From Pseudomonas sp. RC10 (GTDB lineage: Bacteria > Pseudomonadota > Gammaproteobacteria > Pseudomonadales > Pseudomonadaceae), in the NCBI RefSeq assembly GCF_038397775.1, contig NZ_CP151650.1, forward strand, positions 6,405,001-6,469,000: a stretch of DNA of 64,000 bases, in the 5' to 3' direction. Position 1 is the stretch's first letter; each line of letters starts with the position of its first letter. The translations under genes and the position numbers were made by a program. Of the stretch, positions 1-64,000 are shown piece after piece. The notes beneath the pieces were generated by a model. It saw only the letters and a program-made list of their open reading frames with translations, searched no databases and was not told the DNA's origin.

Positions 1-56
1 TCGAAGCCCGCTTCGAGCGTCTGGCCCACTTCCTCAAATCCAGCGATAACGCATGA
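1..56 (+). CDS. ubiJ: UbiJ C-terminal end (partial)
   Basis: Only the last 17 codons are in the window ([17 protein letters not shown]), ending in TGA at 54-56. The stop overlaps the ATG of ubiB (ATGA, 53-56), which indicates translational coupling. The identity comes mainly from context: in pseudomonads ubiJ, an SCP2-type accessory factor for aerobic ubiquinone biosynthesis, lies directly upstream of ubiB. The fragment alone is too short for a firm family call. Confidence 0.65.
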
Positions 57-1672
57 GCCTGCTTGCCGTCCGCCGCCTGTTTCGCATCCAGCGTGTCGTA
101 ATCCGTTACCGCCTCGATGATCTTTTGTTCGCCCTGCCACTGCCGTGGTGGCTGCTCGCCGTGCGTTTCGTGCTGCCGTGGCGCTGGATTCCGCGACGCA
201 AAAGCGAGCTGACCCGAGGTGCGCGCCTGCGATTGGCGTTGCAGGATCTCGGGCCGATCTTCATCAAGTTCGGCCAGTTGCTTTCGACCCGCCGTGACCT
301 GCTGCCCGAAGACATCGCCGACGAGCTGATGATGCTCCAGGACCGCGTGCCGCCGTTCGAATCCGAGAAGGCGATTGCCCTGATCGAGTCGCAGTTGGGC
401 GCGAAGATCAACGACGTGTTCAGTCGTTTCGATGTTGCGCCGTTGGCGTCCGCGTCGGTGGCGCAGGTTCACGCCGCTCGCCTCAAGACCGGCGAAGAAG
501 TGGTCGTGAAAGTCGTGCGTCCGGGCCTGAAACCGGTCATCGGCTCCGACCTTGCCTGGCTGTTCATCCTCGCCAAGATCGCCGAGCGTTTGTCTGCCGA
601 CGCCCGCTTGCTGCACCCGGTGGACGTGGTCGCCGACTACGAGAAGACCATCTACGACGAACTCGACCTATTGCGCGAAGCGGCGAACTCCAGCCAGCTG
701 CGCCGCAACTTCGAAGGCTCGACGATGCTGTACGTGCCTCAGGTCTATTGGGACTGGTGCCGCCCGAAAGTGCTAGTGATGGAGCGGATTTACGGCGTTC
801 AGGTAACCGATCTCGCGACCCTCGCCGATCAGCGCACCGACATGAAGAAACTGGCCGAGCGTGGTGTGGAGCTGTTCTTCACCCAAGTGTTCAGGGACAG
901 CTTCTTTCACGCCGACATGCACCCTGGCAACATTTTCGTCAGCACGGTTTCGCCGTGGGACCCGCAATACATCGCCATCGACTGTGGCATCGTCGGCAGC
1001 CTGACCCCGGAAGACCAGGATTATCTGGCGCGCAACCTGTTTGCATTCTTCAAGCGGGATTATCGTCGTGTCGCGCAGCTGCACATCGATTCCGGCTGGG
1101 TGCCCGCTGAGACCAAGCTCAACGAATTTGAAGCCGCGATTCGTACCGTGTGCGAGCCGATCTTCGAGAAACCGCTCAAGGATATTTCCTTCGGTCAGGT
1201 GCTGATGCGCCTGTTCCAGACCGCGCGTCGCTTCAACATGGAAGTGCAGCCGCAACTGGTGCTGTTGCAGAAAACCCTGCTCAACATCGAAGGCCTGGGC
1301 CGTCAGTTGTACCCGGAACTGGACTTGTGGAGCACCGCGCAGCCGTTTCTGGAACGCTGGATGCGCGAGCGCGTCAGCCCTAAAACGCTGATCGGCAACC
1401 TGCAATCTCAGGTCGAACAGATTCCGCATCTGGCCAACATGACCCGCGATCTGCTGGAGCGCCTCTCGCAGCCGCACAGGTCCGATCCTGCGCCTCCGTA
1501 CTCGCGCAAGGGCGACCACTGGGCGCTGCGCCTGATCGGCGCCGCGTTGCTCGGCGGTGGCGTGGTGCTGGCGACGGCCCATACTCAATCAGGCGACGAA
1601 CTGATCGCGCTGAGTGCCTGGCCCGCGCTGCTGATGCTGGTCGCCGGGCTCTATCTGGTCGTGCGCCGATAG
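53..1672 (+). CDS. ubiB: UbiB, ABC1/ADCK-type atypical kinase for ubiquinone biosynthesis
   Basis: Protein of 539 residues, close to the usual UbiB length of about 545. It supports ubiquinone biosynthesis, probably as an ATPase that gives access to membrane-bound intermediates. Family motifs are visible: KFGQ at residues 72-75 (the KxGQ motif that replaces a normal P-loop), an Ala-rich nucleotide loop ([11 protein letters not shown]) followed by the VVVKVVRPG strand, the catalytic-loop sequence HADMHPGN near residues 287-294, and the DCG metal site near 307. Two hydrophobic segments at the C terminus (about 488-510 and 517-537) anchor it in the inner membrane. The start overlaps the ubiJ stop and hisI follows after 56 bases, so it probably belongs to a ubiE-ubiJ-ubiB unit. 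Confidence 0.96.
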
Positions 1673-1728
1673 CCATCGGGACGAGCCGCTGGCACACTAA
1701 CCCACCCACCCATCGGCCGGAGCCGACG

Positions 1729-2133
1729 ATGAAAGACTGGCTGGACGAGATTAAATGGGACAGTGACGGTTTGGTGCCAGCGATTGCGCAGGACCACAAG
1801 ACCGGGCGCGTCCTGATGATGGCCTGGATGAACCGCGAAGCACTGAGCCTGACGGCCACCGAGAACCGCGCCATCTACTGGTCGCGCTCCCGTGGCAAAT
1901 TGTGGCGCAAAGGCGAAGAATCGGGCCATGTGCAGAAATTGCACGAACTGCGTCTGGACTGCGACGCCGACGTCATCATTCTGATGGTCGAGCAGATCGG
2001 CGGGATCGCCTGCCACACCGGCCGCGAAAGCTGTTTCTACCGAGTTTTTGACGGTGCAGGCGACGATGCTGGCTGGAAGACCGCGGACCCGGTCCTCAAA
2101 GACCCGCACGCCATTTATCACGCAGGACACTGA
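1729..2133 (+). CDS. hisI: Phosphoribosyl-AMP cyclohydrolase
   Basis: Enzyme of 134 residues that opens the adenine ring of phosphoribosyl-AMP, the third step of histidine synthesis. The metal- and substrate-binding signature is complete: [11 protein letters not shown], the acidic metal cluster LDCDAD, and [11 protein letters not shown] with its two cysteines. The start follows a CGGAG Shine-Dalgarno sequence. In enterobacteria HisI and HisE are fused; here they are separate genes with a 2-base gap, the normal Pseudomonas arrangement. Confidence 0.97.
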
Positions 2134-2135
2134 AC

Positions 2136-2468
2136 ATGACCGATACCCTGTCTCGCCTCGCCCAGGTGCTCGAAGAGCGCAAAGGCGCGGCTGCCGACTC
2201 CTCCTACGTCGCCAGTCTCTATCACAAGGGGCTGAACAAGATTCTGGAGAAGGTCGGCGAAGAGTCGGTCGAAACCATCATCGCTGCCAAGGACGCCGCC
2301 GTCAGCGGGGACTGCAGCGATGTCATCTACGAAACGGCAGACTTGTGGTTTCATAGCCTGGTGATGCTCGCAGCGCTGGGCCAGCACCCGCAAGCCGTAC
2401 TCGATGAACTGGATCGCCGTTTCGGCCTGTCCGGACACGTCGAAAAAGCTGCTCGTTCGACGGATTAA
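2136..2468 (+). CDS. hisE: Phosphoribosyl-ATP pyrophosphatase
   Basis: All-alpha MazG-like pyrophosphatase of 110 residues that converts phosphoribosyl-ATP to phosphoribosyl-AMP, the second step of histidine synthesis; its product is the substrate of the hisI product encoded just upstream. Typical HisE segments are visible: [21 protein letters not shown] with its metal-binding glutamates, AAKD, and the [17 protein letters not shown] helix. Its ATG lies 2 bases after the hisI stop, so the two are one transcription and translation unit. The tat genes start 42 bases downstream and may be read through. Confidence 0.96.
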
Positions 2469-2510
2469 ACACGGGCCTGCGAGCCCTGAAATCATTGTGA
2501 GGAACGCGTC

Positions 2511-2783
2511 ATGGGCATTTTTGACTGGAAACACTGGATCGTCATTCTTGTGGTCGTTGTATTGGTCTTCGGCACCAAGAAACTGAAAAACCTGGGCACT
2601 GACGTTGGCGAGTCGATCAAAGGCTTCCGCAAAGCCATGAACGACGAAGAAAAACCCACCGAACAACCGCCTGTTCAGCCACAGCCGACCGCGCAGCCTG
2701 TTCCACCGACTCAGCCGCCGTATCAGCCGCACACCATCGACGGCACTGCGCAGAAAGTCGAAGAGCCCATCCGCAAAGACTAG
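2511..2783 (+). CDS. tatA: Sec-independent translocase subunit TatA
   Basis: Small membrane protein of 90 residues. It has the TatA layout: a short N terminus (MGIFDWKHW), one transmembrane helix (about 9-21), the hinge sequence [10 protein letters not shown], an amphipathic helix ([15 protein letters not shown]) and a Pro/Gln-rich cytoplasmic tail. TatA oligomers form the translocation path for folded proteins with twin-arginine signals. The start is preceded by TGTGAGGAACG. It heads tatA-tatB-tatC, with tatB 10 bases downstream. Confidence 0.96.
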
Positions 2784-2793
2784 GTCGTGACGC

Positions 2794-3306
2794 ATGTTTG
2801 GTATCAGCTTCTCTGAACTGCTGCTGGTCGGCCTCGTTGCCCTGCTGGTATTGGGCCCCGAGCGTTTGCCAGGGGCAGCGCGGACGGCCGGGCTTTGGAT
2901 CGGGCGTCTGAAACGCAGCTTCAACGCGATCAAACAGGAAGTTGAGCGCGAAATTGGCGCCGATGAAATTCGTCGTCAATTGCACAACGAGCACATTCTT
3001 TCGCTGGAAGAAGAAGCGCGCAAAATCATGCAACCGCAGCAAGCGGCCGCACCCGTCGTGCCGCCAGCGGTTCAGCCGGTCAGCGAGCCCGCAGCGCCGA
3101 TCATGGGTGCCGCACCTACGCCACCGAGCGCCGACATTGGCCCGGCAGCGCCTGCTGAAAGCGCGTCGGTCACGCCGCCCGCTGCGCAGCCCGAGCCTGT
3201 TCCGCCTGTCGCGACACCTGCGCCCGCTCCGGTGGCCACCACGCCCACGGCCGTGCCGGGCGCGCCTTCCGCCAACGATTCGACACAGCCCCCACGAGCC
3301 CCATGA
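2794..3306 (+). CDS. tatB: Sec-independent translocase subunit TatB
   Basis: Protein of 170 residues with the TatB N terminus ([21 protein letters not shown], then PERLP), an amphipathic helix, and a long Pro/Ala-rich tail from about residue 75 (PAAPAPVA-type sequence). TatB pairs with TatC to recognise twin-arginine signal peptides in the inner membrane. The Glu in SFSE near residue 8 is the family's conserved polar membrane residue. Its TGA overlaps the tatC ATG (ATGA, 3303-3306), so the receptor partners are translationally coupled. Confidence 0.95.
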
Positions 3307-4097
3307 GCGAAATCCCGGAAAACGACCAGCAAATGCCGCTGGTCTCGCACCTCACTGAGCTGCGCTCGCGCCTGTTACGTTGCGTGTTGGCGATCTTCGT
3401 GATCTTCGGTGCGCTGTTCTACTTCACGCAGAAGATCTACACCTTCGTCTCGGCGCCACTGCGCAAGTTCTTGCCCGAAGGCGCGACGATGATCGCCACT
3501 GATGTGGCCTCGCCGTTTCTGACACCGTTCAAGCTAACGATGATGGTGGCGCTGTTCCTGGCAATGCCGGTCATCCTGTACCAGATCTGGGGCTTCATCG
3601 CGCCGGGCCTGTACAAACACGAAAAACGCGTGGCGGTGCCGCTGCTGATTTCCAGCATCATTCTGTTCTACGCCGGGATGGCCTTCGCCTATTTCCTGGT
3701 GTTCCCGCTGATCTTCCACTTCTTCGCCAGCGTGACCCCGGAAGGGGTGTCGATGATGACGGACATCTCCAGTTATCTGGATTTCGTCATGACGCTGTTC
3801 CTGGCGTTCGGCGTGGCGTTTGAGATCCCGGTCGCGGTCGTGTTGCTGGTGTGGATCGGCATCGTTGATGTGAAGTACCTCAAGAAGATTCGCCCCTATG
3901 TGGTGATCGGGTGCTTCGTGGTCGGCATGATCCTGACCCCGCCGGACATTTTTTCGCAGACGCTGCTGGCCGTGCCGATGTGGCTGCTGTTTGAAATCGG
4001 CGTGTTGTGCAGCTCGATGGTCACCAAACGCGGCGACCACGAAGACGACGAGAAAGCCGAAGACGAGCAAGACCAGCCGCCAGCGACCCAGCCGTGA
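3303..4097 (+). CDS. tatC: Sec-independent translocase subunit TatC
   Basis: Polytopic membrane protein of 264 residues with about six helices. The N-terminal signal-recognition region reads [14 protein letters not shown] (the conserved HLxELRxRL motif), and later family segments such as [12 protein letters not shown] and [17 protein letters not shown] are present. TatC is the primary receptor for the twin-arginine motif. The C terminus is a charged cytoplasmic tail ([12 protein letters not shown]). Its start overlaps the tatB stop and its TGA overlaps the GTG start of rsmE (GTGA, 4094-4097). Confidence 0.97.
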
Positions 4098-4801
4098 ATC
4101 TGCTGCTTCTGGAAGAGGCCGACTTCATTTCGGCTGATCGGGTGGTGTTGCGTGATCGACGCCTCAAGCACATGCAAGAGGTGCATCGTTCGGAGGTCGG
4201 CGACAGCCTGCGCGTTGGACGCGTGGGCGGCTTGCTCGGCAGCGCGCAGTTACTGCGTCTCGAACCCCGCGAGGCGGAACTGTCTGTCAGTTTCGACCGT
4301 GAGCCTCCCGCCAAACTGCCGCTGACCCTGGTGCTCGCCCTGCCCCGCCCCAAAATGCTGCGCCGGGTATTTCAGACCGTCGCCACCATGGGTGTGCCCA
4401 AGGTCATTCTGGTCAACAGTTACCGCGTCGAGAAAAGCTTCTGGCAGACGCCGTTCCTGGAGCCTGGGGCGATTCGTGAGCAGTTGATTCTGGGGTTGGA
4501 ACAGGCGCGGGACAGCGTGTTGCCGGAAATCGTCATCGAGAAACGCTTCAAGCCGTTCGTCGAAGACCGGCTGCCTGCCATCGTTGAGGGGACGCTTGGG
4601 TTGGTTGGGCATCCCGGCGATTACCCGGCCTGCCCGTGTGCGGTCAATGAGCCGGTCACTTTGGCCATCGGCCCGGAAGGCGGCTGGATTCCCTACGACG
4701 TCGACCTGCTGCGCGAATCCGGCCTGAACCCTGTGCAGCTCGGCGACCGCATCCTGCGGGTCGAAACCGCCGTCACTGCCGTCCTCGCCCGGCTTTTTTA
4801 A
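4094..4801 (+). CDS. rsmE: 16S rRNA (uracil1498-N3)-methyltransferase
   Basis: Protein of 235 residues when started at the GTG that overlaps the tatC stop; this yields the conventional N terminus (M)[10 protein letters not shown]. RsmE methylates N3 of U1498 of 16S rRNA using S-adenosylmethionine. The C-terminal SPOUT knot is clear: IGPEGGW near residues 194-200 and [11 protein letters not shown] near 216-226. An N-terminal PUA-like RNA-binding domain precedes it. In-frame starts exist upstream inside tatC, but they would add non-homologous sequence. The overlap places rsmE in the tat operon. Confidence 0.95.
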
Positions 4802-4835
4802 TCCATCCCCTTCACGCGACCAGCCCCCGCCCATG

Positions 4836-4921
4836 TTGTGGCCGGCTTGCTGGCGAAAGCGGTGTGTCAGCCACTATCAATGTTTCCGACCTGACGCATT
4901 CGCCAGCAAGCCGGCTCCCAC
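4836..4921. repeat. REP doublet, class a (GCCGGCTTGCTGGC core)
   Basis: Two inverted REP units: GCCGGCTTGCTGGCGAA on the left and its complement TTCGCCAGCAAGCCGGC on the right, separated by a variable spacer. The right unit ends in CTCCCAC; the left outer end has lost the usual GGAG. It lies between rsmE and the first chemoreceptor gene. The same core is found in the REP that the IS110 element has split. Confidence 0.85.
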
Positions 4922-5058
4922 GGCCTTCGGCCAGATGCAGATCGCGATAAACACAGCGCTTCCGATACTTGGCCGATATGCCATCCTCGCTCTGCTTCAG
5001 ATTGGTGCACCCTTGCCGATAACGTGACGTCCCAAAAAACCATCAGCAAGGAATCGTC

Positions 5059-6975
5059 ATGTATCGCTGGACCGCCCAACGCCTTGGAAATATCAGTGTC
5101 AGTCGCAAGCTCGGGATCGGGTTCGGGCTGGTTTTGCTGTTGACGCTGGTCATCACCGCAACAGGCTGGTCGGGCGTGAGGTCGTTGATTGATCGCGGCG
5201 ACAAGCTCGCGATGATCTCCCAGATCAACGAATATTCCCTGGCGCTGCGCATTGCACGCATGAATTACGAAACCCAGGCCAACCCGGATACGGCGAAGGC
5301 CGTCATGACCGCGCTGGACCATCTCGACGCGGAGCTCAAGACGGCCCACGGCAAGCTCGTGGTCGGGAGCGACCTGAAGCTGCTGGACGCTCAGACTCAG
5401 GCCGCCACTGACTACCGTCGCGCATTCGAGGACATGGCCAAAGCCATTCAAGCCCGTGAAGCCAGCCGCGTGAACTTGGGCGCAGCCGCGGATGCCGCCG
5501 TGGACGAGGTCAACAAGATCGAAGAGGCGTTGATCCAGCACGACAACATTCTGCAATTCAACAGCGCCGTGGGCGTGAGCAAGCTGATTCAGCAGGCGCG
5601 TTTTCAAGTACGCGGCTACACCTTCAGCGGCAATCCAGATTTCGAAAAGAGCGCCACAGCCGCCATCGAAGAAGCCATCGTTGGCGTGAACACCTTGGCG
5701 GGCGACGTTTCGTCCCAATACATCCCGCAGCTGCAACGGGCGAATCTGGCCCTTAAAAGTTACGGCGCTGCAGTCGCACAATACCGCGACGCCCAACGGG
5801 TGAGCCGCCAGGCGCTGCAGAAGATGGAGGGGGTCGGTCAGCAGTTGCTCGACCTGAGTGACAAATTGACCACCTCACAAAATACCAAGCGAGACGCCGA
5901 CAGCGCGCAGGCGCAATCGATGCTGAGTCTGGCGACAGCGCTGGCTCTGTTTTTCGGGGTCCTTGCGGCGTGGGCCATTACTCGCCAGATTACCCTGCCG
6001 TTGAAACACACACTCGTCGCGGTGGATCGCGTTGCGTCCGGCGACTTGACCCATAACCTGAGCATTGATCGCCGTGACGAACTGGGTCAGCTGCAAGGCG
6101 GCATTCAGCGCATGACAGTGAACCTGCGCGAGCTGATCGGCGGCATCAGCGACGGTGTCACGCAAATCGCCAGCGCCGCTGAGCAGCTGTCCGCGGTGAC
6201 CGAGCAGACCAGCGCCGGGGTTAACAATCAGAAAGTCGAGACGGACCAGGTCGCTACGGCCATGCACCAGATGACGGCCACGGTGCAAGAAGTCGCACGG
6301 AATGCCGAGGAGGCTTCAGAAGCCGCTGTGGCGGCCGATCAGCAGGCCCGTGAAGGCGACAAGGTCGTGAGCGAGGCCATCGCTCAAATCGAGCGTCTGG
6401 CCACCGAAGTGGGGCATTCCACCGAGGCCATGGGTGAACTCAAGCGCGAAAGCGACAAAATTGGCAGCGTGCTGGACGTGATCAAGTCGGTCGCGCAGCA
6501 GACCAACTTGCTGGCGCTCAACGCGGCCATCGAAGCCGCCCGGGCCGGTGAAGCGGGTCGCGGCTTCGCCGTGGTGGCCGATGAAGTGCGCAGCCTGGCC
6601 CAGCGCACACAGAAATCCACCGAAGAGATTGAAGACCTGATCGCGGCCTTACAGAACGGCACGCAACAGGTGGCGACGATCATGGACAACAGCCGTGAAT
6701 TGACGACCAGCAGCGTGGAACTGACCCGTCGGGCTGGTGGCGCGCTGGAAAGCATTACCCGAACCGTGTCCGCGATCCAGTCCATGAACCAGCAGATTGC
6801 GGCCGCCGCCGAGCAGCAAAGTGCAACGGCCGAAGAGATCAACCGCAGTGTGCTGAACGTGCGGGATGTGTCGGAACAGACCTCAGCGGCCAGTGAAGAA
6901 ACCGCGGCATCCAGCGTGGAGCTCGCACGTTTGGGCACGCATCTGCAGGGGCTGGTCGGCCGGTTCAGGGTGTGA
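5059..6975 (+). CDS. Methyl-accepting chemotaxis protein, probable helical-bimodular sensor
   Basis: Transmembrane chemoreceptor of 638 residues. Order: short cytoplasmic N terminus, TM1 (about 18-37), an all-helical periplasmic domain of about 250 residues, TM2 (about 284-306), HAMP (about 306-360), then the signalling coiled coil with the conserved hairpin tip ([20 protein letters not shown], about 488-507). The size and all-helical character of the sensor match the HBM domain of McpS-like receptors for small organic acids; that ligand class is inference. No CheR-tethering pentapeptide is visible at the C terminus (GLVGRFRV). The next receptor gene (8444-10387) is a close paralogue with an almost identical signalling half. 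Confidence 0.92.
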
Positions 6976-6990
6976 ATCTACACACTTATT

Positions 6991-7075
6991 GTAGGAGCCG
7001 GCTTGCTGGCGAATGCGGTGGGTCAATCCCCTTATCATCGGATTACACACCGCTTTCGCCAGCAAGCCGGCTCCT
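6991..7075. repeat. REP doublet, class a, interrupted by the IS110 element
   Basis: Inverted pair GTAGGAGCCGGCTTGCTGGCGAA ... TTCGCCAGCAAGCCGGCTCCT. The right unit stops after CTCCT at 7075. The expected ending ACA is found instead at 8372-8374, after the insertion sequence. Joining 7075 to 8372 restores a normal REP end (GGCTCCTACA). This fixes both the target site and the element's boundaries. Confidence 0.9.
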
Positions 7076-7111
7076 TGTATCTCGACTCTGGCGTTTCATC
7101 GCGCCATAGTT

Positions 7112-7268
7112 CTCGACTGATCATCGAGGGAGAGCCGGGAAGCTGTTCAGCTCCTAAGGCCTCAGAGCTTACAAAGTAGATAGAGCTCCGGTTCTCCAAC
7201 CTCACTCGAAAAGTCCGAACGGTATCCAGTGCGCGCCTTCGGCGTGAGCACGCATGTACAAGGCAGGA
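7112..7268 (+). ncRNA. Candidate IS110 bridge RNA with target- and donor-binding loops
   Basis: Three successive structures can be read in the left end. (1) A small hairpin CTCGA (7112-7116) with TCGAG (7124-7128). (2) A 10-bp stem GGAGAGCCGG (7129-7138) with CCGGTTCTCC (7188-7197, one G-U), extended by AGCT/AGCT (7141-7144 and 7184-7187), enclosing a large loop. (3) A third region with hairpin 7229-7251. Candidate guides: AGCTCCT (7149-7155) repeats the left target up to the core CT; GTAG (7176-7179) is complementary to the right target CTAC; TACAAGG (7257-7263) is complementary to the element's own left end across the core (7073-7079). A left-donor guide is not clear; GAAAAGTCC (7208-7216) partly resembles the right terminus. 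Architecture and positions parallel the IS621 bridge RNA. The ends are approximate. Confidence 0.68.
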
Positions 7269-7312
7269 CCGGGTGACGCGATGATCGTGTGCAATCGACT
7301 CTGGAGAGCGCC

Positions 7313-8284
7313 ATGTCTGCTTTTGTTGGCATCGATATCGCCAAAAACTCATTTGATATCGCCACCCCGCTGGATAACGGGAAGTTCAGGACCAAAGCCA
7401 GGCTGGCCAATAATCCCAAGGGTTATCAGGTGCTGCTCGACTGGCTTACCACCCACTCCGAGCCCCATGCCTGGGTCGTGATGGAAGCCACCAGCGTCTA
7501 CCACCAGGGCGTTGCTGATTGCCTTCACGCTCACGGATACCGGGTGTGCATCGTCAACCCTGCGATCCTCCACCAGTACGGCAAGGATGAGCTGCGCCGG
7601 GTCAAAACCGACAAGGCCGATGCAAAGCTGATCGCCCGCTATGCGCAAGACAAGCACACCAGACTGCGCGAGTGGGTGCCGGAGCCCGCGCCACGTCGGC
7701 GCTTGCGCGCGTTGGTGCGTCGACTGGAAGATTTGCAGGAAATTCAGCAGATGGAAAGCAATCGTCTGGATGTCGCCGAAGACAAGGTCAAAGCGTCGAT
7801 CGAGTCGGTGATCAGCCACGTCAAGCAACAGATCGACGAGACCAGGAAAGCGATCAAAGACAATATTGACGACGATCCTGACCTGCGCCAGAAGCGCGAT
7901 CTGATCGTGACCATCGACGGGCTGGGGGATACGACCGCAGCGCTGATCCTGGCCGAACTCGGCGACCCATTGGATTACAAGGGCCCCAAATCTATCGTTG
8001 CCTTTGCGGGCCTGGACCCACGTTGTGCTAGCTCGGGAGAGTCGGTAGGCCCGACCCATATATCCAAAACCGGCTCGAAAAGGCTGCGCGCCGGGCTTTA
8101 CATGCCAGGCATGGCTGGCCTAAAGCACAACGCGGTGTTGCGAGAGCTAAAGACCCGGATGCGCGCCAATGGGAAAGCCCCAAAAGAGATCATCTGTGCA
8201 GCAATGCGAAAGCTGCTGCATCTGGTCTATGGCGTGCTGAAATCGGGCAAGCCGTTCGACGCAGAAATTGCGCTTGCCCGGTGA
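7313..8284 (+). CDS. IS110-family DEDD transposase/recombinase
   Basis: Protein of 323 residues from the ATG at 7313, which follows a GGAGAG Shine-Dalgarno sequence and gives the standard start MSAFVGIDIAKNSFD. The RuvC-like DEDD residues are visible as D8, E58 (VVMEATS), D100 and D103 (VKTDKADAK). After a helical linker the C-terminal Tnp domain contains GLGDTTAALILAELGD, FAGLDP, and SSGESVGPTHISKTGSKRLR, the segment that carries the family's catalytic serine. In IS621 the protein works with the bridge RNA to recombine donor and target. The reading frame is intact, so the element may still be active. Confidence 0.95.
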   Translation: MSAFVGIDIAKNSFDIATPLDNGKFRTKARLANNPKGYQVLLDWLTTHSEPHAWVVMEATSVYHQGVADCLHAHGYRVCIVNPAILHQYGKDELRRVKTDKADAKLIARYAQDKHTRLREWVPEPAPRRRLRALVRRLEDLQEIQQMESNRLDVAEDKVKASIESVISHVKQQIDETRKAIKDNIDDDPDLRQKRDLIVTIDGLGDTTAALILAELGDPLDYKGPKSIVAFAGLDPRCASSGESVGPTHISKTGSKRLRAGLYMPGMAGLKHNAVLRELKTRMRANGKAPKEIICAAMRKLLHLVYGVLKSGKPFDAEIALAR

Positions 8285-8443
8285 TGGGCAAGACGGTATC
8301 TACGAAGTCTTGCGGTACTCGGAAGAAATGTGTGACCCGCATCACTCCCGCCATCGCCTCAGAAATCTCCTACACCCTCTTCAGGTCACGCTCCCGCCTC
8401 CCCTGCCGATGCGCGCTTATCGCCCATCCGCAGGAGATGCACC

Positions 8444-10387
8444 ATGTCGCAAGGAATCAACGGGGCGCTGGCCAATACCAGCGTCAAACTCAAACTGGCA
8501 CTGGGCTTCGGCCTGGTATTGCTGCTGACGCTGATCATCACCCTCACAGGGTGGCACGGACTGGACGCCATGATCGAGCGTTCGGAATCGCTGACCTCCA
8601 TCGCTCAGCTCAACACCATGACGGAGGATCTGCGGGCAGAGCGCATCATCTTTCGCGTCGAAAACACGGCAGCCAGTGCGACCAGCGTGCTGGACGGGAT
8701 CAACGAAATCGAGGCGCATTTGGGCGTCTTGCGTAAAGGGGATCACCCCGCCGACGTACTTGACATGCTCGCCAGGCAAAGCGACACCGTGCGGTCGCTG
8801 GAGACAGCATTCAACGATCTGAGCCAACTGTTAGAGACCCGCGACGCTTCACGGCTGCACATGGACAAGCTGTCGAACACCGTGATCGCAGCCATCGATC
8901 AGGTCGAAGCCGATGTGCTGAAGGCCGTCAGCGAGGAACAGGGCAACAGCGAAAAGCTCGATGAATTCACCAACATTCTGCAATTGCGGCGGCATATTCA
9001 GGACGCGCTTTACGCCGCACAGGCCTATCTCTACAGCGGCAAAGAGACATTTGAGTCGGCAGTAATAACGGCCATCGATGAAGCGCTCAAGGAAGTCGAC
9101 CAGATCATGGCCAGCCCGTCCAACACCAACGCGGCCATTCTTGAAAGCGCGAGAAAAGCCTTGGAGGACTACCGCGCGCAACTGGCTCAGCTCAAGGTGC
9201 TGCAGGTCAAAGCAGACGCTGCGCAAGGGTCGATGGCGACCTTGGGCGATACGCTGCTGGAGTCCACTGACAAGATCAGCTCACTGCAAAGCCAGCGCCG
9301 GGACAGCGATGCCGACCGGTCGCGCAACACCCTGATCGGCGTGGCACTGCTGGCTATCGTGCTGGGGCTGTTGGCCGCTTGGCTGATCACCCGGCAGATC
9401 ATCCTGCCACTGCACCAGACCCTCGCAGCCGCCAAGCGGATTGCCAGCGGCGACCTGAGTGTTGACCTCGACGTGCAACGCCATGACGAAATGGGCAGTC
9501 TGCAACAAAGCATGCAGGACATGACCCTGCGACTGCGGGCGCTTATTTCGGGCATCAGTGACGGTATCGCGCAGATTGCCAGCGCCGCCACGCAGCTGTC
9601 GGCGGTAACCGAGCAGACCAGCGCCGGGGTCAACGATCAGAAACGCGAAACAGATCAGGTCGCCACGGCGATGAATCAGATGACCTCCACTGTGATGGAA
9701 GTCGCACGCAACGCCGAAGAGGCCAGCGAGGCGGCGGTGCAGGCTGATCAGCAGGCGCGGGAAGGTGATCAGGTGGTCGCAGACGCCATTGGCCAGATCG
9801 AACGGCTGGCGGTCGAGGTGGCCAATTCCACCGACGCCATGGGCAAGCTCAAGCTGGAAAGCGACAAGATCGGTGGCGTGCTGGACGTGATCAAGTCGGT
9901 GTCTCAGCAGACCAACTTGCTTGCGCTGAATGCCGCCATCGAAGCGGCCCGGGCGGGGGAAGCGGGGCGGGGGTTTGCCGTTGTCGCCGATGAAGTGCGC
10001 AGCCTGGCCTTGCGCACGCAGCAATCCACCGAAGAAATCGAACTGTTGATCGCGGCCTTGCAGAGCGGCACGCAACAGGTGGTCAGCACATTGGATGCCA
10101 GCCGCACATTGACGGATCGCAGCGTCGAGTTGAGCCGGCGGGCCGGTGCGGCGCTGGAGCACATCACCCGCACGGTCTCGACGATCCAGACCATGAACCA
10201 GCAGATCGCGACGGCAGGCGAAGAACAAAGCGTCGTCGCCGAGCAGATCAACCGGAGCGTGCTGACCGTGCGGGATGTGTCCGAACAGACGGCAGCAGCC
10301 AGCGAAGAAACCGCCGCTTCAAGCCTGGAACTGGCGCGGCTGGGGACGCATCTGCAAGAGATGGTCGGGAAGTTTCGGGTGAGCTGA
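8444..10387 (+). CDS. Methyl-accepting chemotaxis protein, paralogue of the upstream receptor
   Basis: Protein of 647 residues with the same plan as the receptor at 5059-6975: TM1 (about 14-36), an all-helical periplasmic domain of about 250 residues, TM2 (about 295-317), HAMP, and a signalling domain with the same hairpin tip ([20 protein letters not shown]). The sensor halves have clearly diverged while the cytoplasmic halves match closely, including long stretches at DNA level. This points to duplication followed by sensor divergence or gene conversion. The start has a good ribosome-binding site (GCAGGAGATGCACC). Only 72 bases separate the right end of the insertion sequence from the ATG, so the insertion has probably changed its promoter or uncoupled it from the first receptor. 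Confidence 0.92.
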
Positions 10388-10424
10388 ACGCGCGGCTCTC
10401 TATGGCGTTCTTGCTACGAGATCG

Positions 10425-10528
10425 CTGTGGGAGCGAATTCATTCGCGAAAGATCGTACACCCGACGCAGATGCGTCGAATGTACCCCGCATCGTCGGATT
10501 GCCGCCCAGAATGAATTCGCTCCCACAG
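10425..10528. repeat. REP doublet, class b (GAATTCATTCGCG core)
   Basis: Inverted units CTGTGGGAGCGAATTCATTCGCGAA and its complement ATGAATTCGCTCCCACAG. They lie 3' of the second chemoreceptor gene, between convergent genes. With the next doublet and the terminator they fill the 367-base gap before opgH. Confidence 0.88.
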
Positions 10529-10567
10529 ATTCGCTGGCGACGATGCGATTTGAGGGTCGCTCCTCCC

Positions 10568-10657
10568 CTGTAGGAGTGAGCTTGCTCGCGATGACGTCAG
10601 GTTGGTCAACACTGCGACATCTGACAGGACGCCTCGCGAGCAAGCTCACTCCTACAG
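10568..10657. repeat. REP doublet, class c (GTGAGCTTGCTCGCG core)
   Basis: Inverted units CTGTAGGAGTGAGCTTGCTCG and CGAGCAAGCTCACTCCTACAG flank a short spacer. It follows the class b doublet by 39 bases, so two REP classes lie side by side in one convergent gap. Confidence 0.9.
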
Positions 10658-10696
10658 GAAGTGCGGCTGCTGGAGGTTGTACCTGATCACACCCAA

Positions 10697-10738
10697 ACAA
10701 AAACGCCGCCGAAGATCCCTCTCCGGCGGCGTTTTTTT
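10697..10738. terminator. Bidirectional Rho-independent terminator
   Basis: A perfect 11-bp stem AAACGCCGCCG (10701-10711) with CGGCGGCGTTT (10724-10734), an A-rich left flank and a T-run on the right. It can end opgH transcription on the minus strand 17 bases after its stop, and plus-strand transcription from the chemoreceptor side. Confidence 0.9.
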
Positions 10739-10754
10739 GCAGCGGTTACGTCAA

Positions 10755-13343
10755 TCAGGCATTGGCGAGCGACGGCACGTTCAGGTGTGTCGCAGGCTGC
10801 AAGGGCAGCAAAGGGGCGTGAGGATCGGCTTTCACCGACGCTCGCCAGGCCTCCAGCCACGCTTCGTTGCCTTCCGCCCAGACCGCCTCATGCAGACGCG
10901 CCAGCGCAACAGGATCGCTCAGCAATTGCAGGCGTTCGTTGTTGTTCAAGTGCTCCGGGCCGCCTTTGATGGCGTGGCGTACGCGTTCGACGCGCATCCA
11001 CTCGATCGGCTCGGCGTGACGGTGACGTGAGGTTGCCAGTGCACAGGCCAGAGCGTTCTGCTGAGGATCGACCACGGCACGAACAAAGCCATCGTTCAGT
11101 GCATGCCAACGGTTCTCGTGGGTGTACTGATCAGTCGACACCAGCTCCTGCGGCGGGGTGTGCTCTTCCGGGATCAGGAACAGGCTTTCATCCTTCGCTT
11201 TCAGGCCCAGGTTGGTACGGCTGGAAATCACCGACACAGGGATCGAGAGCATCAACGAGCCGACAATCGGCACCAGCCACCACAGGAAGCTTGGGTTGAG
11301 CCAAGCCACCAGCAGCGCCCAGCCGAAGCCGAGCAATGTCTGCGGTCCATGACGCTTGACCGCTTCGCTCCACGGCGTGGAGTCGTCGTCACGTTGTGGC
11401 GAGTTCCAGGTCGCGGCCCAGCCGAGGAACGCGGCCAGCACGAAGCGGGTGTGGAAGATCATCCGCACCGGCGCCAGCAGCATGGAGAACAGCATCTCCA
11501 GGAGCATCGACATGGTGACTTTGATCCGACCGCCGTAGCCCGTCGCGCCCTTGGCCCAGATCAGGATGACGCTGAGCAGTTTCGGCAGAAACAGCAGGAC
11601 AACCGTGGTCGAGAACAGCGCGACGGCTTTTTCCGGGTGCCACTGTGGCCACAACGGATAGAGCTGACGCGGCTCCAGGAAGTAGGTCGGTTCCATCAGC
11701 GTGTTGACTGCGAGCAGCGCCGTCGACAACACCAGGAACAGGAACCACAACGGCGCGGAAAGATAGGACATCACGCCCGTCAGGAACACCGCACGGTGCA
11801 CCGGGTGCATGCCTTTCACCAGGAACAGGCGGAAGTTCATCAGGTTACCGTGGCACCAGCGACGGTCACGCTTGAGTTCGTCCAGCAGGTTCGGCGGCAG
11901 TTCTTCATAGCTGCCTGGCAGGTCGTAGGCAATCCACACGCCCCAACCGGCGCGGCGCATCAGCGCGGCTTCAACGAAGTCGTGAGACAGAATCGCACCG
12001 GCGAAGGCCCCCTTACCGGGCAACGGCGCCAAGGCGCAATGCTCGATAAACGGCTTCATGCGAATGATCGCGTTGTGACCCCAATAGTGGGATTCACCCA
12101 GCTGCCAGAAGTGCAAACCGGCAGTGAACAGCGGGCCATACACACGGGTGGCGAACTGCTGCATGCGGGCATACAGCGTGTCCATGCCCGAGGCACGTGG
12201 CGCGGTCTGGATGATACCGGCGTCCGGGGTCGCTTCCATCAAGCGCACCAGACTGGTCAGGCACTCGCCGCTCATCACAGAGTCGGCGTCGAGCACGACC
12301 ATGTAACGATACTCGCCACCCCAGCGACGGCAGAAGTCGTCGAGGTTGCCGCTCTTACGTTTTACGCGACGGCGACGACGGCGATAGAAGATCCGGCCAA
12401 AACCATTGGTCTCGCGGCACACATCCAGCCACGCCTGTTGTTCGGCAACGGCGATGTCGGTTTCGTTGGTGTCGCTGAGGACGAAGAAGTCGAAGCGATC
12501 CAGATCGCCCGTCGCGGCAACGGACTCGAAGGTGGCACGCAGACCGGCGAAAACGCGAGGCACGTCTTCGTTACAGATCGGCATGACCAACGCAGTACGC
12601 GCACCGGCTTCAATCGGCTCATTGCCAGCGCTAGCGCCAGAGATACGGTATTTGTCGCGCCCGGTCAGCAGTTCGAGGAAGCCCATCAAGGCGGTCCAGA
12701 AACCGGCAGACACCCAGCAGAACAGAATCCCGAACATCAGCAAAATGGTGGTCTGCAGCGCGTACGGCATCACTTGAACGGCGGTTTGCCACAGAGTCTG
12801 ACGGCTGATTTCGTCGAACGAGACCAGCGACCAGCCTTGGTACGGCAGGATGCCTTTCATGTAGAAACCAGCCACGATCGTCTGGCCCAGCATGAGAATC
12901 AGCAGGATGTAACGACGGATCGAACCGACCGTACGCCAGCGAGCCTTCGGCAAGTCACGCGGCAAATCGTCGTGGCTTGGCTTGGGCGGGTTGGTTTTCC
13001 CGGTCAGACGACGCCAGCCACGGTGCAGGATGTTGGTCCGCCATGGCTCCGGGACGACTTTGGTACGGCGGATCGGCGGCGTGGCTTTCAGGCAAACGCG
13101 ACCGCTGGCGTCGACCGTCAGCATTTCTGCTTCGTGCAACTCGTCAGCGGTGGTCAGGGTCAGGCGACGGCCCACCGAAGCCTGAGCGGCCTCGGCGGAG
13201 TCGGTGACGGTCTGCGCCGAAAGGCGTTCATGCAGCTCAGCGAACGAGGTGCAACTGGCCAGTTCGGCCCGCTGCTCGTCACTCATTGGCAGGTGTGCGA
13301 GATACTCACTTAGAGATTCAGGCACGGCTTGTGAATTACTCAT
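10755..13343 (-). CDS. opgH: OpgH, glucan-synthesising membrane glucosyltransferase
   Basis: Inner-membrane protein of 862 residues, the usual MdoH/OpgH size. It polymerises UDP-glucose into the beta-1,2-glucan backbone of osmoregulated periplasmic glucans. A family 2 glycosyltransferase domain lies in the middle: [31 protein letters not shown] (the DxD motif), [11 protein letters not shown] and the [11 protein letters not shown] sequence (the R/QxxRW product-binding motif). Two or more helices precede it and several follow. Its start overlaps the opgG stop by 8 bases, so the two are co-transcribed and coupled. A strong terminator follows immediately. Confidence 0.96.
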
Positions 13344-15318
13344 CGGCTGGCAACTGGTAGCTCCAGGTCTCGGTCAGAATCTGTTGATTCATGGCCGGGC
13401 CCTGCTGGGTGGATGCAGCCGGTGTCGCTGGCTGCGTGGTGTCTTTATTACCTTTATTCGCCTTGGCAGCATCGCCCAGCGCGGCTTCAGGTTTCGACGC
13501 TTCGTCGGACTTGGCTTCGGCAACCTTGGCAGCGTCAGCTGGCTTGGCGGCATCGGCCTTCGCGTCTTTCGCAGCAGCGTCTTTGCCATCGGCTTTCGCG
13601 TCGGCCTTGGCCACTTTGGCGTCTTTCGCATCACCGGCTTTCACAGCGTCGGTTTTGACGATTTCGGCTTTTTCGTCTTTAGGCGCGGCAGCGGCTACCG
13701 CCGGTTTGGCGTCCGCTTTTTTCTCAGGCTTCTTGTCTGCTTTGTCAGCAGTGATCAGCGCAGGTTCCTTACCAGGTTCGACCGGGGTCTCGCGCAGCAG
13801 GTAAGCGCGCAGTTCCACATTCTTGTTGGTGTCCTTGACCTTCAGGCGCAGCGTCAGGCGCCAGCCCTTGGTGACCGGGTTGTAACGCAGGTTGTTTTCG
13901 ACCAGCTCGGTATTGTCGTCAGTGGTGACCTGGCTGCGGATCGCCGGGTCTTCACCCAGCTTGGCCAGGGTTGGGCCGACGAAATCGACCAAGTAGGCAA
14001 CGCTGCCATCCGGCTGGCGGATCAGGTTGGACTGCTTCACGTCACCGGTGGAACGCAGGGTCTGCTTGACCCAGCCCAGATCCGGCGAGTGAATGGAATC
14101 TTCATCCATGGTCCAGTGCAGACGGTAGTTGAAGTCGATTGGCTGACCCGGCTCAGGCTGGGTTTCCGGCTTCCAGAACGCAACGATGTTGTCGTTGGTT
14201 TCATCGGCAGTCGGAATCTCGACCAGATCGACAGTCCCCTTGCCCCAGTCGCCTTTTGGCTCGATCCAGGCACTTGGGCGTTTGTCGTAGCGGTCGTCCA
14301 GGTCTTCGTAGTGGCTGAAGTTACGGCCACGTTGCAGCAAACCGAAGCCGCGCGGGTTTTCAACCGAGAAGCTGCTGACAGCCAGGTGTTTCGGGTTGTT
14401 CAGCGGACGCCAGATCCACTCGCCATTGGCAGCCTGAATCGACAGACCGCTGGAGTCGTGCAGCTCGCGACGGTAGTTGAGGACTTTCGACGGCTGGTTG
14501 GCGCCGAACAGGTACATGCTGGTCAGCGGCGCAACGCCCAACTTGCCGACCTTCTCACGCAGGTACATGCGCGACTGTACGTCGACCAGGGTGTTGGTGC
14601 CCGGACGCAGGGTCAGTTTGTAGGCACCCGTGGCGCGTGGAGAGTCCAGCAGCGCGAAGATCACCAGATGGTTGTCATCCGGGTTCGGCTTTTCGATCCA
14701 GAACTCGGTGAAACGCGGGAATTCTTCACCCGACGACATCGCGGTGTCGATGGCCATGCCACGGGCGGACAAGCCGTAAACCTGACCTTTGCCGATGACG
14801 CGGAAATAGCTCGCGCCCAGCATGGTCATGATTTCGTCTTGTTTGTCGTCCTTGTTGATCGGGTACGTCACGCGGAAACCGGCGTAGCCGAGATTTTCGG
14901 TGGACTTAGGATCGAACTTGACGTCACCAAAGCTGAAACGACTCGGATCGTATTTGATCTCGTTGACCGTCGTGGCGGTGACCTCGTTGATCTTCACCGG
15001 GGTGTCGAAGTGCATGCCCTGGTGATAGAACGAGATTTTGAACGGCGTCTTGTCAGCGGCCCACTCGGCCTTGTCCTGCAAGAAGCGGATCTTCTGGTAG
15101 TCGGCAAACTTCATGTCGCGGAATTCCGCTGGAAGGTTGCTTTTGGGGGCTACGAATTTCTGTCCGGCCAGTTCTTTGGCCTTTGTCGCCACGTCGTCAA
15201 TATCGAACGCCCAGAGCTGGCTGGCGCCGAAAAGACAAAACAAAGCCGACCCGGCCAACAAGGCGCTGCGCAGGCGCTTGCCAGGGGTCTTTGGTGCATT
15301 ACATGGACTAACAATCAC
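13336..15318 (-). CDS. opgG: OpgG, periplasmic glucan biosynthesis protein with a low-complexity tail
   Basis: Protein of 660 residues with GTG start at 15318, preceded by GAGGG at good spacing; this gives (M)[16 protein letters not shown] and a signal peptide ending near LWA. OpgG acts in the periplasm, where it shapes and branches the glucan made by OpgH. The conserved body is normal ([27 protein letters not shown] and similar). It is longer than the E. coli protein (about 511) because a stretch of about 115 residues rich in Ala, Lys and Asp (encoded near 13400-13745) is inserted before the conserved ending [11 protein letters not shown]. First gene of opgG-opgH. Confidence 0.95.
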
Positions 15319-15540
15319 GAGCAACCCTCGCCGAAAACAGATGAAGAAACCAACGGCCAGCTTTCAAATGCCGGGTTGGCGAGCATTGTTCCGACTCCGA
15401 AAGGGGCCAATGATTCCCCAAACGATTTCGGACCAGTCTGCGTTTTTACCGATGGGACGAGTTTTCACTCGCCTTTGTAGCGCGCGATTATCTAGTAGCC
15501 CGCGTTACAACGCATCAGGGGAAACAAAGTATTTATGGCT

Positions 15541-15574
15541 TTTTGCCTAATAAATTCGGGTGCATCAGGCAAAA
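15541..15574 (-). terminator. Hairpin 3' of dtd
   Basis: Inverted repeat TTTTGCCT (15541-15548) and AGGCAAAA (15567-15574) with an 18-base loop, just beyond the dtd stop. On the minus strand the stem ends in A residues rather than a T-run, so it is at best a weak terminator; it may instead sit in the opgG upstream region. Confidence 0.3.
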
Positions 15575-15582
15575 CCGGCGAT

Positions 15583-16020
15583 TCAGGTCTCAAGCAAAAA
15601 TGTCACAGGGCCATCATTCACCAAATGCACCTGCATATCCGCACCAAATTGGCCCGAAGCGACCGTTCCGTGCGAGGTTTTAGCCTTTTCCAGCAAATAG
15701 TCAAACAATTCAGCGCCGAGGGCAGGAGGCGCGGCTTTGGAGAAGCTGGGGCGCATGCCGCTTTTAGTGTCGGCGGCCAATGTGAACTGTGAAACCAGCA
15801 GTAATCCACCGCCCACGTCGTTCAATGACAGGTTCATTTTGCCGTCGGCGTCGCTGAACACCCGGTAGTTAAGCAGCTTGTGCAGCATTTTGTCGGCGCT
15901 GGCGCGAGTGTCTTGAGGTTCGACCCCCACCAGCACCAGCAACCCTTGATCAATGGCGCCCACCGTTTCGCCCGCGACATCGACGCGAGCAGAACGCACG
16001 CGCTGGAGCAAACCTTTCAT
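15583..16020 (-). CDS. dtd: D-aminoacyl-tRNA deacylase
   Basis: Protein of 145 residues, the normal Dtd length. It hydrolyses D-aminoacyl-tRNAs (and mischarged Gly-tRNA-Ala), keeping D-amino acids out of translation. Both active-site motifs are visible: SQFTLAAD in the middle and [10 protein letters not shown] at the end (the cross-subunit GP motif). The N terminus [17 protein letters not shown] is typical. It lies downstream of the proline iminopeptidase gene on the same strand, separated by a REP doublet. Confidence 0.96.
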
Positions 16021-16054
16021 TTATTCGCCTCGTATCGGAATGGTTCGCCAGACC

Positions 16055-16144
16055 CTGTAGGAGTGAGCTTGCTCGCGATGAGTTGGAGCAGTTATTACAG
16101 ACATGACTGACAGACCGGAATCGCGAGCAAGCTCACTCCTACAG
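16055..16144. repeat. REP doublet, class c
   Basis: CTGTAGGAGTGAGCTTGCTCG and its inverted copy GAGCAAGCTCACTCCTACAG. It fills nearly all of the gap between pip and dtd, two genes on the same strand. Confidence 0.9.
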
Positions 16145-16162
16145 AAAGTATGCGGCCGAACT

Positions 16163-17134
16163 TCAAGCCTCTTCCGGCGGAAGATCGAGCAAACGCCGCG
16201 CCACTTGCGACGCTGCGCGTACCAACGCATCGGTGATGCCCGGCTCGGACGCCGCGTGGCCTGCGTCGCGAATCACCTGCAATTCGCTGTTTGGCCAGTT
16301 CTGGTGCAGTTCCCACGCGTTATCCAGCGGGCAAATCACGTCGTAGCGGCCATGCACGATGATCCCCGGCAGGTGCGCGATCTTGGGCATGTCGCGAATC
16401 AGCTGGTTTTCTTCAAGGAAGGCGTTGTTGGTGAAGTAATGGCATTCGATGCGGGCAATGGACAGCGCGCGCTGTGGCTCGGAGAAGCGGTCCACCACCA
16501 GCGGGTTCGGACGCAGTGTCGCGGTGCGACCTTCCCACGTGGACCACGCCTTGGCCGCGTGCATTTGTGCGATCTGATCGCTGCCCACCAGACGCTTGTG
16601 GAAGGCCTTGAGCAGATCGCCCCGCTCGTCCTGCGGAATCGGTGCCAGGTAATCTTGCCAGTAATCGGGGAACAGACGGCTCGCGCCTTCCTGATAGAAC
16701 CAATTGATCTCCTGCGGACGGCACAGAAAGATGCCGCGAAGAATCAGGGCGTGCACACGATCAGGATGAGTCTGGGCGTAGGCCAGCGAAAGGGTCGAGC
16801 CCCACGAACCGCCAAACAGCACCCATTTGTCGATGCCCAAGTGTTTGCGAATGCGCTCAAGGTCTTCGACCAAGTGCCACGTGGTGTTGTTTTCGAGATT
16901 GGCGTGAGGGGTGGAACGGCCGCAACCGCGCTGGTCGAAGGTGATGATGCGGTACAGGTTCGGATCGAAATAGCGACGGCTCTGCGCATCGCACCCCGCA
17001 CCCGGCCCGCCGTGGATGAACACCACCGGCAAGCCTTCCGGCGAGCCGCTTTCATCGACATACAGCACATGAGGCTCTTCCACTGCCAGATCGTGCCGGG
17101 CATAAGGTTTGATCTGCGGGTACAAAGTCTGCAT
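16163..17134 (-). CDS. pip: Proline iminopeptidase
   Basis: Alpha/beta-hydrolase peptidase (family S33) of 323 residues that releases N-terminal proline from peptides. Visible: the oxyanion-region HGGPGAG, the nucleophile elbow GGSWGSTLS, the acid in HGRYDVICPLDNAW, and the catalytic histidine in RDAGHAASEP. No signal peptide is seen, so it is cytoplasmic. It is transcribed away from glgP, with a 312-base shared upstream region, and towards dtd. Confidence 0.95.
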   Translation of the reverse strand: MQTLYPQIKPYARHDLAVEEPHVLYVDESGSPEGLPVVFIHGGPGAGCDAQSRRYFDPNLYRIITFDQRGCGRSTPHANLENNTTWHLVEDLERIRKHLGIDKWVLFGGSWGSTLSLAYAQTHPDRVHALILRGIFLCRPQEINWFYQEGASRLFPDYWQDYLAPIPQDERGDLLKAFHKRLVGSDQIAQMHAAKAWSTWEGRTATLRPNPLVVDRFSEPQRALSIARIECHYFTNNAFLEENQLIRDMPKIAHLPGIIVHGRYDVICPLDNAWELHQNWPNSELQVIRDAGHAASEPGITDALVRAASQVARRLLDLPPEEA

Positions 17135-17446
17135 AGGTGCTCCATAAGTCCAATTCAGGGGCTTCTATCTATCTGCCGTTGGGCATCATAAACCCGAAAT
17201 GACAAATGATCATATTGGCGCAGTGAACGCCGCGTATCGTGTGCAGCGGCGGAAACTGGAACGATCGATGCAAGGTGCTTCGCAGCCTCTGACAACTTGA
17301 AAAACCGGCGAACCAGAGCGAGCTGTTCGAGTCGAACCGAGGGGCGTGCAACCGGATATTTCGCCCGATGGCAGGAAATAACCGACGACACCCCCTACAG
17401 TCATTCAACCCCATTCAATCGTCCAACCAACTTGAGGTCGTACCCG
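17135..17446. other. Divergent intergenic region, pip/glgP
   Basis: The 312 bases between the divergent pip and glgP starts must hold both promoters. The stretch is less GC-rich near 17160-17230 than its surroundings. The glgP ribosome-binding site is TTGAGG just before 17447. I found no convincing sigma-70 boxes, operator palindrome or small gene. Confidence 0.5.
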
Positions 17447-19930
17447 ATGTCTCCGGAACCCAACGTTCGTGACGCTGAAGTGGCAGCCTTTCGTGAAGCT
17501 GTACTTACCAAACTCGAATTCGCTGTCGGCAAAGACGCCGACCATGCGTTCGACCATGACTGGTTCATGGCGATCGCCCTGGCGACTCGCGACAAGATGG
17601 CCGAGAAGTGGATGAACCACACGCGCTACATCTACCGCCAGGAAAAGAAACGCGTGTATTACCTGTCGCTGGAATTTCTGATCGGGCGACTGATGTTCGA
17701 CAGCCTGAGCAACCTCGGCATTCTGGAAACCGCACGTGAAGCGCTCAAAGGCCTGAACGTCGATCTGGAAAGAATTCGCACGCTGGAACCCGATGCCGCA
17801 CTGGGCAACGGCGGTCTGGGCCGCCTGGCCGCGTGCTTCATGGAGAGCATGTCCTCCCTCGGCATCGCCGGTCACGGTTACGGCATTCGTTATGAGCACG
17901 GCCTATTCCGTCAGGCCATCGTCGATGGCTGGCAGCAGGAACAGACCGAGAACTGGCTGGACTTCGGTAACCCGTGGGAGTTCGAACGTCCGGAAGTGAT
18001 CTACCAGATCGGCTTTGGCGGCAGCGTTCAGCCGGTCCTCGACAGCAACGGCACGCCGGTGCTGGATGCCTCGGGCGAGACCCGTCAGGTCTGGAGCGCG
18101 GGCGAAACCGTCCGGGCGATTGCCTACGACACCCCCGTCGTCGGCTGGCGCGGCAAGGCCGTGAACACCCTGCGTCTGTGGCGTGCACGAGCGGTTGAAG
18201 ACCTTCACCTCGAACGCTTCAACGCCGGTGACCACGTGGGTGCGGTGGCGGAAGTCGTGCGCGCCGAGAGTATTTCCCGCGTGCTCTATCCGAACGACAG
18301 CACCGAAGCGGGGCAGGAACTGCGCTTGCGTCAGGAATATTTCTTCGTGTCGGCCTCGCTGCAAGACCTGCTGCGTCGCCACAAGAACATGGGCTACACG
18401 ATCAACAGCCTGCCTGAACACGCCGCGATCCAGATGAACGACACGCACCCGTCGATTGCCGTCGCGGAGCTGATGCGCATCTTGATCGACCTGTACGACG
18501 TGGAGTGGGACGAAGCCTGGCGCATCACCGTCGGCACCCTCGCTTACACCAACCACACGCTGTTGCCCGAGGCGCTGGAGACCTGGTCGGTCGGCCTGAT
18601 GGAACGCATGCTGCCGCGCCACATGCAGATCATTTATATGATCAACGCTCAGCACATCGACGACGTGCGCCTGGAACACAAAGACGACCCGGACCTGTTC
18701 GGTCTGCTGCGCGCGGTGTCGTTGATCGAAGAAGACAACGGCCGTCGCGTGCGCATGGGCAATTTGGCGTTCATCGGTTCCCACAGCATCAACGGCGTGT
18801 CGGCCCTGCACACGCAACTGATGCGCAAGACCGTGTTCGCTCAACTGCACAAGCTGTATCCGGACCGCATCAATAACAAAACCAACGGCATCACCTTCCG
18901 CCGCTGGCTGTTCCAGTCCAACCCGCAGCTCACCTCGATGCTGGTTGAGAAACTGGGCGAACAGGTCCTCGACAACCACGAAACCGCGCTGCTCAAACTG
19001 GAGCCGTTGGCCGACAACGCCGCGTTCCAGCAAGCGTTCGCTGCGCAACGGCTGCAGAGCAAAACCGCGCTGGCCAACATCGTTCAGGAACGGCTGGGCA
19101 TCACGCTCAACCCGGAAGCGCTGTTCGACGTGCAGGTGAAACGGATTCACGAATACAAGCGCCAGCTGTTGAACCTGTTCCACACCGTGGCGCTGTATCA
19201 GGCCATGCGTGCCGACCCGAGCACCGACTGGGTGCCACGCGTGAAGATTTTCGCGGGCAAGGCGGCGGCCAGTTATCACTCGGCCAAGCTGATCATCAAA
19301 CTGGCGAACGACATCGCCCGGACGGTGAACAACGATCCGACCCTGCGCGGTCGCCTCAAAGTGGTGTTCCTGCCGAACTACAACGTGAGTCTGGCAGAAA
19401 GCATCATTCCGGCTGCCGACTTGTCCGAGCAGATTTCCACGGCAGGGCTCGAGGCGTCGGGCACCAGTAACATGAAGTTCGGCCTCAACGGCGCGCTGAC
19501 CATCGGCACCCTGGACGGCGCCAACGTGGAGATGAGCGAGCAGGTCGGGCTGGAACACATGTTCATCTTCGGCATGACGTCGCAAGAAGTCGAAGCGCGC
19601 AAACATGCGGGCGAGTTCAACGCGCACAACGACATCGCGTCGTCGCCGCGCCTGAACGACGTGCTGCAAGCGATTCGTGGCGGGGTGTTCTCGCCGGATG
19701 ACCCGTATCGCTATGCCGGGTTGATCGAGCAGTTGATCAACTACGACCGTTTCTTTGTCTGTGCGGATTTCGAGTCGTACTGGGACGCTCAGGCCCGCGT
19801 CGAAAAACGCTGGCACGAGAGCAAGGAATGGTGGCGCTCAGCGGTCCTCAACACAGCCCGCATGGGCTGGTTCTCCTCGGATCGGACGATTCGGGAGTAC
19901 GCGAACGAGATCTGGCAGGCGCTGGATTGA
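17447..19930 (+). CDS. glgP: Glycogen/maltodextrin phosphorylase
   Basis: PLP-dependent phosphorylase of 827 residues that releases glucose-1-phosphate from alpha-1,4-glucans. The pyridoxal-phosphate lysine is K677 in SGTSNMKF, followed by NGALTIGTLDGANVEM. Other family landmarks: ALGNGGLGRLAACF, the GHGYGIRYEHGLF substrate region, and KRIHEYKRQLLN. The ATG at 17447 (MSPEPNVRD) is chosen because it has a Shine-Dalgarno sequence and gives the family's usual length; an in-frame extension up to 17297 lacks similarity. It is not next to other glg genes here. Confidence 0.96.
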   Translation: MSPEPNVRDAEVAAFREAVLTKLEFAVGKDADHAFDHDWFMAIALATRDKMAEKWMNHTRYIYRQEKKRVYYLSLEFLIGRLMFDSLSNLGILETAREALKGLNVDLERIRTLEPDAALGNGGLGRLAACFMESMSSLGIAGHGYGIRYEHGLFRQAIVDGWQQEQTENWLDFGNPWEFERPEVIYQIGFGGSVQPVLDSNGTPVLDASGETRQVWSAGETVRAIAYDTPVVGWRGKAVNTLRLWRARAVEDLHLERFNAGDHVGAVAEVVRAESISRVLYPNDSTEAGQELRLRQEYFFVSASLQDLLRRHKNMGYTINSLPEHAAIQMNDTHPSIAVAELMRILIDLYDVEWDEAWRITVGTLAYTNHTLLPEALETWSVGLMERMLPRHMQIIYMINAQHIDDVRLEHKDDPDLFGLLRAVSLIEEDNGRRVRMGNLAFIGSHSINGVSALHTQLMRKTVFAQLHKLYPDRINNKTNGITFRRWLFQSNPQLTSMLVEKLGEQVLDNHETALLKLEPLADNAAFQQAFAAQRLQSKTALANIVQERLGITLNPEALFDVQVKRIHEYKRQLLNLFHTVALYQAMRADPSTDWVPRVKIFAGKAAASYHSAKLIIKLANDIARTVNNDPTLRGRLKVVFLPNYNVSLAESIIPAADLSEQISTAGLEASGTSNMKFGLNGALTIGTLDGANVEMSEQVGLEHMFIFGMTSQEVEARKHAGEFNAHNDIASSPRLNDVLQAIRGGVFSPDDPYRYAGLIEQLINYDRFFVCADFESYWDAQARVEKRWHESKEWWRSAVLNTARMGWFSSDRTIREYANEIWQALD

Positions 19931-19936
19931 GAAACT

Positions 19937-20068
19937 AAGCGCGCTCCTACATGGGCTGTCCTCCAAACGGCCCAAGCCCTGTAGGAGCGCGCTTGCCCGC
20001 GATGCATTTCGTCAGGCACTGAAAGATTGACTGGCACACCGCATTCGCGGGCAAGCGCGCTCCTACAG
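19937..20068. repeat. REP doublet, class d (GCGCGCTTGCCCGCG core), plus a solo half unit
   Basis: A full inverted pair at 19979-20068: CTGTAGGAGCGCGCTTGCCCG with its complement CGGGCAAGCGCGCTCCTACAG. A further truncated unit, AAGCGCGCTCCTACA (19937-19951), precedes it, as if one arm of another doublet survived deletion. The whole lies between glgP and the DUF2339 gene. Confidence 0.88.
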
Positions 20069-20196
20069 CTTGGGTGCCGGTCACACCTTCGTGAGCGACG
20101 CAGTTCTCGCGTCCTGACACAAAATGTTTCCTCTTCCCCAACGCCCGATATACTCCTCGCCATCGCCGTTCTGCGGCCGAAAAGGGATGTCGTCGC

Positions 20197-23058
20197 GTGC
20201 AATGGATTCTTCTGTTGGCTGGGTTGTTCATCGGGGCGGTGTTGGACGAATCGCTGATGGGCGGCGCTGTGGGTGCGGTTGTCGGCCTGGCTCTTGGATT
20301 GAGCTTGCGCCTCTCCTCTGTCGCGCGCGAAGCCGCTGCGCAGAAGGCCGAGCTGGCGAAAACCCGGCTTGATCTCCAAGCCGTTCAAGCACGTCTGAGC
20401 CAACTGAACTCGACAGCCACGCAACTGCCAGACACCCCTGCGCCCGCTCCGCTCGATATCCAGCCCGTCGCCGACACCGGCCCCGAACTGCTGTGGGATC
20501 TGCCGGACCTCGAACCTGAGCCTGTTGAATCCACCACTGATTCCGAATGGCGCCGCCCGGTCGATGCCCCTCCCCCGGTGCGCCCTGTTGCTCCGCCGCC
20601 AGCCCAGCCGAACCTGTTCGACAGCGCCCTGCTCCGCGCCAAGGACTGGTTGCTCGGTGGCAACACGGTGTTGCGCGTCGGCGTGGTGCTGCTGTTTCTC
20701 GGTCTGGCATTTCTGCTGCGCTACGCCACCGAAGGGATGGTCGTGCCCATCGAAGCTCGTTACGCCGGGGTCGCGGCGGCTGCGCTGGCGCTATTGGGAT
20801 TGGGCTGGTGGCTGCGTCAACGCAACGAATCTTTCGCCCTGATGCTGCAAGGCACGGGCGTCGCGGTGCTGTACCTGACGGTCTTCGCCGCGATGAAAGT
20901 CCACACCCTGCTCGCCCCCGGCATGGCCTTCAGCCTGTTGGTCGCGGTGACGGTGTTCTCGGCCATTCTGGCGCTGACGCAAAACTCCCTGGCCCTCGCC
21001 TGCGTCGCCGCGCTCGGTGGTTTCGCAGCTCCGTTGCTGACGTCCTCGGGCGAAGGCAGCCATGTCGCGCTGTTCAGCTATTTCGCCCTGCTCAACGCCG
21101 GGATCTTCGCCATCGCCTGGTTCAAGGCGTGGCGCCCGCTGAACCTGATCGGCTTCGTCGGCACGTTCGGCATCGGCTGCGCGTGGGGCTTGAAGGCCTA
21201 TACGCCAGAGTTGTTCTGGAGCACCGAGCCGTTCCTGATTCTGTTCTTCCTGATGTACCTGGCCATTGGCTTACTGTTCGCCCGCCGCAAGCTTCAAGAG
21301 CACGCCACTGGCCCTGAAAACGACAGTCGTGAGGCGGTCTTGCGCTGGTCGGCGAAGCACAGTCACTACGTCGACGGCAGCCTCTTATTCGGCACGCCCA
21401 TCGCCGGGTTCGGGCTGCAATACGCCATCGTCCAACACATCGAATTCGGCGCGGCCTTCAGTGCCTTGGTGCTGGGCCTCCTTTATATGGGCATCGCGCG
21501 GGTGCTCGCCGGACGCGCGCCGGGCCGGGCATTGCTGCTGGTCGAAACCTGCCTGTCACTCGGGGTGGTGTTCGCGACGCTGGCCATTCCTCTGGGGCTG
21601 AGCGCGCAGTGGACGACCGTCGCATGGGCCGTCGAGGGCGCTGCGGTGTTCTGGTTGGGCATGCGCCAGAACCGCCTGCTGGCGAGGTTCTTCGGTCTGC
21701 TGCTGCAATTGGGTGCAGGCTTCGCGTTTCTCGGCATGGTGGGTCGCTGGGCTGCGTGGAACGACGGCCCGACCTTCAATCATGGCGATTTCTGGACGCC
21801 GCTGATCATCGCGCTCGCAGGCTTGATCAGCGCCTTCGTCGTCGAGCGGATCGGCACGTTGCGTCTGGCGTTCAGCGAACGCGTCCTGCAACCCGCGCTG
21901 TTGGTCTGGGGCGCGCTGTGGTGGTCGATCGCCCTGTGCGTCAGCACCTATTACGTGCCGGGCGCGCGAGAGATTCCAACGCTGTTGTTGCTGGGCGCCT
22001 TCAGTGTCGGGCTGTGGACCGTCGTGTCGCTGCGCCTCAAATGGTCGGGGCTGGCGCAGCTGTGCACGCTGTTGGCGCCCGCCAGCCTCGTGCTGCTGGC
22101 CTTGATGCTGTTCAACCCTTATTACCACCCCGCTGCAGATTGGGGCTGGCTCGGCTGGGTGGCGGTGTTCGCGGCTCATGTGCTGTCGCTGAAGAAGCTG
22201 GACGCTGTGCTCAATGGACACCTGCGCAGCGCCGCGCATGTTCTTGGGTGCTGGCTGATCCTCGGCGTGCTGTCGCTGGAATTGCGTTACGGCCTGTTGA
22301 TCCTGTCGGAGTCCTACAACGCGTGGCGCTGGCTGGGTTGGGCCTTGCTGCCAAGCCTTTATTTGCTGGCGATGACCGCGCCGCGCAATGGGCCGGTGCC
22401 GTGGCCGGTCAGTGCCTACCCTCGCGAATATAGGGTCTGGGCCGCTGCGCCTCTCGCGGTCCTGATGCTGGCGTGGTTCTGGCTGGCAAACTGGTTCAGC
22501 GAAGGGGCGGCCGATCCGCTGCCTTACCTCCCGTTGATCAACCCGTTGGAGTTGGGCCTGTTGATCACCCTCACCAGTATTTTCAGCTGGACACGTCAGC
22601 AACTGCCGCAGCTGGGCGTCAGTCCCGATCATGCGCGCAAAGTGGCGCTGGTCATTGCCGGGGCTTCGGTCTTTGCCCTGGTCACCGCCATGGTCATGCG
22701 CACCGCGCATCATTGGGCGGGCGTTGCCTGGCACACCGACGCGTTGTTTGAATCGATGCGCGTGCAAGCGGGCCTTTCCATCGTCTGGACCTTGATGGCG
22801 CTGGCGCTGATGATCGGCGGCCATCTGCGCAAACAGCGGGATGTGTGGATTGTCGGCGCGGTGCTGATCGGCATCGTGGTCGCCAAACTGTTCTTCGTCG
22901 AGCTGAGCAATCGCGGCGGACTTGAGCGAATCGTCTCGTTCATCGGCGTTGGCATTCTGCTGCTCGTGGTGGGATATTTCGCACCATTGCCGCCGAAGAA
23001 ACCTACGCGCAGCCCATCGTCAGACGACGTTGCGCCCAGAGATTCGGCATCGCCATGA
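20197..23058 (+). CDS. DUF2339 multipass membrane protein
   Basis: Very hydrophobic protein of 953 residues starting at GTG (MQWILLLAGLF), with AAAGGGA upstream as ribosome-binding site. It has an N-terminal helix pair, a cytoplasmic or periplasmic Pro-rich linker (about 85-130), then more than twenty predicted helices. The segment WLLGGNTVLRVGVVLLFLGLAFLLRYATE is the DUF2339 hallmark. The biochemical role of this family is unknown. It overlaps the downstream DUF3999 gene by 4 bases (ATGA), a pairing that recurs in pseudomonads and suggests a joint envelope function. That function is inference. Confidence 0.88.
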   Translation: MQWILLLAGLFIGAVLDESLMGGAVGAVVGLALGLSLRLSSVAREAAAQKAELAKTRLDLQAVQARLSQLNSTATQLPDTPAPAPLDIQPVADTGPELLWDLPDLEPEPVESTTDSEWRRPVDAPPPVRPVAPPPAQPNLFDSALLRAKDWLLGGNTVLRVGVVLLFLGLAFLLRYATEGMVVPIEARYAGVAAAALALLGLGWWLRQRNESFALMLQGTGVAVLYLTVFAAMKVHTLLAPGMAFSLLVAVTVFSAILALTQNSLALACVAALGGFAAPLLTSSGEGSHVALFSYFALLNAGIFAIAWFKAWRPLNLIGFVGTFGIGCAWGLKAYTPELFWSTEPFLILFFLMYLAIGLLFARRKLQEHATGPENDSREAVLRWSAKHSHYVDGSLLFGTPIAGFGLQYAIVQHIEFGAAFSALVLGLLYMGIARVLAGRAPGRALLLVETCLSLGVVFATLAIPLGLSAQWTTVAWAVEGAAVFWLGMRQNRLLARFFGLLLQLGAGFAFLGMVGRWAAWNDGPTFNHGDFWTPLIIALAGLISAFVVERIGTLRLAFSERVLQPALLVWGALWWSIALCVSTYYVPGAREIPTLLLLGAFSVGLWTVVSLRLKWSGLAQLCTLLAPASLVLLALMLFNPYYHPAADWGWLGWVAVFAAHVLSLKKLDAVLNGHLRSAAHVLGCWLILGVLSLELRYGLLILSESYNAWRWLGWALLPSLYLLAMTAPRNGPVPWPVSAYPREYRVWAAAPLAVLMLAWFWLANWFSEGAADPLPYLPLINPLELGLLITLTSIFSWTRQQLPQLGVSPDHARKVALVIAGASVFALVTAMVMRTAHHWAGVAWHTDALFESMRVQAGLSIVWTLMALALMIGGHLRKQRDVWIVGAVLIGIVVAKLFFVELSNRGGLERIVSFIGVGILLLVVGYFAPLPPKKPTRSPSSDDVAPRDSASP

Positions 23059-24440
23059 AAATCAGGAGTTCGTTGTTGAGCCGTCAGCCCCTCGTCAAGG
23101 CCGCTGTTTTGGGATCGTTCCTGTGCGCCGCGCTGTTCGCTCAGGCCGAAGACCTGCCAGACGATTTCACCAGCCACACACCGTTGAGCGTCAGCGGCGA
23201 AGGGCCGTGGTATCGCCTTGAGCTGCCACTCGCCGCACAGTTGAACGCACGTCAAGGCAACCTCAACGACGTGCGCATTTTCAACGCCGATGGCCAGGCC
23301 CAGCCATACGCGCTCACTCTCAGTCAGCCGCAGCGCGCCGAAGACGAAACTCCCGTCGATGTGAAGTGGTTCCCCCTGTACAACAGCGACGACGCCAAGG
23401 ACGCCGAGCCGAAAATCCGCGTCGAACGCACCACCACCGGTACGCTGGTCGAAGTCCAGCCCCAGAGCGAGATCGAGGCAGGCGAAGAAATCCTGCGCGG
23501 CTGGCTGCTCGACACCAGCGCCATCAACGCGCCGCTGGACCAGTTGATTCTCGACTGGAACGCCGAGCGCGACGGCTTTCAGCGATTCAGCATCGAGGCC
23601 AGCGACGACTTGCAGCACTGGAAGCGCTGGGGCGAGGGTCAGGTGGCGCGGCTGTCGTTCGCAGACGAGCGCGTCGAACAGCGCGTCGTAACCCTGCCTG
23701 GACGCAACGCTCGCTATCTGCGTCTGCTGTGGACCAACCCGCAATCGGCACCGACGCTGACGTCCGCGCAATTGGTCAGCACACGCCCCGGTGTGATGCC
23801 GCTGAGCTGGTCGCCGAGCATCACCGGGACGGTCGAGAAGTCCAGCGTGTATGTCTGGCAGCTTCCGGTGGCCCTGCCGCTGGAGCGCATGAAGGTCGAC
23901 ATCACTCAGCCCAACAGCCTCGCGCCGGCCACGCTGTATGGCCGTGCGGACATCAACGCCCCATGGCAGCTCATCGACGACGGCCTGCTCTACCGGCTGA
24001 CTCAGAACGGTCAAGAAGTGGTGCAGGATGAAATGGCGCTGCCCGGCAATGTCGTCCGGCAACTGAAACTCGAAGTCGATGATCGTGGCGGTGGCTTGGG
24101 CAATGTAGCGCCAAAACTCAGCTTCGCCGTGCGCGCCACGCAAGTGGTGTTCCTGGGCCGAGGAGCACCGCCTTACAGCCTTGCCATCGGCAACGCGACC
24201 ATCAAAGGCGCAAACCTGCCGCTCAACACGTTGGTGCCCGGCGTGACGCCGGAGAAACTGGCAGCGTTGGGCACGGCCAGATTGACCACGACGCCGGTGG
24301 CCGTTGCAGCGCCCGCCGCCCCCGTCGCCGCGGGGCCGGACTGGAAACGCATCGGCCTGTGGGGCGTGCTGGTGCTAGGGGTGATTTTTTTGGGATGGAT
24401 GGCGATTGGCACGTTGCGCGCATCGAATTCGAAGCGTTGA
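23055..24440 (+). CDS. DUF3999 secreted/anchored protein
   Basis: Protein of 461 residues. An N-terminal signal peptide (VLGSFLCAALFAQA, then EDLPDDFTSH) is followed by a beta-rich periplasmic region and a single C-terminal transmembrane helix (WGVLVLGVIFLGWMAIGTL) with a short basic tail. The pattern fits DUF3999: an inner-membrane-anchored periplasmic protein of unknown role. The start overlaps the DUF2339 stop, so the products are made together and may interact. Two segments resemble discoidin-like beta sandwiches (QRFSIEASDDLQHWKRW), suggesting carbohydrate or polymer binding, but this is speculative. Confidence 0.85.
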   Translation: MKIRSSLLSRQPLVKAAVLGSFLCAALFAQAEDLPDDFTSHTPLSVSGEGPWYRLELPLAAQLNARQGNLNDVRIFNADGQAQPYALTLSQPQRAEDETPVDVKWFPLYNSDDAKDAEPKIRVERTTTGTLVEVQPQSEIEAGEEILRGWLLDTSAINAPLDQLILDWNAERDGFQRFSIEASDDLQHWKRWGEGQVARLSFADERVEQRVVTLPGRNARYLRLLWTNPQSAPTLTSAQLVSTRPGVMPLSWSPSITGTVEKSSVYVWQLPVALPLERMKVDITQPNSLAPATLYGRADINAPWQLIDDGLLYRLTQNGQEVVQDEMALPGNVVRQLKLEVDDRGGGLGNVAPKLSFAVRATQVVFLGRGAPPYSLAIGNATIKGANLPLNTLVPGVTPEKLAALGTARLTTTPVAVAAPAAPVAAGPDWKRIGLWGVLVLGVIFLGWMAIGTLRASNSKR

Positions 24441-24622
24441 AGCTGAACCGATCCTGCAAGTGAAAAAACGCGAACGTGGCACCTCAACTTGTCATGGTCG
24501 AACGTCTACGCTCATGTAGCCCGTGAACTCAATCACTACAGAGTCGGTCTGACAGGCAGTAATAAGTCCTTACACGCGTTAAACTGTGCGCGTTTTTTAT
24601 TTCCCTTCTTCCGGAGCTCTCC

Positions 24623-25633
24623 ATGTCCCGCGTTACCCTGAGTCGCTATCTGATTGAGCAGACCCGCAGCAATAACACTCCTGCCGATCTGCGCTTCCTT
24701 ATCGAAGTGGTGGCGCGTGCGTGCAAGGAAATCAGCCACGCAGTATCCAAAGGCGCCCTGGGTGGCGTCCTCGGCAGCATGGGTACTGAGAACGTTCAAG
24801 GTGAAGTGCAGAAGAAGCTGGACGTGATGTCCAACGAAATCCTGCTGGAAGCCAACGAATGGGGCGGTCACCTGGCAGGCATGGCGTCCGAAGAAATGGA
24901 CAACGCCTACCAGATTCCGGGCAAATACCCGAAGGGCGCGTACCTGCTGGTGTTCGACCCACTGGACGGCTCGTCCAACATCGACATCAACGCTCCGGTC
25001 GGCACCATCTTCTCGGTGCTGCGTTGCCCGAATGAATACCTGAGCCAGAACGAAGCCCTGAACGAAAAGGCCTTCCTGCAGCCAGGCACGCAACAGGTCG
25101 CCGCCGGTTACGCCATCTACGGTCCGCAAACCATGCTGGTCCTGACGCTGGGCGACGGCGTTAAAGGCTTCACCCTGGATCGCGAAATGGGCAGCTTCGT
25201 GCTGAGCCATGAAGACATCAAGATTCCGGAGTCCACCCAGGAATTCGCCGTCAACATGTCCAACCAGCGTCACTGGGAAGCCCCGGTCAAACGCTATGTC
25301 GAAGAGCTACTGGCCGGTGAAGAAGGCCCGCTGAAGAAGAATTACAACATGCGTTGGGTGGCTGCGATGGTCGCCGACGTGCACCGCATCCTGACCCGTG
25401 GCGGTCTGTTCATGTACCCACGCGACGCTCGCGAGCCGTCCAAGCCGGGCAAGCTGCGTTTGATGTACGAAGCCAACCCGATGTCGTTCCTCGTTGAGCA
25501 AGCGGGCGGCGCGTCCACCAACGGCCACCAGCGCATCCTCGACATCCAGCCTGAGGGCCTGCACCAGCGTGTGGCGGTGTTCCTGGGCTCGAAAGAGGAA
25601 GTGGAACGCGCAACGTCGTACCACCAGGAATAA
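24623..25633 (+). CDS. fbp: Class 1 fructose-1,6-bisphosphatase
   Basis: Protein of 336 residues that dephosphorylates fructose-1,6-bisphosphate, the gluconeogenic step needed for growth on organic and amino acids. The metal-binding signature [19 protein letters not shown] lies near residues 112-130, preceded by the EEMDNAY glutamates. Later signatures GGLFMYPRD and [20 protein letters not shown] are complete. The ATG follows TTCCGGAGCTCTCC. It is followed 2 bases later by a DUF924 gene, so the two are probably one transcript. Confidence 0.96.
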
Positions 25634-25635
25634 CC

Positions 25636-26238
25636 GTGAACTCGCCCTGGCTGCCGGTGCTGGCGTGGTGGTTCGGTTCGGCCGAGTCACCGACCGAAAT
25701 CGCCAAGGCGAAAAACACGCTGTGGTTTGGCAAGAAAGCCTCTCAGGACACCGACGCGCGCCAGCGTTTCGGTGGTCTGGTCGATCAGGCGCTCCAGGGC
25801 GAATTGTCCAACTGGACTGAAACGCCCGAAGGCTGGCTCGCCTTGGTTCTGCTCCTCGACCAACTCCCTCGCATGATCTTCCGCGACAGCCCTATGGCCT
25901 ATGCGGGTGACAAACGTGCTCAAGAATTGGTCCAGGAAGGACTGACGCTTGAACGGGACTTATGGCTGGCCCCGTTGCAACGCACCTTCATCTACCTCGT
26001 GCTCGAACACACCGAACACCTCGCCGCCCAGGACGACGCTATCCAGCGGTTCACCGAGCTATTGCCCTTGGTGCCAGACATTGAACGCGGGTATTTCAAA
26101 CAGACCCTGGATTACGCGAAGAAACACCGCGTGGTGATCGAGAGGTTTGGGCGTTTTCCTCATCGCAATGAGGTGCTGGAGCGGGACTCGACGGAGGAAG
26201 AGATGGCGTTTTTGAAAGGGCCCGGGTCGAGGTTTTGA
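25636..26238 (+). CDS. DUF924 family protein
   Basis: Protein of 200 residues starting at GTG 2 bases after the fbp stop. The family signature is visible: LAWWFGSA, LWFGKKASQDTDAR, LALVLLLDQLPRMIFRDSP, then the C-terminal FGRFPHRNEVLERDSTEEE. DUF924 proteins are small, helical, cytoplasmic and TPR-like; their function is unknown. The tight spacing suggests co-expression with fructose bisphosphatase but does not establish a metabolic role. Confidence 0.88.
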   Translation: MNSPWLPVLAWWFGSAESPTEIAKAKNTLWFGKKASQDTDARQRFGGLVDQALQGELSNWTETPEGWLALVLLLDQLPRMIFRDSPMAYAGDKRAQELVQEGLTLERDLWLAPLQRTFIYLVLEHTEHLAAQDDAIQRFTELLPLVPDIERGYFKQTLDYAKKHRVVIERFGRFPHRNEVLERDSTEEEMAFLKGPGSRF

Positions 26239-26241
26239 AGG

Positions 26242-26574
26242 CTACGGACTGCTGCGCAGCAGACGCTTGGTCAACAGTGAGACCATATCCCGACGCACAT
26301 CCACGACCGCATGAACGAAAACGACTTCTTGGCGAATCTCGTAGATGATCCGGTTAAGACCGGAGATAACCTGCCGGTATTCACTCAAGTTCAGCATTTC
26401 AATCTCAGCAGGTACAACCCCCGCTTGTGGCGAAACGGCCAATATCCCTATGGCCTTCTTGATCTGCGCTGAAGTCTCAAACCAGACCGATTGGGAGAAC
26501 CTGGTCACGACGTAATTGCGAAGCTCTTTCAAATCTGTTTTTGCAGAGTGGAGGATCACAACTTTGAAACTCAT
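26242..26574 (-). CDS. RelE/ParE-family toxin
   Basis: Protein of 110 residues with the RelE/ParE fold pattern: VVILHSAKTDLKELRNYV, a central basic helix, EYRQVISGLNRIIYEI and VVFVHAVVDVRRD. RelE-type members cut mRNA at the ribosome and ParE-type members poison gyrase; sequence alone does not decide here. Its ATG overlaps the antitoxin stop (ATGA, 26571-26574), the standard antitoxin-first arrangement. The pair lies as an isolated module between the DUF924 gene and a lipoprotein gene. Confidence 0.87.
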   Translation of the reverse strand: MSFKVVILHSAKTDLKELRNYVVTRFSQSVWFETSAQIKKAIGILAVSPQAGVVPAEIEMLNLSEYRQVISGLNRIIYEIRQEVVFVHAVVDVRRDMVSLLTKRLLRSSP

Positions 26575-26843
26575 TGCGGGCCTGTCCCATCCAGCTCATC
26601 AAACACGTCGTCAACGCTTTCGAATTCGCCTCTCTCGATTTCCCTGTTGCCCAGCGCCAGTATCTTCAACAGCGCAAACGTCTCCATTTGTTCCTCGTAC
26701 GTTTTCACGTCCATCACGACCAACTTTGCTTCGCCATTTTGAGTAATCAACATGGGCTCCCTGCTCTCTGAGATGCTCTTCACGATTTCGGCGGTGTGAC
26801 TTTTGAGATAGCTGATCGGCTTGATTTGCGATGAAAACTTCAC
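26571..26843 (-). CDS. Phd/YefM-family antitoxin
   Basis: Antitoxin of 90 residues from the GTG at 26843, which has GGGGGA eight bases upstream; an in-frame TTG at 26864 is less likely. The N-terminal Phd/YefM DNA-binding part reads FSSQIKPISYLKSHTAEIVK, followed by SREPMLITQNGEAKLVVMD, the typical second strand. The acidic C terminus (ESVDDVFDELDG) is probably the toxin-binding part. Autoregulation through the palindrome immediately upstream is expected for this family. Confidence 0.88.
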   Translation of the reverse strand: MKFSSQIKPISYLKSHTAEIVKSISESREPMLITQNGEAKLVVMDVKTYEEQMETFALLKILALGNREIERGEFESVDDVFDELDGTGPQ

Positions 26844-26867
26844 GGTTGAATCCCCCGAAGACAAGAC

Positions 26868-26894
26868 GGACTGATTTTAGTCTTTATTCAGTCC
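26868..26894. promoter_or_regulatory. Likely operator of the toxin-antitoxin module
   Basis: Inverted repeat GGACTGA (26868-26874) and TCAGTCC (26888-26894) with a 13-base A/T-rich spacer, 24 bases upstream of the antitoxin GTG. Phd/YefM antitoxins bind such palindromes over their own promoter. Confidence 0.6.
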
Positions 26895-27072
26895 TTAGCA
26901 CCAACAACAATCCGATGAGCAGGTAGAAGACTTAGAATATGTCTGCTCGTGGTACGTCGTGCACGGAACCAGACCCACCCTTTCTCTTCTAAGCTTTCGG
27001 CATGACGTCAGTGCTTTGCGCCAGAGGCCAATCACTGTGACGCTGCCCCCTCTCGATTCAGGAGCTTCACCC

Positions 27073-27327
27073 ATGTCGTTGCGATCTCTCGCGTTGTTAT
27101 CGTTCTGTGTGCTGCTGGCCGCGTGCAGCAAGATCAATCAGGAAAACTATTCGAAAATCTCGGCGGGGATGTCCAAGGCGCAAATCGAACAATTGCTGGG
27201 CAGCCCGACTGAATGCTCGGGTGCGTTGGGGATGTCGAGCTGCACGTGGGGCGACCAGAAGACCTTTATCAGCGTTCAATACGCGGCCGATAAAGTCGTG
27301 CTGTATTCGGGTCAGGGGCTGAAATGA
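27073..27327 (+). CDS. Small lipoprotein, SmpA/DUF3862-like
   Basis: Predicted lipoprotein of 84 residues. The signal peptide ends in the lipobox LLAAC at Cys18, followed by SKINQENYSKISAGMSKAQIEQLLGSPTEC. The NYxKIxxGMsxxqieqlLG pattern is that of small BLIP/SmpA-type lipoproteins (DUF3862). The mature protein is only about 67 residues. The ATG at 27073 has AGGAG upstream. Its TGA overlaps the lipocalin ATG, so both lipoproteins are made together. Function unknown. Confidence 0.83.
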   Translation: MSLRSLALLSFCVLLAACSKINQENYSKISAGMSKAQIEQLLGSPTECSGALGMSSCTWGDQKTFISVQYAADKVVLYSGQGLK

Positions 27328-27911
27328 AGGTGGGTTTCATGATGCGCGCTGCCGTTGTGGCGCTGGCAACCGTCTGGTTGAGCGCCTGCGCGGTCACGCC
27401 GGAAGCGGAATCCATGGCCCCGCGCACGGCGGACCATGTGGACTTGAAACGCTATCAGGGCACTTGGTACGAACTGGCGCGGATGCCGATGTTTTTCCAG
27501 CGCAATTGCGCGCAATCCGAGGCGCATTACAAGCTGAAAGACGACGGCAACATCGCCGTGACCAACCGCTGCCGCACGCTGGACGGCAAGTGGGAAGAAG
27601 CGACCGGCACGGCGTCGCCGCAAGTTGAAGGCAAGACCGACAAGCTGTGGGTGGTGTTTGACAACTGGTTCTCGCATCTCGCGCCGGGCGTGGCCAAGGG
27701 GAATTACTGGGTGTTGTACGTCAGCGACGATTACAAGGTCGCGCTGGTCGGCAACCCGAACCGCAAATACCTGTGGCTGCTGTCGCGTACGGCCCACGTG
27801 TCGGAGTCGGTGAAGAACGAGCTGATGATGAAAGCGCAGCAGCAGGGGTATGACACGACCAAGCTGATCTGGCGGATCGAGGATTCGAAGGTGGCGAAAG
27901 CCGCCGACTGA
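27324..27911 (+). CDS. blc: Bacterial lipocalin (Blc-like lipoprotein)
   Basis: Protein of 195 residues with a signal peptide and lipobox LSAC, so it is lipid-anchored, probably in the outer membrane. Lipocalin motifs: LKRYQGTWYELARMP (the GxW motif), a YKLKDDGNIAVTNRC strand, and NYWVLYVSDDYKVALVGNPNRKYLWLLSR (the TDY- and R-type motifs). Bacterial lipocalins bind fatty acids and lysophospholipids and are linked to envelope stress. Starts on the stop of the small lipoprotein gene. Confidence 0.9.
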   Translation: MKVGFMMRAAVVALATVWLSACAVTPEAESMAPRTADHVDLKRYQGTWYELARMPMFFQRNCAQSEAHYKLKDDGNIAVTNRCRTLDGKWEEATGTASPQVEGKTDKLWVVFDNWFSHLAPGVAKGNYWVLYVSDDYKVALVGNPNRKYLWLLSRTAHVSESVKNELMMKAQQQGYDTTKLIWRIEDSKVAKAAD

Positions 27912-27941
27912 TCCCCGATTCCACTGACGTACGCACACCCT

Positions 27942-28031
27942 CTGTAGGAGCGAATTCATTCGCGAAGGTAGACCAGACGACAGATCAGCGTCGGATGCAC
28001 CCTCGTTTCTCAAATAAATTCGCTTCTACAG
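27942..28031. repeat. REP doublet, class b
   Basis: CTGTAGGAGCGAATTCATTCG with the inverted unit AAATAAATTCGCTTCTACAG, which carries small decay changes. It lies between the convergent lipocalin and hutF genes. Confidence 0.85.
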
Positions 28032-28048
28032 ACTGATCACCGCTGGTC

Positions 28049-29413
28049 TTACCCGAGCAATTCCTTCAACACCTGCGCAAACGCGCGGCTGCTTTCCTCT
28101 TCGTCCGCGTGCCGCCCGTCACGAATCACCCATTGGCCGTTCACCATGACTTCACGAATCTGCCGGTCGCTGCCCGCGAACAGCCAGCGGTTGAGAATGC
28201 CGTCGCCCGACGCCGTGGCCAGATACGGGTCGTTGCCATCCAGCACCAGCCAGTCAGCGCGCTTGCCGACTTCCAGTGCCCCGATCGGCTGACCCATCGC
28301 CTGCGAACCGCCCACCAGTGCGGCGTCGTAAAGGGTGCGACCAACCATCGGTTGATCCGGACGGTACAAGCGGTTGCGTCGTTGATCCCGCAGACGCTGC
28401 CCATATTCCAGCCAACGCAACTCTTCGACGACGCTGAGCGAAACGTGGCTGTCCGAACCAATGCCCCAACGTCCGCCCTGTGCGATGTAGTCCACCGCCG
28501 GGAAAATCCCGTCGCCAAGGTTCGCTTCGGTGGTCAGGCACAGCCCCGCGATGGCGCGACTTTTTGCCATCGAGGCCACTTCGTCAGCCTCGGCGTGGGT
28601 TGCGTGCACCAGGCACCAGCGCTCGTCGACCTCGACGTTCTCGTACAGCCATTGCAGCGGGCGACGACCACTCCACGCCAGGCAGTCATCGACTTCCTTC
28701 TGCTGTTCGGCAATATGAATGTGAACCGGGCATTGCTTGTCGCTGGCGGCCAGTACATCACTGATCTGCTGTGGGGTGACCGCGCGCAAGGAGTGGAAGC
28801 ACAAGCCCAACGCTTGCGCAGGTTGTGCGCTGATAATCGGTTTCAGGTCCGATTGCAGGTTCAGGTAGCTTTCGGTGCTATTGATGAATCGACGCTGGCC
28901 CTCGTTGGGCGCCAGTCCGCCAAATCCCGAATGGGTGTACAGCACAGGGAGCAGGGTCATGCCGATGCCGACCGAACTCGCCGCCTGGCTGACCTGCAAC
29001 GCCAGCTCGACAGGGTTGGCGTAAGGCTTGCCGTCTGCGTCCTGATGCACGTAATGGAACTCAGCGACCGAGGTGAAACCGCCCTTGAGCATTTCGATGT
29101 ACAGCTGACGAGCGATGACGCCCAGTTGCTGCGGACTGATCTGGCCGACGAGGCGATACATCAAGTCGCGCCAGGTCCAAAAGCTGTCGTTGGGGTTGCC
29201 CGCCACTTCCGCCAGCCCGGCCATCGCGCGTTGGAACGCGTGGGAGTGCAGATTAGGCATGCCCGGCACCACCGGACCGTTGATCAGTTCGGCGCCCTGA
29301 CGCTCGGCGTCGGACTGGACGTTGGTCAGAACACCATCAGCACCGACCTCAAAACGCACGTTATTGGCCCAGCCAGTAGGCAATAGCGCTCGTTCGGCAA
29401 AGAAAACGGACAT
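28049..29413 (-). CDS. hutF: Formimidoylglutamate deiminase
   Basis: Amidohydrolase of 454 residues that converts N-formimidoyl-L-glutamate to N-formyl-L-glutamate and ammonia, the fourth step of the five-step histidine pathway. Metal and catalytic motifs: PNLHSHAFQRAMAG, EFHYVHQD, HIHIAEQQKEVDD, HATHAEADE and GSDSHVSLS. Its presence with hutG shows that this strain uses the HutF/HutG branch instead of HutE. It is transcribed divergently from hutC, with a likely HutC operator between them. Confidence 0.96.
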   Translation of the reverse strand: MSVFFAERALLPTGWANNVRFEVGADGVLTNVQSDAERQGAELINGPVVPGMPNLHSHAFQRAMAGLAEVAGNPNDSFWTWRDLMYRLVGQISPQQLGVIARQLYIEMLKGGFTSVAEFHYVHQDADGKPYANPVELALQVSQAASSVGIGMTLLPVLYTHSGFGGLAPNEGQRRFINSTESYLNLQSDLKPIISAQPAQALGLCFHSLRAVTPQQISDVLAASDKQCPVHIHIAEQQKEVDDCLAWSGRRPLQWLYENVEVDERWCLVHATHAEADEVASMAKSRAIAGLCLTTEANLGDGIFPAVDYIAQGGRWGIGSDSHVSLSVVEELRWLEYGQRLRDQRRNRLYRPDQPMVGRTLYDAALVGGSQAMGQPIGALEVGKRADWLVLDGNDPYLATASGDGILNRWLFAGSDRQIREVMVNGQWVIRDGRHADEEESSRAFAQVLKELLG

Positions 29414-29437
29414 CGTTTCGCACCCCTCGCGTGAAAT

Positions 29438-29457
29438 TGTCTATACATATACAGACG
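29438..29457. promoter_or_regulatory. Likely HutC operator upstream of hutF
   Basis: Imperfect palindrome TGTCTATACATATACAGACG in the hutF-hutC divergent gap, 25 bases upstream of the hutF start. It has the TATACA/TGTATA character of GntR-family HutC sites and resembles the operator in front of hutU. Confidence 0.65.
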
Positions 29458-29570
29458 TTTGCCTGCCCGGTAAACTGCGGCAAGCTTGTCGGCGCTCGCG
29501 TTAATGGTTAGCGTGGGCGCTGGTTACAGCGTATTCACCCACTGTTTTTGCTTATAACAAGGATTTTTCT

Positions 29571-30320
29571 GTGCCGACTCCGCCTGCCAATTCTCCGCTG
29601 GCCGCCCAGATGGGTGACAGTCCGGCGCCGCTCTACGCCCGGGTGAAGCAAATGATCACCCAGCAGATCCAGAACGGAACCTGGCCGCCGCATCATCGCG
29701 TGCCGTCCGAAAGCGAACTGGTGACCCAACTGGGCTTCAGCCGCATGACCATCAACCGCGCCCTTCGCGAAATGACTGCCGAAGGCATGCTGGTGCGGAT
29801 GCAGGGTGTCGGCACGTTCGTCGCCGAACCCAAGACTCAGTCCGCGCTGTTCGAAGTGCACAACATCGCCGACGAAATCGCCTCTCGCGGTCACACCCAC
29901 ACCTGTCAGGTCATCATCCTCTGCGAAGAGGCTGCCGGTTCCGAGCGCGCATTGGCGCTGGACATGCGCGAAGGCCAGCGGGTATTCCATTCGTTGATCG
30001 TGCATTTCGAAAATGACATTCCCGTGCAAATCGAGGACCGTTTCGTCAACGCGGCCGTTGCACCCGAGTATCTGCAACAGGACTTCACCAAGCAGACGCC
30101 TTACGCCTACCTCAATCAGGTGGCCCCGCTGACCGAAGGTGAGCACGTGGTCGAGGCCATTCTGGCGGACTCGGATGAATGCAAGCTGCTGCAAATTGAA
30201 AAAGGCGAACCCTGCCTGCTGGTTCGCCGCCGCACGTGGTCGGGCCGTCAACCGGTGACCGCCGCCCGCCTGATCCACCCCGGCTCACGCCACCGCCTGG
30301 AAGGACGTTTCACCAAATGA
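29571..30320 (+). CDS. hutC: HutC, GntR-family repressor of histidine utilisation
   Basis: Regulator of 249 residues starting at GTG, with AACAAGGA upstream. The N-terminal winged helix-turn-helix reads LYARVKQMITQQIQNG and VPSESELVTQLGFSRMTINRALREM; the C-terminal UTRA domain (HTCQVIILCEE ... QIEDRFVN) binds the effector. In related bacteria HutC is released from DNA by urocanate. The gene is followed by hutD with a 4-base overlap. Palindromes matching HutC sites lie upstream of hutF and of hutU. Confidence 0.95.
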   Translation: MPTPPANSPLAAQMGDSPAPLYARVKQMITQQIQNGTWPPHHRVPSESELVTQLGFSRMTINRALREMTAEGMLVRMQGVGTFVAEPKTQSALFEVHNIADEIASRGHTHTCQVIILCEEAAGSERALALDMREGQRVFHSLIVHFENDIPVQIEDRFVNAAVAPEYLQQDFTKQTPYAYLNQVAPLTEGEHVVEAILADSDECKLLQIEKGEPCLLVRRRTWSGRQPVTAARLIHPGSRHRLEGRFTK

Positions 30321-30910
30321 CTCAGCTGACTGTTCTGCGTGCCGCCGACTACCCGCGCATGCCCTGGAAAAACGGCGGTGGCAGCACCGAAGAAATCACC
30401 CGCGATGCAGGCGAAGGGCTGGACGGCTTCGGCTGGCGCCTGTCGATTGCGGATATTGGCGAGTCGGGCGGTTTTTCGGTGTTCGCCGGTTACCTGCGCA
30501 TCATCACGGTGCTGCAAGGCGCGGGCATGACGCTGAACATCGATGGAAAGGACAGCGAAGCGCTGCTGCCGTCCGATCCGTTTGCGTTCAGCGGTGACAG
30601 TCAGGTGTCGTGCACGCTGTTGAACGGGCCGATTCGCGACTTCAACCTGATCTACGCTCCAACCCGTTATCGCGCACGCCTGCAGTGGATCGATGTGCTG
30701 CAACCTCAGCGTTTCTTCAGCTCGGCGAATGTGTTCGTGGTGTTCAGCGCGGCCGAGCAGATGGCGGCCAACGTGGGCGAGCATCCGCCGCAGTTGCTGG
30801 AAAAACACGATTGTTTGCAACTGGATAACAAGGAAGGGGCGCTGGTGGAAGTGGTGCTGTATGCGCCGACGGCGAGTCGGGTTTGTATCATCGAACTCGC
30901 TGCAATCTAA
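30317..30910 (+). CDS. hutD: HutD family protein
   Basis: Protein of 197 residues from the ATG that overlaps the hutC stop. The HutD signature is plain: YPRMPWKNGGGSTEEI, WRLSIADIGESGGFS and the beta-rich cupin-like body. HutD has no established catalytic role; in P. fluorescens it has been proposed to limit hut expression. An in-frame start 81 bases upstream inside hutC is rejected because it would add non-homologous residues. hutU, its usual near neighbour, is more than 6 kb away here. Confidence 0.93.
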   Translation: MTQLTVLRAADYPRMPWKNGGGSTEEITRDAGEGLDGFGWRLSIADIGESGGFSVFAGYLRIITVLQGAGMTLNIDGKDSEALLPSDPFAFSGDSQVSCTLLNGPIRDFNLIYAPTRYRARLQWIDVLQPQRFFSSANVFVVFSAAEQMAANVGEHPPQLLEKHDCLQLDNKEGALVEVVLYAPTASRVCIIELAAI

Positions 30911-30926
30911 AAGCTTCTGCCCGCAG

Positions 30927-31064
30927 GGCGTAGGAGAGTGACTTGTCCGCGATCTGCCGGGAACCGGCAGCAAGACCATCTGACGCGGTTGTGTCAGGCA
31001 CACCGTGCACGCAGAATTCGCTGCCGCTTCGCGCCAGATCGCCTGCAAGCAAGGCTCCTACGCC
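30927..31064. repeat. Degenerate REP-related doublet
   Basis: Outer arms GGCGTAGGAG (30927-30936) and CTCCTACGCC (31055-31064) are perfectly inverted, but the inner REP sequence is heavily altered (AGTGACTTGTCCGCG) and the spacer is longer than in the other doublets. It lies between hutD and nhaA. Confidence 0.5.
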
Positions 31065-31115
31065 TTCGGCAGAAGCAGTCCGCGTAGCTTTGAAATGATC
31101 AACACAAGGACGCGC

Positions 31116-32294
31116 ATGACATCGCCCAGCCCGCAAAAAGAAACCCCACGCGCCCTCGCGGTTCTCGCCAGTTTCCTTGCGTCGGAATCCGCAGGCGGAA
31201 TCGTGTTGATGGGGGCAGCGCTTGCCGCGATCATCGTCGCCAATTCGCCCATGGCCGCTTTCTACTTCGCCGCGCTTCACAGCGTCTGGGGCGGCCTTTC
31301 GGTGGAGTTGTGGATCAACGACGGCCTGATGGCGATCTTCTTTCTGATGGTCGGGCTGGAGATCAAACGTGAAGTGCTCGCCGGTGGCCTCGCCAGTTGG
31401 GGCCAGCGCGCCCTGCCCGGTTTTGCGGCGGCGGGAGGGATGCTGGTACCCGCGCTGATCTACGTCGGCATCAATTTGGGCAACGCCGAAACCCTCGGTG
31501 GCTGGGCGATTCCGGCGGCCACCGACATTGCCTTCGCGCTGGGCGTGTTGTCGTTGCTCGGCAAGCGCGTGCCCACATCGCTGAAAGTCTTCCTCGCCGC
31601 CCTGGCGATTCTCGACGATCTGGGTGCGGTCACGATCATCGCGCTGTTCTACAGCACCGGCCTCAACCTGCCGATGCTCGGCGCTGCGTTCGCAACGCTG
31701 GCAGTGCTGGTGATCATGAACCGCATGGGCGTACAACGACTGTTGCCGTATCTGTTGCTGGGCCTGCTGCTGTGGTTTTTCGTCCTGCAATCCGGCGTGC
31801 ACGCGACGCTGGCCGGTGTTGCGCTGGCGCTGTGCATTCCGCTCGGCACACGGCAGGAAGAGGCCCGTTCGCCGCTGTTGTTGCTGGAGGAAAAGATGCA
31901 CTACTGGGTCGCGTTTGCCGTGGTGCCGGTGTTCGGGTTTGCCAATGCGGGGGTGTCGCTGTCGGGCGTCAGTCTCGGCAACCTCGTGGACCCGGTGCCG
32001 CTGGGGGTTGCGTTGGGTCTGTTCGTCGGCAAGCAGATTGGCGTGTTTCTCGCGGCCACGTTGGCGATTCGGTCGGGATTGGCAACATTGCCCGAGGGCA
32101 GTAACTGGATGCAGCTCTACGGTGTCGCGTTGCTGTGCGGGATTGGGTTCACGATGAGCCTGTTCATCGGCAACCTGGCATTCCCCGGCGCGCCGCATTT
32201 GATTGACGAGGTAAAAATCGGGGTGCTGATGGGATCGATTTTGTCCGCGCTGGCGGGCATCGCCCTGTTGCGCAGCAAGTTGGCGCAACGCTGA
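31116..32294 (+). CDS. nhaA: Na+/H+ antiporter NhaA
   Basis: Inner-membrane antiporter of 392 residues with about twelve helices. Family landmarks: [41 protein letters not shown], and [17 protein letters not shown], whose adjacent aspartates are the ion-binding pair of NhaA. The ATG at 31116 (MTSPSPQKE) is chosen for its AAGGA ribosome-binding site; an in-frame ATG at 31095 would add seven residues. It exchanges external protons for internal sodium at alkaline pH. It belongs to the block that separates hutD from hutU. Confidence 0.94.
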
Positions 32295-32404
32295 GCCGCT
32301 TCCTGAACATTTTTTTCAAACCGCTGCATCCAGATCCGTTTCTGGCGGGTAGTACAGTCAGCAGCCCTTCGCTGCCCACTGAAATACCCTCAGGAGAAAC
32401 TGCG

Positions 32405-32935
32405 ATGAACGCTAAACACTACTTCTGCCTGGCAGCCAGCGCCCTGGCCCTGACGTGTGCATCCTCAGCTTTCGCTCAAACAGAAGTGCCCGACAGCATC
32501 AAGGTCCCGGCCGGTCACAAAGTCAGCATGGAAACCACTGGCGTTGGCGAAATCACCTACGAGTGCAAAACCAAAGCAGACAACGCCAGCGAAATGGCAT
32601 GGACGTTCGTCGGCCCCAAGGCGGTGCTCAATGATCGCAAGGGCCAACAGGTCGGGACCTACTTCGGCCCACCGGCAACGTGGGAAGCGAAAGACGGTTC
32701 GAAAATCACCGGCACCCAGTTGGCGGTTGCGCCATCGGGCGAGGGCAACCTGCCGTATCAACTGGTCAAGGCCAATCCCGCCGAAGGTAAAGGCGCCATG
32801 CACGGCGTCACCTACATTCAACGCGTCGCGCTCAAAGGCGGCGTAGCCCCTTCCACGACGTGTTCGGCCGCCAACAAAGGCGCGAAAGAAGTGGTCAAGT
32901 ATCAGGCTGATTACATTTTCTGGGCCAGCAACTGA
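32405..32935 (+). CDS. DUF3455 secreted protein
   Basis: Protein of 176 residues with a cleavable signal peptide (ALALTCASSAFAQ, then TEVPDSIKVP). The mature part shows the DUF3455 pattern: GEITYECK, the WTFVGPKAVLNDRKG region, GTYFGPPATWEAKDGSK, and YIQRVALKGGVAP near the C terminus. It is periplasmic or extracellular and of unknown function. The ribosome-binding site is CAGGAGAAACTGCG. A strong hairpin follows the gene. Its position just upstream of an ECF sigma gene makes it a plausible member of that regulon, but nothing in the sequence proves it. Confidence 0.85.
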   Translation: MNAKHYFCLAASALALTCASSAFAQTEVPDSIKVPAGHKVSMETTGVGEITYECKTKADNASEMAWTFVGPKAVLNDRKGQQVGTYFGPPATWEAKDGSKITGTQLAVAPSGEGNLPYQLVKANPAEGKGAMHGVTYIQRVALKGGVAPSTTCSAANKGAKEVVKYQADYIFWASN

Positions 32936-32949
32936 TCACGACGGTTTCA

Positions 32950-32995
32950 GAGGTCTTGCGCAGTAAACGGGCTATGCTCCTGCGCAAGCGACCTC
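32950..32995. promoter_or_regulatory. Strong hairpin between DUF3455 gene and ECF sigma gene
   Basis: GAGGTCTTGCGCAG (32950-32963) and CTGCGCAAGCGACCTC (32980-32995) form a 14-bp stem with a 2-base bulge and a 16-base loop. No T-run follows, so a simple terminator is doubtful. It ends 39 bases before the TTG start of the sigma gene and may instead act in its leader. Confidence 0.5.
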
Positions 32996-33034
32996 ACCCG
33001 TGATCGCACACACTCCCATGGATGGCCGATCAAT

Positions 33035-33595
33035 TTGTCCACACCTCAGACACCGTTTGACTATGAAGCAGCGTTGCTTGCCTGCGCCCGCGGTGAACGG
33101 CGGGCGCTGCAACGTCTTTATGAGCAGGAAAGCCCGCGTCTGCTTGGTGTGGTGCAACGCATCGTGATCGACCGCGCGCGTGCCGAGGACATCGTGCACG
33201 ACGCCTTTATCAAGATATGGAGCAGCGCGGCGAGTTTCGACCCCTCCCGTGGCAGCGCCCGTGGGTGGATGTTCACGGTGGCGCGACATTTTGCGCTCAA
33301 CAGTGTGCGCAACAGCGCGCGGGAAGTGTCTATGGACGATGACCATGACAGCCACGTGCAAACAACGGTCGAGGGCTGGCAAGAGACCCAAGACGCCTTC
33401 GATTGGCGGGTCAACCCGGGCCGGATTCACACCTGCCTCGAACAACTGGAGCCGGTGCGTCGCAACTGTATTTTTCATGCTTACGTCGATGGCTACTCTC
33501 ATCAACAGATCGCGCAAAAGCTGGGCGCCCCCTTGGGCACGGTGAAAGCCTGGATCAAGCGCAGCCTGGCTTCGCTGCGGGAGTGCATAGGATGA
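33035..33595 (+). CDS. ECF-type RNA polymerase sigma factor
   Basis: Sigma-70 family protein of 186 residues with region 2 (AEDIVHDAFIKIWSSAASFD and WMFTVARHFALNSVR) and region 4 (RRNCIFHAYVDGYSHQQIAQ, then LGAPLGTVKAWIKRSL). It resembles the RpoE/SigK-like ECF factors paired with RskA-type anti-sigma proteins. The best start is TTG at 33035; the ATGs just upstream are out of frame. Its TGA overlaps the ATG of the anti-sigma gene (ATGA, 33592-33595), as expected for a stoichiometric pair. Region 4 of this gene is the part duplicated downstream. Confidence 0.92.
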   Translation: MSTPQTPFDYEAALLACARGERRALQRLYEQESPRLLGVVQRIVIDRARAEDIVHDAFIKIWSSAASFDPSRGSARGWMFTVARHFALNSVRNSAREVSMDDDHDSHVQTTVEGWQETQDAFDWRVNPGRIHTCLEQLEPVRRNCIFHAYVDGYSHQQIAQKLGAPLGTVKAWIKRSLASLRECIG

Positions 33596-34317
33596 TCGAA
33601 CAACCAGGCACCCCCTCTGACGACGATGTCCAGTCCCTGGCCGGTGAATACGTACTGGGCACGCTCTCCGCTGGGCAACGGGCTGACGTTCAGCAGCGCC
33701 TTGAACACAATGTTGCGCTACGCAGGGCGGTCGACGAGTGGGAAGCCCGATTGCTCTCGCTCACTGATCTGGCAGAGCCGCAGACGCCGCCCACCTCTCT
33801 CTGGAACAGAATCGAGCACAGCCTCGATTCGTTGTCGGTTTTGTCACAGCCACGAGTGGATCGAGCGCCGCGTTGGTGGGACAGCCTTAACCTGTGGCGC
33901 AGCGTCGCCGGTTTTGGGGTCGCCGCTTCGGTGGTATTGGCGGCATTGCTGGTGACGCAGCATGCACCCAAACCGGTGCCTTCTTACCTGGTGGTGCTCG
34001 TCGCGCCGCAGGACAAGGCGCCGGGCTGGGTGATTCAGGCCAGCGACAGCCGTGATATTCAGCTGATCCCGTTGGGCGAAACCTCGATACCCGAAGACAA
34101 GGCGCTGCAATTCTGGACCAAGGCCGACGATTGGCAGGGCCCGGTATCGCTTGGGCTGGTCAAGCCAGGCCAAGTGCTGAGCGTACCGCTGGACAGCCTG
34201 CCGCCGCTGCAGCCCAACCAGTTATTCGAGCTGACCCTTGAGAAATCCACAGGCTCGCCGATTAACAAACCAACAGGTCCGATTCAATTCATCGGTCGCG
34301 CGGTGAAGGTGATTTGA
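33592..34317 (+). CDS. RskA-type anti-sigma factor, copy 1
   Basis: Single-pass membrane protein of 241 residues. Order: an N-terminal cytoplasmic anti-sigma domain (DDVQSLAGEYVLGTLSAGQR, then QQRLEHNVALRRAVDEWEARL), a transmembrane helix (VAGFGVAASVVLAALLV, about 100-117), and a periplasmic RskA domain (GWVIQASDSRDIQLIPLGE ... GPIQFIGRAVKVI). It most likely sequesters the ECF sigma factor encoded just upstream, to which it is translationally coupled. A second copy follows at 34514. Confidence 0.9.
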   Translation: MIEQPGTPSDDDVQSLAGEYVLGTLSAGQRADVQQRLEHNVALRRAVDEWEARLLSLTDLAEPQTPPTSLWNRIEHSLDSLSVLSQPRVDRAPRWWDSLNLWRSVAGFGVAASVVLAALLVTQHAPKPVPSYLVVLVAPQDKAPGWVIQASDSRDIQLIPLGETSIPEDKALQFWTKADDWQGPVSLGLVKPGQVLSVPLDSLPPLQPNQLFELTLEKSTGSPINKPTGPIQFIGRAVKVI

Positions 34318-34363
34318 GCCGCTGGCGAAATGAATAGATGGGTGCTGACGAACCGACCCTGAA

Positions 34364-34513
34364 AATTCGCCCTCCGTGCGTCGTAACGATGTGTTTCAGG
34401 AATGCGTCGGCGGTTATTCTCAGCACTACATCGCACACGCATCTGGTGCGCCGTCGGGCACGGTAAACGCCTGTATCGAGCACGGCGCTGCCGTGTGGCG
34501 GGAGTGTTTTTGG
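34364..34513 (+). pseudogene. Decayed sigma region 4 (remnant of a duplicated ECF gene)
   Basis: Read in the frame of the following anti-sigma gene, this stretch gives SVRRNDVFQECVGGYSQ, then SGAPSGTVNACIEHG and WREC. It aligns position by position with the end of the ECF factor at 33035-33595 (PVRRNCIFHAYVDGYSH, LGAPLGTVKAWIKRS, LREC). Regions 2 and 3 are absent and a stop lies just upstream (34346-34348), so this is a partial copy. It is open and in frame with the downstream ATG, unlike copy 1, where the sigma stop overlaps the anti-sigma start; a 1-base frame change at the junction explains this. Confidence 0.82.
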
Positions 34514-35254
34514 ATGAGTGAAAAACAAGACAAGATTCCGGATCTCGACGTTCAGACCTTGGCCGGCGAGTACGTGCTCGGCACACTCACGGCTGAGCAA
34601 CGGGTTGAGGTACAAGAGCGTCTGGCCCATGACCCGGCCTTGCGCAAGGCCATTGATGGCTGGCGGTCCCGGCTGCTGACCCTGACCGAAATGGCCGAAC
34701 CGCAGAAAACACCACCGCCAAGACTCTGGGGGCGGATCGACCGTACGATCGGTACGCTGCCGTTCACGCAGCCGGGTGGCAAAGCTCAGCGACTGAAGCG
34801 TCGCAGCCAGTGGTGGGACAACGCCGGATTGTGGCGCGGGCTGGCAGGCATGGGATTGGCCGCCTCGGTGATTCTGACCACTCAGTTGCTGGGCCAGATT
34901 CCGACCCCGCCAGCGCCAGCCTTTCTGGCCGTGCTCTCTTCCCCCGAAAATCACACCGCCAGTTGGGTTATTCAGGCGAGCAACCTGCGCGGTATCGAAC
35001 TGGTGCCGGTGGACAAGGTCGAGGTGCCACTGGGCAAGGTGTTGCAGTTCTGGACCCAGGCGGATGATTGGGAAGGGCCGATATCTCTCGGACTCGTCGG
35101 ACCGGGCCAGACGCTGAACGTGCCAACGGATCGCTTGCCGCCACTGCAACCCAATCAGGTGTTCGAGCTGTCGCTGGAAAAGGCCGGTGGCTCGCCGATC
35201 AACAAGCCAAGCGGGCCGATTCAGTTCATCGGTAAAGCGGTGAAGGCGGGTTGA
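34514..35254 (+). CDS. RskA-type anti-sigma factor, copy 2 (tandem duplicate)
   Basis: Protein of 246 residues from the ATG at 34514 (MSEKQDKIPD). It parallels copy 1 throughout: LDVQTLAGEYVLGTLTAEQR, a helix GLAGMGLAASVILTTQLL, the RskA domain with SWVIQASNLRGIELVPVDK, and GPIQFIGKAVKAG at the end. It keeps all parts, so it has probably been maintained, although its own sigma partner is reduced to a fragment. It may bind the intact sigma factor upstream as a second regulator, or another ECF factor. An upstream in-frame GTG at 34376 would fuse the sigma remnant to it; I do not favour that start. Confidence 0.88.
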   Translation: MSEKQDKIPDLDVQTLAGEYVLGTLTAEQRVEVQERLAHDPALRKAIDGWRSRLLTLTEMAEPQKTPPPRLWGRIDRTIGTLPFTQPGGKAQRLKRRSQWWDNAGLWRGLAGMGLAASVILTTQLLGQIPTPPAPAFLAVLSSPENHTASWVIQASNLRGIELVPVDKVEVPLGKVLQFWTQADDWEGPISLGLVGPGQTLNVPTDRLPPLQPNQVFELSLEKAGGSPINKPSGPIQFIGKAVKAG

Positions 35255-35296
35255 GCGACAACGGCTGACTGAATGCAATCCTGTCAGCCGTCGCTC
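35253..35296. terminator. Hairpin between convergent ECF operons
   Basis: ACGGCTGAC (35261-35269) pairs with GTCAGCCGT (35283-35291), and GAGCG (35253-35257) with CGCTC (35292-35296). It occupies the 57-base gap between the second anti-sigma gene and the convergent NrsF-type gene. There is no T-run, but its location suggests a shared terminator. Confidence 0.6.
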
Positions 35297-35311
35297 GGTG
35301 CACCGCCGTGC

Positions 35312-35953
35312 CTACCAGCGCAAAACCCGAGGCCCGACCAGCGCACCGATTACGGTGGATGCCACCAACCCCATGAGATACCAGACGCCCCAGAACGGAA
35401 TTTCCATTTCAGGGCAGTGCAGGCAGTAGGCGATGGTCGCCAGCGAACCGGCGAGCAACCCGCCGCTGGCCCCCGCCAGACGCAAACGGGTCGGCGCCAT
35501 GCCACGCAGCGCCCAGAAAATTGAAATGAAGCCCGGAATCGACAACAGCACAATGTTGATCGCGCAGACTTTCCAGGTTTTGCCAAAGATCATCGCGACA
35601 CGCGCGTCGGCAGGCGCCTGCATCAAGGCAATCACCCCCGCCAGCCAGACCAGCAATACGCCCGCCCCCACCACCCAGCGCCCCGAACCCGCGCTCAGAC
35701 CAGGTCGCGCCAGACGAAGGACCATCCACAACGAACCCGCGCCCAGGCACGCCGGGAACGCGATTTTGCCCCAGAACAGCGGCGTCTGGGCAGCCTCCAT
35801 CAGGTCAGGCCGGGCGCCAAACTTCACCAACACCATCAATAACGAACCCAGCGCGGCGAGCACCACTGCGAGGCCGAAACGCTTGGCAAGCTGCCCGCGA
35901 TCAACCGGGGCGACGCCGCCCGCGAGCATGGAAATCAGATCATCGGTTTTCAT
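35312..35953 (-). CDS. NrsF-like (DUF1109) membrane anti-sigma factor
   Basis: Protein of 213 residues with six predicted helices and a short cytoplasmic N terminus ([20 protein letters not shown]), the DUF1109/NrsF plan. The conserved C-terminal segment [20 protein letters not shown] includes the CLHCPE cysteines; in Caulobacter NrsF, cysteines are needed to sense oxidants or metals and release the sigma factor SigF. Its ATG overlaps the stop of the sigma gene (ATGA, 35950-35953), the normal sigma-first order. It is unrelated to the RskA-type factors of the neighbouring module. Confidence 0.9.
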
Positions 35954-36534
35954 CGTGTACCTCGTATGCGTGCCGCCAGCGCCTTGAGGCCGCGATGCAC
36001 GCCAATCTTGACCGCCGACTCGGAAAGCCCGGTCATCTTCGCGGTTTCTGTCACCGACAACCCCTCAAGCTTCACGTGCATGATCGGCAAGCGCTGACGG
36101 TCAGGCAGATCGCCCAACAGCTTGCTCAAATCGCGACTGGCCTGTGCAGGCTCAAGCTCAGGTTCGGCGAACAGCTCGGCGGTGTCGTCCAGCGAGTCGT
36201 TGAACACATCGCCCCTGGACCTCGCACGGTAAAAATCCGTGAGTTTATAGCGAGCAATGGCAAACACCCAGGCAGTGAGCGGTTGATCGACCCGATACGT
36301 GTGCCTGGCGTTGTGCACGGCCAGTAGCACTTCTTGCAGCAAATCTTCGATCTCACCGGGCTGACGCTGAAGCCGCGCGCGCAAAAAGCCGCGCAGGTGA
36401 GTGCTCAAGTCGGTCAGGAATGTCCTGTAAGCGCGCTCGTTGCCGTCCTGACCGGCCAGAAACAACGATTGAAGCTGCGTTTCCCGGGTCCGCAAGGCAG
36501 TGGTGTGCGCAGCGTGATCTGTAATTCGGTCCAT
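35950..36534 (-). CDS. SigF-like ECF sigma factor
   Basis: ECF sigma factor of 194 residues, partner of the NrsF-like protein. Region 2: [39 protein letters not shown] and [19 protein letters not shown]. Region 4: [20 protein letters not shown], then [19 protein letters not shown]. The gene runs opposite to hutU, and its upstream region overlaps the long hutU leader. In relatives such modules respond to heavy metals or oxidative conditions; the stimulus here cannot be read from sequence. Confidence 0.91.
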
Positions 36535-36625
36535 CGGTCGCCCTGGTTACATCCGCGTTGAAATTTTCTTTGTAAATCGCAGGCGCAGTAGAAGCCCAAC
36601 CGCTGCCACAAACAATTCAATTTTC

Positions 36626-36690
36626 TGTTACCTAATGCACCGTCAGGGAGCGGTCGCACCTAAAAGTAACAATCACGGGAATCCCGTAAC
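36626..36690 (+). promoter_or_regulatory. Candidate CbrB half-sites upstream of hutU
   Basis: TGTTAC (36626-36631), GTAACA (36666-36671) and GTAAC (36686-36690) match the half-site of the CbrB consensus as I recall it (TGTTAC and GTAACA in inverted orientation). The inverted pair is spaced more widely than usual (34 instead of about 14 bases) and the last two half-sites are exactly 20 bases apart. Location 90-170 bases upstream of a sigma-54 promoter suits an enhancer-binding protein. Confidence 0.45.
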
Positions 36691-36780
36691 GCCTTGAGGC
36701 CCATAGTTGCAATACCACGAAACATAGAAACGTCACGAACTGCGCGGGCTGGCGGGGTTTCGAAACGTGGACGAAGCAAG

Positions 36781-36797
36781 TTGGCCTTTAGGTTGCA
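36781..36797 (+). promoter_or_regulatory. Sigma-54 (-24/-12) promoter of hutU
   Basis: TTGGCCTTTAGGTTGCA has the invariant GG (36783-36784) and GC (36795-36796) with exactly 10 bases between them, and a good TTGCA -12 element. Transcription would start about 12 bases after the GC, near 36808, inside the HutC palindrome. The hut genes of pseudomonads are known to depend on sigma-54 with CbrB or NtrC. Confidence 0.75.
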
Positions 36798-36801
36798 TAT
36801 G

Positions 36802-36815
36802 CTTGTATGTACAAG
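36802..36815. promoter_or_regulatory. HutC operator of hutU
   Basis: CTTGTATGTACAAG: perfect 6-bp inverted arms CTTGTA and TACAAG around TG. It starts five bases after the -12 element and covers the predicted start point, so bound HutC would block initiation or escape. It is similar in type to the site between hutF and hutC. Confidence 0.75.
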
Positions 36816-36961
36816 TAAATATGAGTATGCAAGAGTATTGTGAGTGCACCGCTTCGATTCACTGTCAGCGGCGCCAGATCTGCCAGACCCATATTCCGCC
36901 TGTTCGACACAGGCACCGTCAGCCCAGTGCCTGGGCCGGATTGATCATCGAGGATTGCGAA

Positions 36962-38656
36962 GTGACGACTGACAACAAAACCCCAGCCCAGCAATGGACC
37001 AAACGCCGCGACGTGGAAATCCGCGCAGCCCGCGGCACCCAACTGACCGCCAAGAGCTGGCTGACCGAAGCGCCGCTGCGCATGTTGATGAACAACCTCG
37101 ACCCGGAAGTCGCCGAGAACCCCAACGAGCTGGTGGTGTACGGCGGTATCGGTCGTGCAGCGCGTAACTGGGAATGCTACGACAAAATCGTCGAAAACCT
37201 GACCCACCTGAATGACGACGAAACCCTGCTGGTGCAATCCGGCAAGCCGGTCGGCGTGTTCAAGACCCACAGCAATGCCCCGCGCGTGCTGATCGCCAAC
37301 TCCAACCTGGTGCCGCACTGGGCGAACTGGGAACACTTCAACGAACTGGACGCAAAAGGCTTGGCCATGTACGGCCAGATGACCGCTGGCAGCTGGATCT
37401 ACATCGGCAGCCAGGGCATCGTTCAGGGCACTTACGAGACCTTCGTTGAAGCCGGTCGCCAACACTTCGACGGCAACCTGAAAGGCCGTTGGGTCCTGAC
37501 CGCAGGCTTGGGCGGCATGGGTGGCGCACAGCCTCTGGCGGCAACATTGGCGGGCGCCTGCTCACTGAACATCGAATGCCAGCAGAGCCGCATCGATTTC
37601 CGCCTGAAAAGCCGCTACGTCGACGAGCAAGCCACTGACCTCGACGACGCGCTGGCCCGCATCGCCAAATACACCGCCGAAGGCAAGGCGATCTCCATCG
37701 CACTGCTGGGCAACGCCGCTGAAATCCTCCCGGAACTGGTTCGTCGCGGCGTGCGTCCGGACATGGTCACCGACCAGACCAGCGCCCACGACCCGCTCAA
37801 CGGCTACCTGCCAAAAGGCTGGACCTGGGAGCAGTACCGCGACCGCGCTGTCACCGAACCGGCTGCTGTGGTCAAGGCCGCCAAGCAGTCGATGGCCGAA
37901 CACGTCGAAGCGATGCTGGCGTTCCAGAAGCAAGGCATCCCGACCTTCGACTATGGCAACAACATCCGTCAGATGGCGAAAGAAGAAGGCGTGAGCAACG
38001 CGTTCGACTTCCCGGGTTTCGTCCCGGCTTACATCCGTCCGTTGTTCTGCCGTGGCATCGGCCCGTTCCGCTGGGCTGCGCTGTCGGGCAACCCGGAAGA
38101 CATCTACAAGACCGACGCCAAGGTCAAGGAACTGATCCCGGACGACGACCATCTGCACAACTGGCTGGACATGGCCCGCGAGCGCATCAGCTTCCAGGGT
38201 CTGCCGGCACGTATCTGCTGGGTCGGTCTGGGCCAGCGCGCCAAGCTAGGCCTGGCGTTCAACGAAATGGTGCGCAGTGGGGAGCTGTCGGCGCCGGTCG
38301 TGATCGGTCGTGACCACCTGGACTCCGGCTCCGTTTCCAGCCCGAACCGCGAGACCGAATCGATGCAAGACGGCTCGGACGCGGTGTCCGACTGGCCATT
38401 GCTCAACGCCCTGCTCAACACCGCAAGCGGCGCAACCTGGGTGTCGCTGCACCACGGCGGCGGCGTCGGCATGGGCTTTTCGCAACACTCGGGCATGGTC
38501 ATCGTCTGTGACGGCACCGACGAAGCCGCCGAGCGTATCGCCCGTGTTCTACACAACGACCCGGCCACCGGCGTCATGCGCCACGCCGATGCCGGTTACC
38601 AGATCGCCATCGACTGCGCCAAAGAGCAGGGTTTGAATCTGCCGATGATCAAGTAA
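36962..38656 (+). CDS. hutU: Urocanate hydratase
   Basis: Protein of 564 residues that converts urocanate to imidazolone propionate using bound NAD+. Family landmarks: [19 protein letters not shown], the [10 protein letters not shown] nucleotide-binding loop, the catalytic-region CRGIGPFRW (Cys) and [10 protein letters not shown]. The GTG at 36962 follows GAGGA with 9 bases between and gives the standard length; open frame continues upstream through the leader but is not homologous. The 427-base leader holds the sigma-54 promoter and HutC site. First gene of the hutU-to-hutG series. Confidence 0.97.
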
Positions 38657-38671
38657 GTCAGGCGGAACCCC

Positions 38672-38762
38672 TTGTAGGAGTGAGCTTGCTCGCGATAGCG
38701 GCCTATCAGACGCCGTCATGGAGTCAGACCTGACGCCTTCGCGAGCCAGCTCACTCCTACAG
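38672..38762. repeat. REP doublet, class c, between hutU and the NCS1 permease gene
   Basis: TTGTAGGAGTGAGCTTGCTCG with the inverted unit GCGAGCCAGCTCACTCCTACA, which has one change in its core. It starts 16 bases after the hutU stop, inside the hut gene series. Confidence 0.88.
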
Positions 38763-38817
38763 AAGGGCGGCGTTCGGCAATACGTGCATCAACACTCGCT
38801 TTAGGGGAAGTTTTAAG

Positions 38818-40287
38818 ATGGCTGTTCCAGATGATCGTGTTGCACCAGCTTCGGTGATCGAAAGGCGTTCGATCGACTACATCCCTGACGCGGAAAGACA
38901 TGGCCGTCTGTTCAGTCAATTCACCCTCTGGCTGGGTGCGAATCTGCAAATCACCGCCATCGTCACCGGGGCCTTGGCCGTGGTGCTGGGCGGCGACGTG
39001 TTCTGGTCGTTGATCGGCCTGTTCATCGGTCAACTGCTGGGCGGTGGCGTGATGGCGCTGCACGCGGCGCAAGGTCCGAAACTGGGTCTGCCACAGATGA
39101 TTTCCAGTCGGGTGCAGTTCGGCGTCTACGGGGCCGTAATCCCGTTGGTGCTGGTGTGCCTGATGTACATCGGCTTCTCCGCCAGCGGCTCGTTGCTGGC
39201 CGGGCAAGCCGTCGCTCAACTGATTCAGGTCCCCGACTGGCAAGGCATTGTGCTGTTCGCCGCCGCCATCGTCGTCCTGACCATCTTCGGCTACCGGGTC
39301 ATCCACATGATCGGCCGGGTCGCCAGCATCATCGGCGTGATCGCTTTCGTTTATCTGTTTGGCGCGCTGCTGGCGGGCAACGACGTCGGCGCGCTGCTGG
39401 GCAACAAACACTTCTCGCTGAGCAGCTTCCTTTTGGCGATTTCCCTGTCGGCCTCGTGGCAGATCGCGTTTGGCCCGTACGTCGCGGACTACTCGCGCTA
39501 CCTGCCGCGCAGCACGTCGGCGAGCAAGACATTCTGGGCCGTCGGCCTGGGTTCGGTGATCGGCGCGCAAGCGTCGATGGTGTTCGGCGTGTTCGCGGCA
39601 GCACTGGCGGGCAAGAACTTCGCTCATCACGAAGTCTCGTACATCGTCGGCCTCGGCGGCACCGGTGCTGTGGCCGCCGCGCTGTACTTCAGCATCGCGT
39701 TCGGCAAGGTGACGATCACCACGCTCAACGCCTACGGCAGCTTCATGTCGATCGCGACCATCGTCAGCGGTTTTCGCGGCAATCGCCACATCTCCAGCGC
39801 GCTGCGCCTGACGTACATCTTCGCGATGGTCGGCATCGCCACCGCGCTGGCGCTGCTGGGCAAGGACTCGTTCCTCAAGGATTTCTCGGCGTTCATCCTG
39901 TTCCTGCTGGCGTTTTTCACGCCGTGGAGCGCGATCAACCTGGTGGACTTCTACTGCATCACCAAAGAGCGTTACGACATCCCTGCCCTGTCCAACCCGG
40001 ACGGTCGTTATGGCCGCTGGAACTGGGTCGGCATCAGCATCTACGTGATCGGCGTGCTGATTCAGATGCCGTTCATCTCGACCCATTTCTACACCGGGCC
40101 GCTGGTGGCCAGCCTTGATGACACCGACATCTCGTGGATCATCGGTCTGGTGGTGCCTGCGGTGCTGTATTACGTCGCCGCGCGGAAATGGCCCGGCAAG
40201 ATCGCCGACCGCCTGATTCTGCCGACCGAAGACGGGATGCCTCAAACACGCGAAAACGCAGCACCGACGCAGGCTGCGGTGAACTGA
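38818..40287 (+). CDS. hutTu: NCS1-family permease, probable urocanate transporter HutTu
   Basis: Transporter of 489 residues with about twelve helices. It belongs to the nucleobase:cation symporter 1 (cytosine permease) family: QFTLWLGANLQITAIVTGAL, LGLPQMISSRVQFGVYGA, and FGPYVADYSRYLPRS. NCS1 members normally carry nucleobases or hydantoins. Position after hutU strongly suggests the hut permease described as HutTu in P. fluorescens, which imports urocanate, an imidazole compound shaped like an NCS1 substrate. AGGGGA precedes the ATG. Substrate is inferred from context. Confidence 0.85.
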   Translation: MAVPDDRVAPASVIERRSIDYIPDAERHGRLFSQFTLWLGANLQITAIVTGALAVVLGGDVFWSLIGLFIGQLLGGGVMALHAAQGPKLGLPQMISSRVQFGVYGAVIPLVLVCLMYIGFSASGSLLAGQAVAQLIQVPDWQGIVLFAAAIVVLTIFGYRVIHMIGRVASIIGVIAFVYLFGALLAGNDVGALLGNKHFSLSSFLLAISLSASWQIAFGPYVADYSRYLPRSTSASKTFWAVGLGSVIGAQASMVFGVFAAALAGKNFAHHEVSYIVGLGGTGAVAAALYFSIAFGKVTITTLNAYGSFMSIATIVSGFRGNRHISSALRLTYIFAMVGIATALALLGKDSFLKDFSAFILFLLAFFTPWSAINLVDFYCITKERYDIPALSNPDGRYGRWNWVGISIYVIGVLIQMPFISTHFYTGPLVASLDDTDISWIIGLVVPAVLYYVAARKWPGKIADRLILPTEDGMPQTRENAAPTQAAVN

Positions 40288-40417
40288 AAGTTCGTCATGC
40301 CCGTCTGTTAAAGCTGTGCCAGAGCAGTGCGGAACCCACATCCGGCCTTTGATCAGGCTGATTGCCGACCGCTTTGGTGATTGTCGAAAACCCATTCAAG
40401 ACCAGGAGCTACACATA

Positions 40418-41383
40418 ATGAAATCCAAAAAGGCCCTGCTATCCACACTGCTGACCGCAGGCTTGTTCGCCAGTGGTGCCAGCCAGGCAGCGGGATGGTG
40501 TGAGTCTGGCAAACCGGTGAAATTCGCCGGTCTGAACTGGGAAAGCGCCATGCTGCTGACCGACGTCCTGCAAGTGGTGTTGAACAAGGGTTACGGCTGC
40601 GAAACCGACAGCCTGCCCGGCAACTCCATCACCATGGAAAACGCCCTGAGCACCAACGACATTCAGATCTTCGCGGAAGAGTGGGTAGGCCGCAGCGAAG
40701 TGTGGAACAAGGCCGAAGCCGCCGGGAAAGTGGTGGGTGTCGGCGCGCCGGTCAAAGGTGCCGTAGAAGGCTGGTACGTGCCGCGCTACGTGATCGAAGG
40801 CGACGCCAAGCGCAAGCAGGAAGCCAAGGCGCCGGACCTGAAAACGATTGCCGATCTGGGTAGATACGCAGCGGTCTTCAAGGACGCCGAAGAGCCGGAC
40901 AAGGGCCGTTTCTACAACTGCCCGGCCGGCTGGACCTGTGAGCTGGAAAACAGCGAGATGCTGAAAAGCTACGGCCTGGAAGGCAAGTACACCAACTTCC
41001 GCCCTGGCACCGGCCCGGCGCTGGATGCGGCGATTCTGTCGAGCTACAAGCGTGGCGAGCCAATCCTGGCGTACTACTGGTCGCCGACGCCGCTGATGGG
41101 CCAAGTGGACATGGTGCGTCTGGAAGAAAAAGCGGGCGTGAACAAGACCATCGACATCAAGGTCGGCCTGTCCAAGACCTTCCACGAGCAGGCGCCCGAG
41201 CTGGTGTCGGTGCTGGAAAAGGTGAACATCCCGATCGACCTGCTGAACCAGAACCTGGCCCGTATGACCAAGGATCGCATCGAGTCGCCAAAGCTGGCGA
41301 AGATCTTCCTCAAGGAACATCCTGAGGTCTGGCACCAGTGGGTCAGCGAAGACGCTGCCAAGAAGGTAGAGGCTTCGTTGTAA
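40418..41383 (+). CDS. hutX: HutX, histidine ABC transporter substrate-binding protein
   Basis: Periplasmic binding protein of 321 residues from the ATG at 40418 (preceded by ACCAGGAGC), with signal peptide ending at SQA/AGWC. It belongs to the OpuAC/ProX type: CESGKPVKFAGLNWESAML, QIFAEEWVGRSEVW, and YYWSPTPLMG near the C-terminal lobe. Such proteins bind quaternary amines in ProU systems but histidine or related compounds in the hut-linked branch. It delivers substrate to HutW/HutV. A REP doublet separates it from hutW, which may change the ratio of binding protein to membrane subunits. Confidence 0.92.
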   Translation: MKSKKALLSTLLTAGLFASGASQAAGWCESGKPVKFAGLNWESAMLLTDVLQVVLNKGYGCETDSLPGNSITMENALSTNDIQIFAEEWVGRSEVWNKAEAAGKVVGVGAPVKGAVEGWYVPRYVIEGDAKRKQEAKAPDLKTIADLGRYAAVFKDAEEPDKGRFYNCPAGWTCELENSEMLKSYGLEGKYTNFRPGTGPALDAAILSSYKRGEPILAYYWSPTPLMGQVDMVRLEEKAGVNKTIDIKVGLSKTFHEQAPELVSVLEKVNIPIDLLNQNLARMTKDRIESPKLAKIFLKEHPEVWHQWVSEDAAKKVEASL

Positions 41384-41425
41384 GGCTTAGATCCGGATGC
41401 CGCACTAATCGCGGCATAACCGAAC

Positions 41426-41517
41426 CTGTAGGAGTGAGCTTGCTCGCGATAGCGTTTAAACATCCAACATCATCCTTGGCTGACACGACGCTATCGCGAG
41501 CAAGCTCACTCCTACAG
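41426..41517. repeat. REP doublet, class c, between hutX and hutW
   Basis: CTGTAGGAGTGAGCTTGCTCG and the inverted unit CGAGCAAGCTCACTCCTACAG. It lies within an ABC transporter operon, after the binding-protein gene, a place where REP hairpins are known to protect upstream mRNA from 3' exonucleases. Confidence 0.9.
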
Positions 41518-41552
41518 GGGCTAAGCGCCATCAAATAGATCGAGACAAGATT

Positions 41553-42404
41553 ATGTTCCCCGAAAGCTTCACGTTCTCCATCGCCGACTGGGTCAATGAC
41601 TGGGTCGACAAACTGGTCACCAACTACGGCGACGTGTTCCGGCACATCTCCGACACGCTGCTGTGGGCCATCGTCAAACTCGAAGGCCTCCTGCGCGTGG
41701 CGCCGTGGTGGGTGTTGCTGGCCATCGTCGGCCTCATCGCCTGGCACGCCACGCGCAAATTCACCACCACGGCGGTCGTGGTCGGTCTGCTGTTCCTGGT
41801 TGGCGCGGTCGGCCTGTGGGACAAGTTGATGCAGACCCTCGCGCTGATGCTGGTCGCCACGTTCATCTCGGTGCTGATCGGCGTGCCGCTGGGGATTCTC
41901 TCCGCGCGCAGCAATCGCCTGCGTTCGGTGTTGATGCCGTTGCTCGACATCATGCAGACCATGCCGAGCTTCGTGTACCTGATCCCGGTGCTGATGCTGT
42001 TCGGTCTGGGCAAGGTCCCGGCGATTTTCGCGACCGTGATCTACGCCGCGCCGCCGCTGATTCGCCTGACCGACCTCGGCATCCGTCAGGTCGATGGCGA
42101 AGTGATGGAAGCAATCAACGCGTTCGGCGCCAACCGCTGGCAGCAACTGTTCGGCGTGCAACTGCCGCTGGCCCTGCCGAGCATCATGGCCGGGATCAAC
42201 CAGACCACCATGATGGCCCTGTCGATGGTGGTGATCGCCTCGATGATCGGCGCCCGAGGTCTGGGCGAAGACGTGCTGGTGGGCATTCAGACGCTCAACG
42301 TCGGTCGCGGCCTGGAAGCGGGTCTGGCCATCGTCATCCTGGCGGTCGTGATCGACCGTATCACGCAGGCCTATGGCCGCCCACGGCATGAGGCGAGCAA
42401 GTGA
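41553..42404 (+). CDS. hutW: HutW, ABC transporter permease
   Basis: Inner-membrane permease of 283 residues of the ProW/OpuAB type. An N-terminal amphipathic region ([20 protein letters not shown]) precedes about six helices. The cytoplasmic coupling segment reads [20 protein letters not shown], followed by [21 protein letters not shown]. It forms the membrane channel of HutXWV. Its TGA shares one base with the hutV ATG (TGATG). Confidence 0.93.
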
Positions 42405-43231
42405 TGAGCGCTGAACAGAACAAAATCGTCGTCAAAAACGTCTACAAAATCTTCGGCAGTCGCGCCAAGGATGCGCTGGCGATGGTCCAACAGAACCAGA
42501 GCAAGGATCAGGTCCTCGCGCAGACTGGCTGTGTGGTCGGCGTGAACGACCTGTCGCTGTCGATCGGCAGCGGCGAGATCTTCGTGATCATGGGCCTGTC
42601 GGGTTCCGGCAAATCCACTCTGGTGCGCCACTTCAATCGCCTGATCGACCCCACCAGCGGCGAGATTCTGGTGGATGGCGAGAACATCCTGACTTACGAC
42701 ATGGAAGCGCTGCGCAACTTCCGTCGCCACAAGATCAGCATGGTGTTCCAGAGCTTCGGCCTGCTGCCCCACAAAACCGTAGCCGACAACGTGGCCTACG
42801 GCCTGGCGATTCGCGGCGAGAGCAAGGCGCAATGTGCCGAGCGTGCGCAACACTGGATCACCACCGTCGGCTTGAAAGGCTACGAGAAGAAGTACCCGCA
42901 TCAGCTCTCGGGCGGCATGCGTCAGCGTGTGGGCCTGGCCCGCGCCCTGGCCGCCGACACCGACATCATCCTGATGGATGAAGCGTTCAGCGCCCTCGAC
43001 CCGTTGATCCGCGCCGAAATGCAGGACCAGTTGCTGGAACTGCAAGCGACGCTCAAGAAAACGATCGTGTTCATCACCCACGACCTGGATGAAGCCGTGC
43101 GCATCGGCAACCGCATCGCCATTCTCAAAGATGGCCGGTTGATTCAGGTCGGCACCCCCAAAGAAATCCTCTACTCCCCTGCAGACGACTACGTTGACCG
43201 TTTCGTCCAGCGGCGGGTGGCGACCATTTAA
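42404..43231 (+). CDS. hutV: HutV, ABC transporter ATP-binding subunit
   Basis: ATPase of 275 residues. Walker [11 protein letters not shown]-loop [12 protein letters not shown], signature [16 protein letters not shown], Walker [14 protein letters not shown] and H-loop FITHDLDEA are all intact. It is of the ProV/OpuAA type but lacks the long C-terminal CBS domains used by osmoprotectant importers, which fits a catabolic transporter. The ATG at 42404 overlaps the hutW stop; a GTG at 42401 is in the same frame and adds one residue. hutH1 follows after 14 bases. Confidence 0.94.
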
Positions 43232-43245
43232 GGACGGCTGTAGTC

Positions 43246-44883
43246 ATGTCGCGAGCAGAACAGATCATCATCGGCGATGCACGGGTCACCTGGCAGGACA
43301 TCACCGCCGTGGCGCGTCATGGCGCCACGCTGGCGTTGTCCGATAGCGCCTGGGCACGGATCGACAACGCCCAGGCCATCGTGCAGCGCATCGTCGCCAG
43401 CGACGAACGCGCCTACGGCGTGAACACCGGCTTGGGGGCGCTGTGCAACGTGTCGCTGCAAGGCGAGCAACTGAGCCGCCTGTCGCGCAACACGCTGCTC
43501 AGCCACGCCTGCGGTGTCGGCCCGGCACTGCCCGATGAGCAGACCCGCGCGATCATCTGCGCCGCGATCATCAACTACACACAGGGCAAGTCCGGCATCC
43601 ATCGTCAAGTGGTCGAAGCGCTGATGGCGTTGCTCAACCGCCGCATCACGCCGCAGGTGCCGTCCCAGGGTTCGGTCGGCTACCTGACCCACATGGCGCA
43701 CATCGGCGTCGCACTGCTGGGCGTCGGTCAGGTCAGCTATCGCGGGCAAGTCGTATCGGCATTGCAAGCGCTGAGCGAGGAAGGTCTGTCGCCGGTCGAA
43801 CTCGGCGCCAAGGACGGGTTGTGTCTGGTCAACGGTACGCCGTGCATGACCGGCCTGAGCTGCCTGGCCATCGCCGACGTGAATCGCCTGATGCAATGGG
43901 CCGATGTGATCAGCGCCATGACCTTCGAAGGCCTGCGCGGTCAGCTCGACGCATTCGATGAAACGATCATTGCGCTCAAGCCCCATCCGGGCATGCAGCA
44001 AGTGGGCAAGAACCTGCGCGGCCTGCTGGCGGGCAGCGAAGTCTTGGCCAACAGCAAGGGTATTCGTACACAGGACGCCTTGAGCATCCGTTCGATTCCG
44101 CAGGTCCACGGGGCCACCCGCGACCAACTCGCTCACGCCACCCAGCAGATCGAAACCGAGCTGAATTCGGCCACCGACAACCCGCTGCTGCTGGGCGCGC
44201 CTGACGCCTATCGCGTCGTCTCGCAAGCCAACCCACACGGTCAGTCAGTGGCGATGGCGGCGGACCTGCTCGCCATTGCGATGGCTGAACTGGGCTCGAT
44301 TGCCGAGCGACGTCTGGACCGCCTGATCAACCCGACCGTCAGCGGCCTGCCTGCGTTTCTGGTCAGCCAGCCGGGGGTCAACTCCGGGATGATGATCGTG
44401 CAATATGTCGCCGCGTCCCTCTGTGCGGAAAACCGCCAGCTGGCGCAACCGGCCGTCATCGACAACTACGTGACGTCAGGGCTTCAAGAGGACCATTTGA
44501 GCATGGGCACCAGCGCCGCCTTGAAGCTGCACAAGGTGCTGGAGAACGTCACGCAGATCCTCGCCATCGAGTACCTGCTCGCCGCTCAAGCGTTCGAATT
44601 CTTTAAGGGGCCGCGCTTCGGCGTGGGCACCGAAGCCGCGTGGCGTCTGCTGCGTGAGCGCGTTCCGGCTTATGACGAAGACCGCTGGCTGGCCCCGGAC
44701 ATCGCCAGCAGCGTGACCCTGCTCAAGAACGAAGAATCACTGGAAACCGTCTTTCAGGTCTGCCGCGATTATGCGGCAACCCATAACAGCAACAGCCGCA
44801 GTCCGAGCGCCACAAGCGCGGAACAGGCAGGAGCCAGTTCAAGGCACGCGACCGACATCAACGAAGGAGTAGCAGCATCGTGA
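43246..44883 (+). CDS. hutH1: HutH1, histidine ammonia-lyase paralogue lacking the MIO triad
   Basis: Protein of 545 residues of the aromatic amino acid lyase superfamily ([60 protein letters not shown]). At the cofactor site the family sequence [14 protein letters not shown] is replaced by [11 protein letters not shown]: the Ala-Ser-Gly that cyclises into MIO is missing between G145 and Y146, a net loss of exactly three codons. It should therefore be unable to run the MIO-dependent reaction. The Ser/Ala-rich tail of about 40 residues is unusual. It overlaps hutH2 by 4 bases (GTGA). A regulatory, structural or different catalytic role is possible. Confidence 0.88.
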
Positions 44884-46430
44884 CCGACACCCAAAAGGCG
44901 ACCCCGCTGAACCTGATCCCCGGCCAGTTGACCCTGGCGCAACTGCGCGCGATCTATCAGCAACCCGTGACCCTCACGCTGGACGCCAGCGCCGACCAAC
45001 AGATCGAAGACAGCGTGGCCTGCGTCGAGCGCATCCTTGCTGAAGACCGCACGGCCTACGGCATCAACACCGGTTTCGGCCTGCTGGCTTCGACCCGCAT
45101 CGCCAGCGCCGATCTGGAAAACCTGCAACGCTCGCTGGTGTTGTCTCACGCCGCAGGCGTAGGTCAGCCGATCAGCGACGAGCTGGTGCGCCTGATCATG
45201 GTGCTCAAGGTCAACAGCCTGAGCCGTGGTTTCTCGGGCATTCGTCGTCAGGTGATCGATGCGCTGATCGCGCTGATCAACGCCGAGGTCTATCCGCACA
45301 TTCCGCTGAAAGGTTCGGTCGGTGCGTCCGGCGACCTCGCGCCACTGGCGCACATGTCGCTGGTGCTGCTGGGCGAAGGCAAGGCGCGTTACAAGGGCCA
45401 GTGGCTGAACGCCGTTGAAGCCTTGGCAGTCGCTGGCTTGAAGCCGCTGACCCTCGCCGCAAAAGAAGGCCTGGCATTACTGAACGGCACACAGGTGTCG
45501 ACCGCGTACGCCCTGCGTGGCCTGTTCGAAGGCGAAGATCTGTTTGCCGGCGCCTTGAGCTGTGGCGCGCTGACCGTTGAAGCGGTGCTCGGCTCACGTT
45601 CGCCGTTCGATGCGCGGATTCACGCCGCCCGTGGTCAACGTGGCCAGATCGATTCCGCCGCGGCCTATCGCGACTTGCTGGGCGACAGCAGCCAGGTCTC
45701 TGATTCCCACCGCGACTGCGACAAGGTTCAAGACCCGTATTCGCTGCGCTGCCAGCCACAGGTCATGGGCGCGTGCCTGACCCAGTTGCGTCAGGCCGCT
45801 GAGGTGCTGGCCGTCGAATCCAACGCCGTGTCCGACAACCCGCTGGTGTTCGCCGCCGAAGACGACATTATCTCGGGCGGCAACTTCCACGCCGAGCCGG
45901 TGGCCATGGCCGCCGACAACATCGCGCTGGCCATCGCTGAAATCGGCTCGCTGAGTGAACGCCGCATCTCGCTGATGATGGACAAGCACATGTCGCAACT
46001 GCCGCCGTTTCTGGTGGCCAATGGCGGCGTGAACTCCGGCTTCATGATCGCCCAGGTGACCGCAGCGGCATTGGCCAGCGAGAACAAGGCGCTGTCCCAC
46101 CCGCACAGCGTCGACAGCCTGCCGACCTCGGCCAACCAGGAAGACCACGTGTCGATGGCACCTGCCGCTGGCAAGCGTCTGTGGGAAATGGCGGAAAACA
46201 CCCGGGGCGTGCTGGCTGTAGAATGGCTGGCTGCGTGTCAGGGTCTGGACCTGCGCAATGGTCTGAAGACCTCGGAAAAACTGGAAATCGCCCGCACCAC
46301 CCTGCGCGGCAAAGTCCCGTTCTACGAAAAAGACCGCTTCTTCGCCCCTGACATCGAGGCCGCCACCGCGCTGCTGGCATCCAATTGCCTGAGCGAACTG
46401 GTTTCCGCTGACCTGCTGCCGAGCTTCTGA
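44880..46430 (+). CDS. hutH: HutH2, histidine ammonia-lyase
   Basis: Enzyme of 516 residues that deaminates L-histidine to urocanate, the entry step. The MIO triad is A149-S150-G151 in [21 protein letters not shown]. Other active-site segments are present: [47 protein letters not shown] and NQEDHVSMA. The GTG start overlaps the hutH1 stop and follows GAAGGAG. Compared with the adjacent HutH1 this is clearly the catalytic copy. Confidence 0.96.
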
Positions 46431-46499
46431 TCGGGACAGGCCAGGGACGGCCTGTCATTGAAATGAAGGTGGGAGCGCTTTTGGCGTTTCGCCACCGCC

Positions 46500-46590
46500 C
46501 TGTAGGAGCGAGCTTGCTCGCGATGACGGTTCATCAGGCGCTAATTGCGTGTCCGACAAACCGCTATCGCGAGCAAGCTCACTCCTACAG
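46500..46590. repeat. REP doublet, class c, between hutH2 and hutTh
   Basis: CTGTAGGAGCGAGCTTGCTCG with GCGAGCAAGCTCACTCCTACAG. The left unit has GCGAG where the right has GTGAG. A half-unit-like GTGGGAGCGCTTTTGGCG lies just upstream (46469). Confidence 0.88.
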
Positions 46591-46643
46591 GATTGGGTGC
46601 CCATCCTCATTTCAGCAAAAGGAAAGACTAGGAAAAGCGTGAG

Positions 46644-48038
46644 ATGAAACCGCAAAACGCAACAGATCTGAAACGCGGGCTCAGCGCCCGTCACATTCGC
46701 TTCATGGCGCTGGGTTCTGCCATCGGCACCGGGCTGTTCTATGGCTCGGCGTCGGCGATCAAACTGGCCGGGCCTGCTGTACTGCTGGTCTACCTCATCG
46801 CGGGTGCCGCGGTGTACATGGTCATGCGCGCACTCGGCGAGATGGCCGTGCGCAACCCGGTGTCCGGCTCGTTCAGCGAGTACGCCACGCAATACCTGGG
46901 TCCGCTGGCAGGCTTCGTCCTGGGCTGGACCTACGCATTCGAGATGATCATCGTCTGCCTGGCCGACGTTACGGCATTCGGGATCTACATGGGTTTCTGG
47001 TTCCCCGACGTGCCCCGCTGGACCTGGGTGCTCGGCATCGTTTTCGTGATTGGCGCGCTCAACCTGTGCAGCGTCAAAGTGTTTGGTGAAACCGAGTTCT
47101 GGCTGTCGCTGCTCAAGGTCGGCGCGATCATCGGGATGATCCTCGCGGGCTTCGGCATTTTGCTGTTCGGCATCGGGTCGTCTGCGGGCGACAGCGTCAG
47201 CCACGTGAGCAATCTGTGGACCCAGGGCGGCTTCATGCCCAATGGCGTCGGCGGCATGGTCGCAGCGCTGGCGGTGGTGATGTTCGCGTTCGGCGGCATT
47301 GAAATCATTGGCGTGGCAGCCGGCGAGGCGCGTGATCCTGAGCGGGTTATTCCCCGCGCGATCAACGCAGTGCCGCTGCGGATTTTGCTGTTTTACGTGC
47401 TGACGCTGTTCGTGCTGATGTCGTTGTACCCGTGGCAGGACATCGGCAGCCAAGGCAGCCCGTTCGTCCAGATTTTCGACAAGCTCGGGATTTCCTCGGC
47501 GGCGATCATCCTCAACATCGTGGTGATCTCAGCGGCGATTTCGGCGATCAACAGCGACATTTTTGGCGCCGGTCGCATGATGTACGGCTTGGCAATTCAG
47601 GGTCAGGCGCCCAAAGGGTTCGCGCAGCTGTCGGCCAACGGCGTGCCGTGGATGACCGTGCTGGTGATGGGCGCCGCATTGCTCTGCGGCGTGGTGCTGA
47701 ATTATCTGATTCCGGAGAACGTGTTCCTGCTGATCGCATCCATCGCGACCTTCGCCACGGTCTGGGTGTGGCTGATGATCCTCGTCACACAGATTGCGAT
47801 GCGCCGCTCGATGAGTCCGGAAGACGTCGCGCAATTGAAATTTCCGGTGCCGTTGTGGCCGGTCGCACCGATTGCCGCCACTGCGTTCATGGTGTTCGTG
47901 TTTGTGGTGCTGGGGTATTTCCCCGATACGCAGGCAGCGCTTCTGGTGGGCGCGGTGTGGATTGTGATGTTGGTGATTGTGTATCGGGTTTGGGTGAAGC
48001 CAACCCACAAACTGATCAAAAACCGACCTGTCGGATGA
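46644..48038 (+). CDS. hutTh: Amino acid permease, probable histidine transporter HutTh
   Basis: Permease of 464 residues and twelve helices of the AAT/APC family (ProY/LysP-like): [59 protein letters not shown] and [13 protein letters not shown]. Location between hutH and hutI indicates histidine as substrate, as described for HutTh in P. fluorescens. The start follows TAGGAAAAG. REP doublets flank it on both sides, so the gene may be expressed at its own level within the hut series. Confidence 0.9.
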
Positions 48039-48046
48039 CACAAATC

Positions 48047-48137
48047 CTGTAGGAGTGAGCTTGCTCGCGATTGCGGTGGGTCAGAAACATCTATGCCGTC
48101 TGACACACCGTCATCGCGAGCAAGCTCACTCCCACAG
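48047..48137. repeat. REP doublet, class c, between hutTh and hutI
   Basis: CTGTAGGAGTGAGCTTGCTCG and the inverted unit GCGAGCAAGCTCACTCCCACAG. It starts 8 bases after the permease stop and ends 32 bases before hutI. Confidence 0.9.
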
Positions 48138-48169
48138 GTTCTTTATCGTTTCGCACTCTGGAGGTATCG

Positions 48170-49375
48170 ATGAAAACGCTCTGGCATAACTGTCACGCAG
48201 CAACCATGGCAAACGGCACGTACTCGATCATCGAGAACGCGGCCATCGTGACCGACGGAGCGCACATTGCCTGGGTCGGTCCTCTGAGCGATGCCCCTGA
48301 TCTGGCCGACGCTCAAAAGGTTGACCTCGACGGCGCGTGGGTCACACCTGGCCTGATCGACTGCCACACCCACACCGTGTTCGGCGGCAATCGCAGCGGC
48401 GAATTCGAGCAGCGTCTGCAAGGTGTCAGTTACGCCGAAATCGCGGCGGCCGGAGGCGGTATCGCCAGCACCGTGCGCGCGACCCGGGCGGCCAGCGAAG
48501 AGCAGCTCTACGCCAGCGCTGAGCGCCGTGTGCAGCATTTGCTCAAGGACGGTGTGACCACGCTGGAGATCAAATCCGGCTACGGCCTGGACCTGGCCAG
48601 CGAAGGCAAAATGCTGCGTGTCGCTCGCCGACTAGGGGAAAAACTCCCCGTCACCGTGCGCACCACCTGTCTCGCCGCCCACGCCCTGCCCCCGGAATAC
48701 AAGGATCGCGCCGACGATTACATCGCCCACATTTGCTCGGAAATGCTGCCCGCACTGGCGGCTGAAAATCTGGTGGATGCAGTGGATGCGTTCTGCGAAT
48801 ACCTGGCTTTTTCGCCTGCGCAGGTCGAGCAGGTGTTCATCACCGCCGGCCAATTGGGCTTGCCGGTGAAGCTGCACGCCGAGCAGTTGTCGTCGCTTCA
48901 TGGTTCGAGTCTGGCAGCCCGTTATCAGGCGCTGTCGGCTGACCATCTGGAATTCATGACCGAGGAAGACGCCATCGCCATGGCCGCTTCCGGCACCGTC
49001 GCGGTGCTGCTGCCGGGCGCGTTCTACTTCCTTCGTGAGACTCAGTTGCCACCGATGGACGCCCTGCGCAAACACGGCGTGAAGATCGCCATCGCCACCG
49101 ACCTCAACCCAGGCACCTCGCCGGGCCTGTCGCTGCGACTGATGCTGAACATGGCCTGCACCCTGTTCCGCATGACCCCGGAAGAAGCCCTGGCGGGCGC
49201 AACGATTCATGCCGCGCAAGCCTTGGGCCTGGCTGAAACGCACGGCTCGCTGGAAGTCGGCAAGGTGGCGGATTTCGTCGCGTGGAACATCGAACGGCCT
49301 GCGGACCTGGCTTATTGGCTGGGCGGGGATCTGGATAAACGCGTCGTGCGTCACGGCGTGGAAAGTCGTTTCTAA
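48170..49375 (+). CDS. hutI: Imidazolonepropionase
   Basis: Amidohydrolase of 401 residues that hydrolyses imidazolonepropionate to N-formimidoyl-glutamate, the third step. Metal and substrate motifs: [62 protein letters not shown] and [10 protein letters not shown]. The ribosome-binding site is TGGAGG. It is followed by hutG after 24 bases. Confidence 0.97.
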
Positions 49376-49399
49376 GCCGTTTCCAATCAGGAGAATACT

Positions 49400-50203
49400 G
49401 TGGACAAGGTATTTAGTTTCACTCGCGGTCGCGTGCCGCTGCTGATCAGCATGCCGCACCCAGGTTTGCATCTGACGCCGGTGGTGCGCGAGGGGCTGGT
49501 GGACGAGGCCGTGAGCCTGCCGGACACGGACTGGCACATCCCGCGCCTCTACGATTTCGCCCACGATCTGGGCGCCAGCGTGCTGGCCGCCGAGTATTCG
49601 CGCTTCGTCATCGACCTCAACCGCCCCTCCGACGACAAGCCGCTGTACGCTGGTGCGACCACCGGACTGTACCCATCGACGTTGTTCGAAGGCGATCCGC
49701 TGTTCAAGGAAGGCCAGGTGCCGACCCAGGAAGAGCGCGCGACGTATCTGGAGAAAATCTGGACGCCGTACCACGACACCCTGCGCAATGAGCTGGAGCG
49801 TCTGCGCGACGAATTCGGCTATGCGCTGCTGTTCGACGCCCACTCGATTCGCGGCCACATCCCGCACTTGTTCGACGGTCGCCTGCCGGACTTCAACCTC
49901 GGCACCTTCAACGGCGCGAGCTGCGATCCCGAGCTGGAAAAACGCGTTGAAGCGGTGTGCGCAGGCGCGAAGAACTACAGCCATGTGCTCAACGGACGCT
50001 TCAAGGGCGGCCACATCACACGCCACTACGGCAACCCGGCCGAGAACATCCACGCGGTGCAACTGGAACTGGCGCAGAGCACGTACATGGAAGAGTTCGT
50101 GCCGTTCCACTACCGCGCGGACCTGGCTGACCCGACGCGGGTGGTGTTGAAATCACTGCTGGAAAGCATGATCGCCTGGGGGCGGAAGAAGTACGGGAAG
50201 TAA
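49400..50203 (+). CDS. hutG: N-formylglutamate deformylase
   Basis: Metal-dependent amidohydrolase of 267 residues that splits N-formyl-L-glutamate into glutamate and formate, the last step of the HutF branch. Motifs: LISMPHPGLHL, RFVIDLNRPSDD, LFDAHSIRGHIPHLFDGRLPDF and NGRFKGGHITRHYG. It starts at GTG (VDKVFSF) after a CAGGAG sequence. It is the last hut gene in the window; a class b REP doublet follows. Confidence 0.96.
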   Translation: MDKVFSFTRGRVPLLISMPHPGLHLTPVVREGLVDEAVSLPDTDWHIPRLYDFAHDLGASVLAAEYSRFVIDLNRPSDDKPLYAGATTGLYPSTLFEGDPLFKEGQVPTQEERATYLEKIWTPYHDTLRNELERLRDEFGYALLFDAHSIRGHIPHLFDGRLPDFNLGTFNGASCDPELEKRVEAVCAGAKNYSHVLNGRFKGGHITRHYGNPAENIHAVQLELAQSTYMEEFVPFHYRADLADPTRVVLKSLLESMIAWGRKKYGK

Positions 50204-50246
50204 TCGCTCCACTTCATACACTTCCTGATGTGAAATGCTGACCTCA

Positions 50247-50336
50247 CTGTGGGAGCGAATTCATTCGCGAGACATGGGTACATCCGACGCAGATCCATCG
50301 TCAGACAGACCATCGCGAATGAATTCGCTCCCACAG
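50247..50336. repeat. REP doublet, class b
   Basis: CTGTGGGAGCGAATTCATTCG and its inverted copy CGCGAATGAATTCGCTCCCACAG (split by the class-typical spacer). It lies between the convergent hutG and cadA genes and probably serves as their common 3' structure. Confidence 0.9.
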
Positions 50337-50365
50337 GGGATAGCGCAGCGTCATCAAAACTTGCG

Positions 50366-52657
50366 TTACTTCCTCAACAACCGCAACCCGTTGAACACCA
50401 CCAGCAAGCTCACCCCCATATCCGCAAATACGGCCATCCACATGGTAGCGACGCCCGCGAACGTCACGACGAGGAAGATCGCCTTGATCACCAGCGCCAG
50501 CGCGATGTTTTGCTTGAGCACTGCCGCGGTGTCCCGGGACAGACGGATGAACGCCGGAATCTTGCGCAAATCGTCGTCCATCAACGCCACGTCAGCCGTT
50601 TCAATGGCGGTGTCAGTCCCAGCAGCTGCCATCGCGAAGCCGATCTCCGCCCGCGCCAATGCAGGCGCGTCGTTGATGCCATCACCCACCATCCCGACGC
50701 GATGGTTCTGCGCGTACAGGCCTTCAATCGCCTGCAACTTGTCGGTCGGCAGCAGGTTGCCCTGGGCCTGATCGATCCCCACCTGTGCGGCAATCGCCTT
50801 GGCCGTGTGTGGGTTATCACCGGTGAGCATCACGGTCTTCACGCCCAGTGCATGCAATTGCGCAATGGCTTCACGGCTGCTGTCCTTGACCGTGTCGGCC
50901 ACGGCGAACAACGCCAACGGTCCGGTCTCGTCGAACAACAGCACCACGGTTTTGCCTTGGGTTTCCAGCACCTCAAGACGCGCCTCAAGTTCGGGCGAGC
51001 AGAGCCCCGACTCATGCACCAACCGGTGGTTGCCCAAGTGATACAGACGACCATCGACCTCACCCTTCACACCTCGCCCGCCCAGCGCTTCGAACGCCTC
51101 GACCGGCAGATGCCCGTCCTTGCCGAAATCGGTCGCAATGGCCTGAGAAACCGGGTGATCGGAGCGCCCTGCGAGGCTTGCTGATATCGCCAGCGCGCGA
51201 TCACCGAACGCCTCGTCGAGCAACACGTAATCGGTCTGCACCGGTTTGCCGTGGGTGATGGTCCCGGTTTTGTCCAACGCCAGGTAATCGAGCTTGTGCC
51301 CCATTTCCAGATAGACGCCGCCCTTGACCAAAATCCCCTTGCGCGCCGCCGCAGCGAGACCGCTGACGATGCTCACCGGCGTTGAAATCACCAATGCACA
51401 GGGGCACGCCACCACCAGCAACACCAGCGCACGGTAGATCCAGTCGAACCACGTCGCGCCCATGAACAACGGCGGGATGATCGCCACGGCCAGCGCCAGC
51501 GCGAACACGGCGGGCGTGTAGATTTTCGAGAAGCTGTCGACGAAGCGCTGAGTCGGCGCACGCGCGCCTTGAGCCGCTTCGACCGCGTGAATGATCCGCG
51601 CCAGCGACGAATTGTTCGCCGCCGCCGTGACCTTGTACTCCAGCGAACCGGCCTGGTTGATGGTCCCGGCAAACACCTTGTCGCCCACGGTCTTCTCGAT
51701 CGGCAGGCTTTCACCCGTGATCGGCGCCTGGTCGATGCTCGAATGCCCCGCCACCACCTCACCGTCCAAGCCAATGCGCTCGCCCGGTTTGACCCGGACC
51801 ACGCTGCCCAATGCGATGTGCTTGACCTCGACCTCCACCCACTGGCCGTCTTGCTGAACCGTCGCCATCTCGGGCGTCAGCTGCATCAGGCCGCCGATGG
51901 CGTTGCGCGCGCGGTCCAGGGATTTGGCTTCGATCAGCTCGGCCACAGTGAACAGGAACATCACCATCGCCGCTTCCGGCCACTGCCCGATCAGCACGGC
52001 ACCGGTCACGGCGATGCTCATCAGGGCGTTGATGTTCAGATTGAAGTTTTTGAGCGCGATCCAACCTTTTTTGTAGGTGGTCAGGCCGCCGCTGAAGATT
52101 GCGACGAGGGCAATCAGCGCCACCACCCAGGTCGGCGCGGCATCCGTGAAGTGAATGATTTCCGCCGACACAGCAGCCACGCCGGACAGCGCCAGCGGCC
52201 ACCACGGCTTTTTCGGCGACGGCAGCGATTCGGTCTCTTGGGCTGCGCCCTCTTCCATCACGTCAGCCTGCATGCCGAGCGAGCCGATGGCCTCACGAAT
52301 CGGGTCGGTCGACGGCAGCTCATGCCAGACGTCCAGCACACGATTGATCAGGTTGAATTCGAGCTTTTGAATGCCCGACATCATGCCCAGCTTGTTCTGG
52401 ATCAGTGTCTGTTCGGTCGGGCAGTCCATCGCCTCGATGCGGAAGCGGCTGAGACGCGCGTTGTCTGTCGAACCGTTGCCAACGCTGACCACCGCCGGAG
52501 CGCTCTCATGGGAGCAGCATGAATGGGCTTTGTGCTCGTGCTTGCCGACCGGCGTGAATGTCACGGGCGCCGAGTGATCATTCCCTGCGTGGTCATGGCC
52601 GCTATGGTCATGGCCAGCGTGATCGTGGGGCGAATGTTTGTGTACAGAGTCACTCAT
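50366..52657 (-). CDS. cadA: CadA, Cd2+/Zn2+/Pb2+-exporting P1B-type ATPase
   Basis: Protein of 763 residues. The N terminus is a His/Asp-rich metal-binding tail (HKHSPHDHAGHDHSGHDHAG) and a CCSHES segment, followed by an HMA-like domain with AMDCPTEQ in place of the usual GMTCxxC. The core has the P1B CPC motif (VACPCALVISTP), the phosphorylation site DKTGT, the P1B-specific HP pair (SDHPVSQAI), and the hinge GDGINDAPALA. CPC plus His-rich N terminus indicates Zn/Cd/Pb export. The ATG at 52657 (MSDSVHKHS) is preferred over an upstream extension. Divergent from cadR, which controls it. Confidence 0.94.
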   Translation of the reverse strand: MSDSVHKHSPHDHAGHDHSGHDHAGNDHSAPVTFTPVGKHEHKAHSCCSHESAPAVVSVGNGSTDNARLSRFRIEAMDCPTEQTLIQNKLGMMSGIQKLEFNLINRVLDVWHELPSTDPIREAIGSLGMQADVMEEGAAQETESLPSPKKPWWPLALSGVAAVSAEIIHFTDAAPTWVVALIALVAIFSGGLTTYKKGWIALKNFNLNINALMSIAVTGAVLIGQWPEAAMVMFLFTVAELIEAKSLDRARNAIGGLMQLTPEMATVQQDGQWVEVEVKHIALGSVVRVKPGERIGLDGEVVAGHSSIDQAPITGESLPIEKTVGDKVFAGTINQAGSLEYKVTAAANNSSLARIIHAVEAAQGARAPTQRFVDSFSKIYTPAVFALALAVAIIPPLFMGATWFDWIYRALVLLVVACPCALVISTPVSIVSGLAAAARKGILVKGGVYLEMGHKLDYLALDKTGTITHGKPVQTDYVLLDEAFGDRALAISASLAGRSDHPVSQAIATDFGKDGHLPVEAFEALGGRGVKGEVDGRLYHLGNHRLVHESGLCSPELEARLEVLETQGKTVVLLFDETGPLALFAVADTVKDSSREAIAQLHALGVKTVMLTGDNPHTAKAIAAQVGIDQAQGNLLPTDKLQAIEGLYAQNHRVGMVGDGINDAPALARAEIGFAMAAAGTDTAIETADVALMDDDLRKIPAFIRLSRDTAAVLKQNIALALVIKAIFLVVTFAGVATMWMAVFADMGVSLLVVFNGLRLLRK

Positions 52658-52694
52658 CGATTGAGTCTCTTGGTGTGCGTGTTGCCAAGTGAAC

Positions 52695-52715
52695 ACCCTG
52701 TAGCCACTATAGGGT
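52695..52715. promoter_or_regulatory. CadR operator within the cadA promoter
   Basis: MerR-type dyad ACCCTGTAGCCACTATAGGGT: arms of 9 bases with one mismatch around CCA. On the minus strand it fills the long (about 19-base) spacer between a TTGACC -35 box and the -10 region of cadA, the layout that MerR-family activators distort to start transcription. Confidence 0.85.
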
Positions 52716-52740
52716 CAAGCCTCAAAACGGGATCGATGAC

Positions 52741-53199
52741 ATGAACGCCTCTTTCAAGATCGGCGAGCTGGCCAAACTGACCGACTGCCCCGTGGAAACC
52801 ATTCGTTATTACGAGCGCGAAAAGCTGCTGTCCGAGCCTGCGCGAAGTGAAGGCAATTACCGGCTGTACACTCAGGAACACGTCGAGCGCCTGACCTTCA
52901 TCCGCAACTGCCGCAGCCTGGACATGACGCTGGATGAAATCCGCAGTCTGCTGGCCCTGCGCGACAGCCCGCAAGATCAGTGTGAAAGCGTGAATGCGCT
53001 GATCGACGAGCACATTCAGCACGTCAGCGCCCGCATCGCTAGCCTTCAGGCGCTACAAGCGCAGTTGGTGGATTTGCGACAGCGCTGCAGCGAAGGCGCG
53101 CCGGATCATTGCGGGATTCTGGATCGGCTGGAAGTGAGCGGCAGCGTGGTCGCCGCCGAAGTGGAGCATTCCCATGTGGGGCGCAGTCATGGGCATTAA
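52741..53199 (+). CDS. cadR: CadR, MerR-family cadmium-responsive regulator
   Basis: Regulator of 152 residues. The N-terminal MerR helix-turn-helix reads FKIGELAKLTDCPVETIRYYEREKLL, then a long dimerisation helix. The metal site is of the CadR/PbrR type with cysteines in DQCESVN, LRQRCSEGAP and DHCGILD. The tail ends in a His-rich extension (EHSHVGRSHGH), common in Pseudomonas CadR. It binds the operator shared with cadA and activates export on exposure to Cd or Pb. Confidence 0.95.
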   Translation: MNASFKIGELAKLTDCPVETIRYYEREKLLSEPARSEGNYRLYTQEHVERLTFIRNCRSLDMTLDEIRSLLALRDSPQDQCESVNALIDEHIQHVSARIASLQALQAQLVDLRQRCSEGAPDHCGILDRLEVSGSVVAAEVEHSHVGRSHGH

Positions 53200-53241
53200 A
53201 GCTATCTGCCCCTGAAACTGATTTCGAATTCGACTCGGACT

Positions 53242-53300
53242 TGTAGGAGCTTCTGGAGGTTACGACAGTGGCGAAAGCGGTGTGTCAGACGAACCCACAG
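53242..53300. repeat. Degenerate REP remnant
   Basis: TTGTAGGAGCTTCTGGAGG and GGCGAAAGCGGTGTGTCAGAC match the edge and flank of class a REP units, but the inverted partner is missing. It lies downstream of cadR. Confidence 0.45.
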
Positions 53301-53355
53301 GATTTGCAGCATTGGGGATCCGTTGCGCAAAGTCAGTAAACATCGGCCAATGAAA

Positions 53356-53390
53356 AAAGCCCCCAACCTGTCACTCAGGTTGGGGGCTTT
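53356..53390. terminator. Bidirectional Rho-independent terminator
   Basis: Perfect 15-bp stem AAAGCCCCCAACCTG / CAGGTTGGGGGCTTT around a TCACT loop. The A-run on the left serves katA on the minus strand (stop at 53406); the T-rich right side serves cadR. Confidence 0.92.
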
Positions 53391-53405
53391 GTGTTTCAGC
53401 TGCCG

Positions 53406-54854
53406 TTACGCGTGGTGAATACGCTCCACCGCCTCGGTCACACCGGCGCCGTACGCCGGGTCAGCCTGGGTGCAGTGCTTGATGTGCAGCGCGATGATCG
53501 GCGCCGACACGCCGCGCAGGGCACGTGCGGTGTTATCGAACAGCGACTGTTGCTCTTTCGGGCTCATGTTGCGAAACAGGTTGCCCGGCTGCGAGAAGTA
53601 GTCGTCGTCCACACGGTGGTTCCAGTGGCCCGCAGCGCCTTCGATGGACAGCGGCGGCTCGCGGAAATCAGGCTGCTCCTGGAACGCGCCCTTGGTGTTC
53701 GGCTCGTACGAGGTCATGCCGCCACGGTTGCCGTCGATGCGCATCAGGCCATCGCGGTGATAGCTGTTCACGTGCAGCGCTGCTTTTGGCGAGTTCACCG
53801 GAATCTGGTGGTGGTTGACGCTCAAACGGTAGCGCTGGGCATCGCCGTAGGAGAACAGACGGCCTTGCAGCATTTTGTCCGGCGAGAAACTGATACCCGG
53901 CACCACGTTGGAAGGCGCGAACGCGGCTTGCTCGACGTCGGCGAAGTTGTTTTCCGGGTTGCGGTTCAGCTCGAACACGCCCACTTCGATCAACGGGTAG
54001 TCGCCTTTCGGCCAGACCTTGGTCAGGTCGAACGGGTTGATGTGGTAACTGCCCGCTTCCTTCTCCGGCATGATCTGCACGAACAGTTTCCAGCGAGGGA
54101 AATTGCCGCTCTCGATGCTTTCGTACAGATCGCGGTGATGGGACTCACGATCGCGACCCACCAAATCCTGCGCTTCGGCATCGGTCAGGTTGGCAATGCC
54201 TTGCTGGGACACGAAGTGGAATTTGACCCAGAAACGTTCGTGCTGCGCGTTGAGGAAGCTGTAGGTGTGGCTGCCAAAACCGTGCATCTCGCGGTAGCTG
54301 CGGGGAATGCCGCGCTCGCTCATGACCACGGTGACCTGGTGAAACGCTTCGGGCAGTTGGGTCCAGAAGTCCCAATTGTTTTCAGCGCTGCGCATGCCGG
54401 TGCGTGGGTCGCGTTTCACAGCGTGGTTCAGGTCAGGAAATTTCAGCGGATCGCGCAGGAAGAACACCGGGGTGTTGTTGCCGACGAGGTCCCAGTTGCC
54501 TTCTTCGGTGTAGAACTTCAGGGCGAAGCCGCGAATGTCGCGTTCCGCGTCCGCAGCGCCTCGCTCACCGGCGACGGTCGAGAAGCGGGCGAACATTTCA
54601 GTCTGCTTGCCGACCTGAGAGAAGAGTTTGGCGCGGGTGAACTGGGTGATGTCGTGAGTGACGGTGAACGTGCCGAACGCGCCCGAGCCTTTGGCGTGCA
54701 TGCGGCGCTCCGGGATGACTTCGCGGTCGAAGTGAGCAAGTTTTTCCAGGAACCAGACGTCCTGCAACAGCGCCGGGCCATGAGGGCCTGCGGTCTGGAT
54801 GTTCTGGTTATCGACAACAGGGGCGCCGAATGCGGTCGTCAGTTTGTTGCTCAT
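53406..54854 (-). CDS. katA: Monofunctional heme catalase
   Basis: Small-subunit catalase of 482 residues that dismutates hydrogen peroxide. Landmarks: the distal-histidine region [20 protein letters not shown], the [11 protein letters not shown] loop with the distal asparagine, [13 protein letters not shown], and the proximal-tyrosine signature [13 protein letters not shown]. The N terminus lacks a signal peptide, so it is probably cytoplasmic. A strong GAGGAGA ribosome-binding site precedes the ATG. The small NADPH-binding type is indicated by length; no OxyR site was clear upstream. Confidence 0.95.
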
Positions 54855-55032
54855 GCGCTTCTCTCCTCGGGGATCACGTTCCCGGCGACCTCATGTGAAG
54901 CCAGCCGTGTGCTTGTTCAATGGAGAGACGATAAGGAAAACCCGACGCCGAAGCTCATTGTGATGCCGCACTGGGTGGATAGAGGAAGTTAATTAGCGGA
55001 AGGCGTGATGATAGTCGTAGATGATCGAGCAG

Positions 55033-55123
55033 ATGTAGGAGTGCGCTTGCCCGCGATCACGGTGCGTCGATGGCATCCAAGCCATCTGACACACCGCCTT
55101 TGCGGGCAAGCGCGCTCCTACAG
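55033..55123. repeat. REP doublet, class d
   Basis: ATGTAGGAGTGCGCTTGCCCGCG with the inverted unit GCGGGCAAGCGCGCTCCTACAG. It lies between cfa and katA, both on the minus strand, ending 19 bases from the cfa stop. Confidence 0.88.
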
Positions 55124-55142
55124 AGGTGTTTAAAGTAAGTGC

Positions 55143-56300
55143 TCAAATCTGGCTGCGGTGGTACCCATGCGGCACGCCACCTTTGGACAATACCCACTGC
55201 CACAATTGAATGTCCCGCGCGCGGAACGCCCCGGCACAGGACAACAGGTAATAACGCCACATGCGATAGAAGCGTTCGCCCAATTGCGATTCAAACTCAG
55301 GCCAGGCTTTCATGAAGTTCTCGTGCCACGCCATGAGTGTCTTGTCGTAGTCCGCGCCAAAGTTGTGCAAGTCTTCGACCACGAATAGCCCATCCATGGC
55401 ATCGCCCATTTGACCAATTGAAGGCAGGTCACCATTGGGGAATATATATTTGTCGATCCATGGATCAGGGTAAGAGTTGCGCTGGTTCTTGCCGATGGTA
55501 TGCAACAGGAACAACCCACCGGGTTTCAAACAGCGATTGGCCAGTTCCATGTATTCTCGATGGTTCTTGCGACCCACGTGTTCGAACATGCCCACGCTGG
55601 CAATCGCATCGAACTGCTCGTCCAGTTCACGGTAATCCTGGAAGCGAAATTCAAGTGGCAGGTGCTTGTAGCGCTCTTTGGCCCAGGCAATCTGTTCTTT
55701 GGAAATGCTCACACCCACGGCTTCGACGCCGTAGTGTTCAGCGGCATAGCTCATGAAGCTGCCCCAGCCGCAGCCAATGTCGAGCACGCGCATGCCGGGC
55801 TTGAGTTGCAACTTGCGGCAGATCAGGTCGAGCTTGGCGGCTTGCGCTTCTTCGAGGGTTGCGGCGTTTTCCCAGTACCCGCAGGTGTAGGTCATGCGCG
55901 AGTCGAGCATTTTCGAATAGAAATCGTTGCCCAGGTCGTAATGCACTTCACCGACCGTTTTCGAACGTTTGACGTTTTGCCGGTTCATGAACTTGGCCAT
56001 GAGCGCGTAGAACAGCAAGCGAATCGGTTTGACGTCTTCCGTCATCCGCGTCTTGAGGAGCCGATGGAAAAACTCGTCTAGATGCTCGCTGTCCCATTGC
56101 CCGTCCATGTAGGCCTCGCCCAACCCCAGGTTGCCCTGGGCGAAAGCGCGTTCGAGAACGCCGGGACCATTGAAGCGAATATCCGAGGGTGCCGATCCGT
56201 TGATCTGGATTCCGGCTTCGTTGAGGATGCGAGCGGCGGCGCGATAAAGACCGGAGGTGGTGCTGGAGTAAGTGTCAGTGCTGAAGTTCGTCGTGGTCAT
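55143..56300 (-). CDS. cfa: Cyclopropane-fatty-acyl-phospholipid synthase
   Basis: SAM-dependent methyltransferase of 385 residues that adds a methylene bridge to cis double bonds of membrane phospholipid acyl chains, usually on entry to stationary phase. Motif I is VLDIGCGWGSFMSYAAEHYG; before it lie NDFYSKMLDSRMTYTCGYW and after it SVGMFEHVGRKNHREYM, all typical of CFA synthase. The ATG at 56300 gives MTTTNFSTD; its ribosome-binding site is weak (TTTGGA). It has a long AT-rich upstream region. Confidence 0.94.
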   Translation of the reverse strand: MTTTNFSTDTYSSTTSGLYRAAARILNEAGIQINGSAPSDIRFNGPGVLERAFAQGNLGLGEAYMDGQWDSEHLDEFFHRLLKTRMTEDVKPIRLLFYALMAKFMNRQNVKRSKTVGEVHYDLGNDFYSKMLDSRMTYTCGYWENAATLEEAQAAKLDLICRKLQLKPGMRVLDIGCGWGSFMSYAAEHYGVEAVGVSISKEQIAWAKERYKHLPLEFRFQDYRELDEQFDAIASVGMFEHVGRKNHREYMELANRCLKPGGLFLLHTIGKNQRNSYPDPWIDKYIFPNGDLPSIGQMGDAMDGLFVVEDLHNFGADYDKTLMAWHENFMKAWPEFESQLGERFYRMWRYYLLSCAGAFRARDIQLWQWVLSKGGVPHGYHRSQI

Positions 56301-56646
56301 GGAGGGTGATTCCAAACGCGTGTCAGGCTAAAGACTTATCGGTAGACCCCGACTATAGAACAAACAATCCCCAGAGTTAAACTCAATACACGCAATCGAC
56401 AGATTGAAAATATCTATCAAATCAATTTTGTTTACTGCCTTGCAAAACAGTTATTACGCAACTGCAACAATCCGAACTTTTATTAAATTTTAATTGACCG
56501 GGAACTTTGGGGTTAACCGGTTAGAACATAGAACCCGCGTGCGAATTTAATTAAATCGCTCTGGATCAGTACGGCTTGCTGGCGGCGTGAGCAGAATCGC
56601 TACCGCCGCCGAGCCGGACTGCTACAGAGTCTTCAGCGCTGGAGGC
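56301..56646 (-). promoter_or_regulatory. AT-rich upstream region of cfa
   Basis: The 346-base gap between thyA and cfa is markedly AT-rich from about 56370 to 56560. Read on the minus strand, CTATAGT at 56352-56358 could be a -10 box about 50 bases before the cfa start; cfa genes are commonly RpoS-dependent. A palindrome-like GGTTAACCGGTTA lies at 56511-56523. I see no coding sequence here. Confidence 0.35.
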
Positions 56647-57480
56647 TCAAACCGCCACAGGCGCTTTGATGTTGGGATCGGCGTCGTAGCCCACGATCTC
56701 GAAGTCTTCGAAACGGTAGTCGTAGATGCTGTCCGGGCGGCGGTTGATCTTCAACTGGGGCAGCGCTTTGGGCGTGCGGGTCAGTTGCGTGGCGATCTGC
56801 TCTTCGTGGTTCGAATAGGCGTGGGTGTCGCCCAGGCTGACGATGATCTCGTGCGGGATCAGGTCGCACTGCTGCGCCAGCATATGGGTCAGCAGGGCCA
56901 GCGCGGCGATGTTGTACGGCAGGCCGAGGAAGACATCGGAGCTGCGAATGTACAGCTGCATCGACAGCTTGCCGTCCGCCACGAACGCTTGATACAGCAA
57001 ATGGCAGACCGCGAGCGCTTGACGTCCGACCTTCACGTTTTCCTGAGGCGAAAGCTTTTCGTCCGGCAGGTATTCGGTGTTCCAGCCGTGGAACAGGATG
57101 CGGCGACTGTTGGGGTTGTGCTTGAGGCAATCGACCATGTAATCGATCTGGTTGATCTTGCCGCCGTCCTTGGTCGGCCAGCCGGTCCACTGTGCGCCGT
57201 AAACCGGGCCCAGGTCGCCGTCTTCAGTCGCCCACTCGTCCCAGATGGTCACGCCGTTTTCGTTGAGCCATTGGGTGTTGGTGTTGCCGCTGAGCATCCA
57301 GATCAGCTCATTGGCGATGCTCTTGAAGTGCAGCTTTTTGGTGGTCAGCAGCGGGAAGCCATCGGCAAGGTTGTGGCGAATCTGACGACCGAACACCGCC
57401 GTCGTGCCGGTGCCGGTGCGGTCGCCCTTGCGCGTTCCGTTGGCGATGACGTCCTGTAACAGCTCAAGGTATTGCTTCAT
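56647..57480 (-). CDS. thyA: Thymidylate synthase
   Basis: Enzyme of 277 residues that makes dTMP from dUMP with methylenetetrahydrofolate. Visible: [20 protein letters not shown] (phosphate-binding Arg), the nucleophile in LAVCHLLYQ (the usual motif is PCH), [14 protein letters not shown], and [12 protein letters not shown]. The ATG at 57480 follows a short gap after lgt. It is the last gene of the TSUP-lgt-thyA series on the minus strand, the usual order in proteobacteria (lgt-thyA). Confidence 0.96.
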
Positions 57481-57505
57481 GCCCAAAGGCCCTCTGTATC
57501 GATGA

Positions 57506-57532
57506 ATCGCCCGGCCTCATGAGCCGGGCGAT
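57506..57532 (-). other. Hairpin between lgt and thyA
   Basis: ATCGCCCGGC (57506-57515) pairs with GCCGGGCGAT (57523-57532) around a 7-base loop. It lies just 5' of the thyA start and 3' of the lgt stop. Without a T-run it is more likely a partial attenuator or mRNA-stability element than a full terminator. Confidence 0.6.
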
Positions 57533-57538
57533 CCAGAG

Positions 57539-58351
57539 TCAAACCGCTGCCTTGTTGGCAGCCGGTGCGCGGTGATAGGCCAGCCAGATCAACACCAGGC
57601 CACCGATGATCATCGGCAGGCTGAGGATCTGACCCATGGTGACCCAGCCCCAGGCCAGATAACCCAGTTGGGCATCGGGCACTCGGACGAACTCCACGAC
57701 AAAGCGGAAAATCCCGTAAAACAGCGCGAACATGCCGGAAACCGCCATGGTCGGACGCGGTTTGCGCGAGAAGAAATAGAGAATGACGAACAGTGCCACA
57801 CCTTCCAGCGCGAATTGATACAGCTGCGACGGGTGGCGCGGCAGTTGAGCAGGGTCGCTGAACGGCGGGAAGACCATGGCCCACGGCAGGTCGGTCGGTT
57901 TGCCCCACAACTCGCCGTTGATGAAGTTGCCGATGCGCCCGGCACCCAGGCCAATCGGCACCATTGGCGCGATGAAGTCCATCAGTTGGAAGAACGACTT
58001 GCCGTTGCGTTTGCCGAACCAGTAGGTCGCGATCATCACGCCGATGAAACCGCCGTGGAATGCCATGCCGCCTTTCCACACTTCAAAGATCAGCAGCGGG
58101 TTGGCGATGTAGTTCGGCAGGTCGTAGAACAGCACGTAACCGAGCCGTCCACCGACGATCACGCCCATCGCGACCCAGAAGATCATGTCCGAGAGTTTTT
58201 CCTTGGTCCATGTCGGGTCGAACGTGTTCAAACGACGCGAAGCCAGGAACCAGGCACTGCCGATGCCGACCAGGTACATCAGGCCGTACCAGTGAATTTG
58301 CAGCGGACCGATGGCCACGGCTACCGGGTCAATCTGCGGGTAAGGCAGCAT
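57539..58351 (-). CDS. lgt: Prolipoprotein diacylglyceryl transferase
   Basis: Inner-membrane enzyme of 270 residues with seven helices. It transfers diacylglycerol from phosphatidylglycerol to the lipobox cysteine of prolipoproteins, the first step of lipoprotein maturation. The Lgt signature [22 protein letters not shown] is complete, and [12 protein letters not shown] and [11 protein letters not shown] carry other conserved catalytic residues. Several likely substrates are encoded in this window (lipoproteins at 27073-27911). It is co-directional with the TSUP gene 36 bases upstream and thyA downstream. Confidence 0.97.
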
Positions 58352-58387
58352 TGCGACTCCTTAAATGGACGCTCATAGAGCAACGAA

Positions 58388-59170
58388 TCAAATCAGAAAA
58401 CTGGTACCCACGACCACCAGCAGGAGTGCGAACAGTCGTTTCAGCACCCTCGGTGACAGTTTGTGCGCCAGCTTCGCACCAAAACGGGCGAAAAACATGC
58501 TGGTGACGGCGATGCCGATCAGCGCAGGCAAGTACACGAAACCGAGACTATGCGGGGGCAGCAGCGGGTCATGCCACCCCAGAATCATGAAACTTATGGC
58601 GCTCGCCACCGCGATGGGAAAGCCGCAGGCGGAGGACGTGGCGACCGCTTGCTGCATCGTCAGACTGCGCCAGGTGAGGAATGGCACGGTCAATGATCCA
58701 CCGCCGATGCCGAAAATCGCCGACGCCCAGCCGATCACCACACCTGCCGCCGTCAGCCCCGTCTTGCCCGGCACGCTGCCGCTGGCCTTGGGCCTGAGGT
58801 CGAGGGCCATCTGAAGGGCGACCAGGATCGCGAAGACCCCAATGATTTTCTGCAAATGCGGCCCGGCGATGTAGCTGGCCGTCAGTGAGCCAAACCCCGC
58901 GCCGATCAGAATTCCCACCGTCATCCACGCAAACACCGCCCAACGCACGGCCCCCATTTTGTGGTGGGCGCGAACCGACTGGATCGAGGTGAACACGATG
59001 GTCGCCAGCGATGTGCCGACGGCCAGATGGGTCAGGACCGAACTGTCGAAACCTTGCAGCGTGAAGCTGAACACCAGCACCGGAACGATGATGATGCCGC
59101 CGCCCACACCGAACAGCCCGGCCAGCACGCCGGCGCAGGCGCCCAGGGCCAGATAGAGCAGAAATTCCAT
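58388..59170 (-). CDS. TauE/SafE (TSUP) family permease
   Basis: Membrane protein of 260 residues with about eight helices and the TSUP pattern: GACAGVLAGLFGVGGGIIIVPVLV at the N terminus and the repeat IGWASAIFGIGGGSLTVPFL in the second half, each with the GxGGG motif. The family exports sulfite, sulfoacetate or related organosulfur anions; the substrate here is unknown. It starts the TSUP-lgt-thyA series and is divergent from the NRDE gene. Confidence 0.9.
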   Translation of the reverse strand: MEFLLYLALGACAGVLAGLFGVGGGIIIVPVLVFSFTLQGFDSSVLTHLAVGTSLATIVFTSIQSVRAHHKMGAVRWAVFAWMTVGILIGAGFGSLTASYIAGPHLQKIIGVFAILVALQMALDLRPKASGSVPGKTGLTAAGVVIGWASAIFGIGGGSLTVPFLTWRSLTMQQAVATSSACGFPIAVASAISFMILGWHDPLLPPHSLGFVYLPALIGIAVTSMFFARFGAKLAHKLSPRVLKRLFALLLVVVGTSFLI

Positions 59171-59285
59171 GGGGGTCTCCGAAAATCAGTGCGGCATGTT
59201 ACCGGAGCAAGCGCTTGCCCTCCACCTGTGGTCGATGGATGTCCTGTGTATCTGTGCGTACAGTGTCGAGAAAAAGGAGGCCCGC

Positions 59286-60032
59286 ATGTGCCTGATCGTC
59301 TTCGCCTGGCGCCCTGCCCACCCGCAGCCGCTGATTCTGGCGGCCAATCGTGATGAATTCTACGCACGTCCCACCCTGCCTCTCGCACAATGGGAAGACG
59401 CTTCCCACGTCTACGCTGGACGTGATCTGGAAGCGGGCGGCACGTGGCTGGGCGTCACGGCCGAGGGGCGCTTTGCCGCGTTGACCAACATCCGCGATCC
59501 CGGCCAGCCGTTGGGGCGTCGCTCAAGGGGTGAGCTGGTTGCTCATTTTTTGACCGGTTCGCTGTCGATAGATGAGTACTTGCGGGAAGTCGCGGGTCGC
59601 TCGACGGAATACGGCGGCTTCAATCTGTTGGTGGGCAATCGCGAAGAGCTGCACTTTCTCAACGCGGCGAATCCCCTTCCTCACCGCTTGGAACCGGGGA
59701 TTTATGGCGTGTCCAACGCAGGGCTTGATACGCCGTGGCCGAAGCTGCTGAAGGCGAAGGCAGCGCTTTCGGATCAGCTGAATCAGCCGGAGCCGGAGGC
59801 GCTGTTTGGTTTTCTTGCGGATGCCGAGGCTGCGCCAGACGCCGACCTGCCCAGTACTGGCGTGGGTTTGGCGACCGAGAAGCTGCTGTCCAGCGTGTTC
59901 ATCGCCAGCCCGAATTACGGGACGCGGGCGAGTACGGTGCTGATTGCCAGTGCAGATGGCAGCCGGAGACTGATCGAACGCAGCTTCGGGCCATATGGCG
60001 GGAGATTGGGTGAGGTTGAGCTAACAGTGTGA
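59286..60032 (+). CDS. NRDE (TANGO2-like) family protein
   Basis: Protein of 248 residues starting with the nucleophile cysteine (MCLIVFAWRPAHPQPLILAA, then NRDEFYARPT). The NRDE tetrad that names the family is present, as are GGTWLGVTAEGRFAALTNIR and SRGELVAHFL. The fold is of the Ntn-hydrolase type; TANGO2 homologues have been linked to heme and lipid handling, but a bacterial role is unsettled. The ATG at 59286 has a strong AGGAGG ribosome-binding site. Confidence 0.9.
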   Translation: MCLIVFAWRPAHPQPLILAANRDEFYARPTLPLAQWEDASHVYAGRDLEAGGTWLGVTAEGRFAALTNIRDPGQPLGRRSRGELVAHFLTGSLSIDEYLREVAGRSTEYGGFNLLVGNREELHFLNAANPLPHRLEPGIYGVSNAGLDTPWPKLLKAKAALSDQLNQPEPEALFGFLADAEAAPDADLPSTGVGLATEKLLSSVFIASPNYGTRASTVLIASADGSRRLIERSFGPYGGRLGEVELTV

Positions 60033-60044
60033 AATGCAAACCAC

Positions 60045-60136
60045 CTGTGGGAGCGAATTTATTCGCGATGCGGTAGTACATCTGACAGAGGTGTGTCGGA
60101 TGTACAGACCCCTCGCGAATAAATTCGCTCCCACAG
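60045..60136. repeat. REP doublet, class b
   Basis: CTGTGGGAGCGAATTTATTCGCG with the inverted unit CGCGAATAAATTCGCTCCCACAG. It lies between the convergent NRDE and ptsP genes. Confidence 0.9.
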
Positions 60137-60170
60137 AGGGCAAGTGTGTGCAGTCGAGATTGATGACCGA

Positions 60171-62450
60171 TCAATGCCCTTTGACGGACGTCGGGTTGAT
60201 CATCCGCGACAACCCAAGATTCCTCAGCGCCAGCTGCAGCGAGCTGCTGATGACCTGCGGGTTGTCGTTCTTCATTAGCTGCGCCAGCAGTTCTTTCGCC
60301 TTGCTCAGGTTGATCTGGCGCAGCATCCACTTCACTTTCGGCAAGTTGGTGGCGTTCATCGACAGGCTGTCGAAGCCCATCGCCATCAACAGCACGGCAG
60401 CCGCTGGATCGCCTGCCATTTCACCGCAAATACTCACCGGCTTGCCTTCGGCATGAGCGTCACGCACGACATTCTGCAGGGCCTGTAAAACAGCCGGGTG
60501 CAGGTAATCGTAGAGATCAGCCACGCGTGGGTTGTTGCGGTCGACCGCCAGCAGGTACTGAGTCAAGTCGTTGGAGCCAACTGACAGGAAGTCCACCTGA
60601 CGCGCCAGCTCGCGGGTCTGGTACACCGCCGCCGGCACTTCGATCATCACGCCCACCGGCGGCATCGGCACGTCGGTGCCTTCGTCGCGCACCTCGCCCC
60701 ACGCCCGGTGGATCAGGTGCAGGGCCTCTTCGGTTTCATGGGTACCGGAGATCATCGGCAGCAAAATCCGCAGGTTGTTCAAGCCTTCGCTGGCCTTGAG
60801 CATGGCGCGGGTCTGCACCAGGAAGATTTCCGGGTGATCGAGGGTCACGCGAATGCCGCGCCAGCCCAGGAACGGGTTGTCTTCCTTGATCGGGAAATAG
60901 GACAGCGCCTTGTCACCGCCAATGTCCAGCGTGCGCATGGTCACGGGCAGAGGGTGGAACGCGGCCAGTTGCTCGCGGTAGATCGCCAGCTGTTCCTTTT
61001 CACTCGGGAAACGCTGCTGAATCATGAACGGCACTTCGGTGCGGTACAGGCCCACCCCTTCGGCGCCGCGCTGTTGAGCACGCGCCACGTCGGCCAGCAG
61101 ACCCGTATTGACCCACAGCGGCATGCGGTGCCCGTCGAGCGTCACGCAGGGCAGCTCGCGCAAGGCGTCAAGGCCTTGAGACAGCTGACGCTCTTCCTCG
61201 ACCACCACCGAATACTGCTTGCGCAGGGCTTCGCTGGGGTTGGTGAAGACTTCGCCGTGATAACCGTCGACGATCAGCTCGATGCCATCGACCTTGGAAT
61301 ACGGCAAATCCACCGCACCCATGACCGTTGGGATGCCCATCGCCCGGGCCAGGATCGCCACGTGGGAGTTGCCCGAACCCAAGACTGATACCAGACCGAC
61401 GAGCTTGCCTTCCGGCACTTCTCCGAGCATGGCCGGGGTCAATTCCTCGCTGACCAGAATCGTCGCGTCGGGATAGACCAGCGCTTGCTGGCGCGCCTCC
61501 TGAAGATAAGCCAGCAGACGACGGCCCAGGTCCTTGACGTCCGATGCGCGCTCGCGCAGGTAGGCATCGTCCATCAGTTCAAAACGGTTGACGTGCTCAT
61601 TGACCACCGAACGCAGTGCGCCCTGTGCCCATTGGCCGGTCTTGATGACGTTGGTGACTTCACTGCCCAGCGATGCATCATCGAGCATCATAAGGTAGAC
61701 GTCGAACAGCGCACGCTCTTCAGGGCGCAATTGAGTGGCCAACTTCGCCGAAAGTGTGCGCATATCGCTGCGAACGCCCTCAAGGGCGTTCTGGAACAGT
61801 TTCAGCTCGGCATCGATGTCGGTGACGGTCTTGTCCGGCACCACTTCGAGATCGGCGGGCGGCAACATGACCAGTGCCGTACCGACCGCCGCACCTGGCG
61901 AGCCGGCTACGCCGACGAAGCGGGCTTCCTGAATCCCCTTGCCCTGACGCCCCAACCCGCGAATCGAGCCAGTGGCCTCGGCGTGGGCGATAACGCCAGC
62001 CAACTGGGCGCTCATGGTCACGAGGAAGGCTTCTTCCCCTTCGTCGAACTGACGGCGCTCCTTTTGCTGGATCACCAACACCCCGACGACACGCCGGTGG
62101 TGAATGATCGGCGCGCCAAGGAACGAAGCAAAACGCTCTTCGCCGGTCTCGGCAAAGTAGCGATAACGCGGGTGATCGGCGGCGTTTTCGAGATTCAGCG
62201 GCTCTTCGCGCGTGCCGACCAGACCGACCAGGCCCTCATTGGGCGCCATGCTGACTTTACCAATGGAGCGCTTGTTCAAGCCCTCAGTGGCCATCAGCAC
62301 GAAACGGTTGCTTTCGGGGTCGAGCAAATAGACCGAGCAGACCTGGCTGCTCATGGCCTCTTTGACGCGTAACACAATAATCCCCAACGCCGCCTTGAGA
62401 TCCTTGGCGGAGTTAACTTCCTGGACGATCTTGCGCAGCGTATTGAGCAT
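60171..62450 (-). CDS. ptsP: PtsP, phosphoenolpyruvate-protein phosphotransferase of the nitrogen PTS
   Basis: Enzyme I-Ntr of 759 residues. It has an N-terminal GAF domain (about 1-150: MLNTLRKIVQEVNSAKDLKA, then LKAALGIIVLRVKEAM), absent from sugar-PTS enzyme I, followed by the EI phosphohistidine domain with GSGNSHVAILARAMGIPTVM (active His) and the PEP-binding domain with TMRTLDIGGDKALSYFP, GIRVTLDHPEIF and the catalytic-cysteine region VSICGEMAGDP. It phosphorylates NPr and EIIA-Ntr and so links nitrogen and carbon state to potassium transport and stress. Follows rppH by 21 bases. Confidence 0.97.
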   Translation of the reverse strand: MLNTLRKIVQEVNSAKDLKAALGIIVLRVKEAMSSQVCSVYLLDPESNRFVLMATEGLNKRSIGKVSMAPNEGLVGLVGTREEPLNLENAADHPRYRYFAETGEERFASFLGAPIIHHRRVVGVLVIQQKERRQFDEGEEAFLVTMSAQLAGVIAHAEATGSIRGLGRQGKGIQEARFVGVAGSPGAAVGTALVMLPPADLEVVPDKTVTDIDAELKLFQNALEGVRSDMRTLSAKLATQLRPEERALFDVYLMMLDDASLGSEVTNVIKTGQWAQGALRSVVNEHVNRFELMDDAYLRERASDVKDLGRRLLAYLQEARQQALVYPDATILVSEELTPAMLGEVPEGKLVGLVSVLGSGNSHVAILARAMGIPTVMGAVDLPYSKVDGIELIVDGYHGEVFTNPSEALRKQYSVVVEEERQLSQGLDALRELPCVTLDGHRMPLWVNTGLLADVARAQQRGAEGVGLYRTEVPFMIQQRFPSEKEQLAIYREQLAAFHPLPVTMRTLDIGGDKALSYFPIKEDNPFLGWRGIRVTLDHPEIFLVQTRAMLKASEGLNNLRILLPMISGTHETEEALHLIHRAWGEVRDEGTDVPMPPVGVMIEVPAAVYQTRELARQVDFLSVGSNDLTQYLLAVDRNNPRVADLYDYLHPAVLQALQNVVRDAHAEGKPVSICGEMAGDPAAAVLLMAMGFDSLSMNATNLPKVKWMLRQINLSKAKELLAQLMKNDNPQVISSSLQLALRNLGLSRMINPTSVKGH

Positions 62451-62471
62451 GGCTCGGGGTCGAACTCCGTG

Positions 62472-62951
62472 TCAGTCGCGCGCCAACAGGCGCGGGGCAA
62501 GCTCTTTGAGTGCGCGGCGATACACTTCGCGCTTGAATGTCACCACCTGGCCCAACGGATACCAATAGCTGACCCATTTCCAGCCATCGAACTCCGGTTT
62601 ACCGGTCAAATCCATCCGCACCCGCTGCTCGTTGGAGATCAGGCGCAGGAGAAACCATTTTTGCTTCTGGCCGATGCACAGCGGCTGGCTGTGGGTACGG
62701 ACCAGACGCTGCGGCAGACGATAGCGCAACCAGCCACGGGTGCAGGCCAGAATTTCAACATCGTGCCGTTCCAGCCCGACTTCTTCATTCAATTCACGAT
62801 AGAGCGCGTCTTCCGGCGTTTCTTGAGGGTTGATCCCTCCTTGCGGAAACTGCCAGGCATCTTGGTTGATACGGCGAGCCCATAAGACCTGGCCAGCATC
62901 ATTTGTCAGAATTATCCCGACATTAGGGCGGAAACCATCGGGGTCGATCAC
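62472..62951 (-). CDS. rppH: RNA pyrophosphohydrolase
   Basis: Nudix hydrolase of 159 residues that removes pyrophosphate from the 5' end of triphosphorylated RNA and so starts mRNA decay. The Nudix box is complete: [23 protein letters not shown]. The GTG at 62951 gives the standard (M)[14 protein letters not shown]; an open frame extends 20 codons further upstream without homology. Downstream ptsP is co-transcribed in many gammaproteobacteria. Confidence 0.96.
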
Positions 62952-63116
62952 GGCTACAACCTCGCAAACGCATGTCGCCGCATTGTTCCACAAAGATCGT
63001 GAAGGCAGCAACGAGGCGCAGGCAGCTTATCGCGACAACTGCATTAATAGATGCGATCTCTTGATGAAACCTCGTATTCTTGTGCTCTTTTTTCAGCCAA
63101 TTCAGCGAGTAACCGC

Positions 63117-63773
63117 ATGCGCCTGGCCTTATTCGACCTCGACAACACACTCCTGGGTGGCGACAGCGACCACGCCTGGGGGGATTACCTGTGCGAACGC
63201 GGCATCCTTGACGGTGCTGCTTACAAGGAGCGTAACGATGCCTTTTATCAGGACTATCTGGCAGGCACTCTGAACCTGACGGATTACCTGAATTTCAGCC
63301 TGGAAATCCTCGGCCGCACTGAAATGGCGCAACTCGACGAATGGCATGGCGAGTTCATGCGCGACTGCATCGAGCCGTTGATGCTGCCGAAGGCTCTCGC
63401 CCTGCTCGCCAAGCACCGCGATGCGGGTGACAAGCTGGTGGTCATCACAGCGACCAACCGCTTCGTGACCGCGCCCATTGTGGCCCGTTTGGGCATCGAC
63501 ACGCTGCTGGCGACCGAGTGCGAGATCGTCGAAGGCCGCTACACCGGCCGCACCACCGACGTTCCGTGCTTCCGCGAAGGCAAGGTGACGCGCCTGAACC
63601 GCTGGATCGAAGAAAACGGCTTTGATCTGGAAGACAGCTATTTCTACAGCGACTCGATGAACGACCTGCCGCTGCTGGAGCAAGTCGCCAACCCGGTGGC
63701 CGTCGACCCCGATGAAAAACTGCGCGCCGAAGCGACCCGTCGTGGCTGGCCGGTGATTTCGTTGCGCGGTTGA
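63117..63773 (+). CDS. HAD-superfamily (subfamily IB) phosphatase
   Basis: Cytoplasmic phosphatase of 218 residues. HAD motifs: [12 protein letters not shown] (motif I, nucleophile Asp), VVITATN (motif II, Thr), a lysine near [14 protein letters not shown] (motif III), and [12 protein letters not shown] (motif IV). It is of the SerB-like IB type with an alpha-helical cap. Substrates of this Pseudomonas member are unknown; phosphoserine, histidinol phosphate and lipid-linked phosphates are possibilities. The ATG at 63117 gives the normal start MRLALFDLD. Divergent from rppH. Confidence 0.9.
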
Positions 63774-63796
63774 GATATCAGAACTGCCTCAATCGC

Positions 63797-63886
63797 CTGT
63801 AGGAGCGAATTCATTCGCGAGAGGCCAGCTCAGCCGATACAACTCTATCGCCTGAGCTATTTTCGCGAATAAATTCGCTCCTACAG
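63797..63886. repeat. REP doublet, class b
   Basis: CTGTAGGAGCGAATTCATTCG with the inverted unit CGCGAATAAATTCGCTCCTACAG. It lies between the HAD gene and the convergent gene at the window edge. Confidence 0.9.
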
Positions 63887-63922
63887 AGGTTTCAGCGGTG
63901 AGGGTTAGAGTAGTGACCCTTT

Positions 63923-64000
63923 TCAAGTTGGCTTGGCCACCATCAGGTAAAAAATCGCGATAAACGAAAAGAACGCGGGCCACGCCATGCCAAACCACCA
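63923..64000 (-). CDS. C-terminal end of an integral membrane protein (partial)
   Basis: The last 25 codons before TGA (63923-63925) read WWFGMAWPAFFSFIAIFYLMVAKPT. This is a single hydrophobic helix ending in a short basic tail. It resembles the end of DUF2269-type membrane proteins, but the fragment is too short for a firm call. The rest lies beyond the window. Confidence 0.55.
   Translation of the reverse strand, partial: WWFGMAWPAFFSFIAIFYLMVAKPT

Follow-up and report, generated by a model that had tools for sequence, protein, structure and literature searches.

A window of 64,000 nucleotides of Pseudomonas DNA, the whole stretch analysed here (positions 6405001-6469000 of contig 1 of genome G000), carries an active-looking element of the IS110 group. 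Judging from its sequence, this element very probably inserts by bridge-RNA-guided recombination, a reading to which we assign a probability of about 0.93. We computed directly the boundaries of the element, the matches of its guides, the covariation of guides with targets and donors, the covariation of stems, the catalytic residues and the target preference within the genome. The first-pass annotation had already interpreted the element as bridge-RNA-guided and REP-targeting, and our results support this interpretation. Both of the contrary observations it named that could be looked for here came out the other way: loop bases follow the target rather than being identical at different targets, and the stems covary. 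Coordinates are those of the window, and features lie on its forward strand unless stated otherwise.

Boundaries and insertion site of the element

The genome carries seven identical copies of the element, one of them in the window. Comparison of their junctions gave an element of 1226 bp (7074-8299, counting one CT core), consisting of a left non-coding end of 237 nt (7076-7312), a recombinase of 323 amino acids (7313-8284) and a right non-coding end of 15 nt (8285-8299). The left end is the longer one, in length what would be expected of the IS110 group, and its extent agrees with the 237 bases proposed earlier. The left boundary is the CT core at 7074-7075, where CT/TGTAT is common to the copies and their relatives. 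The right boundary lies at 8299 and is followed by a second CT (8300-8301); every one of the seven copies has CT at both of its junctions. The copies agree through CTAC (8300-8303) and diverge afterwards, the match of the other six ending at 8303 or 8304. Because the seven copies differ there, the sequence past 8303 is host DNA, and a right end at 8371, as given in the first-pass annotation, is ruled out as about 70 bases too far. The host DNA contains CTCCTAC at 8367-8373, a REP-end look-alike that is the probable source of the right end first proposed.

The window copy sits in one arm of a REPIN (6991-7075), between two similar ORFs (5059-6975 and 8444-10387) that we named chemoreceptor-like by eye. 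The left REP arm of the struck REPIN, GTAGGAGCCGGCTTGCTGGCGAA (6991-7013), is intact, has the GTAG-REP form listed in Table 1 of PMC2817692 and recurs in the same genome at 79-86% identity among the matches listed. The right arm (7055-7075, reverse strand), delimited by sequence and by the copy junctions, is split by the insertion and resumes as AC at 8302-8303; the genome holds 97 intact occurrences of GCCGGCTCCTAC.

The junctions place the left target at 7067-7073, reading CCGGCTC in the window copy and CCAGCTC in the other six, and the right target, CTAC, at 8300-8303, including the second copy of the core. The right donor is CTTGTAT (7074-7080), which is invariant in our set since relatives were chosen by it, and the left donor, placed by junctions and relatives, is ACGGTAT (8293-8299). 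In a search of 57 genomes for an empty orthologous site, none of the matches listed from outside the element's own genome spans the gene end through the core, and we therefore used the intact REPs of its own genome as the empty-site reference. No copies were found on Pseudomonas plasmids: relatives at E 1e-60 occurred in 3 of 72,556 plasmid records, none of them from Pseudomonas.

The recombinase

The 323-amino acid protein matches the Pfam families PF01548 (2e-27) and PF02371 (4.2e-18) and shares 126 of 316 residues (40% over 316 aa) with the IS621 recombinase. Among solved proteins, it matches the IS621 structure 8wt6 (E 3.1e-64) and ISCro4 (E 3e-63); the IS621 structure entries are 8wt6-8wt9, 9whx and 9why. 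D8, E58, D100, D103, S241 and G242 are invariant across 17 aligned proteins, its own included. The catalytic residues align with D11, E60, D102, D105 and S241 of IS621, and mutating these five IS621 residues is reported to have abolished recombination (PMC11208158). With a predicted DEDD RuvC-like domain (PF01548), PF02371 and a conserved serine, the protein is assigned to the IS110 group of the IS110 family. The homologue search scored 7997 proteins, 3075 of them at E 1e-60, and the best 120 of these were listed.

Predicted structure of the bridge RNA

The left end is predicted to fold into a hairpin, a target loop and a donor loop with conserved stems, as a bridge RNA does. The conserved structured core, defined by covariance model R2 and by covariation, spans 7109-7278. 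An extra 5' hairpin with compensatory change in its pairs is predicted at 7087-7108, and the second hairpin (helix 1) at 7112-7128. The target-binding loop (7129-7197) is closed by stems 7129-7134/7192-7197 and 7141-7143/7185-7187 (helices 2 and 3), and the donor-binding loop (7203-7275) by stems 7203-7207/7271-7275, 7214-7216/7266-7268 and 7229-7232/7248-7251 (helices 5-7). The first-pass annotation had described a hairpin, then a stem around a large loop, then a third structured region, and this order was borne out (7112-7128, 7129-7134/7192-7197 and 7203-7275).

Covariation carries the case for this predicted structure. RNAalifold applied to 23 left ends returned 51 pairs, 23 of which show compensatory change. 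We then ran a stem test on 29 of the 51 pairs, those within 7109-7278, leaving out four pairs, three of which connect one donor-guide side to the other. In this test 95.9% of cells were paired, and changes on both sides were seen in 14 pairs and 57 cells, compared with 8.1 and 20.2 after shuffling. Slid controls gave 2-5 pairs and 3-9 cells, a comparison that favours the structure since it was drawn from the same alignment. One of the five measures, further pair types, equalled the shuffles (25 vs. 25.0; 321 of 500 shuffles as high). Single-sequence folding energies stood out little from shuffled sequence (z −1.78 and −1.92; 11 and 8 of 200 shuffles were as good), and thermodynamic folding, being near chance, was dropped as proof.

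For searching, a first covariance model (R1), which lost the outer stem of the target loop, was replaced by R2 (23 rows, IS621 absent). R2 matched 20 of 21 untrained loci chosen from the 161 loci, the weakest at E 0.003, with L132 the only miss; among the loci matched was the left end of IS621, at E 2.4e-8. Rfam gave no match at the gathering score. A weak promoter-like pair, TTGCCC-17-TATCTT, spans the circle junction.

Guides in the left end

Four guides were placed in the left end. The left target guide (LTG), UCAGCUCCU at 7147-7155, was located by the best-scoring start position and by site-by-site counts, and its first seven bases are UCAGCUC. The right target guide (RTG), GUAG at 7176-7179, is the complement of CTAC. 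The left donor guide (LDG), ACGGUAUC, lies at 7219-7226. The right donor guide (RDG), AU-gu-ACAAG at 7254-7262, has nine guide nucleotides for seven donor bases: AU (7254-7255) and ACAAG (7258-7262) are complementary to CTTGTAT at 7074-7080. The IS621 RDG is described as having a discontiguous nine-for-seven pairing as well (Durrant et al., PMC11208160).

Three motifs noticed earlier, AGCTCCT (7149-7155), GTAG (7176-7179) and TACAAGG (7257-7263), are all present there. For TACAAGG, the ACAAG part holds as a donor match, whereas the last G falls outside it because the base before the core in the circle is T (8299), not C. The left donor guide, previously called not clear, became visible once the right end was corrected to 8299: ACGGTATC at 7219-7226 equals 8293-8300. 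With equal base frequencies, plain arithmetic predicts about 0.004 occurrences of a named 8-mer in 237 nt and about one of GTAG. The matches to CAGCTCCT, the site used by six copies, and to ACGGTATC therefore stand on their own, whereas the GTAG match alone proves nothing.

Covariation of guides with targets and donors

We collected relatives from 18 of 248 other Pseudomonas genomes (E 1e-40), together with 80 loci from named genomes, several of them repeated. The 161 loci yielded 134 readable left ends, 59 distinct ones and 44 representatives below 90% identity; the other 27 loci, with a cut flank or without CTTGTAT, were excluded from the guide tables. Selection by CTTGTAT and GTATCT means that the right donor and the core are fixed in these tables.

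Every left-end position was scanned against the seven non-core bases of the left target, with this element represented by its window copy, the worst-fitting of the seven. The best start was 7147, with an agreement of 0.812 over the 44 representatives (runner-up 0.425). The value is no higher because the LTG of the methanotroph group is one alignment column off and a few distant members differ. Agreement was 0.988 (159/161; runner-up 0.478) over the 23 Pseudomonas-type representatives (left end CTTGTATCTCGAC), which have 16 distinct 7-mer targets. Shuffling the targets 500 times gave a mean of 0.535 and a maximum of 0.720, and in 60 shuffles scanned over all columns the highest agreement was 0.621.

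Of 78 distinct insertion sites taken singly, 71 fit the LTG at all seven bases, and the other seven are this element's own copies. All seven have a mismatch at LTG position 1, rU facing dG, and the window copy also has rA opposite dC at position 3. For LTG pairs differing by at least two bases, the own guide fitted the target better in 1058 of 1069 comparisons, which are non-independent, worse in 3 and equally in 8. In a near-minimal pair, L023 and L108, LTG and target have both changed in step (GTACGCC, GTCCACC), and the left ends are otherwise 92% identical. These results indicate that the LTG covaries with the left target, with whose bottom strand it is predicted to pair. L010 of genome G110, an element with at least eight copies, has a natural mismatch at the core: its LTG finishes with CA, whereas the core of the target reads CT.

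Pseudomonas elements have almost the same donor throughout, and where it does change, the LDG changes with it. We compared the LDG with the three bases before GTATC, scoring left ends with several GTATC by the best one. Of the 40 representatives in which both could be read, 31 matched at all three bases, with four types among them (ACG 25, ACA 4, GTG 1, AGA 1), and the other 9 matched at two of three (AGA against GGA). The LDG also matches two further donors, ACGATATC (in L011 and L030, from one genome) and ACAGCATC (in L120 and L121). Covariation with the left donor thus supports a predicted pairing between the two. The RDG is complementary to the right donor; since loci were picked by CTTGTAT, covariation could not appear.

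Of 127 loci, some of them fetched twice, 120 have CTAC as their right target (RT), as do 35 of 40 representatives. The RTG gives little covariation in Pseudomonas because it hardly varies there. It changes with the RT in three distant relatives, L126, L131 and L134, following it over seven bases; the RTs CTTCATC, CTGACCC and CTTCGGG have matching RTGs in their elements. Misfits occur in L009, L020 and L153, with the P. batumici-type AUAG against CTAC, the others being found where the RT is CTGC or CTAT. In genome G079 (L009, L028 and L038-L042), the RTG is AUAG, yet all seven copies lie at CTAC, a natural right-guide mismatch.

Target choice within the genome

All seven copies lie inside REPs at one position, the target being CCAGCTC-CT-AC in six and CCGGCTC-CT-AC in the window copy. 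Counted as patterns rather than as checked REPs, the intact sites of the genome number 18 for GCCAGCTCCTAC, 97 for GCCGGCTCCTAC, 226 in all for GCNNGCTCCTAC and 419 for AGCNNACTCCTAC, compared with 6, 3, 24 and 5 for the respective reversed patterns. All 100 of the 419 sites that are among the matches listed read AGCTCACTCCTAC. Before insertion, there would have been 24 GCCAGCTCCTAC sites (18 intact and 6 occupied) among 652 sites (226, 419 and 7 occupied). Six of the seven insertions fall in these 24 of 652 sites, a rare REP variant spelled by the guide (P = 8.8e-9), and the 628 other counted REP ends hold just the insertion of the window copy. Against GCNNG sites only, P was 4.2e-6, and against GCCGG sites only, 2.0e-4. 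Since the copies have different outer flanks, each was counted as an independent insertion.

The target of the window copy is a REP one base off, probably GCCGG originally, since the partner REP arm is also GCCGG. In another REPIN of the same contig (L007, about 629230-629313), the GCCGG arm is intact and the GCCAG arm is occupied, so that the element lies in the better guide-fitting arm. Three PF01797 genes are present in the genome. No RAYT beside the targeted REP class was found among them within about 1.5 kb, and two of the three have REPs of other classes within that distance. The RAYT-like PF01797 genes L182 and L183 (contig 1, 455845 and 2346427) have the REPs GTAGGAGTGAGCTTGCTCGCGAT and GTAGGAGCGAATT[CT]ATTCGCGAA nearby.

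Proposed mechanism and alternatives

We take the element to work as IS621 does, whose anatomy it shares, and on this analogy we presume that the RNA is transcribed, that it binds the recombinase and that strands are exchanged. The element would be excised to form a circle closed at its CT core, and its left end would be transcribed into the bridge RNA. The target loop would pair through the LTG with the bottom strand of the left target and through the RTG with the top strand of CTAC, while the donor loop would pair through the LDG with the element's right end and through the RDG (AU..ACAAG) with its left end. The DEDD/serine recombinase would exchange strands at CT, and the element would thereby come to lie at the GTAG foot of the REP palindrome.

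The left end might instead be mainly a structured 5' UTR that, together with an antisense RNA, regulates translation of the transposase, with the target matches being incidental. ISPpu9 provides a precedent: a 5' UTR of 244 nt is described for its tnp mRNA, and translation is reported to be raised by an antisense RNA of roughly 180 nt (PMC8450116). The left end here, at 237 nt, is of similar length. Such control leaves unexplained why fixed columns of the left end track the insertion site and why the LDG tracks the other end of the element, and as the main explanation we consider it highly improbable, although UTR control and a guide role may coexist. It is also scarcely credible that the REP hairpin is recognized directly by the recombinase and that the guide matches arose from capture of target-like DNA by the left end. 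This proposal would account for the CTAC that ends most targets (120/127 loci) and for the 6-base palindromic arm in 52 of 112 distinct left flanks (6.5 when shuffled), a strict test that detects no arm for the element's own REP or for 29 of 58 left ends. However, the three right targets other than CTAC named above have matching RTGs, left ends that are 92% identical outside the LTG lie at different targets tracking the LTG, and a single base decides between REP variants within one genome. We therefore retain bridge-RNA-guided insertion as the preferred reading.

The right target guide and the REP tag

The RTG GUAG equals the GTAG tag that precedes REPs. The E. coli REP transposase is described as depending critically on such a tag, most often GTAG, which other systems can partly do without (PMC8266576; see also PMC3733652). 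The targets found here agree with the REPs tabulated in PMC2817692: those in G110 and G218 are the reverse complement of the REP listed for P. putida W619, and those of L022, L088 and L091 resemble the H. influenzae REP. The three changed RTGs favour the view that the constancy of the RTG is owed to REPs rather than to the protein. Tentatively, and with somewhat less than even confidence, we propose a division of labour in which the near-constant RTG copies the REP GTAG tag used by RAYT/TnpA-REP, while the LTG is retuned for each host palindrome. REP turnover would then be followed by few LTG substitutions with the donor guides nearly fixed, and mismatch tolerance would reach drifted REPs, as at the window copy. 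The words GTAG and RAYT are absent from the main text of PMC11208160 and of PMC11187229. No paper on bridge RNA and RAYTs was among the matches listed in our literature search, which covered main texts that were largely open access.

The genome offers a compact natural experiment on bridge-RNA specificity: across 652 counted REP ends and seven insertions, about one guide base decides the site. The 23 related elements, whose donor is almost uniform while their left targets number 16, show natural reprogramming. They provide candidate orthologues and guides for Pseudomonas genome engineering, and the L023/L108 pair and the natural mismatches suit tolerance tests.

Comparison with known systems

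Bridge RNA was described for IS621, an IS110-group element of E. coli (Durrant et al. 2024, PMC11208160). The element resembles IS621 (L081) in its CT core, its CTTGTAT left end, the order of guides in the left end and a REP target ending in CTAC. Both have a guide with a natural mismatch, reported at target position 4 for IS621 (PMC11208160). In contrast to IS621, for which a single 5' stem-loop is named (PMC11208158), two 5' hairpins are predicted here; the LTG UCAGCUCCU also differs, and the donor is ACGGTAT rather than ACAGTAT.

REPs were recognized as IS110 targets by Tobes and Pareja in 2006 (PMC1525189). ISPpu10 and ISPpu9 of P. putida KT2440 are likewise Pseudomonas IS110 elements in REPs, a likeness drawn from published descriptions only (PMC1525189, PMC8450116); each is reported to have all seven of its copies in REPs, with 2-bp repeats where it inserted (PMC1525189). 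For ISPpu10, the legend to Extended Data Fig. 10 in Durrant et al. 2024 (PMC11208160) announces predicted guides, and natural re-direction of IS1111/IS110 elements is the subject of PMC11187229.

Among the relatives, L009 (72% aa identity), whose left end is common to P. batumici L082-L086, and L030, whose left end is common to P. graminis L113, share the left-end motif and a predicted bridge RNA. Their LTGs, CCAGCUCCU and CCGGCUCCU, each fit the target at seven of seven bases, and both types are without the LTG position 1 mismatch of this element. Unlike this element, the L030 type has the donor ACGATAT with the LDG ACGAUAUC; L011, from the same genome as L030, shows 63% aa identity. With REP-targeting IS110 elements and bridge RNAs already known, ISPpu10 included, the novelty implied in the first-pass annotation is lower. 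Overall, the element is a well-supported added member of the known bridge-RNA IS110 kind and not a new kind of system.
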